A DNA stretch of 64,000 bases from contig JAJTFH010000001.1 in assembly GCA_021298395.1 (NCBI GenBank), positions 1 through 64,000 on the forward strand, in the 5' to 3' direction. How positions within the stretch are numbered: the first letter of the stretch is position 1; every line of letters starts with the position of its first letter. The notes under the pieces were generated by a model, which had not been told where the DNA came from, ran no database searches, and saw only the letters and a program-made list of their open reading frames with translations. A program made the position numbers and the translations under genes. This document shows, piece by piece, positions 1 through 64,000 of this stretch. Source of the stretch: Gemmatimonadota bacterium (lineage in GTDB: Bacteria > Gemmatimonadota > Gemmatimonadetes > Gemmatimonadales > Gemmatimonadaceae).

Positions 1-948
1 TTCGGGCTGGGGGTCTCCCCGGCCACGATCCGCAACACCATGGCCGACCTCGAGGAGAAGGGGTTCCTCTTCCACCCCCACACCTCGGCCGGTCGCATCC
101 CCACCGACAAGGCGTATCGGACCTATGTCGACTCCCTCATCCGACTCGAGCCGCTCCCCAGTGCGGAGCTGGATCGCCTCGCCGAGGACATCGGCACCGG
201 GAGTTCGGCGATCGAGACGATCCTCCGCCGGGCGGCGCAGTCGCTCGGCGTGCTGACGCAGGAGCTCGGGCTCGCCCTCGGCCCCCGGCTCGACCAGACG
301 GTGCTGCAACGGCTCGAGCTCGTGCGGCTCACCACCGAGAAGTTGATCCTCGTCCTCACGCTGCGCGGGGGCACGGTCCGTACGATCTTCGTCGAGATGC
401 GCGGGGAGATCGCTGATGAGGCGATCGCCGAGGTGCAGCGGGTGCTCAATGAGCGTCTCGCGGGGCTCTCGCTCGCGGAGATCCGCGGGACGCTCGGGGC
501 GCGCCTGCGTGATGCGACACCGAGCGCGACGGGGCTGGCCGGGGCGGGGGAGCTCCTCAACATCTTCGTGCAGGAAGGGGACCAGCTCTTTGATGTCGGC
601 ACCGTGACGGATGAGGAGACGGTGGTGCTCGGGCAGCCCTCGGTGCTCGCCGATCAACCCGAGTTCGCCACGGGGGAGTCGATGAAGCGGCTCCTCACCC
701 TCACCGAGACGCGCTCGCAGCTGGCGACGGTGCTGCGCTCTCGCGCCGAACAGCCGGGGGTCTCGATCACCATCGGCGGGGAGCATGGGACGGCACTGCT
801 CGGCGGCCTCACTTTGGTCACCGCCGAGTATAAGGCGGGGAGTCTGACTGGGGTGATCGGGGTGATCGGCCCCACGCGGATGCCGTACGAGAAGGTGATC
901 GCGCTGGTGACGCATACGTCGTCGCTCGTCACTGATCTGCTCGCGTAG
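1..948 (+). CDS. hrcA: Heat-inducible transcription repressor HrcA (5' truncated by window edge)
   Basis: Frame open from base 1 (FGLGVSPATIRNTMADLEEKGFLFHPHTSAGRIPTDKAYR), classic HrcA wHTH motif; stop at 946-948. Confidence 0.95.
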   Translation, partial: FGLGVSPATIRNTMADLEEKGFLFHPHTSAGRIPTDKAYRTYVDSLIRLEPLPSAELDRLAEDIGTGSSAIETILRRAAQSLGVLTQELGLALGPRLDQTVLQRLELVRLTTEKLILVLTLRGGTVRTIFVEMRGEIADEAIAEVQRVLNERLAGLSLAEIRGTLGARLRDATPSATGLAGAGELLNIFVQEGDQLFDVGTVTDEETVVLGQPSVLADQPEFATGESMKRLLTLTETRSQLATVLRSRAEQPGVSITIGGEHGTALLGGLTLVTAEYKAGSLTGVIGVIGPTRMPYEKVIALVTHTSSLVTDLLA

Positions 949-1002
949 GTTGTCACGCTGATCTACCTTCACAAACTCCTCCCCCTCCTCGTCTCGCCGC
1001 TC

Positions 1003-1725
1003 GTGGTGGTGATGGCGCTCGTGCTGTTGGGGACCTTGGCACGTATCCGATGGCTGGTGCTCCTCGGAGTGGCACTCCTCTTCATCTCCAGCCTTCCGGT
1101 GGTGTCACAGCGACTCGTCGGGTGGTCGGAGCAGGGAATGACGCGCGGGACCTCGGCCGATGCCCCGGAGGTGGATGCCATCGTCGTCCTCGGCGGAATG
1201 ACTTCCGCCGCCCTGACCAAGACCGGACGAACCTTCGAATGGAGCGAAGGCGTCGATCGCTTCATGGGAGGAATCGATTTGCTGCGCGCCGAGCGAGCGC
1301 CGCGGCTGATCTTCACGCGCGGTCAGGTGCCGTGGATGCGCGCGATGCGCCCAGAGGGGGAGTTCCTCGCGGAAGAGGCCAAGGCCATCGGCATCCCCGC
1401 ATCACAACTCTCCCTCACGCGCGTCGCGGCGAATACGGCGGAGGAGGCAAGAGCGGTCCGCGCCCTCGTCGACTCGCTCGGCGTCGGGCGGCGCATCCTC
1501 CTCGTGACCTCGGCTTTCCATATGCCACGGGCGGAGCGACTCTTCGAAGGGCAGGGCTTGACGGTGACCCAATTTCCGGTGGATTTCCGGCGGGACCTCC
1601 GCGCCCGCACTCCCATGGATTTCCTGCCGGATGCGGAGGCACTGGAGGACACCGATCGCGTGCTCCGGGAGTTCATCGGGCGGGGGTACTATCGGCTTCG
1701 TACCGCCATCGGTCTGGCCGGCTGA
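1003..1725 (+). CDS. YdcF/ElyC-SanA family (DUF218) protein
   Basis: AIVVLGG...., NTAEEARAV, LLVTSAFHMPRAERLF motifs of the DUF218 family; N-terminal TM segment probably begins upstream of the called GTG. Confidence 0.8.
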   Translation: MVVMALVLLGTLARIRWLVLLGVALLFISSLPVVSQRLVGWSEQGMTRGTSADAPEVDAIVVLGGMTSAALTKTGRTFEWSEGVDRFMGGIDLLRAERAPRLIFTRGQVPWMRAMRPEGEFLAEEAKAIGIPASQLSLTRVAANTAEEARAVRALVDSLGVGRRILLVTSAFHMPRAERLFEGQGLTVTQFPVDFRRDLRARTPMDFLPDAEALEDTDRVLREFIGRGYYRLRTAIGLAG

Positions 1726-1845
1726 GCCCTCAGCTGCGCCAGCGATGCGCCTGGCACCCGAATCGCGCCTTCGGTAGGTATCTTCCCTCCGCGGCCCGCC
1801 GGGTTGGCAGAGCCGCGGTGCCACCCTGGCTTTCCCCGCTCTGAC

Positions 1846-2970
1846 ATGGCTGACCTCTACGCGACCCTTGGCGTCGACAAGACGGCGAGTGACGACGACA
1901 TCAAGAAGGCCTACCGCAAGCTCGCGATGCAGTATCACCCCGATCGCAACGGGGGATCGAAGGAGGCGGAGGAGAAGTTCAAGGAGGTCACCGAGGCGTA
2001 CGACGCGCTTCGGGACCCGCAGAAGCGTGCGGCCTACGACCGGTACGGTGAGGCGGGACTGCGCGGCGGCGGTGGGGGCTCTCAGCACGTGGACCTCTCC
2101 GATGCACTCAACATCTTCATGCGCGACTTCGGGCTCGGCGACCTCTTCGGCGGTGGGGGCGGGCGTCAGGCGAACGGACCGCGTGCCGGCGCCGACGTCA
2201 AGCTGGACCTGCAGCTGACGATGTTGGAGGTCGCGACCGGTGTCACCAAGACGGTGAAGCTCAAGCTCCTCGACCCCTGTCCCCGATGCGACGGGGGCGG
2301 TGCCGAGCCCGGTACGAAGCCGCAGCGTTGCACGACCTGTGCGGGACAGGGGGAGGTGCGGCGGGCACAACAGAGCTTCTTCGGTCAGTTCGTGAGCGTC
2401 GCGCCCTGCCCGACCTGTCGCGGCGAGGGGACGACGATCGCATCACCCTGCAAGGAGTGTCGCGGGGAAGGGCGGATGCGCGCCGATCACACGCTCGACA
2501 TCAAGGTGCCCGCGGGTGTGGCGACGGGGCAGTACATGCAGCTTCGCGGCGTGGGCAATGCGGGCACGCGCGGTGGGCCACGTGGGGATGTGATCGTCGT
2601 CTTCGACGTGGTGGAGGATGATCGGTTCGAACGTGATGGTGAGGACCTCTATTGCGAGGTACTCGTGAGCTATCCGCAGGTCGCGCTCGGTGCGGAGGTC
2701 GAGGTGCCGGGGATCACGGGGGCGCTCACGCTCGACATCCCCGCTGGCACGCAGAGCGGGCATGTCTTCACCATGCGCGGGAAGGGATTGCCGCGCGTGA
2801 ATGCCAGCGGCACCGGGGACCTCCATGTGCGTGTGCAGGTCTGGACACCACCCTCGCTCTCGCGCGAGGAGCGTGCGTTGGTCGAGCAGCTCGCCGAGAT
2901 GCAGGAGAAGCCGCCGGAGAAGCGCGAGAAAGGGTTCTGGGCGAAGATGAAGGAGGCGATCACCGGATGA
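1846..2970 (+). CDS. dnaJ: Chaperone DnaJ (type I, four CxxCxGxG zinc motifs)
   Basis: [36 protein letters not shown]-domain with [35 protein letters not shown]. Confidence 0.95.
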
Positions 2971-4139
2971 GTGGGGCGCCACTCCCTGCGGGGCGACGCG
3001 TCGCGATCGTGCATGAGTGGCTGATCGGTCACGCGGGCTCGGAGCGAGTGGTCGACGCCTTGCTTGCGATCTTTCCGGAGGCCGATCTCTTCGCGTTGGT
3101 CTGTGCGATGCCGGGGGAGCTGCCGGAGCGATACCGCGGCCGTCCGGTGCGCACCTCGTTCCTTCAGCGGTGGACCGGTGGTCGCGAGTCGTTTCGCTCC
3201 TTCCTCCCGATCTTCCCCGAGGCGGTGGAGTCGTTCGACCTCCGCGCGTACGATCTCGTGATCTCCTCCAGCCACTGTGTGGCGAAGGGCGCACGGACGC
3301 GCCGTCCCGACCAGCTGCATCTCACCTACTGCCATACGCCGGTGCGCTATGCCTGGGATCTGCAGGAGGCGTATCTCGCCGACTCGGGGTTCGGTTCGCT
3401 GAAGCGGGCGGCGGCGCGGATCGGATTGGCGCGGCTCCGTCGATGGGATCGGCGCACGGCCGATCGCACCGATCTCTATCTCACGAACTCCCGCTTCGTG
3501 GGGGAGCGCGTCGCACGCTACTACGGGCGATCGAGCGTGGTCATCCCGCCGCCGGTGGACACCGAGACCTTTCGGCCGATGTCCGAGGAGCGCAAGGGGT
3601 TCATCTCCGTCTCGCGATTCGTGCCGTACAAGAGGGTCCCGCTGATCGTCGACGCCTTCCGGCAGATGCCCGAACTCGAGCTGACCGTCGTCGGTGATGG
3701 TCCTGATCGCGCGCGCTGCCATGCGGCGGCGCAAGGCGCGACGAACATTCGCTTCGTCGGCCATGCCCCAAGCGGGGAACTCCCGCGTCTGCTGAGCGGC
3801 GCGCAGGCCTTCGTCTTCGCGGCGCTCGAGGACTTCGGCATCGCCCCACTCGAAGCGCAGGCCTGCGGCACCCCGGTGATCGCCTACGGGGCGGGCGGGG
3901 CGCTCGAGACGGTCATCGAAGGCGAGACCGGCACCTTCTTCGACGCGCAGACACCGGAGTCGATCATCGCAGCGGTCCGTCGCTTCCTCGCGGCGCCACC
4001 ACCGCGCGAAGCGGCCTGTCGGCAGCAGGCGGAACGCTTCGCGATCCCGGTCTTTCGTGAGAGGATCGCCGAGGTGATCGCCCGCGCCTGGGACGAGCGG
4101 CCGACCCCGGATACCACACGCCACGAGGGCGTCGCATGA
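2967..4139 (+). CDS. Glycosyltransferase family 4-like / group 1
   Basis: [18 protein letters not shown]-term, [11 protein letters not shown]-terminal [33 protein letters not shown] overlap with dnaJ. Confidence 0.85.
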
Positions 4140-4984
4140 CCAACGTAGACACGACCGTCGTTCGGTGGACCCGCGCGGCCTGCACCCCATCGAACACGGC
4201 GCAGACGGACGCGCTGATCGCCGCGATGTTCGCGGCAGGCGCTGAGGGGGTACACGAGGATGGCGCCACCCTCATCACGCATCTCCCGCCGACGGCCGAC
4301 GTCGAGCGATTCGTCGCGGCGCTTCGCGCAGTGGATCCCACAGTGAGTGTGGAGCTCTCCCCGCTCGAGCCGATCGATTGGTCGATCAAGTGGCGCGATC
4401 GGATCACCGCGCATCAGCTCGGCGGTCTGACCGTCACGCCGCCCTGGTTGTCGGAAGGGCGTGACCCCGCCACGACGATCGTGATCGAACCCGCGATGGC
4501 CTTCGGCACCGGGGAGCATCCCACCACGCGTGGTGTGGTGCGGCTTCTGCAGTCCGTCCCGCTCGCCGGCGCCTCGGTCGCCGACCTCGGGGCGGGAAGC
4601 GCGGTGCTCGCGATCGCCGCCGCGAAGCTCGGGGCGGCACGCGTCTTCGCGATCGAGAACGATGCCGACTCGATCGGCAACGCGGAACTCAACGTGACGT
4701 CCAACGGGGTCGCGGAGCGTGTCGCCGTCCTCGAGGGTGACGCGAAGCTCCTCCTCCCGCTCGTTGCGCCGGTGCAGGTGATCCTCGCCAACATCATCTC
4801 CTCGGTGTTGCTCGAGCTCCTGCCGCTGATGGGCGCCTCGCTGGCCCCCGATGGCGTGATGATCTTGAGCGGGATCCTCCGAGAGGAACGGGAGATGATG
4901 GTCACGGCGCTCGAGGCGGCCGGGTGGCGGATCGACGCCGAGGACGCCGAGGAGCAGTGGTGGTCGGTGCGGGTGCGGCGATGA
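4136..4984 (+). CDS. prmA: Ribosomal protein L11 methyltransferase
   Basis: AFGTGEHPTTR, DLGAGSAVLAIAAAKLGA, LANIIS motifs. Confidence 0.9.
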   Translation: MTNVDTTVVRWTRAACTPSNTAQTDALIAAMFAAGAEGVHEDGATLITHLPPTADVERFVAALRAVDPTVSVELSPLEPIDWSIKWRDRITAHQLGGLTVTPPWLSEGRDPATTIVIEPAMAFGTGEHPTTRGVVRLLQSVPLAGASVADLGAGSAVLAIAAAKLGAARVFAIENDADSIGNAELNVTSNGVAERVAVLEGDAKLLLPLVAPVQVILANIISSVLLELLPLMGASLAPDGVMILSGILREEREMMVTALEAAGWRIDAEDAEEQWWSVRVRR

Positions 4985-5733
4985 GTCTCCCGACCTTCGT
5001 GCTCGATCAACCCTTTGCGGCGGGCGAGACGGTGACGCTGGGGGAGGAGGCCGCGCATCACATGCGGGTGCGGCGGCTCGATGTCGGGGCGCGTGTGGGG
5101 CTGCTCGATGGGGCGGGGCGCCGTGGCGAGGGGATGGTGCTGACGCTGGCGAAGCGGCACGCCTCGGTGCAGGTCGACGCGGTCGAGGTGGTCGATCCGG
5201 CGCCAGCGGTGCATCTCCTGCTTCCCGTTGGCGATAAGGATCGCATGTTACTGCTGGCGGAGAAGGTGACGGAGCTCGAGGTCTCGAGTTGGCGCCCGGT
5301 GATCTTCCGCCGCTCGCGCCATGTGACGCCGCGAGGTGAGGGGCCCACCTTTCATCAGAAGGTCGCACATCGGATCGAGGGGGCGCTCGAGCAGAGTCGA
5401 GGCGCCTGGGCCCCGACGGTCTTCCCGGAGGCGACGTTGGCCAATGCGCTCGCCGCGGCGCCGGCCGGGACGCGCCTGCTCATGGATGGTGAGGGCGCCG
5501 CATTCGATCGCGTGCTCGGCTCACTCCGCGCGCCGGTGGTCGTGGCGGTCGGGCCAGAGGGAGGACTCGAAGCCGATGAGGTGCAGGCGTTCGAGGAGGC
5601 GGGATTCCAGCGGGTGGCGTTGGGTCGCTCGATCCTGCGCTTCGAGACCGCCGCGATCGCGGCGGTGGCATCGGTGCGGGCGGCTGTGGGGACCCACGCC
5701 GACGGGTCGGTGGACGCGATATCCACGAACTGA
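4981..5733 (+). CDS. rsmE: 16S rRNA m3U1498 methyltransferase (RsmE family)
   Basis: HHMRVRR N-term, VAVGPEGGLEADEV, LGRSILRFETAAIAA SPOUT knot motifs. Confidence 0.9.
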   Translation: MSLPTFVLDQPFAAGETVTLGEEAAHHMRVRRLDVGARVGLLDGAGRRGEGMVLTLAKRHASVQVDAVEVVDPAPAVHLLLPVGDKDRMLLLAEKVTELEVSSWRPVIFRRSRHVTPRGEGPTFHQKVAHRIEGALEQSRGAWAPTVFPEATLANALAAAPAGTRLLMDGEGAAFDRVLGSLRAPVVVAVGPEGGLEADEVQAFEEAGFQRVALGRSILRFETAAIAAVASVRAAVGTHADGSVDAISTN

Positions 5734-5744
5734 CGGAGGGAGTC

Positions 5745-6086
5745 ATGGCCGATTGCCTGTTCTGCCGGATCGTCCGGCGCGAGATCCCGGCGCAGGTGGT
5801 GTCGGAGGACGACCAGTGTCTGGCCTTCCGCGACATCGCCCCCCAGGCGCCGACCCATATCCTCGTCATCCCCAAGGCGCACACCGCCTCGCTCGAGGCG
5901 GTGGGTGACGCCGCCGGGGTGGTGGGGGCGATGGCCCGCATGGCCCAGCAGGTGGCCCGGGCGGAGGGGGTGGCCGTGACGGGGTACCGGACGGTGATCA
6001 ACACCGGGTCTGACGGGGGCCAGACGGTGGGGCATCTCCACCTCCATCTCCTTGGGGGGCGGGACCTCACCTGGCCCCCGGGCTGA
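5745..6086 (+). CDS. HIT family hydrolase
   Basis: CLFCRIVRREIPA ... TVGHLHLHLLGG HIT motif. Confidence 0.93.
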   Translation: MADCLFCRIVRREIPAQVVSEDDQCLAFRDIAPQAPTHILVIPKAHTASLEAVGDAAGVVGAMARMAQQVARAEGVAVTGYRTVINTGSDGGQTVGHLHLHLLGGRDLTWPPG

Positions 6087-6101
6087 CGCGAACCGGGCGC
6101 C

Positions 6102-6130
6102 TTGCCCAAACGGTTGTCTCGTCGTAACTT
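6102..6130 (+). promoter_or_regulatory. Putative promoter of rpsU/yqeY unit: TTGCCC-N17-TAACTT
   Basis: Direct reading; matches the recurrent -10-like motif in this window. Confidence 0.55.
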
Positions 6131-6163
6131 AGAAGGCTCACATCACCAAGTCCCCAGCCGGCG

Positions 6164-6751
6164 TTGACCCGCCATCCAAGGGGGGAAGTCAGTTTGTCGG
6201 AGATCATCATCCACGAGGACGAGAACTTCGAGCGTGCGCTCAAGCGCTTCAAGAAGAAGTGCGAGAAGGCCGGGATCCTCGCGGACCTGCGGAAGCATCG
6301 GCATATGGCAGCGGCCCTGATGGCACTGGTGCAGGGCGAGTTGTTGGACGCCCGGAAGGCGCAGGAGAAGGATCGCGTCCTGTTGCTGAGCACCGTGCTG
6401 TCGGAGATCAAGAACCGAGAGATCGAGTTGGGGCGGGACCTCACCGACGATGATGTCGTGGAGGTCCTGCGCCGCGCGATCAAGCGGCGCCGGGAATCGA
6501 TCGAGATGTATGTGCAGGCCGGCCGTGAGGAGTTGGCCGAGGTGGAGCGCCGGGAGGCATCGGCGCTGGAGCAGTGGCTCCCCGCCGCCCCCTCCGAGGA
6601 GGAGATCCGCGCCGCCGTGCGCGCGGTGGTCGACGCTGGCGCGTCGGCGATCGGGGCCGTCATGGGGAAGGTGATGCCCCTGTTCAAAGGCCGTGCCGAT
6701 GGCACGGTGATCAATCGCATCGTGCGCGAGGAGCTCGGGTCGGAGCCGTGA
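6164..6751 (+). CDS. In-frame fusion of ribosomal protein bS21 (N-term) and YqeY/GatB-like domain (C-term)
   Basis: SEIIIHEDENFERALKRFKKKCEKAGILADLRKHRH = bS21; ALVQGELLDARKAQEKDRVLLLSTVLSEIKNREIELG....IGAVMGKVMPLFKGRADGTVINRIV = YqeY. bS21 basic tail absent. The initiator may be the internal TTG giving (M)SEIIIHEDE. Confidence 0.8.
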   Translation: MTRHPRGEVSLSEIIIHEDENFERALKRFKKKCEKAGILADLRKHRHMAAALMALVQGELLDARKAQEKDRVLLLSTVLSEIKNREIELGRDLTDDDVVEVLRRAIKRRRESIEMYVQAGREELAEVERREASALEQWLPAAPSEEEIRAAVRAVVDAGASAIGAVMGKVMPLFKGRADGTVINRIVREELGSEP

Positions 6752-9222
6752 CCGTGCCGGGGCAGGTGCAGGCGCACGCGCTCGAGGTCCTCGAGTTCCC
6801 CCGTCTCCTCGACCATATCGCCGGATACGCCGCTAGCCCAGCGGGCGCCGCGCGCATCCGCGCGCTGCGCCCGACGCGCGTCGGGGGGACGCGACCGGAG
6901 CGCGACGAGGCGCTCGCCACGCTGCGCGCCGAGCATGCGCGTGTGGTCGCGATGCGGGCGATCATCGCTGGTGCCGAGGGGTGGCGCCCGGAGGCGATCC
7001 CCGAGCTGACCGAGCCGCTCCGGCGGCTGCGGATCGCGGGGACCTCGTGGTCGGGACCGGAGCTCCGTGGGGCGGTGACCTTGCTCGCCTCATCGCGACG
7101 CACGCTCGCCACGCTCACCGACGAGGCACGCCCCGCCATGGCGCGGGCCGCACTCGCCCCGTACACCGGGGCGCTGATCGCGCGACCCGCGCTCGAACAG
7201 CAGCTCGAGCGGGTGCTCACCGAGGAGGGCACGCTCAAGGATGACGCCTCCCCGGCGCTCCGCCGGATCCGTCGGGAGCGACGCGGGGCGGAAGGGGAGC
7301 TCGTGCGGCTCCTCGAGCGGATCATGGCGAAGCTCGAGCCGCACCTGCGGGTGGACGACGCCTCGGTGACGATCCGCAACGGGCGCTACGTGATCCCGGT
7401 GCGCCGTGAAGGGCGCGGGGCCCTCGGTGGGATCGTGCACGACAGCTCACAATCGGGGCAGACCCTCTTCATGGAGCCGCCGGCGGCGGTCGAGGCGGGG
7501 AACCGGATCCGTGAGCTCGAGGCCGAGGAGATCGCCGAGTCCGAACGGATCCTCCTTGAACTGACCGAGACGCTGCGACCGGATCGCGATGCCCTCATCG
7601 CGGCGCTCGAGGCGCTGGTCGCGCTCGACTCGCTCTATGGCCGTGCGCGCTACGCGGTGGCCACCGGGTGCGCGGACGTGACGCTCGCCGCGGCGCGCGA
7701 CGGCTTTCACGTCCGCGAGGGTCGACATCCGTTGCTCCTCGCGCAGGGTGTCGCCGTGGTGCCGTTCGATCTGGCGATGGCGCCCGAGGAGCGAACGCTG
7801 CTCGTCTCCGGGCCGAACACCGGGGGCAAGACGGTGTTGCTCAAGGCACTCGCGCTCTGCGCTCTCATGATGCAGTGCGGGATCCCAGCCCCCGTAGGGC
7901 CGGAGTCGGTGCTCCCGGCCTTCGATGACGTCTTTGCGGACATCGGCGACGAGCAGAGTCTCGCGGCCTCGCTCTCGACCTTCAGTGCGCACCTCAAGCA
8001 CCTCACCGAGATCATCCACTCGGCGTCGCCTGATGCGTTGGTGTTGATCGATGAGCTGGGATCGGGGACCGATCCGCTTGAGGGGGCCGCGCTCGGCGGG
8101 GCGATCCTCGAGGCCCTCACGACCCGTGGGGTCACGACGATCGCGACGACGCATCTCGGCGCGCTGAAGGAATTGGCTGGCGAGGTGCCCGGCGTCGTGA
8201 ACGCCTCATTGCAGTTCGATGCCGAGCGGCTCGCGCCGACCTATCGATTGACCAAAGGGATCCCGGGGCGCTCGTACGGCCTCGCGATCGCACGGCGCCT
8301 GCAGATGCCGGAGGAGATCCTGGCGCGCGCCGAGGCGCGCGTGCCGACGATGGAGCGTGACCTCGCGTCGCTCCTCACCGATCTCGAGGCGCGGAGCGAG
8401 CGCCTCGCGGACCAGGAGCGTGAGGTGCGGGCGCAGTCCCTCGACCTCCAGCAACGCGCCGCGCGGATGGGCGAGCGCGAGCGGACGGTGCAGGGGCGGG
8501 AGCGCGAGGTGGAGCGAGAGTCGCGTCGCGAGGCGCGTCGACATCTGCTCGATGCACGCAAGGAAGTGGAGCAGACGATCGCGTCGTTGCGTGCCGCTGG
8601 GGCCGCAGCGATCGATCAGGTGGCGGTTGAGGCGCGGCGCACCCTTGAGGGTCGCGCGGCGGCGGAGCAGTCGGCGCTCGAGGCGCTCGACGCCGAGGAG
8701 CGGGTCGCGCAGCAGGTGGCGGCGCGCGAACGCGCGGCCGCAGAGGGCCTCGAGGTGGCCGACGCGCGTGGCGTCACGCTCGCGATCGGCGATGCGGTCG
8801 CGGTGGAGACGCTTGGGGGGAAGGTGGGACAGCTCCTCGAACGCCGTGGGGAGGAGGCGGTGGTCGCGGTCGGGCCCCTCAAGATGACAGTCCCCTTCGC
8901 GGCGCTGCGGCGCCTCTCGGCCAAGCATCTCCGCTCGGAGCGCGTCGAGGTCGCCGCGCTGGATCTCCCCGACGTGGAGGCGAAGCCCGAGGTGGATGTC
9001 CGTGGGGTGCGGGTCCACGAGGTGGATGACCTCCTCCTTCAGGCGCTGGACGGGGCGATTCGTGCGGATCTCGGCCAGGTGCGTATCATCCATGGGAAGG
9101 GCACCGGCGCGCTGCGTGAGCGCGTCGCGCAGGTCCTGAAGGGAGACCGACGGGTGAAGCAGTTCCGGCTGGGTGCGTGGAACGAGGGTGGGGCCGGCGT
9201 CACGATCGCGGAGTTCGCGTGA
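6748..9222 (+). CDS. mutS2: Endonuclease MutS2
   Basis: SGPNTGGKTVLLKALAL Walker A, LIDELGSGTDPLEGAALGGAIL, C-terminal Smr domain DVRGVRVHEVDDLLLQALD...IIHGKGTGALR; GTG start overlapping previous stop. Confidence 0.95.
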   Translation: MTVPGQVQAHALEVLEFPRLLDHIAGYAASPAGAARIRALRPTRVGGTRPERDEALATLRAEHARVVAMRAIIAGAEGWRPEAIPELTEPLRRLRIAGTSWSGPELRGAVTLLASSRRTLATLTDEARPAMARAALAPYTGALIARPALEQQLERVLTEEGTLKDDASPALRRIRRERRGAEGELVRLLERIMAKLEPHLRVDDASVTIRNGRYVIPVRREGRGALGGIVHDSSQSGQTLFMEPPAAVEAGNRIRELEAEEIAESERILLELTETLRPDRDALIAALEALVALDSLYGRARYAVATGCADVTLAAARDGFHVREGRHPLLLAQGVAVVPFDLAMAPEERTLLVSGPNTGGKTVLLKALALCALMMQCGIPAPVGPESVLPAFDDVFADIGDEQSLAASLSTFSAHLKHLTEIIHSASPDALVLIDELGSGTDPLEGAALGGAILEALTTRGVTTIATTHLGALKELAGEVPGVVNASLQFDAERLAPTYRLTKGIPGRSYGLAIARRLQMPEEILARAEARVPTMERDLASLLTDLEARSERLADQEREVRAQSLDLQQRAARMGERERTVQGREREVERESRREARRHLLDARKEVEQTIASLRAAGAAAIDQVAVEARRTLEGRAAAEQSALEALDAEERVAQQVAARERAAAEGLEVADARGVTLAIGDAVAVETLGGKVGQLLERRGEEAVVAVGPLKMTVPFAALRRLSAKHLRSERVEVAALDLPDVEAKPEVDVRGVRVHEVDDLLLQALDGAIRADLGQVRIIHGKGTGALRERVAQVLKGDRRVKQFRLGAWNEGGAGVTIAEFA

Positions 9223-11144
9223 TCCCCGACGAGGTGGTCGAACAGGTCAGCCAACAGGCCGACATCGTCGCCATCATCGGCGAGCATGTGAAGCTCAAGA
9301 AGACGGGCTCCGTCTGGCGTGGGCCCTGCCCGTTCCATCAGGGGAAGGGGCCGAACTTCTCCGTGGTCCCGGGGCGCGGGTACACCTGCTTCGTCTGCGG
9401 GGAGAAGGGCTCGGTCTTCACCTTCCTGCAGAAGCGGCTGGGGATGAGCTTCGTGGACGCGGTGAAGCTCGCCGGGGCGAAGGCGGGGATCGAGGTGCAG
9501 GAGGTGCAGCGTCGGCGCGAGGGCCCCGATCCGCGCGAGCCGCTCTGGGAGTTGCAGGCGGCGACCTCCGAATTCTTCCAGAAGACCCTGTGGGACGCGC
9601 CGCAGGGGAGTGCCGCGCGCGACTATCTCGCCTCTCGCGATGTGTCACGCGACTTGGCGACACGGTTCGGGCTCGGGTTCGCTTCGCGGGACGGCGAGGC
9701 GTTGCGCACCTATCTGCACGGCCTCGGCTATGACGATGCGCGGCTCACTGCCGCGGGACTCTATCTCCCCCTCGAGGGGAGCGACCAGCTCAAGGCGCGT
9801 TTCCGAGACCGCCTCATCTTCCCGATCCTGGATCAGTCGGGGCACACCGTGGGATTCGGCGGACGTCTCCTCGGACCGGGGGAGCCGAAGTACCTCAACT
9901 CGGCGGAGTCCGAGGTCTTCAACAAGGGGAAGCTCCTCTACCACCTCGGCGCGGCGCGGAATGCGATTCGCAAGGACGATCGCGTCGTGATCGTCGAGGG
10001 GTACTTCGACGCCTTGCGACTCGTCTCGGTCGGGGTCGAGGGGGTCGTCGCCCCGATGGGGACGGCGCTCACCGACGCGCAGGCCGAGCTCCTCGGGCGC
10101 TTCACGCGGCAGGTGGTGCTCTGCTACGACTCCGACGGACCGGGCCAGAAGGCGACCTTCCGCGCGGCGGATCTCCTCCTCGCCAAGGGATTCGTCGTCC
10201 GCGTGGTCACGCTGCCGGAGGGGGAGGATCCCGATACCTTCGCGCGGAGCCAGGGCGGGGCGGCGGTGTCGCGTCTGCTCGACGAGGCGATGGATGTCTT
10301 CGATCGGAAGGTCCAGCTGCTCGAGCGCGCGGGGTGGTTCGCCGATCTCCAACACAAGCGGCAGGCCCTCGATCGGCTCCTCCCGACCATCCGCGCGGCG
10401 AGTGATCCGGTGACGCGCGACCTCTACCTCGCGCGGGCGGCGGAGGCGGCGGGTGTGGCGCGCGAGGCACTGGTGGCGGAGCTGCATGCGGTCCGGCGCG
10501 GGAGCGGGCCGCGTGCGGCGGTCCAACGGCCATCACGTGGGGATGCCACGGCGCCCGACGCGTACGGGGGTGGCCCCGGGGCCGCACCGACGCGCGACGC
10601 TCTGCCGACCGGGCCGTATCGCTCGGGCGTCGAACAGGGGAATGCGGAGCAGGTGCTGCTCCGGGTGGTCCTCACGCAGCCGATGTGGCGCGATCATGTG
10701 ATCGAGGAGCTGGGGAAGCTCGAAGAGTCGGAGCGGCCGGCCAGCGTCGACTTCGGAGGCGATGAGACCGATGGGTTCGGGGAGTCGGCATCGCTCGCCC
10801 TCCGGGACCCGGTCTATGGTATGATCTACCGAGCCCTCCTGATGGTGGGTGAGGCGCTCTCGGCGGAGGCGATCGCCGAGCATCTCGATCCCCTCGCGAT
10901 CCGGGTCTACGAGGAGCTCCGGGCCGATCCGCAGGCGGTCGTCGACGCTCGGGCGAGCGTGGCCGACGCCCTCCGCCAGCTCCGGGGACGGTCGGTTGAT
11001 GCCCGTCTCCGGGCGCTGGAATCCCTCCTCCCATTGGCCGACGCCGCCGAGAAGGACGCCCTGACCCTGCAGATCAAGCGACTTGCCGACGAGAAGCGCT
11101 CGCTCGGCGTGCAGCACTGGGGGATGGTCCGTCGGTCGCGCTGA
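9219..11144 (+). CDS. dnaG: DNA primase DnaG
   Basis: CPFHQGKGPNFSVVPGRGYTCFVCGEKG zinc-binding domain; GFGGRLL, EGYFDALRLVSVGVEGVVAPMGTAL, YDSDGPGQKAT Toprim. Confidence 0.95.
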   Translation: MIPDEVVEQVSQQADIVAIIGEHVKLKKTGSVWRGPCPFHQGKGPNFSVVPGRGYTCFVCGEKGSVFTFLQKRLGMSFVDAVKLAGAKAGIEVQEVQRRREGPDPREPLWELQAATSEFFQKTLWDAPQGSAARDYLASRDVSRDLATRFGLGFASRDGEALRTYLHGLGYDDARLTAAGLYLPLEGSDQLKARFRDRLIFPILDQSGHTVGFGGRLLGPGEPKYLNSAESEVFNKGKLLYHLGAARNAIRKDDRVVIVEGYFDALRLVSVGVEGVVAPMGTALTDAQAELLGRFTRQVVLCYDSDGPGQKATFRAADLLLAKGFVVRVVTLPEGEDPDTFARSQGGAAVSRLLDEAMDVFDRKVQLLERAGWFADLQHKRQALDRLLPTIRAASDPVTRDLYLARAAEAAGVAREALVAELHAVRRGSGPRAAVQRPSRGDATAPDAYGGGPGAAPTRDALPTGPYRSGVEQGNAEQVLLRVVLTQPMWRDHVIEELGKLEESERPASVDFGGDETDGFGESASLALRDPVYGMIYRALLMVGEALSAEAIAEHLDPLAIRVYEELRADPQAVVDARASVADALRQLRGRSVDARLRALESLLPLADAAEKDALTLQIKRLADEKRSLGVQHWGMVRRSR

Positions 11145-11186
11145 CCCCATCTTTCCTTCCTCTCCTCTCTCCCCATCGATCCCTTC

Positions 11187-11888
11187 ATGTCCGATCTTCG
11201 CGCCCTGCTCGCCCTCCAAGACGACGACCTCGCCATCCATGTGCTGGAGCAGCGCCTCGCCGCACTCGAGCCGCGCATCCGCGAGCTCGATACCCGGCGG
11301 CAACGGATCGTCGACACCATGGAGCGCCAGTCGACGGCGTTGCAGGCGGAGGAGAAGAAGCAGGCCTTCCTGCGCGACAAGATCGCGGAGCACCGGGAGC
11401 TGATCGCCCGCAACCAGGCACAGCTCGATGCGGTGAAGACGATGCGCCAAGCGACGGCCGCCGCAGCCCAGATGGATCAGGCGAAGCGGATCGTCGCGGG
11501 AGAGGAGAGCGATCTCCACGTCATCACCCGACGCGTGGAGGAGCTCCGCGCGGGGCGCGCGGCCTCGACCGCCGACCTCGAGGCGTGTGAGGCGGAGCAG
11601 GCGACGGCGCGCGGTGAGGTGGCGACGGAGCGTGCGTCGATCGATGGCGAGCTCGCGGTCGCTCGCGCTACGCGTGACGAGACGGCGAAGGCCGTTCCCG
11701 CCGGGCTGCGGAGCCGCTACGACCGCATCCGCAACGCCAAGCGCGTGCATGTGGTGGTCGCCCTCAACGCCCTTGCCTGCGGCGCCTGTGACACCGCGAT
11801 CCCGATGCAGCGTCGACATGCGATGATGTCGGGGACGGCGATCGAGCTCTGTGAGGCGTGCGGTGTCCTGATGTATCACGCGGTGTGA
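11187..11888 (+). CDS. C4-type zinc ribbon / coiled-coil protein (CdsZ-like)
   Basis: N-terminal coiled coil and C-terminal ACGACDTAIPMQRRHAM...ELCEACGVLMYH zinc ribbon. Confidence 0.8.
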   Translation: MSDLRALLALQDDDLAIHVLEQRLAALEPRIRELDTRRQRIVDTMERQSTALQAEEKKQAFLRDKIAEHRELIARNQAQLDAVKTMRQATAAAAQMDQAKRIVAGEESDLHVITRRVEELRAGRAASTADLEACEAEQATARGEVATERASIDGELAVARATRDETAKAVPAGLRSRYDRIRNAKRVHVVVALNALACGACDTAIPMQRRHAMMSGTAIELCEACGVLMYHAV

Positions 11889-13624
11889 GCCGGAGTCGGC
11901 CGGCCTCCCGCTGGCTCCCACCGGCGACGGCGCCGGCGGCAATCGCCGAGGCGCTGGCCGGAGCGCTCACCCCATCGGGGGACCAACCGGGGAAACAGGC
12001 GGTCCCTCTCGCCATCTGTCAGCTCCTCGCGGCACGCGGGATCCATTCCGTCGATGTGGCCAGGCGCTTCCTGCGCCCGTCGCTCGACCAGGTGGAATCC
12101 CCTGAGGCGATGATCGATCTCCCGCGCGCGGCGGACCGTCTCGCGCGCGCGGTGGAGCGCGGGGAACCGATCCTCGTGCATGGCGACTACGACGTGGATG
12201 GGATCTGCTCCACGACCGTCATGACCAAGGTCCTGCGCGGACTCGGCGGGGTCGTCACCCCGTTCATCCCCGACCGGATCACCGATGGATACGACCTCGG
12301 GCCGGCGGGGATCGCCGCGGCGCACCGTATCGGGGCGAAGGTGGTCCTGACCTGTGACTGCGGCACCTCAGCGGTCGAGTCGGCGGCGGCGCTCCGAGCA
12401 GCCAAGATCGACCTGATCATCACGGATCACCACCTGCCCGGGGGCGCGCTCCCTGAGGCGTTCGCGGTGGTGAACCCCAAGCGGGCGGATTGTCCGTCGG
12501 TCGATAAGGATCTCGCCGCGGTCGGGGTGGCGTACAAGCTCGCGCGGGCCGTGGTCGCACGCTGTGGTGGCGATCCCGCGGCGGTGGACGATCTGCTCGA
12601 CCTCGTCGCACTGGCGACGATCGCCGACGTGGCGCCGTTGCGTGGGGAGAATCGCGTCTTCGCTCGCCTTGGGTTGAAGCAGTTGGCGGCGAGTTCGCAT
12701 CCCGGTATCCGGTCCCTGCTGCGTGCGGCACGCCTCGATGGGAAGCCACTCACGGCGGGGCGCGTAGGATTTACGCTCGCGCCGCGTCTCAACGCGCTCG
12801 GCCGACTCGGGCAGGCGATCCGTGGGGTGGAGCTGCTGCTGGCCGAAGATGAAGCGACCGCCAATGTCATCGCGCGCGAGTGCGAGGAGCTCAACGCCGA
12901 GCGGCAGGCGATGAACCGGCAGATGCTCGACGAGGCGATGCGTCGGGTGGAGCAGCTCGATCTCGATGCGACCTGGGGGATCGTCCTCGCGCAGGAGGGG
13001 TGGCATCCCGGGGTGATCGGGATCGTCGCCTCGCGCTTGGTGGAGGCCACCTCGCGTCCGGTGATGATGGTCGCCGTGCACGATGGAGTGGGGAAGGGCT
13101 CTGGGCGATCGATCTCCGCCCTCGACCTCCACGGCGTGTTGCACGACTGCGCCGATCTCCTGGTGCGCTTCGGAGGGCACCGGGCGGCCGCGGGGATCAC
13201 CATCGAGGCGGCGCGACTCCGTGCGTTCAGCGAGTGCTTCAACGAGCAGGTGCGGTCGCGACTCACCGCGGAGGATCTGGTGCCGACCCTCCGCACCGAT
13301 CTCGAGCTCCCGATCGACGCGATCGATGAGACCCTCGATCGGGGGCTCCGGCATCTGGAGCCGTTCGGGGTGGGGAATCCCGGGCCGATCTTCGTCTCCC
13401 GTGGGGTGAAGGTGGCGCAGGGGCCGCGTCGGATCGGGACCGAAGGGGTCAAGCTCGGGCTCGAGACACCGGGCGGATCACTCGAGGGGATCTGTTGGGA
13501 TGGGGCGCGCGCCAAGGGGCTCGCCGTCGGCGCGACGGTCGACATCGCCTACAAGCTCGAAGCCAACGAGTATCAGGGCCGTCGCACGCTGCAGGCGGTG
13601 ATCCAGGATCTCCGGCATGGGTGA
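11885..13624 (+). CDS. recJ: Single-stranded-DNA-specific exonuclease RecJ
   Basis: VHGDYDVDGICSTTVM, TCDCGTS, ITDHHLPGGALP, SGRSISALDLHGVL, FGGHRAAAGITI motifs. Confidence 0.95.
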   Translation: MSRSRPASRWLPPATAPAAIAEALAGALTPSGDQPGKQAVPLAICQLLAARGIHSVDVARRFLRPSLDQVESPEAMIDLPRAADRLARAVERGEPILVHGDYDVDGICSTTVMTKVLRGLGGVVTPFIPDRITDGYDLGPAGIAAAHRIGAKVVLTCDCGTSAVESAAALRAAKIDLIITDHHLPGGALPEAFAVVNPKRADCPSVDKDLAAVGVAYKLARAVVARCGGDPAAVDDLLDLVALATIADVAPLRGENRVFARLGLKQLAASSHPGIRSLLRAARLDGKPLTAGRVGFTLAPRLNALGRLGQAIRGVELLLAEDEATANVIARECEELNAERQAMNRQMLDEAMRRVEQLDLDATWGIVLAQEGWHPGVIGIVASRLVEATSRPVMMVAVHDGVGKGSGRSISALDLHGVLHDCADLLVRFGGHRAAAGITIEAARLRAFSECFNEQVRSRLTAEDLVPTLRTDLELPIDAIDETLDRGLRHLEPFGVGNPGPIFVSRGVKVAQGPRRIGTEGVKLGLETPGGSLEGICWDGARAKGLAVGATVDIAYKLEANEYQGRRTLQAVIQDLRHG

Positions 13625-14192
13625 GCTACGGATCGTCGCGGGGGCATGGCGTGGGCGGCGCATCGCGGTGCCGCGTGGGGCGGTGCGGCCCACGGCGGAC
13701 CGAGTGCGCGAGGCGTGGCTGAGCATCGTCGCCCCCGCGCTCGATGGCGCGCGGGTCCTCGACCTCTGCGCGGGCTCGGGGGCGCTCGCGCTCGAGGCAC
13801 TGTCGCGTGGGGCCGAGCACGCCGACTTCGTCGAGAAGGATCCCAAGGTGCTGACGACGCTGCGTGCCAACCTCGCGACGCTTGGCGCGGAGGCGAGGGC
13901 GACGGTGCATCGCAGCGAGGCGGGACGATTCCTCGAGACGGAGGTGGGGCTGGTCAGGTCCGACGCCCCCGCTGCGCCGGCGCCCCGTTGGGACGTCGCC
14001 TTCGCCGACCCACCGTACCACCACGGGACGGCCACCGCGCTCGCCGAACGCTGGCTCCGCGCCCCGTTCGCAGCGATCTTTGGCATCGAACACGAGGCCG
14101 AGCTCACCCTCCCCGACTCGGTGGCGCCGGCCTCGTCCGATCGTCGTCTGTACGGCGACACCGCCCTCACCATCTACCGCACCGGTCCCTGA
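13617..14192 (+). CDS. rsmD: 16S rRNA m2G966 methyltransferase RsmD
   Basis: LRIVAGAWRGRRIAVP...RPTADRVREAWLSIV, DLCAGSGALALEALSRGA, FADPPY. Confidence 0.93.
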   Translation: MGELRIVAGAWRGRRIAVPRGAVRPTADRVREAWLSIVAPALDGARVLDLCAGSGALALEALSRGAEHADFVEKDPKVLTTLRANLATLGAEARATVHRSEAGRFLETEVGLVRSDAPAAPAPRWDVAFADPPYHHGTATALAERWLRAPFAAIFGIEHEAELTLPDSVAPASSDRRLYGDTALTIYRTGP

Positions 14193-14193
14193 G

Positions 14194-14718
14194 ATGCCCA
14201 AGGTCGCGCTCTATGCCGGCAGCTTCGACCCCATCACCAACGGTCACGCCGATCTGATCCGGCGCTCCCTTGGCTTCGTCGACCGGTTGGTCGTGGGGGT
14301 CGCGGTGAACATCGCGAAGCAACCGCTCTTCACCGTCGAGGAGCGGATGACGCTCATTCGATCGGCGCTCGATGAGGATCCGCGGATCGAGGTCCGGTCG
14401 TTCAGCGGGTTGGTGGTGACCTTCGCGCGTGAGGCGGGGGCGCAGGTCGTCCTGCGTGGGCTCCGCGCCGTCGCCGACTTCGAATACGAATACCAGATGG
14501 CGCTGATGAATCGGCATCTCGCCCCGCAGCTGGAGACGATGTTCATGGTCCCCTCGCTCGAGGTGAGCTATGTGAGCTCCTCGCTGGTGCGCGAGGTCGC
14601 GCGCTTCGGCGGGGAGATCGACCAGCTCGTGCATCCCGCCGTCGCCCAGGCGCTCCGCGCGAAGTTCGCCGGTGGCTCGCCCACCGGCGCGTCCACTTCC
14701 CCCTCTGTCGCACGCTGA
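14194..14718 (+). CDS. coaD: Phosphopantetheine adenylyltransferase
   Basis: ALYAGSFDPITNGHADLIRRS, QVVLRGLRAVADFEYEYQMALMNRHL, VSYVSSSLVREVARFGG. Confidence 0.96.
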   Translation: MPKVALYAGSFDPITNGHADLIRRSLGFVDRLVVGVAVNIAKQPLFTVEERMTLIRSALDEDPRIEVRSFSGLVVTFAREAGAQVVLRGLRAVADFEYEYQMALMNRHLAPQLETMFMVPSLEVSYVSSSLVREVARFGGEIDQLVHPAVAQALRAKFAGGSPTGASTSPSVAR

Positions 14719-14720
14719 TC

Positions 14721-15053
14721 ATGACCCTCGATGCCAATCTCCACGGTGACGTCCTCGTCATCGCGCTCCACGGCCAGTTGATCGTCGGCAACCGCCAGGC
14801 GCTCAAGCAGCGCGTCCTGGACGACATCGAGGCGGGGACCCGCAAGGTCGTCGTCGACTTCGGCAACACCGGCTACATCGACAGCTCCGGCCTCGGCGTG
14901 CTCGTCTCGCTCGCGAAGCGGTTGCGCGAGCTCGGCGGTGATCTCCGCCTCGCCAACCTCAACGCCGATCTGCGCACGCTCTTCGAGCTCACCAAGCTCG
15001 ACTCGCTCTTTCAGATCGCCGACTCCCGCGAGCAGGCGCTGGCCAGCTTCTAG
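14721..15053 (+). CDS. STAS-domain anti-sigma factor antagonist
   Basis: VVDFGNTGYIDSSGLGVLVSLAKRLRELGGDLRLANLN typical phosphorylatable-serine STAS motif. Confidence 0.92.
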   Translation: MTLDANLHGDVLVIALHGQLIVGNRQALKQRVLDDIEAGTRKVVVDFGNTGYIDSSGLGVLVSLAKRLRELGGDLRLANLNADLRTLFELTKLDSLFQIADSREQALASF

Positions 15054-15473
15054 ATGGTGTCCACCTCGGCGCTCGACTTTCGTATCCCGAGCGACCTCGC
15101 GCAGATCGAGGCGATCGTGGCGCAGGTCGTCCATCGCTGCCGCGAGTGTCGCTTCGATGCCCGGCAGCTGAGTCTCAACGTCCCCGTCGCGCTCACAGAG
15201 GCGATCGCGAACGCCATGCTCCGCGGGAATGGGGAGGATGCGGCGAAGGAGGTGCGCATCCGCGCCGAGGTCTCGGAGGCGCGCCTCGTGGTCGAGGTCG
15301 AGGACGAGGGGCAGGGGTTCGACCTTGACGCCTGCTGCGATGACCCGACGACGCCAGAGAACCTCGAGCGAGAGGATGGGCGCGGGCTCTTCCTGATGCG
15401 GACGCTGATGGACGAGGTGGTGCAGGTCGAGGGATCGTCGAACGTGGTACGGCTCACCCTGCGGCGTCGCTGA
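15054..15473 (+). CDS. RsbW-like ATP-binding serine kinase (HATPase)
   Basis: ALTEAIANAMLRGN (N box), VEDEGQGFD (G1), GRGLFLMRTLMDEV (G2). Confidence 0.9.
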   Translation: MVSTSALDFRIPSDLAQIEAIVAQVVHRCRECRFDARQLSLNVPVALTEAIANAMLRGNGEDAAKEVRIRAEVSEARLVVEVEDEGQGFDLDACCDDPTTPENLEREDGRGLFLMRTLMDEVVQVEGSSNVVRLTLRRR

Positions 15474-15480
15474 GCGCGTC

Positions 15481-17082
15481 GTGAGCCATCTCTCGCGCGT
15501 CCTCGAGGCCTTCGCCGTCGCGCAGGGCGGGAGTGCCGTGGTGTGGATGGAGTCCCCTCGGACGGGCGCGCTCGATGTCGTCGCGGCGGCGGGTGGCGAG
15601 GTGACGCCTCCTGACATCGCGTTGCTGACCGACGAGGCCACGCCGCGTGAGCGCCCCACCGCGCTCGGTCCGCAGTGGATCACGCGCATCCCAGGGCGCA
15701 CACCAGCCTGGCTCGGGGTGGGAGCGGTGCCGGGGACCGATACGGATGTCGTGCGATGGGTCCCGATGCTCGCCGAGATGCTCGCGCCGATCCTGCAGAG
15801 CCAGTGGGAGGCGCAGCGCGCCACCGATGAGCTCGCCGAGCGCTACGAGGAGATCAATCTCCTCTATTCGATCAGCGATATCCTCGGACGCACCGTGACC
15901 TTGGAGCAGATGGCGCGCACGATCCTGCTCGAGGTGGCCGAGACCGTGGGGGCCGAGTACGGCGCGATCCATACGCATGACCCTGCGTCTGGGGTGTTGC
16001 GACCCGTCGCGGCGCTTCGCCTCTCGCCGGCGATGGAGGCCTCGGTGATCCCGACCGATCATCCGGTGAGCGTGCCGGCGCGGGTCTACCGCACGCGGAA
16101 CGCCCTCGTGGTCGATGCGGGGGTGCTCGAGAGCGAGTACGAGGCGGCGTTCCGCGACGGGGCGATGCTCTCGGTGCCGATCAACTGGACGGCGCCCGGG
16201 GGTGGGGTCACCCTCGGCGTGGTCTCACTCTCTGGCCGGCGCAGCGGCACGGCGTTCACCGCGGGCGATGAGAAGCTCGTCGCCGCGGTCGGGTCGCAGA
16301 TCGGGACCGCGATCCAGAATGCGCGCCTCGTACGGGCCTCGGTGGAGCGCGAGCGACTTGAGTCGGAGATGCGACTCGCGCACGATCTCCAACTCAAGTT
16401 GTTGCCGGCCGGGCAGGTGGTGGCCCCCGAGGCGCTCTGTGCCGCCCGCGTGGAGGCCGCGGAGGGGGTCGGCGGGGACTTCTATCATCTCTTCCGACTC
16501 GATGCGGGACGCACCGGGATCCTCGTCGGGGATGTCTCGGGGCATGGGTATCGGGCCGCGCTGATCATGGCGCTCGTGATGAGCGCGTCGGCGATCCACG
16601 CGCGCACGACGAGCGATCCCGCCCGCACGGTCGAGGCGCTCCTCGCGACCGTCGCCGACGAGTTGCGGGAGACGGAGATGTTTCTGAGTCTCTGCTATGC
16701 GGTGGTCGATCATGAGCGGGGCACGCTCCAGTGGACCAACACCGGGCATCCGCATGCCTTCGTGATCGATGCCGCGGGGACGGCGCATCGCCTCGAGGCG
16801 ACCGATCCCCCATTGGGGTTGGGGAGCGCGACCCTGCACGTGCGGTCGCGCCCGTGGGATCGCCAGGGCGACCTCCTCGCCCTCTTCACCGATGGCGTGA
16901 ATGACGCGCGCGACCAGGCTGGCCATGTGCTCGGCGAGGCGGCGGTCCTGCGCGTGCTCGCCGCGCGGCGCCGTGAGGTCCCGTCGCGGATCATCGATGG
17001 CGTCTTCTCCGCCGTCGAGGGGCACATGGGACGGGTCCCACCGCATGACGATCAGGCGGTCGTCGTGCTTCGTAGCGCGTGA
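15481..17082 (+). CDS. GAF + SpoIIE/RsbU-type PP2C serine phosphatase
   Basis: GAF-like region followed by EGVGGDFYHLFRLDAGRTGILVGDVSGHGYRAALIMALV, NTGHPHAFV, LFTDGVNDARD, DDQAVVVLR. Confidence 0.92.
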   Translation: MSHLSRVLEAFAVAQGGSAVVWMESPRTGALDVVAAAGGEVTPPDIALLTDEATPRERPTALGPQWITRIPGRTPAWLGVGAVPGTDTDVVRWVPMLAEMLAPILQSQWEAQRATDELAERYEEINLLYSISDILGRTVTLEQMARTILLEVAETVGAEYGAIHTHDPASGVLRPVAALRLSPAMEASVIPTDHPVSVPARVYRTRNALVVDAGVLESEYEAAFRDGAMLSVPINWTAPGGGVTLGVVSLSGRRSGTAFTAGDEKLVAAVGSQIGTAIQNARLVRASVERERLESEMRLAHDLQLKLLPAGQVVAPEALCAARVEAAEGVGGDFYHLFRLDAGRTGILVGDVSGHGYRAALIMALVMSASAIHARTTSDPARTVEALLATVADELRETEMFLSLCYAVVDHERGTLQWTNTGHPHAFVIDAAGTAHRLEATDPPLGLGSATLHVRSRPWDRQGDLLALFTDGVNDARDQAGHVLGEAAVLRVLAARRREVPSRIIDGVFSAVEGHMGRVPPHDDQAVVVLRSA

Positions 17083-17903
17083 CGGCGCTCCCGCGCGCCA
17101 AGAAGCGCTTCGGTCAGCACTTCCTCACCGATCCGCGGATCCTGTCGCGGATCGCGGATGGTCTCGCGATCACGCCAACCGATACCGTGATCGAGATCGG
17201 GCCAGGGCGGGGGGCGCTCACCGAGGCGCTGCTGAGTCGAGCAGGGCGAGTGATCGCCATCGAGGTCGATCGGGACCTCGTTCCGATCCTGCGATCACGT
17301 TGGGCGGACGACCCGCGATTGATGGTGGTCGAAGGCGACGTGCTCGAGCAGGATCTCGGCGCGCTCGCCAATGGGCCCTTCCTCCTCGCGGGGAATGTGC
17401 CGTACAACATCACGACGCCGATCCTCTTCCATGCGCTCACGCGCCCACGGCCGGCGCGCGCGGTCTACCTCGTGCAGCTCGAGGTCGCTCTACGGGCGGC
17501 GGCCGCGCCCAATGATGAGGCGTTCGGTGCGCTCTCGGTGAATCTTCAGGCGGTCGCGCAGGTCGAATTACTCTTCCGCGTGCCCGCTGGCGCCTTCACT
17601 CCGCCGCCGAAGGTGGAGTCGGCGGTGATCCGCGTGACGCCGCGGCTCGATCCCGTGATCGAGGCAGATGAGGAGGAGCCGTATCGCCTGATGGTGCAGG
17701 GGGCGTTCGGGCTCCGGCGTAAGCAGCTGAAGCGCGTGGTCCGCACGCTCTGGTCGCTCGACGCCGAGCAGGCGGGGGGGGTGGTCGACCGTGCCGGGCT
17801 CGATCCCGAGGCGCGGCCAGAGACGCTCAGCCCTTCCGATTTCGCCGCGTTGCTTCGGGCCGCCCGCACGGTGGCTGGCGGCGGTGCCGTCCCGGCGCGT
17901 TAG
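17079..17903 (+). CDS. rsmA: 16S rRNA dimethyladenosine transferase RsmA/KsgA
   Basis: AKKRFGQHFLTDPRIL, IEIGPGRGALTEALL, LAGNVPYNITTPIL. Confidence 0.96.
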   Translation: MTALPRAKKRFGQHFLTDPRILSRIADGLAITPTDTVIEIGPGRGALTEALLSRAGRVIAIEVDRDLVPILRSRWADDPRLMVVEGDVLEQDLGALANGPFLLAGNVPYNITTPILFHALTRPRPARAVYLVQLEVALRAAAAPNDEAFGALSVNLQAVAQVELLFRVPAGAFTPPPKVESAVIRVTPRLDPVIEADEEEPYRLMVQGAFGLRRKQLKRVVRTLWSLDAEQAGGVVDRAGLDPEARPETLSPSDFAALLRAARTVAGGGAVPAR

Positions 17904-18529
17904 TCCCGCGATTCGTTCGTGAGGGCGTAGGCGAGCACCTCGAGCTCGGTCGCCATGTTCACGGCGCGCACCGTCACGCCCTCGGGGGCGACGAGCGAGG
18001 TGGGAGCGAAGTTGAGCACCGCGCGGATCCCGGCGCCGACCACACGGTCGAGCGCCGCCTGCGCCGCCTCACCGGGGACGCAGAGCACCGCGATCCGCGG
18101 CGTGAGCGCGGCGATGTCGCCTTCGAGGTCGCCGTCAGCCCGCACCGTCACCCCGTTGAGGTGGGTGCCGACGCGCGAAGGATCGGTGTCGTAGATCCCG
18201 ACGACATCGAACCCATGGGTACCGAAGCCGCGATACTGGGCGAGCGCCGCGCCGATCTTCCCCGCGCCGACGATGACCACCGGCCAGCGGGTGTCGAGGC
18301 CGAGGATCTCGCGCAGCGAGGCGATGAGGTCCTTCACGCCGTAGCCCAAGCCCCGCTTGCCGAAGGAGCCGAAGAACGAGAGGTCCTTGCGCACCTGGGC
18401 GGAGGTCGTGCCTCCGGCTCGAGCGAGCTCGCCGCTGGAGATGGTCTCATGTCCTTCGGCGTCGAAGGCCTCCAGGAAGCGGAGGTATCCCGAGAGGCGT
18501 CGGACGGTGGGTTCTGCGATGTGTTTCAC
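17900..18529 (-). CDS. rex: Redox-sensing transcriptional repressor Rex (the track ORF runs to 18559; internal GTG at 18529 preferred)
   Basis: VKHIAEPTVRRLSGYLRFLEAF...SGELARAGGTTSAQVRKDLSFFGSFGKRGLGY, VGAGKIGAALAQY Rossmann; the longer start at 18559 lies inside the operator. Confidence 0.93.
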   Translation of the reverse strand: MKHIAEPTVRRLSGYLRFLEAFDAEGHETISSGELARAGGTTSAQVRKDLSFFGSFGKRGLGYGVKDLIASLREILGLDTRWPVVIVGAGKIGAALAQYRGFGTHGFDVVGIYDTDPSRVGTHLNGVTVRADGDLEGDIAALTPRIAVLCVPGEAAQAALDRVVGAGIRAVLNFAPTSLVAPEGVTVRAVNMATELEVLAYALTNESRD

Positions 18530-18543
18530 CGGGGAAGGGGTGC

Positions 18544-18561
18544 TTGTGAAATCCTTCACAA
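18544..18561. promoter_or_regulatory. Rex operator (ROP) TTGTGAAATCCTTCACAA
   Basis: Perfect inverted repeat TTGTGAA-N4-TTCACAA, matching the known Rex box; immediately upstream of rex. Confidence 0.9.
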
Positions 18562-18587
18562 GCTACTCCCCCACGGCACCGGGTCAA
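18560..18587 (-). promoter_or_regulatory. Putative rex promoter TTGACC-N16-TAGCTT (minus strand), -10 overlapping the Rex operator
   Basis: Reverse complement of GGTCAA (18582-18587) and AAGCTA (18560-18565). Confidence 0.6.
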
Positions 18588-18629
18588 TAGGAGACCACGC
18601 CGGAGAGGCCGTCACTAGCTTGTCCCGAC

Positions 18630-19271
18630 ATGGAGCTCCACACCCTCCCTTATGTCGTCGTCGACGTCGAGACCACGGGTGGCCGACCCGGCACGGGGGA
18701 CCGCGTCACCGAGGTCGCCGCGGTGCAGGTGGAGCAGGGGCGGATCGCGCTCCTCTACCATTCCCTGGTGAACCCCGAGCGGCCGATCCCGCCCTATGTG
18801 GCGCGCCTCACCGGCATCAGCGACGCCATGGTCCGCGAGGCCCCGACCTTCGCCGAGATCGCCGGGGAGCTCGCCGCCCATCTCGCCGGCCGGATCTTCG
18901 TCGCCCACAACGCGCGATTCGACCTCGGCTTCCTCGGCGCCGAGTTCGCACGCGTCGCACCGACCCCGCTCGATGAGCTCCTCGGTGGCTCCCTCTGTAC
19001 GGTGCGCCTCGCACGTCGCGTGCTCGGGCATCTCCCGCGGCGGAACCTCGATGCGGTGTGTCATCATTACGGGGTGCGGATCGCTGATCGTCACCGTGCG
19101 GCTGGCGATGCCGAGGCGACCGCCCATGTGCTGGTGCATCTGATGGAGGATCTCGCTCGACAAGGGATCCACACCTGGGAGGAGCTCGATCGCTGGCTCA
19201 GCCGCGGGACCTCGCGGAGCGCGCGGGCCCGGGCGATCCCGGTGGCTTCGGATGGCGCTGAGGGCGCCTGA
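18630..19271 (+). CDS. DnaQ/PolC-epsilon-like 3'-5' DEDDh exonuclease
   Basis: YVVVDVETTGGRPGTGDRVTEVAAV, ARLTGISDAMV, FVAHNARFDLGFL, HRAAGDAEAT. Confidence 0.92.
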   Translation: MELHTLPYVVVDVETTGGRPGTGDRVTEVAAVQVEQGRIALLYHSLVNPERPIPPYVARLTGISDAMVREAPTFAEIAGELAAHLAGRIFVAHNARFDLGFLGAEFARVAPTPLDELLGGSLCTVRLARRVLGHLPRRNLDAVCHHYGVRIADRHRAAGDAEATAHVLVHLMEDLARQGIHTWEELDRWLSRGTSRSARARAIPVASDGAEGA

Positions 19272-19292
19272 CCCCTGACCCCCTGATTTCTG

Positions 19293-20201
19293 ATGTCTGC
19301 CCCCACCCCTCTCCACGAATCCCGCCAGCTCGGTGACTGGCGCATCCACGCCCTCCAAGCCGGCGGCCAGCGCCTCGATGGGGGCGCGATGTTCGGCGTC
19401 GTCCCCAAGCCGCTCTGGGAGCGTCGGATCGCCGCGGACGAACGGAATCGCATCCCGCTCGGGATGCGCTGCCTCCTCGTCGAGCATCCCGACGGCCTCG
19501 TGCTGATCGACACCGGGGTGGGGGACAAGGAGGATGCGAAGTTCCTCGACATCTACGGGATCGAGGCGACGGTACCGGGGCATCGCACGATGCTCGAGGC
19601 GGCGTTGGCCGCGGCGGGATTCACCCCAGCCGATGTGAAGGTCGTGATCAACACCCATCTGCACTTCGATCACGCGGGGGGAAATACCCAGCGTGCCGAA
19701 TCTGCCGCGCCAGGGGCCCCGACCCCAGAGGCGGCCGATGCGGCGCCGACCTTCCCGAACGCGCGGTACCTCGTGCAGGCGGGGGAGTTCGCGTACGCGA
19801 CGCACACCAACGAGCGGACGGCGGCGAGCTACTTCACGCGGAACTGGGCCCCGATTCAGCGAAGCGGGCAGCTCGAGCTGGTGGATGGCACCTCGGAGCT
19901 CCTGCCGGGGATCCGGATGCGGGCGACCCCCGGGCACACCCCCCATCACCAGTCGATCGTCCTCGCCAGCGGGGGAGAGACCGCCGTCTTCTTGGGGGAC
20001 CTCTGTCCGACGGCGGCACACGTCCCGCTCCCCTGGATCATGGGGTACGATGTGGAGCCGCTGCGGACCCTGGAGTCGAAACGGGCCCTCTGGGCAGAGG
20101 CGGAGGCCGGGGGGTGGCTCCTGATCTTCGAGCACGATGCGACGACCCCCTGGGGGATCCTGACCCGCGGGGAGAAGGGGATCTCGCTCCGCGCGCCTTG
20201 A
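19293..20201 (+). CDS. MBL-fold metallo-hydrolase
   Basis: VVINTHLHFDHAGGNT, TPGHTPHHQSIVL, FLGDLCPTAAH. Confidence 0.9.
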   Translation: MSAPTPLHESRQLGDWRIHALQAGGQRLDGGAMFGVVPKPLWERRIAADERNRIPLGMRCLLVEHPDGLVLIDTGVGDKEDAKFLDIYGIEATVPGHRTMLEAALAAAGFTPADVKVVINTHLHFDHAGGNTQRAESAAPGAPTPEAADAAPTFPNARYLVQAGEFAYATHTNERTAASYFTRNWAPIQRSGQLELVDGTSELLPGIRMRATPGHTPHHQSIVLASGGETAVFLGDLCPTAAHVPLPWIMGYDVEPLRTLESKRALWAEAEAGGWLLIFEHDATTPWGILTRGEKGISLRAP

Positions 20202-20230
20202 CCTAAGCCCCCATCGGGGCTAGGCTTAGG
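20198..20230 (+). promoter_or_regulatory. Putative infC-operon promoter TTGACC-N17-TAGGCT with nested inverted repeats
   Basis: CCTAAGC (20202-20208)/GCTTAGG (20224-20230) and inner AGCCCC/GGGGCT read directly. Confidence 0.5.
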
Positions 20231-20421
20231 GACAATTCAGTCAAGTGGGTGAGCGTCCGCTCGCCCCACCCTCTGGCCTTCGTCTCCTCGTGAGGCGTCG
20301 AGCTGCAGGAGTCCCGAGGCACCCGACCCGGCCACGATCGTGTGGATGCGGGGTCGGTCTGTGACGCGGACTCCGACCAGCGGGGTTCGCGTCTCGTCGT
20401 TTCAGCCATCGGAGCCGTCGT

Positions 20422-20943
20422 ATCCAGGACACCACCGCCAAGCGGGGCCCCCGCATCAATCGTCAGATCCGCATCTCACCGGTCCGTGTGATCGGTGCCG
20501 ACGGCGCGCAGCTCGGCGTGCTCGAGGTGGATGTGGCGTTGAGCATGGCGGTCGAGGCCGGGTTGGACCTCGTCGAGGTCGCGCCGATGGCACGGCCCCC
20601 GGTGGTCCGGATCATGGACTACGGGAAGTACAAGTTCGAGATGGCTAAGCAGGCGCGGCAGGCCAAGAAGAAGCAGCACGTGATCTTGTTGAAGGAAGTG
20701 AAGTTCCGTCCGGGGATCGAGAAGCATGACTTCGACACGAAGGTCAATCATGCGCGCGCGTTCATCGCGGACGGGAACAAGGTGAAGGTGACGTTGATGT
20801 TCCGCGGTCGGCAGATCGCGCATCCGGAGCTGGGCATGGCGGTCGTGGATCGCGTGGCTCAGACGATGGCGGATGTGGCCAAGATCGAGACCGCGGCGAA
20901 GCTCGAGGGGAAGGCCCTCACGATGATCCTCACGCCGAAATAG
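20422..20943 (+). CDS. infC: Translation initiation factor IF-3 with probable ATC (AUC) start codon
   Basis: Frame encodes (I/M)QDTTAKRGPRINRQIRISPVRVIGADGAQLGV...VVRIMDYGKYKFEM; no ATG/GTG/TTG between the in-frame stop at 20362 and the conserved N-domain; GGAG upstream of ATC 20422. Confidence 0.85.
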   Translation: MQDTTAKRGPRINRQIRISPVRVIGADGAQLGVLEVDVALSMAVEAGLDLVEVAPMARPPVVRIMDYGKYKFEMAKQARQAKKKQHVILLKEVKFRPGIEKHDFDTKVNHARAFIADGNKVKVTLMFRGRQIAHPELGMAVVDRVAQTMADVAKIETAAKLEGKALTMILTPK

Positions 20944-20952
20944 GACCACACG

Positions 20953-21150
20953 ATGCCGAAGATGAAGACCCACAAGGGCGCCAAGAAGCGCTTCTCCGTG
21001 ACGGGGAAGGGCAAGGTGCGCCGTCTGAAGGCCTACAAGAGCCACATCCTGACCAAGAAGACCGCCAAGCGGAAGCGCAATCTCCGTCGTCCGACCACGG
21101 TCGCGACGAACGGTGAGGCGAAGAACCTCAAGCGCCTGCTGCAGGCCTAA
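20953..21150 (+). CDS. rpmI: Ribosomal protein bL35
   Basis: [45 protein letters not shown]. Confidence 0.97.
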
Positions 21151-21162
21151 GGAGACCGAACC

Positions 21163-21525
21163 ATGCCACGCGTCAAATCCAATGTCGTGCGCTTGAAGCG
21201 CAAGAAGCAGATCCTCAAGGCGGCCAAGGGGGCCTTCGGGGGACGGAGCAAGCTCTGGAAGGCCGCGAAGGAGACCGTCGAGCGCGGGTGGGTCTACGCG
21301 TATCGGGATCGGAAGGCGAAGAAGCGCGATTTCCGGAAGCTCTGGATCATGCGCATCAACGCCGCGGCGCGCCTCAACGGGATGAGCTACAGCACCTTCA
21401 TCTCGGGTGTGCAGCTCGCGGGGATCGAGGTGGATCGCAAGATCCTCGCCGATCTCGCGGTGAAGGATGCGGCAGCGTTCGCGCAGATCGCCGAGCAGGC
21501 ACAGGCGGCGCTCGCGAAGCAGTAA
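21163..21525 (+). CDS. rplT: Ribosomal protein bL20
   Basis: [62 protein letters not shown]. Confidence 0.97.
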
Positions 21526-21544
21526 GCGGTCCGTCATGATGAGC

Positions 21545-21590
21545 CGAGGGCGGGGGATGGCGTGGTCCGCCCCCCGCCCTCGATTCGTTC
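21545..21590 (+). terminator. Stem-loop after rplT
   Basis: CGAGGGCGGGGG...CCCCCGCCCTCG followed by ATTCGTTC. Confidence 0.6.
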
Positions 21591-21630
21591 CTATCTTTCC
21601 TTCGGTCCCGTTCCCTCGTCCCTCCCTCTC

Positions 21631-22665
21631 GTGACCCTCTCCGAATTCCTTGCGTCGGTCGAGCAGTTGGCCGCGGATGCGCCGGCGCAGATCGCGGCGA
21701 CCGCGACCCTCGATGAGTGGACCGCGGTGCGCACCGCCCTCGTCGGGCGGCAGGCGGGGCGCATCACCGACCTGATGACCGGCCTCGCCGCCCTCCCCAA
21801 GGAGGCGAAGCGTGAGGCAGGGCAACGCGTCAACGCCGTCAAGGCGACCATCGAGGCCGCGCTCGACGCGCGGCAGGCGGCGCTCGAGGCCGCGGCGCAG
21901 GGCGCGTCCACCCCGCTCGATCGCTCGATGCCGGGTCGCGCGCACTGGCGCGGCGCGGTCCACCCCGTCTCGCAGGTGATCGATGAGGTCGTGGAGATCT
22001 TCCGCGAGCTCGGCTTCACCATCGCGCTCGGGCCGGAGGCCGAGGGGGCGTGGTACAACTTCGGCGCGCTGAACTTCCCCGCGGATCACCCCGCGATGGA
22101 TATGCACGACACGCTCTACCTCGGCGCCGACCAGGTGCTGCGCACGCACACCTCCCCGGTGCAGGTGCGCACCCTGCAGCAGTATCCCCCACCGGTGCGG
22201 ATCCTCGCCCCAGGCAACGTCTATCGCCGCGACTTCTTCGATCCCTCGCACGCCCCGATGTTCGCGCAGGTCGAAGGGCTCGTCGTCGACGAAGGGGTCA
22301 CCTTCGCCGACCTCAAGGCAACCCTCTCGCACTTTGCGCGCCGCTTCTTCGGAGCGGAGACCACCACGCGTTTCCGCCCGAGCTTCTTCCCGTTCACGGA
22401 GCCGAGTGCGGAGATGGATGTGCGCTGCGGGGTCTGCCGCGGCGCGGGCTGTGGGGTCTGTAAGCAGTCGGGGTGGATCGAGATCCTCGGCGCGGGGATG
22501 GTGCATCCCGCGGTGCTCGAGGCGGCAGGGCTCGATAGCGAGACGTACACCGGATGGGCCTTCGGGATGGGACCCGCGCGCACGGCGCTCTCACGCCACG
22601 GGATCCCCGACATCCGGATCCTCTACGACTCGGACGTCCGCGTCCTCGATCAGTTCGTCTCATGA
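21631..22665 (+). CDS. pheS: Phenylalanyl-tRNA synthetase alpha subunit
   Basis: HPVSQVIDEVVEIFRELGF, DTLYLGADQVLRTHTSPVQVR, FFPFTEPSAEMDV, GMGPARTALSRHGIPDIRILYDSDVR; GTG start at 21631 preferred. Confidence 0.96.
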   Translation: MTLSEFLASVEQLAADAPAQIAATATLDEWTAVRTALVGRQAGRITDLMTGLAALPKEAKREAGQRVNAVKATIEAALDARQAALEAAAQGASTPLDRSMPGRAHWRGAVHPVSQVIDEVVEIFRELGFTIALGPEAEGAWYNFGALNFPADHPAMDMHDTLYLGADQVLRTHTSPVQVRTLQQYPPPVRILAPGNVYRRDFFDPSHAPMFAQVEGLVVDEGVTFADLKATLSHFARRFFGAETTTRFRPSFFPFTEPSAEMDVRCGVCRGAGCGVCKQSGWIEILGAGMVHPAVLEAAGLDSETYTGWAFGMGPARTALSRHGIPDIRILYDSDVRVLDQFVS

Positions 22666-25100
22666 ACGTCTCGCACGCCTGGCTTGCTCGTTTCGTCCCG
22701 CACGGTCGCTCACCGGAGGCGATCCGCGATCTCCTCACCGCGCATGTGGCGACGGTGGAGGGGCTCGAGTCGTTGCGCCCCGACCTCGTCCCCTTCGTCG
22801 TGGGGCAGGTGATCGCGAGCGAGAAGATCCCCGAGACGAAGCTCTCGTACAACTCGGTCGATGACGGGAGCGGCACGCTCCTCGAGGTGGTCTGCGGTGC
22901 GCCGAATGTGACGGTGGGGGCCAAGTACCCCTTCGCGCGCACCGGGACGACGATGCCCGGCGGGCTTGTGATCGAGAAGCGGAAGATCCGCGGCTTCACC
23001 TCGAATGGGATGCTCTGCTCCGCGCGCGAGCTCGGACTCGGCGAGGACCATGATGGGATCCTCACGCTCGAGACCTCTGCGGCTCCGGGGACGCCCTTCC
23101 TCGAGGTCTTCCCGACGGGAGATGTGCGGATCGTCGTCGATGTGCTGCCGAATCGCCCCGATCTGCTCTCGCATCGTGGGGTGGCTCGCGAGGTCGCGGC
23201 GTTGACCGGGGTCGCGCTCCAGATGCCGGAGGAGCTCGCGGCGTTGCCTGCGCTCACCGCAGCGGTGGTGCGCGGTGGTCAAGAAGGTACGGCAGGCGGG
23301 ATCACCGTGCGCATCGCCGATCGCGCTGATTGCCCGCAGTACGCGGCGGCGGTGATCGAGGGCATGGCGGTGGGGCCCAGCCCGGCCTGGTTGCGTGCGG
23401 CGGTGGAGGCGGTGGGTGGGCGGTCGATCAACAACCTCGTCGACGCCACGAACTACCTGCTGCACGGCTTCGGGCAGCCGGTGCATGCCTTCGATGCGGC
23501 GCGGCTCGGCGGCGCGACGCTTGAAGTGCGCCGCGCCCGTGCTGGGGAGACCCTGGTCACGCTCGATGGCGCGTCGCGAACGCTCGCGCCGAACATGCTC
23601 GTGATCGCGGACGGTTCGGCACCGACGGCGCTCGCCGGTGTGATGGGTGGGCAGGGGAGCGAGGTCACCGAATCCACGACGCGTGTGGTGCTCGAGGTCG
23701 CGGAGTTCGCGCCAGCGTTGGTACGTACGACGCGCCGCGCGGTTGGGCTCTCGACCGATGCGAGCTACCGGTTTGAGCGCGGGATCGACGGCGGGGCGCT
23801 CGAGGAGATGTTGAAGATCGGTGCGGCGTTGCTCGCGCAGGTGGGTGGCGGGAAGGTCACGGGGCTGGTGCATCTCGGTGAGGCCCCGTCGGCCCGGCCC
23901 GTGGTGACGGTGCGCCCGGCGCGGGTCGCGGCGGTGCTTGGGGATGCGGTGCCTGCGGCGGAGATCGCGGCGCTGCTCACGAGTGTCGGATGCGCGGTGG
24001 CGGCTTCGGGCGCGAACGGCGCGCTCGCGGTCACCCCCCCCTCGTGGCGCCACGATATCCATCGTGAGGTCGATGGCATCGAGGAGGTCGCGCGGTTACG
24101 CGGCTTTGAGAGACTGCCCGATGCATTGCAGGGCGCGCGGCCCGGCACCGTGCCCGATCATCCGCTCTGGGTCGCGTATCGCCGGTTGCGGGATGCGCTC
24201 GTCGCCGAAGGGGCGCATGAGGTGCGCCCGCTCCCCTTCGTGCGCGGCGAGGACGCCTCGCATGTGCGGGTGCGGAACCCCCTTGCCGAGGATGAGCCGC
24301 ATCTGCGGCGGTCGCTCCTCGAATCGCTTGCGCGTCGCGCCGAGTACAACCTCACACGGATGCAGGGGGATGTACGGCTCTTCGAGGTCGGTGCGGTCTT
24401 CCGGCCGTCGAGCGCGGCGCTCCCGCATGAGGAGCATCGCGTCGCGGCGCTCGTGATGGGGTCGCGTCGCCCCGTGCACTTCTCCGAGCCACAGCCGCCG
24501 GCGTACGACGCCTGGGATGCGAAGGCGCTCGGCGAGCGGATGGCGGCGGTCGCGCATCCCGGTGCGGTGGTCACGCTCCGTGCGGCCGGTGAAGCGACGG
24601 GTGCGCTCTGGGAGATCGTCGCGGACGATCAGGTAGTCGGTGAGATCCGGCAGCTCGCCCTCGATGCGCCGGTGTGGGCGAGGCCCGCGTTCGGGATCGA
24701 GCTCATGCTCGGGGCGATGCCGAGCGCGCCGGTCGCACCGCCGCAGTCGCACGCGCATGGTACGGCGACGTCGCAAGAGCGGCGGGCCCCGGTTCGCTTC
24801 CGCACCCTCCCCACCACGCCGGCCGCGGAGTTCGATCTCGCGCTCCTCGTCCCCGACGCGGTCGAGGCGGCGGCGGTCGAGGCGGTGCTGCGTGAGGCGG
24901 GTGGGGCCCTCCTCGAGCGGTGTGTGTTGTTCGACGAGTTCCGCGGGACGGGGGTGGCCGAGGGGTTCCGCTCGCTCGCGTGGCGCCTCACCTTCCGGCA
25001 TCCGGAGCGGACCCTGAAGGAGAAGGAGATCGAGGGTCGCCGGCAGCAGCTCCTCTCAGCGGTGGAGACCCGACTCGATGTCCGACCCCGTGTCGCCTGA
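22662..25100 (+). CDS. pheT: Phenylalanyl-tRNA synthetase beta subunit
   Basis: tRNA-binding domain VVCGAPNVTVG, NRPDLLSHRGVAREVAAL, SYRFERGID, PPSWRHDIHREVDGIEEVARLRGF, C-terminal FDX-ACB domain. Confidence 0.95.
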   Translation: MNVSHAWLARFVPHGRSPEAIRDLLTAHVATVEGLESLRPDLVPFVVGQVIASEKIPETKLSYNSVDDGSGTLLEVVCGAPNVTVGAKYPFARTGTTMPGGLVIEKRKIRGFTSNGMLCSARELGLGEDHDGILTLETSAAPGTPFLEVFPTGDVRIVVDVLPNRPDLLSHRGVAREVAALTGVALQMPEELAALPALTAAVVRGGQEGTAGGITVRIADRADCPQYAAAVIEGMAVGPSPAWLRAAVEAVGGRSINNLVDATNYLLHGFGQPVHAFDAARLGGATLEVRRARAGETLVTLDGASRTLAPNMLVIADGSAPTALAGVMGGQGSEVTESTTRVVLEVAEFAPALVRTTRRAVGLSTDASYRFERGIDGGALEEMLKIGAALLAQVGGGKVTGLVHLGEAPSARPVVTVRPARVAAVLGDAVPAAEIAALLTSVGCAVAASGANGALAVTPPSWRHDIHREVDGIEEVARLRGFERLPDALQGARPGTVPDHPLWVAYRRLRDALVAEGAHEVRPLPFVRGEDASHVRVRNPLAEDEPHLRRSLLESLARRAEYNLTRMQGDVRLFEVGAVFRPSSAALPHEEHRVAALVMGSRRPVHFSEPQPPAYDAWDAKALGERMAAVAHPGAVVTLRAAGEATGALWEIVADDQVVGEIRQLALDAPVWARPAFGIELMLGAMPSAPVAPPQSHAHGTATSQERRAPVRFRTLPTTPAAEFDLALLVPDAVEAAAVEAVLREAGGALLERCVLFDEFRGTGVAEGFRSLAWRLTFRHPERTLKEKEIEGRRQQLLSAVETRLDVRPRVA

Positions 25101-25383
25101 CGTACCGGTCTCCGCGGCCTTCCGCGAGCTCGAGCACCTCGTCCGCAACCTCGGCGAGGAGGTCGGGACCTTCCGGAAGCGTGCGCAGCAGGCCGAGGCG
25201 CGGCTCAAGGCGCTAGGCGCCGCGCCTGCGGGCGATACGAGCGCCGAGGAGCGGGTCGCGGCCCTCGAGGCGGAGAATGCGCACCTGCGGGCGCGGCTCG
25301 ATCTGGCGGCCGAACGCACCAAGGCGATGCTCGAACGGGTGCGATTCCTGCGGCAGCAACACCTGCTCGGAGGGGAGTCATGA
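25078..25383 (+). CDS. Small coiled-coil protein (ZapB-like in organisation), upstream of zapA
   Basis: Heptad-rich ORF ATGA-coupled to zapA; overlaps the pheT 3' end. Confidence 0.65.
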   Translation: MSDPVSPDVPVSAAFRELEHLVRNLGEEVGTFRKRAQQAEARLKALGAAPAGDTSAEERVAALEAENAHLRARLDLAAERTKAMLERVRFLRQQHLLGGES

Positions 25384-25670
25384 CCATGCATTCCACGCGG
25401 GTCCGGATCGTCGGGGAGGAGTACACGATCCGAACGACCGTCCCGCCGGAGCAGACCGAGGCGGTGGCCGCGCATGTGGATGCGGCGATCCGGAAGGTCC
25501 TCGAGAGCCCGACGATCACCGACCCCGGGAAAGCGGCGATCCTGGCCGCGATGGCGATCACCGACGAGCTCTTCCGGGAACGTGAGGCGCAGCAGGCGGT
25601 GGCCGAGAAGATGAAGACTCTCTCGGGTGAGCTCCGGCGCTGGCTCCCGCCGGGGAAGCGCGGGGAATAG
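25380..25670 (+). CDS. zapA: Cell division protein ZapA
   Basis: RVRIVGEEYTIRTTVPPEQTEAVAAHVDAAIRKV ... AILAAMAITDELF. Confidence 0.85.
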   Translation: MTMHSTRVRIVGEEYTIRTTVPPEQTEAVAAHVDAAIRKVLESPTITDPGKAAILAAMAITDELFREREAQQAVAEKMKTLSGELRRWLPPGKRGE

Positions 25671-25723
25671 CTCGAGTAGCGTCGCGCAGGCGGCTCGCGA
25701 AACCGTCAGTCATCCCTGACAGT

Positions 25724-25752
25724 CGATGTCCGAACATCGTTTGCCATTTTTC
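25724..25752 (+). terminator. Hairpin CGATGT-CCGA-ACATCG followed by T-rich tract
   Basis: Perfect 6-bp stem then TTTGCCATTTTTC. Confidence 0.45.
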
Positions 25753-25769
25753 ATTCTCCGGGGTACCTT
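25741..25769 (+). promoter_or_regulatory. Putative promoter TTGCCA-N17-TACCTT
   Basis: Direct reading; precedes a ~185-nt non-coding structured stretch and rny. Confidence 0.6.
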
Positions 25770-25775
25770 GGGGAT

Positions 25776-25960
25776 GTGAGCACTGGGCGCGAATGCCCGT
25801 AGGTCTTTGTGCCGCTGTGAGTTACCCCTCCCGTCCCGCGCCCTTCGTCGGCGCCCGACCGGTCGGCGCCTTCACAGAGTGGTCCAGAGATCAGCGAGCT
25901 GCCGGCGCCTTCCTTTCTGATCTGCGGCGCTGGCCGGCCGCCTTGCTGATAGAGTGTCAA
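25776..25960 (+). ncRNA. Candidate structured RNA (6S-like location and length, or long rny leader)
   Basis: Own promoter; complementary segments GGGCGCG (25785-25791)/CGCGCCC (25837-25843), CTGTGA (25815-25820)/TCACAG (25872-25877), GGCGCCCGACC/GGTCGGCGCC (25850-25870); no convincing ORF. Confidence 0.4.
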
Positions 25961-25961
25961 G

Positions 25962-27563
25962 ATGATTCTTACGTTGCCCATCGCGATCGCGATCGGCGGT
26001 GCCCTCGTGGCCGCCCTTCCGATCGCATTCGTTTTCGGACGTCGTTCGGGCCAGCGCGTCGGTCGTGCCGCCGCGGAAGCGGCCCAGCAGGCCGCCGGGG
26101 AATCGGCGGAACAGCTCGCCAAGAAGATCCGCAGCGACGCCGAGCGAGAGGCCGATGCCGCTCGCAAGCAGGCGGTCCTCGCCGGAAAGGAAGAGGTGAT
26201 GAAGGTGCGCGAGGCCTGGGAGCAGGAGGCCCGCAAGCGCCGCGAGGAGATCGAGCGCGAGGAGCGCCGGGTCGTGGAGCGCGAGCAGCAGATCGACAAG
26301 AAGGTCGACATCGTCGACCAGAAGGACCGCGACCTCGGCCGCCGGGCGAGCGAACTCGGACGCCGGGAGAAGCAGCTCGAGGAGCGTCAGGTCGAGCTCG
26401 ACGGGATGCTCGGTGAGGAGCGTCGTCGGCTCGAGCAGCTCGCCGGGCTCTCGGCCACCGAGGCCAAGGCCGAGCTGATCCGTCGCATGGAGGAGGAGGC
26501 GCACGCCGATGCCGCGAACCGGATCCGCGAGATTCGTGACTCGGCCAAGCGCAACGCCGACCGCGAGGCGAAGAAGATCGTCGCGCTCGCCGTCCAGCGG
26601 ATCGCGGCCGAGCACACGGCGGAGATCACTGCCTCGGCGGTCTCGCTCCCGAAGGACGACATGAAGGGGCGCATCATCGGGCGCGAGGGGCGGAACATCC
26701 GCGCCTTCGAGCTCGCGACCGGGGTGGACGTCATCATCGATGACACGCCGGATACGGTGGTGGTCAGCTGCTTCGATCCGGTCCGGCGCGAGGTCGCGCG
26801 GCTCGCACTCGAGAAGCTCGTCGCCGACGGGCGCATCCATCCGGGGCGGATCGAGGAGGTCGTCGAGAAGTCGCGGAAGGAGGTCGACGCCTCGATCATC
26901 GAGACGGGGGAGCAGGCGGCCTATGAGGTGGGCGTGCATGGGCTGCACCCCGAGATGATCAAGTTGATCGGCCGCATGAAGTGGCGGACGAGCTATGGGC
27001 AGAACATCCTCGCGCATTCCAAGGAGGTCGCCTTCCTCGCCGGGATGATGGCGGCGGAGCTCGGGCTCGATGTGGCGATGGCCAAGCGCGGCGCCCTGCT
27101 GCACGACGTGGGGAAGGTGCTCACGCACGATCACGAAGGGACGCACGTGCAACTCGGCGTGGAGGTCGCGACCAAGTATGGGGAGAGTCCCCTCGTCGTG
27201 AACTGCATCGCGGCGCACCACGATGATGTGCCGCACGAGAGCGAGGTCTCGGTGCTCGTGCAGGCGGCGGATGCGATCTCGGGCTCACGCCCGGGCGCGC
27301 GCCGGGAAGCCTTCGAGACCTACGTGAAGCGGCTCGAGGGGCTCGAGAAGATCGCGTCGGGCTACAAGGGCGTCGATCGCGTCTTCGCCATCCAGGCGGG
27401 GCGCGAGGTGCGCGTGATCGTCGATCCGGACGGCATCGACGATGCGCGCATGCAATCCCTCACCGCCGAGATCGCGCGGCGGGTCGAGTCCGAGCTGCAG
27501 TACCCGGGGCAGATCAAGGTCGTGGCGATCCGAGAGACGAGGGCCTCCGACATTGCCCGCTGA
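25962..27563 (+). CDS. rny: Ribonuclease Y
   Basis: N-terminal TM, long coiled coil, KH domain [31 protein letters not shown] domain [10 protein letters not shown]...ALLHDVGKV. Confidence 0.96.
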
Positions 27564-28319
27564 ACGGATCGATGGGGTCGCGATCGCGGCCACGGTACGG
27601 GCGCAGGTCGCCACGGACACCGCGGCGCTCGTCGCGCAGGGGATCGTCCCCGGGCTGACCGTCGTCCTCGTCGGCGACGACCCGGCGAGCGCGGTCTACG
27701 TGGCCTCCAAGGAGAAGGCGTGCACGGAGGCGGGGATGCGGGGCGAGACGATCCGTCTCGACGCCGCGACCCCCGAGGGGGAGCTCCTCGCGCTGATCGA
27801 TCGACTCAATGCCGATCCGGCGGTGCATGGGATCCTCGTGCAGATGCCGGTCCCGAAGCACATCGATGCGCAGAAGGTGATCCGGCGCATCGATCCGATG
27901 AAGGACGTCGATGGCTTCCATCCGGTGAATGCCGGCAAGGTGCTGATCGGCGATGCCGATGGGTTCGCGCCCTGTCGGGGACGGGCGCCGATTGCACGGT
28001 GACGATCTGCCATTCGCGGACCACGAATCTCGCCGCGCACACGCGCCGCGCGGATATCCTGATCGCTGCCATCGGGAAGCCGGAGATGGTCACCGCCGAC
28101 ATGGTGAAGCCGGGCGCCGTGGTGATCGACGTGGGGATCAATCGCGTCGAGGACCCGAGCGCCAAGAAGGGCTATCGGATCGTCGGGGACGTGAAGTACG
28201 ACGAGGTCGCCGCGGTCGCGTCGAGGATCACCCCCGTCCCTGGTGGGGTCGGGCCGATGACGATCGCGATGCTCCTCGCGAACACCGTGCGCGCCGCGCG
28301 GCTCGCGCACGGGCGCTGA
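27553..28319 (+). pseudogene. folD: folD (methylenetetrahydrofolate dehydrogenase/cyclohydrolase) with internal deletion plus frameshift
   Basis: Frame 1: [15 protein letters not shown]...[28 protein letters not shown]; then frame 3: [56 protein letters not shown]...[20 protein letters not shown]. The TPxG...GRSxxVGxP segment is missing. Confidence 0.85.
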
Positions 28320-28327
28320 CCGCCATC

Positions 28328-29503
28328 GTGTTCGACGCGCCCGGCAGCTCGCCGGACCAGGCCTTCGGCGTCGGCGAGCTCACCACGCTCGTCAAGCAGG
28401 CGCTCGAGGGGGGATTCCCCCCGCTCTGGGTGAAGGGGGAGGTCTCCGGGTTCAAGCGGCACACCAATGGGCACTGGTACTTCTCCCTCAAGGACGCCAC
28501 GGGGCAGCTGCCCTGCGTGGTCTGGGCGCGCGAGACGCGCCGGATCCCCGCCCCCCCCGACGAGGGGATGGCGGTCTTCGCGCGCGGGCAGCTCACCGTC
28601 TATCCAGCGCAGGGGAAGCTGCAGTTCATGGTCGACGCCCTCGAAGCCGAGGGGGAAGGGCTCTGGAAGAAGGCGTTCGACGCACTCAAGGCGACGCTCG
28701 ACGCCGAGGGGCTCACCGATCCGGCACGGAAGCGGCGCCTGCCGCGCTTCCCGCGCACGGTGGCGGTGATCACGAGTCTCGATGGTGCGGCGCGACGGGA
28801 TATCGAGGCGGTGATCCGTCGGCGCCACCCCGGGGTGCATCTCGTGCTCATCGGGGCGGTGGTGCAGGGGGAGGGGGCGCCGGCCTCCCTCGTCGCGGCG
28901 CTCGATCGCCTCGCGCGCTGGGGTGGTGCCGACGTCGCGATCATCGGTCGCGGTGGGGGCTCGCGCGAGGATCTCTGGTGCTTCAACGACGAGTCGGTCG
29001 CGCGCGCCATCGCCGCGTCCCCCGTCCCGATCATCTCCGCGGTGGGGCATGAGATCGACGTGACGATCGCCGATCTCGTGGCCGACCTGCGAGCTGCGAC
29101 GCCGTCAGTGGCCGCGGAGCACGCGGTGCCGATCCTCGCCGAGGTGCAGGAGCAGCTCCGGCGACTCGGCGGACGCCTGGCCGACGCCCTCGAGGATCGC
29201 GTGGTGGCGGAGCGCCGGGCGCTGACCACCCAGCTGGAACGCTTCACCCTGCGGGCCACCCGCATGGTCGAGCGGCGCCGCGCCCGCGTACAGCAGGTCG
29301 CGGGGCGGCTCGAGGCCCTCTCCCCGGTGGCGACCCTCGCGCGCGGGTTCACCATCGCACGGGACGCCGAGGGTCGGGCCCTCGCCACCCGGTCGGCCTT
29401 CGCCGTCGGTGCTACATTCGACCTATTGGTGCAGGACGGGCGCGTGCGCGCCCGGACCGAATCCGTCCACGACGACGCCCCGCATCTCCCCTCTCGCGCA
29501 TGA
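28328..29503 (+). CDS. xseA: Exodeoxyribonuclease VII large subunit
   Basis: FGVGELTTLVKQALEGGFPPLWVKGEVSGFKRHTNGHWYFSLKD, GRGGGSREDLWCFNDE, SAVGHEIDVTIADLVADLRAATPSVAAE. Confidence 0.95.
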   Translation: MFDAPGSSPDQAFGVGELTTLVKQALEGGFPPLWVKGEVSGFKRHTNGHWYFSLKDATGQLPCVVWARETRRIPAPPDEGMAVFARGQLTVYPAQGKLQFMVDALEAEGEGLWKKAFDALKATLDAEGLTDPARKRRLPRFPRTVAVITSLDGAARRDIEAVIRRRHPGVHLVLIGAVVQGEGAPASLVAALDRLARWGGADVAIIGRGGGSREDLWCFNDESVARAIAASPVPIISAVGHEIDVTIADLVADLRAATPSVAAEHAVPILAEVQEQLRRLGGRLADALEDRVVAERRALTTQLERFTLRATRMVERRRARVQQVAGRLEALSPVATLARGFTIARDAEGRALATRSAFAVGATFDLLVQDGRVRARTESVHDDAPHLPSRA

Positions 29504-29709
29504 GCTTCGAGCAGACCCTCGCCCGGTTGGAGCAGATCGCCTCCTCCCTCGACCGCGATGACCTCCCGCTGGAGGAGGCGTTGCGTCTCTTCGAGGAGGG
29601 GATCGCCAAGCTCCGCGAGGCGAACGCCGCCCTCGGTGAGGCGGAGGGGAAGGTCCAGCGGTTGATCGAAGGGGCGTCAGGGGTCTTCGCGTTGGAGGAG
29701 GAGTCGTGA
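29500..29709 (+). CDS. xseB: Exodeoxyribonuclease VII small subunit
   Basis: MSFEQTLARLEQIASSLDRDDLPLEEALRLFEEGIAKL. Confidence 0.95.
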   Translation: MSFEQTLARLEQIASSLDRDDLPLEEALRLFEEGIAKLREANAALGEAEGKVQRLIEGASGVFALEEES

Positions 29710-30608
29710 CGGAGCCCGTCGTCGCCCCGGTCGATTTCGGCGCCGACCGCACCACAGTGGGGCGCGCGCTCGAGGCCCTCATGGTCCGCACCCTCGATGG
29801 GCGCGACGGGGTCGTCTACGAGGCGATCCGCTACGCACTCGAGGGGGAAGGGAAACGGCTCCGGGCGATCCTCGTGATGAGCGCGTACCGCGCCGCCGGG
29901 GGCCGGGGCGATGCCAGCCATCTCGCGGCCGCGGTGGAGGTGGTGCATGCCTACTCCCTCGTCCACGACGACCTCCCCTGCATGGACGATGACGACATGC
30001 GTCGTGGGCGCCCGACCGTGCATGTGGTGCACGGCGTCGGCGCGGCGACGGCAGCGGGGATGGCGATGGTCCCCCTCGCCGCGCGCGCGGCGTACGAGGC
30101 GGCGATCGGCCTCGGGCTCACGCCAGAGGAATCGCTCGCCATCGTGCATGTGCTGATGCGTGCCTCAGGGGCCGGCGGGATGATCGGGGGCCAACTGCTC
30201 GACCTCGAGGCCGAGGGGAAGTCGCTCTCGCTCGAGGAGCTCGAGCGGATCCACCGGCTCAAGACGGGCGCGCTGATCGAGGCCGCGATGCGGATCGGTG
30301 GGCTCGCGGCGCGCGCTCCCGAGGGGCTCCTCGAGGCCTTCGGGACCTACGGCGCCTCGATCGGGCTCGCCTTCCAGATCGCCGATGATGTGCTCGATAT
30401 CACCGCGACCACCGACCAGCTCGGGAAGACGGCGGGGAAGGACGTCGAGTACCGGAAGAGCACCTATCCCGCCCTCCTCGGCGTCGCGGGAGCGAAGTCC
30501 CGCGCCGAGGCGTTGGTCCAAGAGGCCTGTCAGGGGCTCCAGGCGCATGGCGCGCTGACCCCTGAGCTCGATTTCCTCGCGCGGTTCGTCGTCGCGCGGC
30601 GTTCCTGA
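29706..30608 (+). CDS. ispA: Polyprenyl synthetase (farnesyl/geranylgeranyl diphosphate synthase type)
   Basis: EGKRLRAILVMSAYRAAGG, VHDDLPCMDDDDMRRGRPTVH, FQIADDVLDI. Confidence 0.92.
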   Translation: MTEPVVAPVDFGADRTTVGRALEALMVRTLDGRDGVVYEAIRYALEGEGKRLRAILVMSAYRAAGGRGDASHLAAAVEVVHAYSLVHDDLPCMDDDDMRRGRPTVHVVHGVGAATAAGMAMVPLAARAAYEAAIGLGLTPEESLAIVHVLMRASGAGGMIGGQLLDLEAEGKSLSLEELERIHRLKTGALIEAAMRIGGLAARAPEGLLEAFGTYGASIGLAFQIADDVLDITATTDQLGKTAGKDVEYRKSTYPALLGVAGAKSRAEALVQEACQGLQAHGALTPELDFLARFVVARRS

Positions 30609-30648
30609 TGTCATCTTTCGGGTTCCCCATCCTCACCCGTCGTCGCTC

Positions 30649-32541
30649 ATGACCCTTCTCGACCGTATCCAGCGTCCTGCGGACCTGCGCACCCTCTCCT
30701 CGGCGGAGCTCACGCAGCTCGCGCAGGAGGTCCGTGACTTCCTCATCGAGACCTGCTCCGTCACCGGCGGGCACATCGGCGCCGGCCTTGGCGTCGTCGA
30801 GCTCACGATCGCGCTGCATCAGGCGTTCGATACCCCGCGGGATCAGCTCGTCTGGGACGTCGGGCACCAAGGCTATCCGCACAAGGTGCTGACGGGGCGC
30901 AAGGACCAGATGCACACGCTGCGCCAGGAAGGAGGGATCTCGGGCTTCCTCAAGCGGACCGAGAGCCCGTACGACACCTTCGGGGCGGGGCATGCCGCGA
31001 CCTCGATCTCGGCGGCGCTCGGGATGGCGGCGGGGCGCGATCTGCGCGGTGAGGACTTCAAGGTCGTCGCCATCATCGGCGATGGGTCGCTGGGGTCGGG
31101 GCTCGCCTATGAGGCGCTCAACAACGCCGGCGCGATGGACCGCGACTTCATCGTCGTGCTCAACGACAACGAGATGAGCATCGCGCCGAACGTCGGGGCG
31201 ATGCACAAGTACCTGACCTCGGTACAGCGCAACCCGATCTACAACCGCTTGCGGAGTGCGATCGGCGATTGGGCCGATCATGCCTCGGGCGTGTTCAAGG
31301 ATGCCGGGACGATCGTCCGGAAGTGGGAGGAGTCGGTGAAGGCCTTCCTCACCCCGGGGGTGCTCTTCGAGGAGCTCGGCTTCCGCTACTTCGGGCCGAT
31401 CGATGGGCACGACATCGAGCAGATGGCGGTGACTTTCGAGTCGGTGAAGCAGTTCAAGGGGCCGCGGCTCGTCCATGTGATCACCCAGAAGGGGAAGGGA
31501 TTCCCGGCGGGTGAGCATGGGGAGAAGTGGCATGCGCTCCCGCCCGGCCACGATCCGGCGACGGGGAAGCAGCGCACCGTCTCGACCGCGAACCCGAACT
31601 ACACTGCGGTCTTCGGCGCCGCGCTCACCGAGCTGATGCGTGAGGATCCCGCACTCGTCGCGATCACCGCGGCGATGCCGGGGGGCACGGGGATCGGGAC
31701 GGTGCAGAAGGCGCACCCGACACGGACCTTCGATGTGGGGATCGCCGAGGGGCATGGGGTGACCTTCGCCGCGGGACTCGCGACGCAGGGGGCCAAGCCG
31801 GTCGTCGCGATCTATTCGACCTTCCTGCAGCGCGGCTACGACAACATCGTGCATGATGTGGCGATCCAGTCGCTCCCAGTGATCTTCGCGATGGACCGCG
31901 CGGGACTCGTCGGCGAGGATGGGGAGACGCATGCCGGGCTCTACGACATCGCGTACATGCTCGCGGTGCCGAACATGACCGTGACCGCGCCGAAGGATGG
32001 GGCCGAGTTGGTGGGGCTCCTCCGTTCGGCGATGGCGCATCAGAGCGGCCCCTTCGCGGTGCGGTATCCGCGTGATGTGGCCCCGGATCTCGTGCCCGCG
32101 GCGGCGCAGATCCCGGCGGTGCCGCATGGCACCTGGGAGGTCCTGCGGAAGGGGGAGCGTGTGGCGATCCTCGCCGTGGGGACGATGGTGCACGAGTCGC
32201 TCAAGGCGGCGGCGGCGCTTGCGGCCGATGGGATCGACGTCACCGTGGTCAACTGCCGCTATCTCAAGCCGTACGACGAGACGACGCTCGCGGCGATCCT
32301 CGCGACGCACGATCGTCTCCTCGTGGTCGAGGAGGGGACCGTGGTGAATGGCTTCGGCGCCTTCATGGCGTCGGTGGTCGCCAAGCACGACGCCGACGTG
32401 CGCGTGCACACGCTCGGGGTCCCCGATCGGATCATCTATGCGGCGTCGCGGGCGAAGCAGCTCGCGCAGAGCGGGATCGATGCGGCGGGGATCGCGCGAG
32501 CGGTGCGGGCGTTGCGCGAGTCCGAGGCGCTCGCCGGGTGA
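30649..32541 (+). CDS. dxs: 1-deoxy-D-xylulose-5-phosphate synthase
   Basis: VWDVGHQGYPHKVLTGRKDQM, GAGHAATSISAALGMA, GDGSLGSGLAYEALNNAG, MDRAGLVGEDGETHAGLYDIAYM. Confidence 0.95.
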   Translation: MTLLDRIQRPADLRTLSSAELTQLAQEVRDFLIETCSVTGGHIGAGLGVVELTIALHQAFDTPRDQLVWDVGHQGYPHKVLTGRKDQMHTLRQEGGISGFLKRTESPYDTFGAGHAATSISAALGMAAGRDLRGEDFKVVAIIGDGSLGSGLAYEALNNAGAMDRDFIVVLNDNEMSIAPNVGAMHKYLTSVQRNPIYNRLRSAIGDWADHASGVFKDAGTIVRKWEESVKAFLTPGVLFEELGFRYFGPIDGHDIEQMAVTFESVKQFKGPRLVHVITQKGKGFPAGEHGEKWHALPPGHDPATGKQRTVSTANPNYTAVFGAALTELMREDPALVAITAAMPGGTGIGTVQKAHPTRTFDVGIAEGHGVTFAAGLATQGAKPVVAIYSTFLQRGYDNIVHDVAIQSLPVIFAMDRAGLVGEDGETHAGLYDIAYMLAVPNMTVTAPKDGAELVGLLRSAMAHQSGPFAVRYPRDVAPDLVPAAAQIPAVPHGTWEVLRKGERVAILAVGTMVHESLKAAAALAADGIDVTVVNCRYLKPYDETTLAAILATHDRLLVVEEGTVVNGFGAFMASVVAKHDADVRVHTLGVPDRIIYAASRAKQLAQSGIDAAGIARAVRALRESEALAG

Positions 32542-33404
32542 CCCAGCGGCTCGGTGTCGTCGGGCACCTCGGCTATGAGGGGCTGACCGAGGTCCTAGCG
32601 CTCCTGCAGCGCGAGGCGCCGCGCCATGGCTTCACGCTGCGGTACGAAGCGGCGCTGCGTGAGTCGCTCGGGGCGGGGGAGCTGCTCTCGAGTCCCGATG
32701 AGATCGATGCGCTCCTCGCCCTCGGGGGCGATGGGACGCTGCTGCGTAGCGCCCGTTTCCTCGATGGGGCCTCGGTCCCGATCTTCGGGGTCAATCTCGG
32801 GAAGCTCGGCTTCCTGACGACGTGCAGCCATGAACAGTTCGGGGCGGCCTTCGCCGCCTTCGCCGCCGGCGATTACCAGATCCAGTCGCGGTTGACGCTC
32901 GAGGCCTCCACGCGCTCGGCGGCCGGTGCCGTCGGCGTCCAGCTCCGCGCGCTCAACGATGTGGTCGTGCACAAGGGGGGGGTCGCGCGGGTGCTCCGCA
33001 TGCGCGTCTTCGCGGACGATGAGCTCGTGGGGGCATTCGCCGCCGATGGCGTGGTGATCGCGACCCCGACGGGGTCGACGGCGTATTCGCTCTCCGCGAG
33101 CGGTCCGATCGTGGTCCCATCGCTCGAATCGCTCGTCATCACGCCAGTGGCTCCGCACACGCTGGCGCTCCGCCCGACGATCCTCCCGCCGGAGACGGTG
33201 CTGCGCATCGAGGTCGATGAGCTCCCCGAGGAGGTCCTCGTGACCGCCGATGGACAGGTGGGGACCTCGCTCGGCGCGGGGCAGCACCTCATCGTTCGGC
33301 GCAGCGCCGCGCCGGTGCACCTCGTGACCCTCTCCGGCGATTCGTTCTTCAGTCGCCTCCGGCAGAAGCTCGGCTGGGGCGGCCTCGCGGACCGCGACGG
33401 ATGA
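32538..33404 (+). CDS. nadK: NAD kinase
   Basis: LLALGGDGTLLRSARFL, GVNLGKLGFLTT, LNDVVVHKGGVARVL, ATPTGSTAYSLSASGPIVVP. Confidence 0.96.
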   Translation: MTQRLGVVGHLGYEGLTEVLALLQREAPRHGFTLRYEAALRESLGAGELLSSPDEIDALLALGGDGTLLRSARFLDGASVPIFGVNLGKLGFLTTCSHEQFGAAFAAFAAGDYQIQSRLTLEASTRSAAGAVGVQLRALNDVVVHKGGVARVLRMRVFADDELVGAFAADGVVIATPTGSTAYSLSASGPIVVPSLESLVITPVAPHTLALRPTILPPETVLRIEVDELPEEVLVTADGQVGTSLGAGQHLIVRRSAAPVHLVTLSGDSFFSRLRQKLGWGGLADRDG

Positions 33405-33471
33405 GCTCGATGGCCACGCATCGCGCGGTCGTGATGCGATCGCCGCGGTCTCGTCGATCTACGCTCCCGTC

Positions 33472-35223
33472 ATGCTGACCGAACTCCGAATCAAGCACCT
33501 CGCCATCATCGACGCGGTGACCCTCGCGCTCGCGCCGGGGTTCAACGTGCTCACCGGTGAGACGGGGGCGGGGAAGTCGATCATCGTCGGGGCGCTCGGG
33601 CTCTTGATCGGTGAGCGTGCCTCAGCGGATCTCGTCCGCACGGGGGCGGAGAAGGCGACCGTGGAAGGGGTGTTCGATGTGAGTGGTCGTGACGCCCTGA
33701 TCCGCGACCTCGACCAACGTGGGATCGACTGCGACGGGACGTTGATCCTCAAGCGTGAGGTCGCGGCGGCCGGCGGTCGGGCACGCGCCTGGGTGAATGG
33801 CTCTCCGGTGACCGCGTCGGTCCTCGCGGAGATCGGACGCACGCTGGTGAACGTCCATGGGCAGCACGAGGCGCAGGTGTTGCTCGGTGCGGATGTCCAG
33901 CTCGAGATCCTCGATGCCTTCGGCGGGGCGTCGGCGGCGCGAGCGGCCACCGCCGAGGCGTTCGAGGCCCTCGCGGCGGCGGAGTCGGCGATCACCGAAC
34001 TCTCGTCGCGGCGGGCTGCGGCACAGCAGCGCGCCGATTGGCTGGCGCATGTGGTGAAGGAGATCGGGGAGGCGACGCTCCAGGATGGGGAAGAGACCCG
34101 TCTCGATGACGAGGCGCGCCGACTCACGCACGCCGAGGAACTGCAGGGGTTGATCGGGGAGCTGACCGAGACGCTCGAAGGGGAGGAGGGGGTCTTGCCA
34201 CGCCTCGGGCATCTCCAGCGCCCGCTGGCCTCGCTCCAACGGATCGACCCCTCGACGGCGCGGCTCCAGGAGCTCTTCGATGCGGCGTGGTATGCGCTCG
34301 AGGAGCTCGCGCGCGCCGCGCAGGCCTACGCCGATGGTGTGGAGCATGACCCGGCTCGCCTCGACGAGGTGGAGCGTCGGCGCGAGCTGATCTTCCGGTT
34401 GAGCAAGAAGTACGGTGGTTCGATCGCGGCGGTGCTGCAGATGGGGCGCGAATCCGCAGCGGAGCTCGATCTCCTCGATACCGCCGGGCTCGATCTGCGC
34501 ACGCTCGAGGCGCAGCGTGTGGCGGCGGTCACGCGCTATCGCGAGGTGGCTGCCGTGCTCTCCAAGGCGCGGGGCAAGGCGGCGCAGGCGCTCGCCGCCG
34601 CGGTGGATGCGCGGCTCCCGGAGCTCGGGATGCCCGATGGGCATCTCTTCGTGGAGCTCCTCCCGCAGGAGGCCCCGAGCGCGACGGGAGTGGAACGCGT
34701 GGAGTTCCGCGTGGCACTCAATCTCGGGCACGAGGCGCGCCCCCTCGCACGGGTGGCGTCGGGTGGGGAGCTCGCGCGTGTGATGTTGGCCCTCAAGACG
34801 ATCCTCGCCCGCCTCGACGGGGTGCCGACCCTGATCTTCGATGAGGTCGATGCCGGGATCGGCGGTCGCACCGGGCTCATGGTCGGGGATGCGATGCGGG
34901 ATGTCGCCGCGCACCATCAGGTGTTCGCCATCACCCATCTCCCGCAGATCGCGGCGCGCGCGCATCATCACATCGTGGTGAGCAAGGGGGCGCGGGGTGG
35001 GGTGACGACGTCCGATGTGCTGGTCGTCACCGACGAGGCGCGGGTCGACGAGATCGCGCGGATGTTGGGCGGGAGCACCGAGAGTGCGACGAGTCGCGAG
35101 CATGCCCGCGAACTGCTGGAGACGGCGCAGCGATCACGCAGTGCGAGGAGGCGCTCGGGGTCGGCACCGCCGGCGAGCGCTGATGGGCCCGCGCCCGCTC
35201 AGCGCGCGCGGAAACGCGGATAG
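33472..35223 (+). CDS. recN: DNA repair protein RecN
   Basis: MLTELRIKHLAIIDAVTLALAPGFNVLTGETGAGKSIIVGALGLLIGERAS; ASGGELARVMLALKTIL; IFDEVDAGIGGRTGLMVGD. Confidence 0.96.
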   Translation: MLTELRIKHLAIIDAVTLALAPGFNVLTGETGAGKSIIVGALGLLIGERASADLVRTGAEKATVEGVFDVSGRDALIRDLDQRGIDCDGTLILKREVAAAGGRARAWVNGSPVTASVLAEIGRTLVNVHGQHEAQVLLGADVQLEILDAFGGASAARAATAEAFEALAAAESAITELSSRRAAAQQRADWLAHVVKEIGEATLQDGEETRLDDEARRLTHAEELQGLIGELTETLEGEEGVLPRLGHLQRPLASLQRIDPSTARLQELFDAAWYALEELARAAQAYADGVEHDPARLDEVERRRELIFRLSKKYGGSIAAVLQMGRESAAELDLLDTAGLDLRTLEAQRVAAVTRYREVAAVLSKARGKAAQALAAAVDARLPELGMPDGHLFVELLPQEAPSATGVERVEFRVALNLGHEARPLARVASGGELARVMLALKTILARLDGVPTLIFDEVDAGIGGRTGLMVGDAMRDVAAHHQVFAITHLPQIAARAHHHIVVSKGARGGVTTSDVLVVTDEARVDEIARMLGGSTESATSREHARELLETAQRSRSARRRSGSAPPASADGPAPAQRARKRG

Positions 35224-36884
35224 ACTCGGAGGACGATCCGGTCTTCGAAGCGCTTGGGGACGATCCCCGCGCCACTCGCCAGGGACTGCAGATGGAGATA
35301 GCTGATCTCCCAGGCAATCCCGTCGCGTCCATGCGCACGAGCGGCGAGGGTGGAGTAGGTCGCGCCGAGCGCGGCACGATGCGATGAGGTCGCGGTGCGG
35401 GCATCGAGGAGCGCGGCATCCATCGGGAGCTGACCCGGGAGGAGATCCTCCACCGGTGCGCCCGCTGCGAGCGCATGCTGGTCCATCGTCGTGCGACGCC
35501 ACTGCCAGAGTGCGGTGAGCGCGATGTAGTCACTCACCTGCCACCGCGGCGCCACCTCGGCCTCGAGGGCCGAGCCCGGGCGCACGTCCGTGGGTCGGGT
35601 CCGCCACGCTTCGAGGAACTCCTGCGAGGCGAGCGAGGGCAATCGCAGGTCGCGCGCCACCGAGCCGATCCCTTGGGCGAATCCCACGTTCACCGTCGCC
35701 CAGAACCGCTCGTCCCAGACGAGGTCGGTGTGCGAACGCACCGTGACGGCGTGCATCCCCGTACCGGTAGCAAGGTCGATGAACCCATCGGGGTCATCCG
35801 GTGTCCCCGTCCCGATGCGTACGTCGAGCCCGATCGACTGCCGGATCCCGCGTGCCTCTGCCGTAAAGCGTCCGTTGTCGCCGCGTGCGACCCGGTCGAG
35901 CACCAAGATCTTCGCCCCCACATGCACGTCCCCGATCGCGGTGAGCGCGTTGTCGTTCAGGGCGCGCGCGCCGTACCCCCGTGAGGAGTCCGCGACGAGC
36001 GCGCTGAGATCGGCGGCGGTCAGCGGGGTCTGCGCCCCGAGCGGGAGCGTCGCGCCTGTGAGCGAGGTGATGCCATAGCGTGACATCGCCGTCGCCAGGG
36101 AATCGCTGCGCGCCTTGAGGGCGGAGTCGATCGCCGAGCCCGCCATCGGGACGTACGGCCGCCCGGCGGTGATGGTCGAGCCGTAGAGCTGCGAGAGTCC
36201 GGTCGCGAATTGCCCGGCGATCGCAGCGAGGGTCGCGACGCGCGAGAGCTCGGCCAAGATCGTGGGGCACTGCGCCGATGTCCCCGGGTTCGCCACGCAG
36301 GCATCGCGCCGGGCGATCAACGCCGCCGCCGCCGCGCTGTAGCGCCCGATCGCCGTCCCGTTCGCTACGGCGACACCGCTTCCGAGAGTGATCGGATTCA
36401 CCCCGACATTCGCCCGCCCACTATCGCCGCGCATGCGCAACAGTGCTTCGGCACGCGTGCGCACCAGCGTCGCGCGCACGCCGAGCGTGATCCGATCGGT
36501 GAGCCCGTATTCGAGTCCGACCGGCGTCACGAAGAGGCGTTGGCGCACATCGAGGCGCGGCGACCCCAACGTGCTTGGGAGTCCCGGCACGCCGAGCGCC
36601 CTCAGGGAGGCGTCGAGCGGTCCGAGCAACGAGAGGCGCACGGCGTTCAGAGAATCCCCGGTGAGCGGGGCTCCGAGCCCCTCGAGCGTGCCGTCGCGCC
36701 AGCGATCCCGCTGCACCGACGACTCCCCACCGACCGTCGCCCGGAAGGTGCGCCGAGGCAGGGTGACGGCGTCCTCGGTGGGGCCGAGGATCCGCTGCGC
36801 GTGCACCGAGGGCGCGCTGGCGAGGAGCGCGGCGAGGGTGACGGTGAGGCGCCGAATGGCGCGCGAGGTCCGAGGGAGGGGCAC
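35199..36884 (-). CDS. Secreted, probable outer-membrane beta-barrel protein of unknown function
   Basis: Signal peptide RRLTVTLAALLASAPSVHAQ; alternating amphipathic strands; C-terminal aromatic IVLRVYPRFRAR. Confidence 0.6.
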   Translation of the reverse strand: MPLPRTSRAIRRLTVTLAALLASAPSVHAQRILGPTEDAVTLPRRTFRATVGGESSVQRDRWRDGTLEGLGAPLTGDSLNAVRLSLLGPLDASLRALGVPGLPSTLGSPRLDVRQRLFVTPVGLEYGLTDRITLGVRATLVRTRAEALLRMRGDSGRANVGVNPITLGSGVAVANGTAIGRYSAAAAALIARRDACVANPGTSAQCPTILAELSRVATLAAIAGQFATGLSQLYGSTITAGRPYVPMAGSAIDSALKARSDSLATAMSRYGITSLTGATLPLGAQTPLTAADLSALVADSSRGYGARALNDNALTAIGDVHVGAKILVLDRVARGDNGRFTAEARGIRQSIGLDVRIGTGTPDDPDGFIDLATGTGMHAVTVRSHTDLVWDERFWATVNVGFAQGIGSVARDLRLPSLASQEFLEAWRTRPTDVRPGSALEAEVAPRWQVSDYIALTALWQWRRTTMDQHALAAGAPVEDLLPGQLPMDAALLDARTATSSHRAALGATYSTLAARAHGRDGIAWEISYLHLQSLASGAGIVPKRFEDRIVLRVYPRFRAR

Positions 36885-36906
36885 TGAGGATTAGTTTCTT
36901 GAGACC

Positions 36907-38733
36907 GTGTCCGAAGATAACCTCACCCCCTCTGCTACCGAGTCGACCCCCACCGGGGTCCCCGTGCCGACGATTCCCTGGCAGGTGACGGGGAACCACT
37001 GGCTCGCCCTCCCCTGCATCCACCCCGGCGATGCGTCGATCCACGCGGTGGGATTGCTGCACCGAGGGGCGCGCGCCGCCGTGGAGTTCGCCGGTCACGC
37101 CGACTTCGTGCAGGGGCAGGGCCCCGCGCTGGCGCGCCCGCGCCTCGTCGTCGACGGGGCGCCGGTGGCCCTCGGTTCCGGCCGGATCGCCTGGGAGCGA
37201 GCCCTCCAGTGGCTCCCGACCTTCACGGCGCAGGTCGGTGACCTCTTGGTGCGTGGGACGATCTTCGCGCCATTCGGCCAGGACGCCGACATGGCGGGGG
37301 CGGTCTATGCGATGGCGCTCGAGAATCGCGGGAGCGTGCCGCACTCCATCGACGTCGGACTCGAGGGGACGCTCGGCCATCGACAGATCCGCGTGCGGAC
37401 CCCCCGCCCAGCCGAGGATGCGCATCGCATCACGCGGTCGGCGCACGATGTGGTGCTCCTGGATGGGGCGGCGGTCCCCGGGCTCGTCGCACTTGCCGTC
37501 GCGGCTGATGGCGCGGCGGTGGTGCAGGTGGAAGAGGGAGAGACACCGACCTATGCCCTCACCCGCACGGTGACGCTCGCGCCTGGGGAGCGCGCGGAGG
37601 TCGCGTTCTATCTGGCGGCGGGCCCGGAGCGCGATGGGGCGGAGGCGACCTGTGCGGTGATGCGCCGACGTGGTTGGCGGCCCTTGCTCACCGCGACACG
37701 CGATGCGTTGCGGATGCTCGAGCAGTCGACCGGTGTGGAATCGCTCGATGCACTGATCACGCGCCATCTCTGCTTCGCCTACTTCTTCTCGGTCGGGCGC
37801 GCGCTGGACGACGCGCACTTCTACATCGTGCGGAGCCGGGCCCCGTGGTGCCCGTCCGGGATGACGATCCGCGATTGGGAGGCGCTCGCCTGGACGGTGC
37901 CCGCGGTGCAGCTCGCCGACGCGCCGCTCGCGCGCGAGTTGATCCTGCGGATGTGTGAGGTGCATGGCTACGCGCCGGGGCGTGGGGTCCACTACCTCGA
38001 CGGCACCCTCTTCGAGCCTGGGTTCACCCTCGAGGGGGCGGCCTCGTACGCGGTAGCGGCGGAGCGCTATATCCGCGAGTCCGGCGATGATCAGATCGTC
38101 GAGGAAGGGGTGCTTGCCGATACGCTCTACCTCTCGCACGACGATCTCGTCGCGCGGCGCGATGCGCAGCATCCGCTCTATCGTACCGAGGTGACACTCG
38201 ATGGGCGTCCGACACCGTTGCCTTTCTCACTGCACGGCAACGCCGTCGTCGCCTTCGCGATGGACGCCTTCAAGAAGCTCCTCGACGAGGAGGGGGCGAA
38301 GGAGGTGCAGGATCCGGCCGCGATCCGCGCCGCGCTCCGTCGGCACTTCGTCACCGGTGGGGAGGGGAAGAGCACCTTCGCCGCCTCGGCCGATCTGCGT
38401 GGCGAGCGCACCCTCGATGACGACCCGGTGGGCTCGGCGCTCTGGCTCCCGCTCTGGGAGGCGATCGACCGGACGGATTCCACCTATCGCCGCACGGCGA
38501 AGCGGATCGGGGCCTCGGAGGCGCTGGCGGTGCAGATCGCGCGGCTCCTCGGGCCCGATGCCGGTGAGATGCTCGAGTGGGTGCGTCGGGCGCCGCTCGC
38601 GAATGGCTGGGCCGCCTCACGCACCGATGCGGATGGGCGGGCGCAGGTCGATGGGGGGGATGCGGCGCTGAGTGGTCTGCTCGCCGCGACCCTCTGGTTC
38701 GCGGTCCATGCGCACGGGGTGCGGCCGAATTAG
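36907..38733 (+). CDS. Six-hairpin glycosidase-like protein, function unknown
   Basis: Continuous 608-aa ORF; N-terminal beta-rich region then (alpha/alpha)-barrel-like region (CFAYFFSVGRALDD, RDWEALAWTVPAVQLAD, TLEGAASYAVAAERYI, AALSGLLAATLWF). Inferred, not searched. Confidence 0.5.
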   Translation: MSEDNLTPSATESTPTGVPVPTIPWQVTGNHWLALPCIHPGDASIHAVGLLHRGARAAVEFAGHADFVQGQGPALARPRLVVDGAPVALGSGRIAWERALQWLPTFTAQVGDLLVRGTIFAPFGQDADMAGAVYAMALENRGSVPHSIDVGLEGTLGHRQIRVRTPRPAEDAHRITRSAHDVVLLDGAAVPGLVALAVAADGAAVVQVEEGETPTYALTRTVTLAPGERAEVAFYLAAGPERDGAEATCAVMRRRGWRPLLTATRDALRMLEQSTGVESLDALITRHLCFAYFFSVGRALDDAHFYIVRSRAPWCPSGMTIRDWEALAWTVPAVQLADAPLARELILRMCEVHGYAPGRGVHYLDGTLFEPGFTLEGAASYAVAAERYIRESGDDQIVEEGVLADTLYLSHDDLVARRDAQHPLYRTEVTLDGRPTPLPFSLHGNAVVAFAMDAFKKLLDEEGAKEVQDPAAIRAALRRHFVTGGEGKSTFAASADLRGERTLDDDPVGSALWLPLWEAIDRTDSTYRRTAKRIGASEALAVQIARLLGPDAGEMLEWVRRAPLANGWAASRTDADGRAQVDGGDAALSGLLAATLWFAVHAHGVRPN

Positions 38734-38777
38734 CGCGAGGTGGTCGCGCGCGCCGATGCGCCTCGCGATGCTGACAG

Positions 38778-38864
38778 TGCCGGGGGTGGGAATCGAACCC
38801 ACACGGGGGTCACCCCCCAAGGGATTTTAAGTCCCTCGCGTCTCGCCAATTTCGCCACCCCGGC
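38778..38864 (-). tRNA. tRNA-Leu (TAA anticodon)
   Basis: Reverse complement GCCGGGGTGGCGAAATTGGCGAGACGCGAGGGACTTAAAATCCCTT...GGTTCGATTCCCACCCCCGGCA; long variable arm, anticodon loop CTTAAAA. Confidence 0.95.
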
Positions 38865-38924
38865 GGGGAACGACGAACGGGGACGGCCACGCCGCCCCCG
38901 CTTGGCCCTACACCAGACCCTGAG

Positions 38925-38997
38925 AGCGGGAAACGGGACTCGAACCCGCGACCCCAACCTTGGCAAGGTTGTGCTCTACCAACTGAGCTATTCCCGC
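38925..38997 (-). tRNA. tRNA-Gly (GCC anticodon)
   Basis: Reverse complement GCGGGAATAGCTCAGTTGGTAGAGCACAACCTTGCCAAGGTTGGGGTCGCGGGTTCGAGTCCCGTTTCCCGCT. Confidence 0.95.
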
Positions 38998-39123
38998 GTG
39001 AGGCGAAGGTTAGGCCATCCCCTCGGAGGGGGCAAGACGATTCGGGGCGACGAAGATCTTGGGGAGGCGCCTTTTCAGGGAGGAGGAAGTAACCGATGGC
39101 GCATTCTCGCCTAACTTTCCGCG

Positions 39124-40138
39124 ATGCGCTCGTTCGACCTCCCCGGCGATAAATCGATCTCGCACCGCGCCCTGATCCTCGCCGCGGTCAGCGCGGGGCG
39201 TGCGCGGATCCGTGGGGTGCTGCCGTCCGCCGATGTCGCGTCGACGGCTGGCGTCCTCACCGCCCTCGGCGTCGCCGTCCCGCCGTTAGACCCAAACGAG
39301 ATGGTGATGACGGGATTGGGTCTGCGCGGGCTTCGTGCCCCGTCGACCGACCTCGATTGCGGGAACAGTGGGACTTCGGCGCGCCTCCTCGCCGGTCTCC
39401 TCGCTGGTGCTGGGCTCCCCGCGCGATTCATAGGCGACGCCAGTCTCAACGCGCGACCGATGCGTCGCGTCGCCGAGCCCCTCCGGGCGATGGGCGCCGA
39501 CGTCACGACGAGCGCCAGCGATCGCCCTCGACACCATCGAGATCCCCGGCGACTGCTCGAGCGCCGCCTTCCTCCTCGGCCTCGCCCTCCTCGGCGGCAG
39601 CCCCGCGCTCGCCCTGCGAGGTGTCGGCGTGAACCCCGGTCGCACCGGCGCGATCGAGGCACTCCGGCGGATGGGGGCGTCGATCCGTTTCGAAGCAGAG
39701 CGCGTCTTCGGCGAGGAACCGGTCGCGACGCTCATCGCCGAACCGAGCGTACTCCGCGGGATCACGATCGGTGGTGCGGAGATCCCAGCGCTCATCGATG
39801 AACTTCCCCTCCTCGCCTGCGTCGCGGCCCGTGCCGAAGGGGAGACGCGGGTCAGCGGAGCGGGGGAGCTGCGGGTGAAGGAGAGCGATCGGATCCGCGC
39901 CGTGGTCGAGAACCTCCGGGCGATCGGGGCAGAAGCGGAGGAATGCTCGGATGGCTTCGTCGTCCGCGGGAGCGATCGCCCGTTGCACGGGACCGTGCGT
40001 ACCCACGGCGATCATCGGATCGCGATGGCCTTCGGCATCCTCGGCGCGCTCCCCGGCAATGCGATCACCATCGATGACCCATCGTGCGTGCGGGTCTCCT
40101 GGCCTACTTTCTGGGATGTCCTCCGCGATGCCACCTGA
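39124..40138 (+). pseudogene. aroA: aroA (EPSP synthase) with large internal deletion plus frameshift
   Basis: Frame 1: MRSFDLPGDKSISHRALILAAVSAGRARI...LDCGNSGTSARLLAGLLAG...RPMRRVAEPLRAMGADVTT; resumes in frame 2: LDTIEIPGDCSSAAFLLGLALLGGSPALALRGVGVNPGRTGAIEALRRMGA...ELRVKESDRI...THGDHRIAMAFGILG. Central PSAQVKSAxLLA...RDHTExML region absent. Confidence 0.85.
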
Positions 40139-40808
40139 CGCCACCCCCCCCATCGTCGTCGCCATCGACGGCCCCGCCGCCTCGGGGAAGTCGACCACGG
40201 CCAAGCGGGTCGCGGCGACGTTGGGATTCCGGCATGTGGACTCCGGCTCGATCTACCGAGCGGCGACGGCGGCGACCCTCCGGCGGGAGCCCGATCCCAC
40301 CCAGTGGACCGAGGCCTTGGTGCTCGAGGCGGCGCAGAGCGTCACCCTCGAACCGGGCGCCGGGACCTTCCACCCCCGGCTCGACGGCGAGGCGGTGGAT
40401 GAGGAGCTGCGCGGGACGGCGGTGACCTCACGCGTCTCACTGATCGCCGGGATGCCGGGGGTGCGGCGCTGGGCGAATGGGATGGTGCGGGGGGCGGCGG
40501 CGGGGCACGCCGTGGTCTGCGACGGGCGCGACATGGGGACGGTGGTCTTCCCGGAGGCCGCGGTGAAGGTCTTCCTCGTGGCCGACCCGGCGGAGCGGGC
40601 GCGGCGGCGGGTCCTGGAGCGGGTGGGGCGGGCCCCGACCGAGGCCGAGGTGGCGGCGGAGGTGGAGGCGCTCCTCCGGCGGGATGCCTTGGATGAGCGG
40701 CAGACCCGGCGGGCGGCGGACGCCGAACTGATCGACACCACCCACCTGACCCAGGATGCGCAGGTGGCCCGGATCGTGGCGCTGGCGCGGACGGCGAGTC
40801 GGGGCTAA
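40128..40808 (+). CDS. cmk: Cytidylate kinase
   Basis: VVAIDGPAASGKSTTAKRVAATLGFRHVDSGSIYRA; CDGRDMGTVVFPEAAVKVFLVADPAERARRR. Confidence 0.95.
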   Translation: MPPDATPPIVVAIDGPAASGKSTTAKRVAATLGFRHVDSGSIYRAATAATLRREPDPTQWTEALVLEAAQSVTLEPGAGTFHPRLDGEAVDEELRGTAVTSRVSLIAGMPGVRRWANGMVRGAAAGHAVVCDGRDMGTVVFPEAAVKVFLVADPAERARRRVLERVGRAPTEAEVAAEVEALLRRDALDERQTRRAADAELIDTTHLTQDAQVARIVALARTASRG

Positions 40809-40836
40809 CTTCAAAGGCTCCACTCACTTCCACTCC

Positions 40837-42663
40837 ATGCCTCGACGCGGCGAGCCGAACCCTCCGCGACCGGATGTCCCACTCATGACCGCCACCGAAG
40901 CACTGCTCTCCCCCGAGCTGATCGCGCGCCGGAAGCGCGACGCCCAGAAGGCCCAGCTCCGCCCCCTCGCCAACCGCCGCCCCGAGCTGTACGACGAAGA
41001 CGAGCTCTCGTCGTCCGAGTTCGATGCGATGATGGAGATGTACAACGGGACCCTCGCCTCGATCGAAGAGGGCGAGATCGTGAAGTCCCGCGTCCTCGAG
41101 ATCCGCGAGAACCTCGTGGTCCTCGACATCGGGTTCAAGTCCGAAGGGACGATCCCGCTCGAAGAGTTCAAGGATATGCCCGAGCTCAAGGCGGGCGATG
41201 AGGTCGAGGTCCTCCTCGAGCACCTCGAGGACAGCGAAGGCTCCGTCGTGCTGTCCAAGAAGAAGGCTGACTTCATGCGCGTCTGGGAGCGGATCCGCGT
41301 CGCGTACGAGTCGGATCAGCCCGTCGAGGGCGTGCTCGTCAAGAAGATCAAGGGGGGCGTGGTCGTCGACCTCATGGGGGTCGATGCCTTCCTCCCCGGC
41401 TCGCAGATCGCGCTCCGTCGCGTCCCGAACATCGACGAGCTCCTCGGGCAGAAGTACGAATTCAAGATCATCAAGCTCAACAAGCGTCGCCGCAACATCG
41501 TCGTCTCGCGCCGCGTGATCCTCGAGACCGAGCGCGCCGGCAAGCGCGAGCGGCTCATGAAGGAGCTGGGCAAGGACCAGGTCCGGAAGGGCGTCGTCAA
41601 GAACATCACCGACTTCGGGGCGTTCATCGACCTCGGCGGCGTCGACGGCCTCCTGCACATCACCGACATGTCGTGGGGCCGCATCTCCCATCCGAGCGAG
41701 ATGGTCCAGATCGGGATGGAGCTCGAGGTCAAGGTGCTCGACATCGATTGGGAGCGCGAGCGCATCTCACTCGGCCTCAAGCAGCTCCAGGCCTATCCGT
41801 GGAAGGACGTCGCGGAGAAGTACCCGGTCGGGACGCGCGTCTCGGGCAAGGTGGTCTCGATCACCAACTACGGCGCCTTCATCGAGCTCGAGCCAGGCAT
41901 CGAAGGGCTCGTGCACATCTCCGAGATGAGCTGGACCCGCAACGTCCGCCACCCCTCGAAGCTCGTCAGCATCGGCGAGGCGATCGAGGCCGTGGTGCTC
42001 AAGGTCGACACCACCGAGGAGAAGATCTCGCTCGGCATGAAGCAGACCGAGCAGGATCCGTGGATGGTGCTGCCGCATAAGTACCCGGTCGGCACGCGCC
42101 TCAGCGGCAAGGTCCGCAACCTCACCTCGTTCGGCGCCTTCGTCGAGATCGAGGCGGGGATCGACGGGCTCATCCATATCTCCGACATGTCGTGGACCAA
42201 GCGCGTCCAGCACCCGTCGGAGGTCGTCAAGAAGGGCGACACCGTCGACGTGGTGATCCTCAACATCGACGCGGAGAACAAGCGGATCTCGCTCGGCCTC
42301 AAGCAGGCCTCTGAGGATCCCTGGCTCCGGATCGGCGAGTCGTACCCGGTGGGGACCGAGCTCCCCGGCGTCGTGGCGCGCCTGATGGAAAAGGGTGTCG
42401 TCGTCGACATCGGCAACGACATCGAAGGGTTCATCCCGCTCTCGCACTTCGAGGGGCAGGTGGAGAGCCCGGCGGACGTCGCGTGGGAGCAGATGGCGAT
42501 CACCGTGCGCATCCTCGAGGTGGATCCGATCCACCGCCGGATCGTGCTCGGTGTGGTCGACATCCCGGCGGGCCAGGAGCGGCCGGCGGAGCCCTCGAAG
42601 GTCCATAGCGAGGATGAGGTCCCCGAGATCCCCGCGGACCTCGACTCGGCGATGGAGGACTGA
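40837..42663 (+). CDS. rpsA: Ribosomal protein bS1 (six S1 repeats)
   Basis: Repeats such as GVVKNITDFGAFIDLGGVDGLLHITDMSW, GKVVSITNYGAFIELEPGIEGLVHISEMSW, GKVRNLTSFGAFVEIEAGIDGLIHISDMSW. Confidence 0.95.
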   Translation: MPRRGEPNPPRPDVPLMTATEALLSPELIARRKRDAQKAQLRPLANRRPELYDEDELSSSEFDAMMEMYNGTLASIEEGEIVKSRVLEIRENLVVLDIGFKSEGTIPLEEFKDMPELKAGDEVEVLLEHLEDSEGSVVLSKKKADFMRVWERIRVAYESDQPVEGVLVKKIKGGVVVDLMGVDAFLPGSQIALRRVPNIDELLGQKYEFKIIKLNKRRRNIVVSRRVILETERAGKRERLMKELGKDQVRKGVVKNITDFGAFIDLGGVDGLLHITDMSWGRISHPSEMVQIGMELEVKVLDIDWERERISLGLKQLQAYPWKDVAEKYPVGTRVSGKVVSITNYGAFIELEPGIEGLVHISEMSWTRNVRHPSKLVSIGEAIEAVVLKVDTTEEKISLGMKQTEQDPWMVLPHKYPVGTRLSGKVRNLTSFGAFVEIEAGIDGLIHISDMSWTKRVQHPSEVVKKGDTVDVVILNIDAENKRISLGLKQASEDPWLRIGESYPVGTELPGVVARLMEKGVVVDIGNDIEGFIPLSHFEGQVESPADVAWEQMAITVRILEVDPIHRRIVLGVVDIPAGQERPAEPSKVHSEDEVPEIPADLDSAMED

Positions 42664-42697
42664 CCGCGTCAGCGGTCAGCGATCCCACGGTGAGCCA

Positions 42698-42738
42698 CGA
42701 GGCCCCGGTCGCCACGCGACCGGGGCCTCGTCGTTTCT
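42698..42738 (+). terminator. Rho-independent-like terminator after rpsA
   Basis: CGAGGCCCCGGTCGC-CAC-GCGACCGGGGCCTCG followed by TCGTTTCTT. Confidence 0.85.
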
Positions 42739-42811
42739 TGCACTTCCCGGGGGCGAAAAGAGGTGCCCCCCGGGCCTGTGAGCCGACGCGCGCCGTGATA
42801 CGTTTCCCGCC

Positions 42812-44349
42812 ATGTCTTCCATGCGTGAGAAACTCGATCAGCTGGAGCGCCGTCGCGCCGAGTCCGAGCGCGGGGGTGGCCCCGAGCGACTGAAGGCGCA
42901 GCACGACAAGGGGAAGCTCTCCGCCCGCGAGCGGATCGACCTCCTCCTCGATGAGGGGAGCTTCGTCGAGACCGATCGCTACGTCACCCATCGCTCGACC
43001 GACTTCGGGCTCGACCAGCAGCGCCCCGACGGCGACGGCGTCGTCACCGGCCACGGACGGATCGACGGACGCCTCGTCTACGTCTACTCGCAGGACTTCA
43101 CCGTCTTCGGCGGCTCCCTCTCCGAGGCGCACGCGGGGAAGATCTGCAAGATCATGGATCTCGCGATGCAGAACGGCGCACCGGTCATCGGGCTCAACGA
43201 TTCCGGTGGCGCGCGCATCCAGGAGGGGGTCGTCTCCCTCGGCGGTTACGCCGACATCTTCCTTCGCAACACCCTCGCCTCGGGGGTGATCCCGCAGATC
43301 TCCGCCATCCTCGGCCCCTGCGCCGGCGGGGCGGTGTACTCCCCGGCGATCACCGACTTCATCTTCATGACCCGCGGGACCTCCTACATGTTCGTGACGG
43401 GGCCCAACGTGGTGAAGACGGTGACGCACGAGGAGGTCTCGATGGAGGCCCTCGGCGGCGCCGACACGCATGGGGCGACCTCGGGGATCTCGCACTTCAC
43501 CACGAGCTCCGAGGTGGAGTGCCTGCAGGGGATCCGCGACCTGCTGCGCTACCTGCCGAGCAACAACGTCGATGCGGTCCCGCGTGGCCCGGGTCGCGAC
43601 CCGCGCGACCGCCGGGAGGAGGCGCTCCTCGACTGCATCCCTCCGATCGCGACGCAGCCGTACGACATGCATGACGTGCTCCGCCGCGTGGTGGATGACG
43701 GCGCCTTCCTCGAGGTGCAGCCCGACTTCGCGGGGAACATCCTCTGCGGCTTCGCCCACCTGGGCGGGTACAGCGTGGGGATCGTCGCGAACCAGCCCGC
43801 GGTGCTGGCTGGTGTGCTCGACATCGACGCGAGCGTGAAGGCGGCGCGCTTCATCCGCTTCTGCGACGCCTTCAACATCCCGGTCGTGACCTTCGTCGAC
43901 GTGCCGGGGTTCCTCCCCGGCGTCGCGCAGGAGCATGGGGGGATCATCCGGCATGGGGCGAAGCTCCTCTACGCCTACTGCGAGGCGACGGTGCCGAAGC
44001 TCACCGTGATCACGCGCAAGGCATACGGCGGCGCGTACGACGTGATGAGCTCCAAGCACATCCGCGGCGATCTCAACCTCGCCTGGCCCTCGGCGGAGAT
44101 CGCGGTGATGGGCCCCAAGGGGGCGGTGGAGATCCTCTTCAAGAAGGAGATCGCCGAGTCGGCGAATCCGGCGGCGGCGCTCGATGCCAAGGTGACGGAG
44201 TACGCGGAGAAGTTCGCGAACCCGTATGTGGCGGCGAGCCGCGGCTATGTGGATGATGTGATCGATCCGCGCGAGACGCGCCCGCGCCTCATCGAGGCGC
44301 TCGAGGCGTTGCAGGGGAAGCGCCAGCGGAACCCGGCCAAGAAGCACGG

Positions 44350-44365
<16 letters not shown>
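42812..44365 (+). CDS. Acyl-CoA (propionyl/acetyl-CoA) carboxylase carboxyltransferase subunit
   Basis: [51 protein letters not shown]...[32 protein letters not shown]...[24 protein letters not shown]. Confidence 0.93.
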
Positions 44366-45954
<1,589 letters not shown>

Positions 45955-45978
45955 TCGCGCCGCGCTGATCCACCTCGC

Positions 45979-47226
45979 GTGACCACCGCTCGAACCGTCT
46001 CGTTGGAGATCGCGAGCCTCGCCGCTGGCGGCGATGGCGTCGCGCGCGCCGATGGGCTCGTGGTCTTCACGCCGCGCACGGTGCCCGGCGATCAGGTGAC
46101 CGTCGATCTCCGCGTGGAGGGTCGCGTGGGGCGCGGGACGTTGCGTCGCATCGACCGGCCCTCCGTCGACCGCGTCGCTCCCTCCTGTGGGCATTACGAG
46201 GCTCCCGATCGCTGCGGTGGATGTCAGTGGCAGCAGGTCGCGATCGCGGCGCAGCGTGAGGGCAAGCGCCAGATGGTGCACGACGCCTTTCGGCGAATCG
46301 CGAAGCGCGAGGTCCCGGTGCCGGCGATCGTCGCAGGGGAGCCATGGCGCTATCGCCGCACCCTCACCCTCGCGATCCGTCGCGAGGGGGCACGGGTCTG
46401 GGCGGGGCTCCGCGCCTTCGATGATCCCGAGGCGGTCTTCGCGTTGGATGACTGCCTGATCACCGATCCGCGCGTCGTCGCCACCTGGCGAGAGATCGTC
46501 GCGGCGGCGGCGCATCTGCCGCCAGAGCATCGGCTCCGCGGCACGGTGCGTTGGGTCGCGGATCGTCCCCTCTTCGTGCTGACGGGAGGGACGGAGTGGC
46601 CGGCGCTCGCCGCCTTCCTCGACGCCGTGCCCTCGCTCGCCGCCATCTGGTGGGAGGCGGAGGGGAAGCGGCGGCGGCTCGTCGCCGATCGCCGGCCGAC
46701 GGGGATCCCCGGGGCCTCCTTCGTGCAGGTGAATGCCGAGATCGCCGAGCGGATGCAGGCGCATCTGGTGGCGATGGTGCTCGCGCATCGACCGACGTAC
46801 GTGCTCGATGCGTACAGCGGCGCGGGGGCCACCGCCGTCGCCCTCGCCGCGGCAGGGGTGCGCGTCACCGCGATCGAGCTCGACGAGGAGGCCACCACGT
46901 ACGCGGCGACCCAGCTCGCGGCCCCCTCGCGGGCGATCGCCGCGCGGGTGGAGGAGGCGCTCCCGCACCATCTCCCGGCCGACGTGGTGATCCTGAACCC
47001 GCCGCGCGCCGGGGTCGATGCGCGGGTGACGTCGGCGCTGGCCCGCACGGTCGAGACGGGGCAGGCGCCGCGCGCGATCGTCTACGTGAGCTGCGACCCG
47101 GCGACCCTGGCGCGCGATGTCGCGCGGCTCCCGGGGTGGCGGGTGGACTCGCTCCTATCTTTCGACATGTTCCCGCAGACCGCGCATGTGGAGACGGTCT
47201 GCGTCCTGGTGCCGGAGGGCGCATGA
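45979..47226 (+). CDS. TrmA/RlmD-family uracil-C5 RNA methyltransferase
   Basis: TRAM-like N-term, CGHYEAPDRCGGCQWQQVA Fe-S motif, DAYSGAGATAVALAAAGVRVTAIE, LNPPRAGV, IVYVSCDPATLARDVARL. Confidence 0.92.
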   Translation: MTTARTVSLEIASLAAGGDGVARADGLVVFTPRTVPGDQVTVDLRVEGRVGRGTLRRIDRPSVDRVAPSCGHYEAPDRCGGCQWQQVAIAAQREGKRQMVHDAFRRIAKREVPVPAIVAGEPWRYRRTLTLAIRREGARVWAGLRAFDDPEAVFALDDCLITDPRVVATWREIVAAAAHLPPEHRLRGTVRWVADRPLFVLTGGTEWPALAAFLDAVPSLAAIWWEAEGKRRRLVADRRPTGIPGASFVQVNAEIAERMQAHLVAMVLAHRPTYVLDAYSGAGATAVALAAAGVRVTAIELDEEATTYAATQLAAPSRAIAARVEEALPHHLPADVVILNPPRAGVDARVTSALARTVETGQAPRAIVYVSCDPATLARDVARLPGWRVDSLLSFDMFPQTAHVETVCVLVPEGA

Positions 47227-47744
47227 GGTACGTGGTGACGGTGGCGGGGCGCGAGATGGAGGTCGTGATCGACGAGACGGGGATGACCGTCGACGGTGTC
47301 CGCGTGGCGGCGCATCTCGAGGGGGATCACCAGACCGCGGCCGGGACCGGGGTGGGGGCGATCCTGACCATCGACGGCCGGCAGCACCGGCTGGTGGCGC
47401 GCCCCGGCGAGGGGCGGGGAAGCTACGACCTCCAGCTCGACGGGCGCCGGCTCGCCGTCGAGGCCCTCGACGAGCGGACCCGGGCGATCCGGGCCCATGC
47501 CAAGGCGGCGGCCCCGACGGGGGCTGCCGCGGTGGTCGCCCCGATGCCCGGACTCATCGTCCGGGTGGGGGTCGCCGTGGGGGACCAGGTCGGGGCGGGA
47601 CAGGCCGTCCTGGTGATGGAGGCGATGAAGATGGAGAACGAGCTCCGGGCCCCCGGGGCGGGGACGGTCAAGGCGATCCTGGTCCAGCCGGGGGTGGCGG
47701 TGGAGCGGGGGGCGGTTCTCGTGACGTTCGAGGCGGGAGGCTGA
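47223..47744 (+). CDS. Biotin carboxyl carrier protein of acyl-CoA carboxylase
   Basis: APMPGLIVRVGVAVGDQVGAGQAVLVMEAMKMENELRAPGAGTVKAI. Confidence 0.92.
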   Translation: MRYVVTVAGREMEVVIDETGMTVDGVRVAAHLEGDHQTAAGTGVGAILTIDGRQHRLVARPGEGRGSYDLQLDGRRLAVEALDERTRAIRAHAKAAAPTGAAAVVAPMPGLIVRVGVAVGDQVGAGQAVLVMEAMKMENELRAPGAGTVKAILVQPGVAVERGAVLVTFEAGG

Positions 47745-47789
47745 CGGCTTAAAGCTTTCAGCCTCCAGCCTTTAGCCTCCGGTGCCCAG

Positions 47790-47818
47790 TTGACCGCGGC
47801 CCTCTGAGGCCCCATCTT
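47790..47818 (+). promoter_or_regulatory. Putative rplM promoter TTGACC-N17-CATCTT
   Basis: Direct reading upstream of rplM. Confidence 0.55.
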
Positions 47819-47910
47819 ACGAGTCTGTCCCAAAACGCCCGTTGTGGCGGCCGAGACCCGGGTTGCATCCCGCACCGGTGAGGCGCAGTCCCTCTTCAGC
47901 TGGATCCCGC

Positions 47911-48363
47911 ATGCGTACCACGTATACGGCCACCCCCGCCGACATCGACCACAAGTGGTTCATCGTCGACGCTGAGGGGATGGTCCTGGGCCGCCTCGCC
48001 ACCGAGGTCGCCCGCATCATCCGCGGCAAGCACAAGCCGATGTTCACCCCGCACATGGATACCGGTGACAACGTCATCGTGATCAATGCCGCCAAGGTCA
48101 AGGTGACCGGGCGCAAGGCGGAGCAGAAGAACTACTTCCGTCACACCGGCTACATGGGCCACGAGCGCTACACGCCGTTCGCGACCATGATCGCCAAGCA
48201 CCCCGAGCGGGTGATCGAGAAGGCGGTCTACGGGATGCTCCCGAAGACGGCGCTCGGCCGGCAGAAGCTCCGGTTGAAGCTCCGCGTCTATCCGGGGGCC
48301 ACGCACCCACACGCGGCGCAGCAGCCCGCGTCGATCACCTTCCCGAAGGCGGAGGCGAAGTAA
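47911..48363 (+). CDS. rplM: Ribosomal protein uL13
   Basis: HKWFIVDAEGMVLGRLATEVARIIRGKHKPMFTPHMDTGDNVIVINA...YFRHTGYMGH. Confidence 0.96.
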   Translation: MRTTYTATPADIDHKWFIVDAEGMVLGRLATEVARIIRGKHKPMFTPHMDTGDNVIVINAAKVKVTGRKAEQKNYFRHTGYMGHERYTPFATMIAKHPERVIEKAVYGMLPKTALGRQKLRLKLRVYPGATHPHAAQQPASITFPKAEAK

Positions 48364-48366
48364 CCC

Positions 48367-48762
48367 ATGGCGACGACCAACACGACCCACACGATCGGCC
48401 GCCGCAAGGAAGCGGTCTGCCGCGTCTACCTGACCCCCGGGTCGGGGAAGTGGAGCCTCAACGGCCGGACCCTCGGGGATTACTTCCCGCGGCCCGCGCT
48501 CGTGACGGCGATCCAGCAGCCGTTCACGGCCACCGACACCCTCGGGGCCTACGATGTGAACGCCAACCTCACCGGCGGCGGGCAGACCGGTCAGGCGGGC
48601 GCGCTCCGTCTCGCGATCGCCCGGGCCCTCGTCAAGATCGACGAGTCGCGCCGCGGCAAGCTGCGTGACCTCGGCCTCCTCACGCGCGATGCGCGTGCGG
48701 TCGAGCGGAAGAAGCCGGGTCGCCCGAAGGCCCGCAAGCGCTTCCAGTTCAGCAAGCGCTAA
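48367..48762 (+). CDS. rpsI: Ribosomal protein uS9
   Basis: TIGRRKEAVCRVYLTPGSG ... GGGQTGQAGALRLAIARAL ... LLTRDARAVERKKPGRPKARKRFQFSKR. Confidence 0.97.
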   Translation: MATTNTTHTIGRRKEAVCRVYLTPGSGKWSLNGRTLGDYFPRPALVTAIQQPFTATDTLGAYDVNANLTGGGQTGQAGALRLAIARALVKIDESRRGKLRDLGLLTRDARAVERKKPGRPKARKRFQFSKR

Positions 48763-48933
48763 GCCGGACGGTCGGTGGGGCGTGGTGGCGCAGGTCGCCA
48801 CGCCCCCGCCGGTCGAGACAGTCCATCTCACAGTCCCGCTGAGCCGATCGGCGGTGCCACCCCACCCGGGGCGGTCGCGACCGGCGCCGACGCGAGACGA
48901 CGACCAACCACTCGTTCCACAGGATCACACACG

Positions 48934-49824
48934 ATGTCGCAGCCCTCGCTCGAAGATCTCCTCAAGGCCGGTGTCCACTTCGGCCACCAGACCCGTCGTT
49001 GGAACCCGAAGATGCGTCGGTTCATCTTCGCGGAGCGCAACGGGATCCACATCATCGACCTGCAGAAGACCCGCCAGCAGCTCGAGCTCGCGCAGCAGCT
49101 CGCGCGCGAGGTCGTCATGCGCGGTGAGAACGTCCTCTTCGTCTGCACCAAGCAGCAGCTCGGGCAGATCGTCGCCGCCGAGGCGGATCGGAGCGGCGCC
49201 ATGTACGTCACCGAGCGCTGGCTCGGTGGGCTCCTGACCAACTTCTCGACGGTCAAGAAGCAGATCCGCAAGCTCAAGGAGCTCGAGGCGGGCGCCGAGG
49301 CGGGTGGGGCGTTCGAGAACTACACCAAGAAGGAGCAGCTGATGATGACCCGTCAGCGCGACAAGCTCCTGAAGAACCTCTCGGGCATCAAGGCGATGGG
49401 CCGGCTCCCGGGCCTCCTCTTCGTCATCGACGCCAAGAAGGAGCGCATCGCGGTCGATGAGGCGAACAAGCTCGGCATCCCGATCATCGCGATCTGCGAC
49501 ACGAACTCCGATCCCGACCTCATCACGGTGCCGATCGCGGGCAATGATGACGCGATCCGCTCGGTGGAGCTCATCGCCGGGGCCATCGCTGACACGATCG
49601 CCGAGGCCCGTCGCGAGGCGCCGATGCGCCCGGACGCCGACGAGCCGGCCGAGATGACCACCTGGTCGTCGGAGCGCGGGACCGAGCGCGAGAGCGGGGA
49701 CGGCCGTCGTCCGCGCGGCGGGGCCCGTCCCCGCCGTCGGCGCGCGAATCCCGAGGCGATCGCCGCCCGCCTGAAGGGTGGGGCGGCCGAGGGCGACGAG
49801 GCCCCGACCGAGAGCGCCGAGTAA
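48934..49824 (+). CDS. rpsB: Ribosomal protein uS2
   Basis: SLEDLLKAGVHFGHQTRRWNPKMRRFIFAERNGIHIIDLQKT; RWLGGLLTNF; Arg-rich C-terminal extension. Confidence 0.96.
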   Translation: MSQPSLEDLLKAGVHFGHQTRRWNPKMRRFIFAERNGIHIIDLQKTRQQLELAQQLAREVVMRGENVLFVCTKQQLGQIVAAEADRSGAMYVTERWLGGLLTNFSTVKKQIRKLKELEAGAEAGGAFENYTKKEQLMMTRQRDKLLKNLSGIKAMGRLPGLLFVIDAKKERIAVDEANKLGIPIIAICDTNSDPDLITVPIAGNDDAIRSVELIAGAIADTIAEARREAPMRPDADEPAEMTTWSSERGTERESGDGRRPRGGARPRRRRANPEAIAARLKGGAAEGDEAPTESAE

Positions 49825-49940
49825 GGCGAGTCGCTCGTGCCGGGGAGGTTCCCCGGCGTATCTTTCCGAGCGCCGCCGGTGGGGTCCAAGCCTCCCGGCG
49901 GCGCTTCCACACCAGTCGCACTTTTCCGAGAATTCACGAG

Positions 49941-50831
49941 ATGAGCATCACCGCGAAGGATGTCGCTGAGCTCCGCGCCCGCACGGGTGCTGGGATGATG
50001 GATTGCAAGAAGGCGCTCGAGGAGAGCGCCGGGAACATGGACGCCGCCGTCGACCTCCTCCGCAAGAAGGGGATCGCGAAGGCCGAGAAGCGCGCCGACC
50101 GCGCCGCCTCGGAAGGGCAGATCGTGATCGAGCTCAGCGCCGATGGGAAGACCGCGGGGATGATCGAGCTCAACTGCGAGACCGACTTCGTCGGCCGCAA
50201 CGACGAGTTCATCGCCCTCTCCAAGCAGGTCGCGCAGCATGTGGCGCAGGACGCGAAGGTCGACGGCCTCGTGACCGTGGGTGCCGAGGGCGATTACCTC
50301 AACACCCCGTGGGCCTTCGATGGGAAGCGCACCGTCGGTGAGGTCGTCAAGGCCGCCTCGGCGAAGACGGGGGAGAAGGTCGAGCTCCGTCGCGTGGCAC
50401 GGATCAGCACCTCCGGGATCGTGGGGAGCTACCTCCACTTCAACGGCAAGGCGGGGGTGATCGCCGAGATCGCCGGGGGGAGCGGGGCCGAGGCGGCCGA
50501 GCTCGGGAAGCATGTCGCGGAGCATGTGGCCGCCGGCGTGCCGAGCGTCGCCGTCGCCGTGGATCAGGATGGGGTCGACCCGGCCTTCATCGCGCGTGAG
50601 CGTGAGATCTTCGTCGCGCAGGCGGTCGAGAGCGGGAAGCCGCAGGCGATCGCCGAGAAGATGGTCGAGGGCCGCATCGCCAAGCTCCTCGGGGAGATCA
50701 CCCTCCTCGGGCAGCCCTGGGTCCGCGACGACAAGCAGACCATCAAGGACCTCGTCGCCGCGACCTGCAAGGCCGCGGGCGCGACACTCGCCGTGAAGCG
50801 GTTCGTCCGCTTCAAGATGGGCGAGTCCTGA
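49941..50831 (+). CDS. tsf: Elongation factor Ts
   Basis: [54 protein letters not shown]. Confidence 0.96.
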
Positions 50832-50844
50832 GGTCCGGCGCCCC

Positions 50845-51558
50845 GTGACCGCCCTCGCCTATCCGCGGGTCCTGCTCAAGCTCTCCGGTGAGGCCCTCGC
50901 CGGAGAGAAGGGATTCGGATTCGACTTCGACAGCATCCGGGAGTTCGCCCGGCAGGTGAAGGCGATCAGCGACCTCGGGGCGCAGATCGGGCTCGTGATC
51001 GGCGGCGGGAACATCGTCCGCGGCTCACAGATCTCGAAGATGGGGATGGACCGCGTCTCCGCCGACTACATGGGAATGCTCGGCACCGTGATCAACGCCC
51101 TCGCGTTCCAGGATGTGCTGGAGCGCGAAGGGCTCGACACCCGCGTGATGACCGCAATCCGGATGGAGACGATCGCCGAGCCGTACATCCGGCGTCGCGC
51201 GCAGCGGCACCTCGAGAAGGGGCGCTGCGTGATCTTCGCGGCGGGGACGGGGAACCCGTACTTCTCGACCGACACGGCCGCGGTGCTCCGCGCCATCCAG
51301 ATGAAGGCCAACCTGATCATCAAGGCGACGAGCGTCGACGGCGTCTATTCCGCCGATCCCAAGCAGGAACCGACGGCGACGAAGTTCGATCGCATCTCGT
51401 ACAAGGACGTCATGCAGCAGGAGCTCCAGGTGATGGATCAGACCGCCATCACGCTCTGTAAGGAGAATGCGCTCCCCTTGATCGTGCTCAACATCCACAC
51501 GCCGGGGATCGTCGCGCAGGCACTGCGGGGCGAACCGGTCGGCACCCTCGTCTCCTGA
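50845..51558 (+). CDS. pyrH: Uridylate kinase
   Basis: [22 protein letters not shown] ... [12 protein letters not shown] ... [20 protein letters not shown]. Confidence 0.96.
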
Positions 51559-51573
51559 CCTGAGGTTCCCCTC

Positions 51574-52125
51574 ATGACCATCCAAGCCATCCTGAAGGAC
51601 GCACGCGCCGCGATGGACAAGGGCGTCGAGGCCGCGCGCCGCGAGTTCGCCTCGGTCCGCTCCGGCAAGGCCTCGCCCACCATGCTCGACTCGGTCAAGG
51701 TCGAGATGTACGGTCAGTACCTGCCGATGAACCAGTGCGCCAACGTCTCGGCGCCGGAGCCGCGGCTCCTCGTCGTCACCCCGTACGACAAGGGGCAGGC
51801 GAAGGCGATCGAGAAGGCGATCCGCGAGTCGAGCCTCGGGCTCGATCCGGCGATCCAGGGGGCGATCATCCGCGTCCCCCTCCCGGCGATGAACGAGCAG
51901 CGCCGCAAGGAGCTCGCGAAGCAGGTGCATGGGTACGCCGAGGATGGCCGCATCGCGGTGCGCCATGCCCGCACCCATGCCCGCGACGCGCTGAAGAAGC
52001 TCTCCGGCGTCTCCGAGGACGAGGTGAAGCATGCGGAGAAGGAGCTCCAGAAGGTACACGATGAGGAGATCGCGAAGATCGACGCCGCGATGAAGGCGAA
52101 GGAAGCGGAGTTGCTGGAGGTCTGA
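51574..52125 (+). CDS. frr: Ribosome recycling factor
   Basis: VRSGKASPTMLDSVKVEMYGQYLPMNQCANVSAPEPRLLVVTPYDK. Confidence 0.96.
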   Translation: MTIQAILKDARAAMDKGVEAARREFASVRSGKASPTMLDSVKVEMYGQYLPMNQCANVSAPEPRLLVVTPYDKGQAKAIEKAIRESSLGLDPAIQGAIIRVPLPAMNEQRRKELAKQVHGYAEDGRIAVRHARTHARDALKKLSGVSEDEVKHAEKELQKVHDEEIAKIDAAMKAKEAELLEV

Positions 52126-52138
52126 GCCTCCTCGTCCC

Positions 52139-52882
52139 ATGACCGCCCCGGTCCTCCTCTCCCAGATCCGCGGCCATGGGCCGCTGCCCAAGCACATCGC
52201 CATCATCATGGATGGCAATGGGCGGTGGGCGCGCGAGCGCATGCTCCCTCGGCCGATGGGGCACCGGCAGGGGATGAAGGGGGTGCGCGAGGTGGTGGAA
52301 GGGGCGATCGAGGCCGGAGTCGAGGTCCTCTCGCTCTTCGCCTTCTCCCAGGAGAACTGGCAACGCCCCGCGACGGAGATCGGCGCGCTGATGTCGCTGC
52401 TCGAGGAGTACATCCAGCGTGAGGCCGATGAGCTCGAGGCGCAGGGGGTGCGCGTCCAGATGCTCGGCGATCTCGATCGATTGGCGCCGCCGGCGCGGGC
52501 CGCGGTCGATCGCGTGATGGCACAGACGGCGACGAACTCGACGTTGGTGCTCAACCTCTTCATCTCCTACGGCTCGCGCGCGGAGATCGTGCGCGCGGCG
52601 CGGCGGATCGCGGAGGAGGTCGCGGCGGGGATGTTGCGGCCGGACCAGGTGGACGAGGCGGCGATCAGTGCGCGGCTCTTCACCGAAGGGTGCCCCGATC
52701 CGGACCTGTTGATCCGCACCTCCGGGGAGCGTCGCATCTCGAACTTCCTCCTCTGGCAGCTGGCGTATACCGAGCTCCACATCTCGCCCGTGCTCTGGCC
52801 CGACTTCACGCGGGTGAACCTGTACGAGGCGATCCTCGACTATCAGACGCGGGACCGTCGCTTCGGTCGCGTCTCGGTCTGA
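52139..52882 (+). CDS. uppS: Undecaprenyl diphosphate synthase family (isoprenyl transferase)
   Basis: HIAIIMDGNGRWARERMLPRPMGHRQGMK ... LFAFSQENWQRP ... DLLIRTSGERRISNFLLWQLAYTEL. Confidence 0.95.
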   Translation: MTAPVLLSQIRGHGPLPKHIAIIMDGNGRWARERMLPRPMGHRQGMKGVREVVEGAIEAGVEVLSLFAFSQENWQRPATEIGALMSLLEEYIQREADELEAQGVRVQMLGDLDRLAPPARAAVDRVMAQTATNSTLVLNLFISYGSRAEIVRAARRIAEEVAAGMLRPDQVDEAAISARLFTEGCPDPDLLIRTSGERRISNFLLWQLAYTELHISPVLWPDFTRVNLYEAILDYQTRDRRFGRVSV

Positions 52883-52903
52883 GCGCGTACCAGTGGGGGT
52901 CCC

Positions 52904-53758
52904 GTGTCTGAGCTGACCAAGCGGATCCTCTTCGCCATCGTGGCGATCCCCGTGCTCGTCGGGATCGTCTGGGTGGGGGACGCGCCGTTGGCGGCGCTGC
53001 TCGCCATCGCGTCGGCGCTGGCGGCATGGGAATATGGGCGCCTCGCGCAGGGGGCAGGGGCGCAGCCGCTGATGGGGTGGCTCATCGGCGTCGCCACGGC
53101 GCTCCCGCTCGCGGCCCATGCGGCGCGGCTCGGCTATGCGGTGCCACCGCTCCCGGTGGTCGCGTTGGTGGTGCCGGTGTTGCTCTCCGTGGCACTCTGG
53201 CGACGCGGGGTGACGGGGCATCCGATCGAATCGGTCGCGACGACGCTCTTCGGCGTCTGGTACACCGGCGGGATGCTCACCTTCGCGTATGCCCTGCGGT
53301 ATCATCGCTTCGCGATCGGGGCGCTCGCCGGCTCGTTGTTGCTCTTCCTCCCGATGGTCCTCACCTGGCTCACCGACTCAGGGGCTTTCTTTGCCGGCAA
53401 GGCGTTCGGGAAGCGGAAGCTCATGCCCTCGGTGAGCCCCGGGAAGACCTGGGCGGGCGCGATCGGTGGGCTCGTGCTCAGCGTGATCGGCACCTGGGCG
53501 TATGTCACCTTCCTCCTGCAGCCTCATGCCCGCCTCGGCCTCACGCTGACGGGCATCGTCATCCTGGGTGTGGTGATCGGCGTCGTGGCGCAGATCGGGG
53601 ACCTGGTCGAGAGCCTGCTCAAGCGGCAGGCGGGGGTGAAGGACAGCTCCACCCTGATCCCCGGCCACGGCGGGGTACTCGATCGCACCGACTCGCTGCT
53701 CTTCACGCTCCCTGTCGGGTACGTGCTCCTCGAGGCGCTCCTCAAGGTGGGGCGGTGA
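52904..53758 (+). CDS. cdsA: Phosphatidate cytidylyltransferase
   Basis: Multi-TM; SPGKTWAGAIGGL; GDLVESLLKRQAGVKDSSTLIPGHGGVLDRTDSLLF. Confidence 0.94.
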   Translation: MSELTKRILFAIVAIPVLVGIVWVGDAPLAALLAIASALAAWEYGRLAQGAGAQPLMGWLIGVATALPLAAHAARLGYAVPPLPVVALVVPVLLSVALWRRGVTGHPIESVATTLFGVWYTGGMLTFAYALRYHRFAIGALAGSLLLFLPMVLTWLTDSGAFFAGKAFGKRKLMPSVSPGKTWAGAIGGLVLSVIGTWAYVTFLLQPHARLGLTLTGIVILGVVIGVVAQIGDLVESLLKRQAGVKDSSTLIPGHGGVLDRTDSLLFTLPVGYVLLEALLKVGR

Positions 53759-54933
53759 GCCGTCGGACCGGTGTGGCGCTGCTTGGCGCCACCGGATCGA
53801 TCGGCGAGACGGCGCAGCGGGTGGTGGCGCGTCATCCGGAGCGCTTCCACTTCGTGGCGTTGACCGCGAACGGGAATCGCGACGGGCTCGCGGCCGCTGC
53901 GGCGCGCTGGAGGCCGACCTACGTCGGTCTCGTCCAGGATGGTGGGGCCACCCTCCCGGCGGGATGGGGACGCGGGACGCCGTGCCTCGTGGAGGCCGCA
54001 CAGCACCCCGACGTCGATGTGGTGGTGAACGCCGTCGTCGGCGCGGCGGGGCTCGAAGCGACCCTCGCGGCGCTCCGGGCGGGGAAGCGCGTCGCGCTCG
54101 CGAACAAGGAATCGCTCGTGGTCGGCGGCGTGCTCGTGGCACGCGCGGTGCGGGAGGGCACGGGTGAGGTGATCCCCGTGGACTCCGAGCACTCGGCGCT
54201 GCTCCAATGCGCGGCGGGGCGCGTGGCGCCGGTGCCGCGCGGGGCTGACCCGGCTGAGGGGCTCCTCCCGCTGCGCGGCGTCTCGCGGATGATCATCACC
54301 GCATCGGGGGGCCCCTTCCGCACCTGGTCGCGCGAGCAGATCGACGGCGCCAATCTCACCGACGCGCTCAATCATCCGACCTGGGCGATGGGACGGAAGA
54401 TCACCATCGACAGCGCCTCGCTCGCGAATAAGGCGCTCGAGGTGATCGAGGCGCATGTCCTCTTCGGGATCCCGTACGACCGGATCGAGGTCGTGGTGCA
54501 TCCGCAGAGCATCGTGCACTCGATGCTCGAGTTCGAAGATGGCAGCGTGCTCGCGCAGATGGGGGTGCCCTCGATGGAGCTCCCCGTGCTCTACGCCCTC
54601 GGCTATCCGGATCGGATCCCCGACGGTGGGGTACCACGCTTCGATCCGGTGGCGTCGAGTCCCCTGACCTTTGAGGCGGTGCGGCACGACGCCTTCCCGA
54701 CCCTCGGGTTGGGGATCGCGGCCGGACGGCAGGGCGGGGCGGCCCCCGCGGTGTTCAACGCGGCCAATGAGGTCGCGGTGGCCCGGGTGCTCGACGGCTC
54801 GCTCCCCTTCGCGCGGATCCCGGTGGCGATCGAGCACGCGCTCTCGGCGCTCGGCGACCACTCTGGTGACGATCTTCCCGCGTTGCTCGCCGCCGATGCG
54901 GCGGCGCGCTCCCTCGTGCAGGAGTTCCGCTGA
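53755..54933 (+). CDS. dxr: 1-deoxy-D-xylulose-5-phosphate reductoisomerase
   Basis: VALLGATGSIGETAQRVV; ALANKESLVVGG; PVDSEHSALLQC; MGRKITIDSASLANKALEVIEAHVLF. Confidence 0.96.
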   Translation: MSRRTGVALLGATGSIGETAQRVVARHPERFHFVALTANGNRDGLAAAAARWRPTYVGLVQDGGATLPAGWGRGTPCLVEAAQHPDVDVVVNAVVGAAGLEATLAALRAGKRVALANKESLVVGGVLVARAVREGTGEVIPVDSEHSALLQCAAGRVAPVPRGADPAEGLLPLRGVSRMIITASGGPFRTWSREQIDGANLTDALNHPTWAMGRKITIDSASLANKALEVIEAHVLFGIPYDRIEVVVHPQSIVHSMLEFEDGSVLAQMGVPSMELPVLYALGYPDRIPDGGVPRFDPVASSPLTFEAVRHDAFPTLGLGIAAGRQGGAAPAVFNAANEVAVARVLDGSLPFARIPVAIEHALSALGDHSGDDLPALLAADAAARSLVQEFR

Positions 54934-56090
54934 TGCTGAGTTGGCTCGCGCCGTTGTTGGTCTTGGGGCTCGTGATCTTCGTGCACGAGCTCGGGCACTT
55001 CCTCGCCGCCAAGTGGGCGGGGGTCTACGCCCCGCGTTTCTCCCTCGGGTGGGGGGCGCCGCTCTGGAGTCGGCGTCGTGGGGAGACGGAGTATGCGCTC
55101 TCCTGGCTCCCGATCGGGGGCTATGTGCGGATGGCGTCCAAGGAGGATGAGACGGCCCAGGTCCTTGAAGGAGGGGGCGAGGCGCCTGAGGCCGAGAGGT
55201 CGCGGCATTGGGACGAGCACTCGATGATCCCGCATGGGCCGCATCCGATCCCGGCGGACCGCTGGTTCGAGTCGAAGACGCTCGTGCAGCGCCTCGTGAT
55301 CCTCCTAGCGGGGGTGACGATGAACATCCTCCTCGCGCTGGTGGTCTCGACCGGGGTCTTCGCCTGGTACGGCACGGGGTATGTCCCACCGGTGGTCGAC
55401 TCGATCGTCGCGGGGCGTCCGGCGGAGGTCGCGGGGATCCAGTCCGGGGATCGCGTGGTGGCGATCGACGGCACCGCGGTCACGCGCTGGGAGGAGGTGC
55501 TCACGAAGATCTCCGCCGCGCCTGGGAAGTCGGTGGCGCTCGAGCTGCTGCGCGGGACCGACACCGTGCGCGTCACCGTCGTCCCCGAGGCGCAGGAGAC
55601 GACCACGGCCGAGGGGGCGCCGGTGATGGTCGGCCGGATCGGGGTCGGGGTCAAGCAGGACGTGATCCGTGAATCGGTCGGGGTCGGCGAGGCGGCGCGC
55701 GAAGGGTGGCGAGCGACCTGGGCGATGGCGGGGAACGTCATCGGGGTGCTCGGCAACCTCCTGACTGGGGAGGTCTCGGTCTCGCAGCTCGGGGGGCCGG
55801 TGGAGATCGCCCGCTCGAGCGTGGCGGCGGCGCAGGATGGGATGGAGAACCTCTGGACGCTGATCGCCTTCCTGAGCATCAACCTGGCGGTCCTGAACCT
55901 CCTCCCGATCCCGCTCCTGGACGGAGGGCAGGTGGTACTGCAGGTCGCGGAGGCGGCGTGGCGCCGCCCCTTCCCGCGGATGGTGAGGGAGTGGTACGCG
56001 CGCATCGGGTTCGTCCTGATCATGGCGCTCTTCCTGACGGTCACCTTCAACGACCTGAAGCGCCTGGTCCTAGGGTGGTTCGGGGGGTGA
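54933..56090 (+). CDS. rseP: RIP metalloprotease RseP (single PDZ)
   Basis: LVIFVHELGHFLAAKWAGVYAPRFSLGWGAPLWSRRRGETEYALSWLPIGGYVRM; LNLLPIPLLDGGQV. Confidence 0.95.
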   Translation: MLSWLAPLLVLGLVIFVHELGHFLAAKWAGVYAPRFSLGWGAPLWSRRRGETEYALSWLPIGGYVRMASKEDETAQVLEGGGEAPEAERSRHWDEHSMIPHGPHPIPADRWFESKTLVQRLVILLAGVTMNILLALVVSTGVFAWYGTGYVPPVVDSIVAGRPAEVAGIQSGDRVVAIDGTAVTRWEEVLTKISAAPGKSVALELLRGTDTVRVTVVPEAQETTTAEGAPVMVGRIGVGVKQDVIRESVGVGEAAREGWRATWAMAGNVIGVLGNLLTGEVSVSQLGGPVEIARSSVAAAQDGMENLWTLIAFLSINLAVLNLLPIPLLDGGQVVLQVAEAAWRRPFPRMVREWYARIGFVLIMALFLTVTFNDLKRLVLGWFGG

Positions 56091-56147
56091 CGCGGGAAGG
56101 GCCCTGTCCGGGGCTGGCCAGCGGGTCCCGCCGGCGGTCTACCCCCC

Positions 56148-56177
56148 TTTACAGGGCGGGTTCTGAAGACGTAACTT
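56148..56177 (+). promoter_or_regulatory. Putative rpsO-pnp promoter TTTACA-N18-TAACTT(TG)
   Basis: Direct reading upstream of rpsO. Confidence 0.55.
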
Positions 56178-56237
56178 TGTGTGCTACCAACGATTAGGCA
56201 TTCACAGCACTGCGCAGCGCAGGCAAGGACAGATCGG

Positions 56238-56498
56238 ATGGCGTTCGACAAGACGGCGGCGATGAGCTCGCACCAGAAGCACGGGACCGACACCGGATCC
56301 TCGCAGGTCCAGGTCGCGGTCCTCACGGACCGGATCAACTACCTGACCGAGCACTTCCGCCAGCATAAGAAGGATCACCACGGCCGCCGTGGGCTCCTCA
56401 AGATGGTCGGCAAGCGGCGTCGTCACCTTGACTATCTCAAGCGCACCGACGTCGACGCCTACCGCAAGATCATCGCCGATCTCGGCCTCCGCTATTAA
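56238..56498 (+). CDS. rpsO: Ribosomal protein uS15
   Basis: [53 protein letters not shown]. Confidence 0.97.
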
Positions 56499-56573
56499 GC
56501 GCCCCACGTCACGAGCGCGCGACCGCACTGCTGCGGATCGCGCGCTTCGTGCAATCGTCAGGATCCAACCCAC

Positions 56574-58790
56574 ATGATGCAACGTATCGAGCGGACCTTC
56601 GCCGGCCGCCCCCTGATCATCGAGACCGGGCGGATGGCCAAGCAGGCCGCCGGCTCCGCGCTCATCACCTACGGTGAGACCGTGCTCCTCGCGGCGGTCA
56701 CCGTCAGCGAGAAGAAGAGCCCCCTCCCGTTCTTCCCCCTTACGGTGGAGTACAAGGAGAAGATGTACGCCTCGGGGAAGATCCCGGGCGGTTTCATCAA
56801 GCGCGAGGGACGTCCCCGCGACGAGGAGATCCTCTCCTGCCGCATCATCGACCGCTCGATCCGGCCCCTCTTCCCCGAGGGGTTCCAGAACGAGGTGCAG
56901 GTCGTCATCTATGTGCTCTCCGCGGACCAGGAGAACGACCATGACGTGCTCGGTCTCATCGCGACCTCGTTCGCGCTGAGCGCGAGCAAGATCCCGTGGG
57001 CGGGCCCGATCGCTGGCGTGCGTGTCGGCCGCGTCGAGGGAAAGTGGGTGCTCAACCCCACCTTCCAGGCGCTCGAGTTCTCCGACATGGATATGATCGT
57101 CGCCGGCTCGGCCGACTCGATCATGATGGTCGAGGGCGGTGCGCTCGAGGTCTCTGAGGCGGAGATCGTCGAGGCGCTCAAGGTCGCGCAGAAGGGGATC
57201 GGTGAGCTCGTCACGATGCAGGAGGCGCTCCTCAAGAAGGTCGATCGCCCCGAGAAGATGGCGTGGAGCGGGACCGTGATCCCCGAGGACGTCACGAAGA
57301 CGGTGACGAAGGCCGCCGAGAAGCGCATCGAGGCCGCGATCAACCAGAAGGACAAGGCGACCCGCATCCAGGCGGTCGAGAAGGTGAAGGAGGAGGTCAA
57401 GGCGGAGATGGCGACCGTCCTCGACCCGGCGCACGTGGGCCTCGTCGGCCACATCGTCGGCGACATCGAGTACAACGCGCTCCGTGCGCAGGTGCTCGAC
57501 ACCGGGCTCCGCGTCGACGGCCGCAAGCCGGACGTCGTGCGCCCCATCTCGATCGATGCGTCGCTGCTCCCGCGGGCCCATGGCTCCGCGCTCTTCACTC
57601 GCGGGCAGACGCAGGCCCTCGTGGTCGCGACGCTCGGCACCGCGAACGACGTGCAGCGCATGGACAACATCGACGACGCGAAGGAGACCACCAAGTCGTT
57701 CATGTTGCACTACAACTTCCCGCCCTTCTCCACGGGTGAGGCCAAGCCGATGCGTGGCACCGGCCGCCGTGAGATCGGGCACGGGGCGCTCGCCGAGCGC
57801 GCGATCCAGGCGGTCCTCCCGGCGTTCGAGGAGTTCCCGTACACGATCCGCATCGTCTCCGAGATCCTCGAGTCGAACGGTTCCTCCTCGATGGCGTCGA
57901 TCTGTGGCGGCTCGCTCGCCTGCTTCGATGCCGGCATCCCGCTCAAGGCACCGGTCGCCGGCGTGGCGATGGGCCTCATCAAGGAAGGGAAGAAGTACGC
58001 GATCCTGACCGACATCCTCGGCACCGAGGACCACCTCGGCGACATGGACTTCAAGGTCGCCGGGACGGAGCAGGGGATCACGTCGATCCAGATGGATATC
58101 AAGATCCAAGGGCTCGACCTCAAGATCATGACCGAGGCGCTCGCACAGGCGCGTGAGGGCCGGCTGCACATCCTCGGCGAGATGAAGAAGGCGCTCCCCG
58201 CGGCGCGCCCGGACCTCTCGCCGTACGCCCCGCGCATCGTCACGATGATGATCAACCCCGAGAAGATCGGCGATCTCATCGGGCCGAAGGGGAAGACGAT
58301 CCGTGGCATCCAGGACGAGACCGGCGCCGAGCTCAGCGTCGACGATTCGGGGCTCGTCACGATCGCCGCGGTCGGTGGCGAGGCGATGGAGCGCGCGCGC
58401 CAGATGGTGCAGGCGATCACCGCGGAGCCGGTCGTGGGCGAGACCTACACGGGCACGGTGAAGTCGGTGACGGCGTTCGGCGCCTTCATCGAGATCATGC
58501 CGGGCACCGAGGCCCTCCTCCACGTCTCCGAGATGCGCCACACGCGCGTCGAGAAGCCCGAGGATGTGGTGAAGAAGGGGGAGCAGGTGACGGTGAAGCT
58601 CGTCGAGCGCGACGAGCGTGGCCGCCTGCGTCTCTCCATGAAGGCGCTCCTGCCGAAGCCGGAGGGCGGCGCCGAGGCGCCGGCCGTCGCCCCGAGCGAG
58701 TCGGGGAATGGTGAGGGGAGCGAAGGGGGCGAGCGCCGTCCGCGTGGGGATCGTCCCCGTGGTGGCCGCGGGGGCCGTTCCCGCGAGTGA
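56574..58790 (+). CDS. pnp: Polyribonucleotide nucleotidyltransferase
   Basis: Two RNase PH domains, IIDRSIRPLFPEGF, RTTRGQTQALV-like FTRGQTQALVVATLGT, KH and S1 domains at the C terminus. Confidence 0.96.
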   Translation: MMQRIERTFAGRPLIIETGRMAKQAAGSALITYGETVLLAAVTVSEKKSPLPFFPLTVEYKEKMYASGKIPGGFIKREGRPRDEEILSCRIIDRSIRPLFPEGFQNEVQVVIYVLSADQENDHDVLGLIATSFALSASKIPWAGPIAGVRVGRVEGKWVLNPTFQALEFSDMDMIVAGSADSIMMVEGGALEVSEAEIVEALKVAQKGIGELVTMQEALLKKVDRPEKMAWSGTVIPEDVTKTVTKAAEKRIEAAINQKDKATRIQAVEKVKEEVKAEMATVLDPAHVGLVGHIVGDIEYNALRAQVLDTGLRVDGRKPDVVRPISIDASLLPRAHGSALFTRGQTQALVVATLGTANDVQRMDNIDDAKETTKSFMLHYNFPPFSTGEAKPMRGTGRREIGHGALAERAIQAVLPAFEEFPYTIRIVSEILESNGSSSMASICGGSLACFDAGIPLKAPVAGVAMGLIKEGKKYAILTDILGTEDHLGDMDFKVAGTEQGITSIQMDIKIQGLDLKIMTEALAQAREGRLHILGEMKKALPAARPDLSPYAPRIVTMMINPEKIGDLIGPKGKTIRGIQDETGAELSVDDSGLVTIAAVGGEAMERARQMVQAITAEPVVGETYTGTVKSVTAFGAFIEIMPGTEALLHVSEMRHTRVEKPEDVVKKGEQVTVKLVERDERGRLRLSMKALLPKPEGGAEAPAVAPSESGNGEGSEGGERRPRGDRPRGGRGGRSRE

Positions 58791-60052
58791 CCCCGACGTC
58801 CGCGACCGACGCCGCTGAACGCGGCGTTCAGCGGACCGTCCTGCCGAATGGACTGACCGTACTCTCGGAGCAGATGCCGGGAGTGCGGTCGGTCGCTTTG
58901 GGGGCCTGGGTCCGCTCGGCTTCCATCCACGAACCGCGAGAGCTCATGGGGGTCTCGCACCTCCTCGAGCACCTCGTCTTCAAGGGGACGGAGACGCGCT
59001 CGGCGCGTGAGATCGCGCTGTCGTTGGAATCGCTCGGGGGGTCGCTCGATGCCTACACCGGGCGCGAGCACACCTCGTATCAGGCGCGGGTGCTCGACGA
59101 GCACCTCCCGCAGGCGGCGGATGTCCTCCTCGACCTGATCTTCCGGCCGGCGTTGCGGCAGAGCGATCTCGACCTCGAGCGGGGGGTGGTGCTCGAGGAG
59201 ATCGCGATGGTGCAGGATACGCCGGACGACATGGTGTTCGAGCTGCACAATGAGCTGGTGTGGGGGGAGCATCCCCTCGGCTATTCGATCCTCGGGACGG
59301 AGGAGTCGGTCGGCGCGCTCGAGCTCGCCGACTTGCGGTCGCTGCACGATCATGCGTATCGCGCCAGCAACGTGGTCGTGGCGGCGGCGGGGAGCTGTTC
59401 GCACGAGCAGCTCCTCGAGGTGCTCCTCGCGGCCGGATGGGGCGACCTCCCGGGCGGCACGGCGATGAAGGTCCCGGTGCCGCCGGCACGTCCGGTGGCG
59501 CCTGGTGAGCATGCGGTCGAGCGCGACACGCAGCAGCTCCACCTCGTCTTCGGGAACCCGATCGTGCCGCACGGTGACCCGCGGCGCTACCCGCTGATGC
59601 TCGTGAATACCCTCTTCGGCGGGGGGATGAGCTCGCGCCTCTTCCAACGGGTGCGCGAGGAGCTCGGGCTCGCCTACTCGGTCCACTCGTACCAGCACTT
59701 CCTGGCGGGGAGCGGGGTGCAGGGCATCTACCTGGGCTGCGCCCCGGAGCGGGCCGACGAGGCCGCCTCGGTCGTGCGCACCGAGCTCGACGCCCTGATG
59801 CAGGAGGGGATCCCGGCGGACGAGCTCGCGATGGGGAAGCAGCAGCTCAAGGGACAGATCACCCTCTCCATGGAGAGTGTCTCGGCGCGGATGTATCGGG
59901 CGGCCGCCGTCGCGCTCTATAACGAACCGTACCGCCCGTTGGACGAGGTCTTGGCGCGCGTCGATGCCGTGACCTCTGGAGAAGTGGCCGCCGTTTGCCG
60001 AGACTTCTACGGCGCAGCTCGGCAGACGATCCTGCGGTTAGGACCCACCTAA
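58787..60052 (+). CDS. M16 family zinc peptidase
   Basis: GVSHLLEHLVFKGTETRSAREIA (HxxEH), LGGSLDAYTGREHTSYQARVL, DLERGVVLEEIAM. Confidence 0.93.
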   Translation: MTPTSATDAAERGVQRTVLPNGLTVLSEQMPGVRSVALGAWVRSASIHEPRELMGVSHLLEHLVFKGTETRSAREIALSLESLGGSLDAYTGREHTSYQARVLDEHLPQAADVLLDLIFRPALRQSDLDLERGVVLEEIAMVQDTPDDMVFELHNELVWGEHPLGYSILGTEESVGALELADLRSLHDHAYRASNVVVAAAGSCSHEQLLEVLLAAGWGDLPGGTAMKVPVPPARPVAPGEHAVERDTQQLHLVFGNPIVPHGDPRRYPLMLVNTLFGGGMSSRLFQRVREELGLAYSVHSYQHFLAGSGVQGIYLGCAPERADEAASVVRTELDALMQEGIPADELAMGKQQLKGQITLSMESVSARMYRAAAVALYNEPYRPLDEVLARVDAVTSGEVAAVCRDFYGAARQTILRLGPT

Positions 60053-60068
60053 GCCATTCATCGGACCC

Positions 60069-61184
60069 ATGAAGATCGGTATCCCGAAGGAGATCAAGAC
60101 CAACGAGAATCGCGTCTCGATGGTCCCCGCTGGCGCGGAGGCCCTCGTCGCGGCGGGCCACACCGTCTACGTGGAGCAGGGGGCCGGGGACGGCTCCGGC
60201 TTCGGTGACGACCAGTATGTGGCGGTCGGCGCCAAGATCCTCCCCACCGCGGACGCGGTGTGGAAGGAGGCGGAGATGATCGTGAAGGTGAAGGAGCCGA
60301 TCGCGGTCGAGTGGCCGCGGATGCGGAAGGGGCAGACGATCTTCACCTACTTCCACTTCGCCGCCGACGAGAAGCTGACGCGGGCGCACCTCGATTCGGG
60401 GGCGACCTGCATCGCGTACGAGACGGTCGAGCTCCCGACGCGCGAGCTCCCGCTCCTGACGCCGATGTCCGAGGTCGCGGGACGCATGGCGGTGCAGGAG
60501 GGGGCCAAGTATCTCGAGAAGCTCTACGGCGGGCGTGGCGTGCTGCTGGGCGGCGTCCCGGGCGTGCCGCCGGCCAAGGTCGTGATCCTGGGCGGTGGCG
60601 TCGTCGGCGTGAACGCCGCGAAGATGGCGGCGGGGTTCGGGGCGAAGGTCACGATCATGGATACCTCGCTCCCGCGGCTCCGCTATCTGAGCGACGTGAT
60701 GCCGGCGAACGTGCAGATGATCTTCTCCAACCGGCAGAATGTCCTCGAGCAGATCAGCACGGCGGACCTGGTGGTCGGCGGCGTGCTCCTGCCGGGCGCC
60801 AAGGCGCCGAAGCTCATCCGTCGCGAGGACCTCAAGCTGATGCGGCCGGGGGCGGTGATCGTCGACGTGGCGATCGACCAGGGTGGGTGTGTCGAGACGA
60901 TCAAGGCGACCACGCACGAGAACCCGGTCTACACGGTCGACGGGATCATCCACTACGGGGTGGCGAACATGCCCGGTGGGGTCCCGCGCACCTCGACGCT
61001 CGCGCTCACGAATGCGACGCTCCCCTATGCGCTCAAGCTCGCGAACAAGGGGTGGAAGCAGGCCCTCCGTGAGGACGGCGCGCTCCTCAAGGGGCTCAAC
61101 GTGGTCGACGGCAAGGTGACCTATCAGGGCGTCGCCGAGGCCTTCGGGATGGACTACCACGCGCCGGAGCAGTTCGTCAAATAA
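60069..61184 (+). CDS. ald: Alanine dehydrogenase
   Basis: MKIGIPKEIKTNENRVSMVPAGAEALVAAGHTVYVEQGAGDGSGFGDDQY; VVILGGGVVGVNAAKMAAGFGA; DVAIDQGGCVET. Confidence 0.96.
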   Translation: MKIGIPKEIKTNENRVSMVPAGAEALVAAGHTVYVEQGAGDGSGFGDDQYVAVGAKILPTADAVWKEAEMIVKVKEPIAVEWPRMRKGQTIFTYFHFAADEKLTRAHLDSGATCIAYETVELPTRELPLLTPMSEVAGRMAVQEGAKYLEKLYGGRGVLLGGVPGVPPAKVVILGGGVVGVNAAKMAAGFGAKVTIMDTSLPRLRYLSDVMPANVQMIFSNRQNVLEQISTADLVVGGVLLPGAKAPKLIRREDLKLMRPGAVIVDVAIDQGGCVETIKATTHENPVYTVDGIIHYGVANMPGGVPRTSTLALTNATLPYALKLANKGWKQALREDGALLKGLNVVDGKVTYQGVAEAFGMDYHAPEQFVK

Positions 61185-61186
61185 TC

Positions 61187-62362
61187 GTGCGCGTCGTCGC
61201 CTGGCGGGTCCTCCTGGCGGTCGGGGTGCTGAGCACCTCGGCCGCCGGTGCGCTTTCCGCCCAGGCCGGCGCGCGCGGTGGGGTGGTGCGCGATGAGCTT
61301 GGGCGCGCGCTCGCTGGGGTGCGGATCGATCCCGTCGAGGTGTCGCTCGAGGCCGGTGTCGTCCTGCCGAGTGGCGCCCCGCTCACCGCGACCGACCTCG
61401 CGGGACGGTTCCGGCTGACCGAGGCGGCGCTCGGGCGCGCGGAGGCGGTGGTCTTCCGGCGGTTGGGGTTCCGGCCGGATACCGCTCGACTGGCCGACCT
61501 CCCCCTCGGTGCGGTAGCGGAGCGCACGCTGCAGCGCCTCGCCCTGCCGTTGCCCGCGATGACCGTGACGGGGCGCCGGGAGGTGCGCGGCCCCCTCGCG
61601 GGGTTCTACCAGCGCCGCGCGCAGGGGATGGGGCGGTTCTTCACCGCCGAGGAGATCGAGCGGCGCGGACTCCGGCGCCCCTCCGACCTGATCCGTGGGG
61701 TGCCGGGGGTGCAGGTCGTCCCCCTCCGAGCTGGACGGGTCGCGTACCGGATCCGTGGGTCGAACATGGCCCCCCTGATCTGGCTCGACGGGAACCCGAT
61801 GACCGCGGCCGAGCTCGACCTCGATGCCTTCGACCTGCGCAGCTTCGCTGGGATCGAGATCTATGCGGGGGCGGCGACGGTGCCGCCGCAGTTCACCGGG
61901 GGGCGGATGATGTCGTCGAGCGGGGGCGCGATCGTGCTCTGGTCGCGCGAGGGGGAGGCGCAGCCCGCGCGTCGGGCGCGACGAGGGGAGCCGACCCCTG
62001 CCGAGGTCCTCGCCCGGCTGGTGGCCGAGGCGACGGTCTGGACCGCGGATGCGGTGGATGAGCCGGCGCGCGCGATTGTGGCGACGGAGGTGGCGCCCCT
62101 CTACCCGGACTCGCTCTTCGACGCGGGGATGCCCGGGGACGTGGAGGTCGAGTTCGTGGTCGACGCCACGGGGGAGATCCGGCTGGACACCTTCGGCGTG
62201 GTGTCGGCGACCCACCCCCTGTTGGTTGAGGCAGTCCGGCGGAGTCTGGCCGAACGGCGATTCGTCCCGGCGCGGAAGGCGGGGGTCGCGGTGGCGCAGC
62301 TGGTGCAGTACCCGGTCCGGTTCGAACCGCCATCCGGGGCGGACCGCGTCCCACCGACGTAA
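61187..62362 (+). CDS. Secreted chimera: carboxypeptidase-regulatory-like domain + TonB-receptor plug domain + TonB C-terminal domain (no beta-barrel)
   Basis: Signal peptide MRVVAWRVLLAVGVLSTSAAGALSAQ; FTAEEIERRGLRRPSDLIRGVPGVQVVPLRAGRVAYRIRGSNMAPLIWLDGNPM (plug); PLYPDSLFDAGMPGDVEVEFVVDATGEIRLDTFGVVSATHPLLVEAVRRSLAERRFVPARKAGVAVAQLVQYPVRFEP (TonB_C). Confidence 0.8.
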   Translation: MRVVAWRVLLAVGVLSTSAAGALSAQAGARGGVVRDELGRALAGVRIDPVEVSLEAGVVLPSGAPLTATDLAGRFRLTEAALGRAEAVVFRRLGFRPDTARLADLPLGAVAERTLQRLALPLPAMTVTGRREVRGPLAGFYQRRAQGMGRFFTAEEIERRGLRRPSDLIRGVPGVQVVPLRAGRVAYRIRGSNMAPLIWLDGNPMTAAELDLDAFDLRSFAGIEIYAGAATVPPQFTGGRMMSSSGGAIVLWSREGEAQPARRARRGEPTPAEVLARLVAEATVWTADAVDEPARAIVATEVAPLYPDSLFDAGMPGDVEVEFVVDATGEIRLDTFGVVSATHPLLVEAVRRSLAERRFVPARKAGVAVAQLVQYPVRFEPPSGADRVPPT

Positions 62363-62366
62363 GCAG

Positions 62367-62396
62367 TTGTCGCCTCCGGGTTTTCGAGGGTAACTT
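62367..62396 (+). promoter_or_regulatory. Putative mreB promoter TTGTCG-N18-TAACTT(TC)
   Basis: Direct reading upstream of mreB. Confidence 0.55.
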
Positions 62397-62459
62397 TCGC
62401 ATTCCTCGCTTCGTCTCGGACGCCCCCTTCCGGCCTCGTGCCGGCGTCAGATCCCCATC

Positions 62460-63497
62460 ATGCGTTGGCCCTCCTTCAATCCCGCTGGTCTCCTCACGGC
62501 GAATTCGATCGCCGTGGACCTCGGCACCGCGAACACCCTCGTCTACGTGAAAGGCGAGGGGATCGTGCTCAACGAGCCGTCGGTCGTCGCGATCGATCGC
62601 GAGACGAAGAAGATCAAAGGCGTGGGGCTCGAGGCGAAGCGGATGTTGGGCCGCACACCGGAAGGGGTGCTCGCCGTTCGGCCGATGAAGGATGGGGTGA
62701 TCGCCGACTTCGAGATCACCGAGAAGATGCTGCGCTTCTTCCTCGAGTTGATCATCAAGAACCATCCGTTCCGCGTGAAGCCACGCGTGATCGTCTGCGT
62801 CCCCTCGGGAATCACCGAGGTCGAACGTCGCGCCGTGCGCGACTCCGCACTCGGCGCGGGCGCGAAGGAGGTCTTCATGGTCGCCGAGCCGATGGCGGCG
62901 GCGATCGGTGTGGGGCTCCCGGTCGAGACGCCGACGGGGAACATGGTGATCGACATCGGTGGCGGGACGACGGAGATCGCGGTCATCGCGCTCTCGGGGA
63001 TGGTCTCGGACACCTCGATCCGCGTGGGTGGCGACGAACTCGACACGAGCATCGTGCAGTTCATGCGCAAGCAGTACAACCTGCTGATCGGCGAGCCGAC
63101 GGCGGAGCAGATCAAGATCCAGATCGGCTCGGCGGCCCCGCTCGGCGAGGAGCGCGAGATGGAGGTGAAGGGTCGCGATCTCGTCTCGGGGATCCCGAAG
63201 ACGGTGCGTGTGCACTCGGTGGAGATCCGCGAGGCGGTGCAGGAACCGATCCAGCAGATCGTGAATGCGGTGCGACGCGCGCTCGAGATCACGCCGCCCG
63301 AGCTCGCCTCCGACATCGTCGATCGTGGGATCGTGATGACCGGCGGGGGCGCGTTGATCCGTGGCCTCGATGTGCTGCTCACGCAGGAGACGGGGCTGCC
63401 GATCCATGTGGACGAGGATCCGCTCACCTGCGTGGTGCGTGGGACCGGCCGCATCCTCGACGACGAGGAGAAGTACTGGTCGGTGCTCACCACCTGA
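62460..63497 (+). CDS. mreB: Rod-shape-determining protein MreB
   Basis: [61 protein letters not shown]. Confidence 0.97.
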
Positions 63498-63512
63498 CCT
63501 GAGGCGCCCGAG

Positions 63513-64000
63513 ATGCACGGCGCCGGTGAGGAGACACGGACCGATCGCCTGCTCCTCTGGGCGTGCGTCATCGCGTCGGTCATCCTGCTTCTGCTCTCGC
63601 CGTCGCGTCAGGAGCGTGCGGCGAGCGCGGTCCGTGAGGCCGTCGTCGCGCCCCTCGCCGCGCTCGAGGTCCGCACCCGGCTCGTGCAGCGGGCCGTCAC
63701 GAGTTACGACAGCCTGATCCGGCTCGCCGACAGCACGATCCGGCAGGCGCAGACCCTCCCCGCCGTCGAGGCGGAGAACGCGCAGCTGCGCGCCCTGCTC
63801 GGACTTGGCGCCGCCTTGCAGTGGGGCTTCGTGCCGGCCGAGGCGGTGCCGGGGCGTGCGATGGGCGATGCGCACACCGTCGTCCTCTCCGTGGGTTCGC
63901 GCCAGGGGATCACGGCGCTCAGTCCGGTGATCGCGGCGTCGGGGGTGGTCGGCCTCATCGCCGCGGTCGAGGAGACGACGAGCCTCGCGATCGTCTGGCC
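63513..64000 (+). CDS. mreC: Rod-shape-determining protein MreC (3' truncated by window edge)
   Basis: Open frame not in the ORF track (no stop in window): MHGAGEETRTDRLLLWACVIASVILLLLSPSRQERAASAVREAVVAPLAALE...LPAVEAENAQLRALLGLGAALQWGFVPAEAVPGRAMGDAHTVVLSVGSRQGI; downstream of mreB. Confidence 0.85.
   Translation, partial: MHGAGEETRTDRLLLWACVIASVILLLLSPSRQERAASAVREAVVAPLAALEVRTRLVQRAVTSYDSLIRLADSTIRQAQTLPAVEAENAQLRALLGLGAALQWGFVPAEAVPGRAMGDAHTVVLSVGSRQGITALSPVIAASGVVGLIAAVEETTSLAIVW

Follow-up and report, generated by a model that had tools for sequence, protein, structure and literature searches.

The textbook picture of the Ton system has one TonB in direct contact with each receptor, and how one TonB, or a few, are shared among many outer-membrane receptors is an unsettled question. 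The stretch of 64,000 nucleotides analysed here (the window; Gemmatimonadota bacterium, GenBank assembly GCA_021298395.1, contig JAJTFH010000001.1) encodes a protein that bears on this question, joining a receptor plug and a TonB C-terminal domain (CTD) on a single chain: what does such a chimera do? The initial annotation had read its product as a signal peptide, a carboxypeptidase-regulatory-like domain, a plug-like segment and a TonB_C-like domain, in that order, which was borne out for the domains by Pfam and by AlphaFold2 with Foldseek, while the signal peptide is probable as judged by eye. The features of the locus are as follows.

60069..61184, + strand: ald (alanine dehydrogenase), putative from the earlier sequence reading, with synteny; its stop lies 2 bp before the chimera ORF
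61187..62362, + strand: chimera gene (plug plus TonB_C), complete, 391 aa, GTG start; orthologues 90% and 80% identical in two sister genomes
61187..61267, + strand: probable Sec signal peptide, aa 1-27, ending in GALSAQA and followed by GARG; read by eye, AlphaFold2 pLDDT below 50 for aa 1-26
61271..61531, + strand: domain resembling CarboxypepD_reg and the SusC N-terminal extension (NTE), aa 29-115; Pfam, and Foldseek to the NTE of SusC BT3090 (9hfj)
61553..61576, + strand: TonB-box-like strand PAMTVTGR, aa 123-130; neither V127 nor G129 varies among 20 homologues
61634..61945, + strand: Plug domain of a TonB-dependent receptor, aa 150-253, with its last strand included and no barrel following; Pfam Plug and Foldseek
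61766..61768, + strand: position 194, Met in the window protein and Cys in half of the homologues, pairing with position 246
61922..61924, + strand: position 246, Gly in the window protein and Cys in half of the homologues, putative disulfide partner of position 194
61946..62086, + strand: linker with a short helix and the conserved motif VFTADxVDxPA, aa 254-300
62093..62326, + strand: TonB CTD, aa 303-380; Pfam TonB_C, 6i97_D, and 42% identity to the genome's own TonB
62460..63497, + strand: mreB, putative from the earlier sequence reading, with synteny; about 100 bp beyond the chimera ORF

The window protein passes the curated Pfam cut-offs for Plug (PF07715, E-value 7.3e-10, aa 152-232) and TonB_C (PF03544, E-value 1.7e-7, aa 303-380). 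CarboxypepD_reg stays under its cut-off (E-value 0.0065), but all three domains are matched in 28/28 full-length homologues, CarboxypepD_reg with E-values down to 8.8e-20, so the weak N-terminal domain is considered real. These 28, which include the window protein, were found among the best matches from a search of 61 genomes, and the other 27 are 30-91% identical to it. The barrel domain PF00593 was matched in none of the 28, the 391-residue window protein included, and the initial annotation had likewise seen no barrel. Among the NCBIfam models TIGR01352 scores 24.0, slightly below its cut-off of 27.1, and the top match is the MxcH receptor model NF038079 via model positions 7-91, at 30 bits against an equivalog cut-off of 925, which places the protein outside that family.

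An AlphaFold2 model, built with 20 sequences (pLDDT 74.9, pTM 0.59), was compared with the PDB by means of Foldseek. The modelled C-terminal domain resembles the Pseudomonas aeruginosa TonB CTD 6i97_D (TMt 0.89, 1.7 Å), the plug resembles the plugs of the TonB-dependent transporters (TBDTs) PhuR, CirA and BtuB, and the N-terminal domain that of SusC BT3090 (9hfj); each domain therefore has the fold initially assigned to it. No second hydrophobic anchor was seen when the sequence was read by eye, and the chimera is probably a secreted, soluble periplasmic protein.

The strand PAMTVTGR sits between the first domain and the plug, its VxG being invariant within an otherwise poorly ordered linker, and TBDTs of the same genome show VTVTGR or VVVTGT at the equivalent position. 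It may act as a TonB box; with the TonB CTD further along, one chain would then seem to carry a box as well as a domain that binds such boxes. Positions 194 and 246 covary: both are Cys in 13 homologues and neither is in 14, while the one exception among the 28 looks like a one-column misalignment. Such covariation points to a disulfide staple of the free plug, of which both cysteines were lost on the branch of the window protein.

The chimera is under purifying selection, with dN/dS values of 0.16 and 0.20 against two close orthologues and the lowest values (0.05-0.16) in box, plug and linker. In a survey of 395 genomes of the phylum, with four candidates scored per genome, the full architecture (a match that reaches query end 340 or more) was counted by hand from the matches listed in at least 75 genomes, all of the window's family, the Gemmatimonadaceae. 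The matches listed from other families end near position 265 and are plug-only, and such plug-only relatives are commoner in the phylum than tailed chimeras. Named records with chimera relatives are nearly all Gemmatimonadota, several of them lake-derived, in a profile search sensitive to close relatives only. The chimera is present in three single-contig genomes of one genus, and no full-length match was found in the plasmid collection.

Concerning its origin, a TonB_C tree places 21 of the 22 chimera tails sampled in a single clade, adjacent to a group in which the TonBs of the lineage are found (local support 0.83 and 0.88), and the chimera CTD is 42% identical to the CTD of the genome's own TonB. 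On the best reading, the N-terminus of a SusC gave rise to the plug half, and the TonB of the lineage itself to the tail. The simplest account would be that a widespread plug-only, SusCD-associated secreted protein, built from the N-terminal half of SusC, gained a TonB tail in the Gemmatimonadaceae. The tail of the remaining chimera (L047:7689-9563) falls outside this clade, beside a divergent TonB_C protein, and may represent a second, independent fusion.

The gene order ald-chimera-mreB is common to members of the window's genus and specific to it. In the same slot, one sister species has ald-chimera-SusC-SusD-chimera-mreB (L042) and another ald-SusC-SusD-chimera-mreB (L052). To describe the neighbourhood more widely, 54 loci were counted by hand after removal of duplicate records, a non-random sample composed of 24 full-length matches in near relatives, 19 picks from the phylum survey, ten named records and the window. 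SusC and/or SusD directly adjoin the chimera on the same strand in 17 of these, both as chimera-SusC-SusD and as SusC-SusD-chimera; the other 37 have no adjacent SusCD, the window's locus included, and some of them are contig ends or close relatives. Since a genome has 3-17 SusD matches, chance adjacency is expected at about 1% or less by a rough estimate. The SusC neighbours are TBDTs by Pfam and those tested all carry a plug of their own. Their SusD partners mostly lack Pfam matches; a profile of them matches solved SusD homologues with an E-value of 1.5e-15 in a PDB profile search. The adaptor, decoy or regulator of TonB-dependent transport that the initial annotation had envisaged is thus supported in outline by the SusC/SusD linkage. 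With its frequent place beside SusCD, the chimera probably assists or regulates the engagement of these transporters by TonB.

Several further frames deserve mention. The window's own genome encodes, on another contig (L039:7769-8668), a 300-residue plug-only relative directly after a SusC-SusD pair, a tail-less version of the chimera. In a single-contig genome (L128:9595-11052 and 10983-12566) the chimera is followed by two tandem secreted proteins, whose ORFs overlap by 70 bp and which carry repeats of a CarboxypepD_reg-like segment and a free plug with the Cys pair. At L055:10017-10736 one frame runs from part of a transketolase into the last part of a SusD-like protein, probably through misassembly or as a frame artefact.

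Two TonB_C domains are present in the window's genome (1.82 Mb), that of the chimera and that of a TonB with an anchor-like N-terminus on another contig. Downstream of this TonB lie a 246-residue ORF, read from position and sequence as a putative ExbB, and two Pfam-confirmed ExbD genes. That no ExbB/ExbD stands beside the chimera therefore holds locally, while the genome at large does have a TonB-ExbB-ExbD-ExbD cluster. It further shows 18 plug matches and 11 Pfam barrels, with a plug match on every barrel-bearing contig; the SusD profile matches it three times, once partially and weakly. Other TonB_C proteins were met as well: four loci (L099, L107, L111 and L116) encode short TonB_C-only proteins with an N-terminus like a signal peptide or lipoprotein signal, unlike a TonB anchor, and a 682-residue frame (L110) combines a hydrophobic N-terminal part with two successive TonB_C domains.

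We tentatively favour, at somewhat under even odds, an in-series adaptor: a soluble protein of the periplasm that assists TonB-dependent uptake of the SusCD type. Its N-terminal half would copy the periplasm-facing half of SusC (N-terminal extension, TonB box and plug), and the tip of the TonB native to the lineage would be copied by its C-terminal domain; inner-membrane TonB would grip the chimera's box, the chimera's CTD would grip the box of a SusC partner, and the set of receptors that TonB can pull would thereby be selected or extended. In its strict form, a relay in which one soluble protein is both TonB client (box, plug) and TonB mimic (CTD) and passes force in series from TonB to SusC-type receptors, the proposal is unlikely. 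In favour of the adaptor are the three domains common to all 28 homologues with their SusC/RagA matches, the TonB fold and the clade of the CTD, the invariant VxG, the SusCD linkage in 17 of 54 loci, the low dN/dS, and retention of the chimera in a 1.82 Mb genome with only two TonB_C domains. A part in TonB engagement fits published work: TonB CTD and Ton box stay in contact under force long enough for half a plug to unfold (PMC5413942), a role in TonB specificity has been suggested for the SusC NTE, whose deletion abolishes growth on levan (PMC7782687), and in a two-hybrid assay the TBDT Oar binds a TonB CTD through its NTE-plug half (PMC6434023). Against the adaptor, 37 of the 54 loci have no SusCD next to the chimera, the CTD could fold back onto the box of its own chain, the Cys pair that would make a plug stiffer under force is absent from the window protein, and the tail is dispensable for basic function given that the relatives without it are the commoner form. 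A conserved soluble carrier of receptor-side and TonB-side interaction modules that is encoded together with SusCD would add a new level of control or coupling to the Ton system.

The main rival is a decoy or cap, in which idle SusC receptors would have their TonB boxes covered by the free CTD, and/or TonB would be occupied by the free box and plug, limiting futile TonB engagement with no need for force transmission. Box and CTD are indeed both present and unanchored, and the plug-only relatives beside SusCD, such as that of the window's own genome, could likewise compete for TonB. However, a decoy does not explain why both halves stay on one chain in at least 75 genomes or why the TonB-derived CTDs form a clade, and we hold the decoy to be doubtful, preferring the in-series adaptor.

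An envelope protein, whose TonB_C would bind peptidoglycan and serve the wall or cell shape in connection with mreBC, is improbable. This was the alternative initially proposed from the ald and mreBC neighbours; mreB is adjacent in the window's genus, secreted TonB_C-only proteins also occur, and Anabaena TonB1/SjdR provides a precedent (PMC8597729). Nevertheless, the proposal is weakened by the sister species that have SusCD in this slot, and because the mreB linkage is genus-specific, whereas SusCD linkage recurs across genera, a wall link is not our primary reading; it would also give the conserved box and plug no part. A plug acting in trans, that is a free plug entering the barrel of a receptor, would suit the completeness of the plug domain, but the adjacent SusC proteins tested have plugs of their own, as do the barrel-bearing contigs of the genome by their plug matches, and the TonB_C tail would be left over; this very unlikely option is therefore set aside. 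An assembly artefact, a decaying receptor fragment or chance similarity, for which the missing barrel and the MAG origin might speak, is refuted by conservation and has next to no probability, the open frame and the same architecture recurring in many independent assemblies, single-contig genomes included, with dN/dS of 0.16-0.20.

The component domains are known, as is the idea of TonB_C together with a TBDT on one chain, and our literature search found no published description of the plug-TonB_C architecture or of the Gemmatimonadota plug-only proteins. SjdR/TonB1 of Anabaena, like the chimera, has a TonB-like domain, which in SjdR serves a purpose other than TonB-dependent transport, but it acts in septal peptidoglycan and no plug or NTE is reported for it (PMC8597729). 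The myxochelin receptor model MxcH (NF038079) combines a TonB_C-like stretch and a TBDT in one profile, so that the initial claim of a strict division in known systems, plug in the receptor and TonB_C in the energiser, was too strong; there, however, TonB_C is N-terminal (positions 7-91) in a receptor model of 792 positions, whereas the chimera has 391 residues, a C-terminal TonB_C and no barrel. The secreted CarboxypepD_reg-Plug proteins of Gemmatimonadota share the N-terminal half, often with the Cys pair, and some lie beside SusCD, but they lack the TonB_C tail. With the TonB energiser (PF03544) the chimera has the fold and sequence of the CTD in common, as the identity to its own genome's TonB illustrates; it differs in its signal-peptide-like N-terminus, with no inner-membrane anchor seen, in a linker of about 50 residues without Pro-rich character, and in the lack of ExbB/ExbD linkage. 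SusC/RagA TBDTs, whose model TIGR04056 is matched by 16 of the 28 homologues, show NTE (CarboxypepD_reg), TonB box and plug in like order, the chimera having a TonB-box-like strand in the place of the box, but where their 22-strand outer-membrane β-barrel would begin the chimera carries a TonB CTD.
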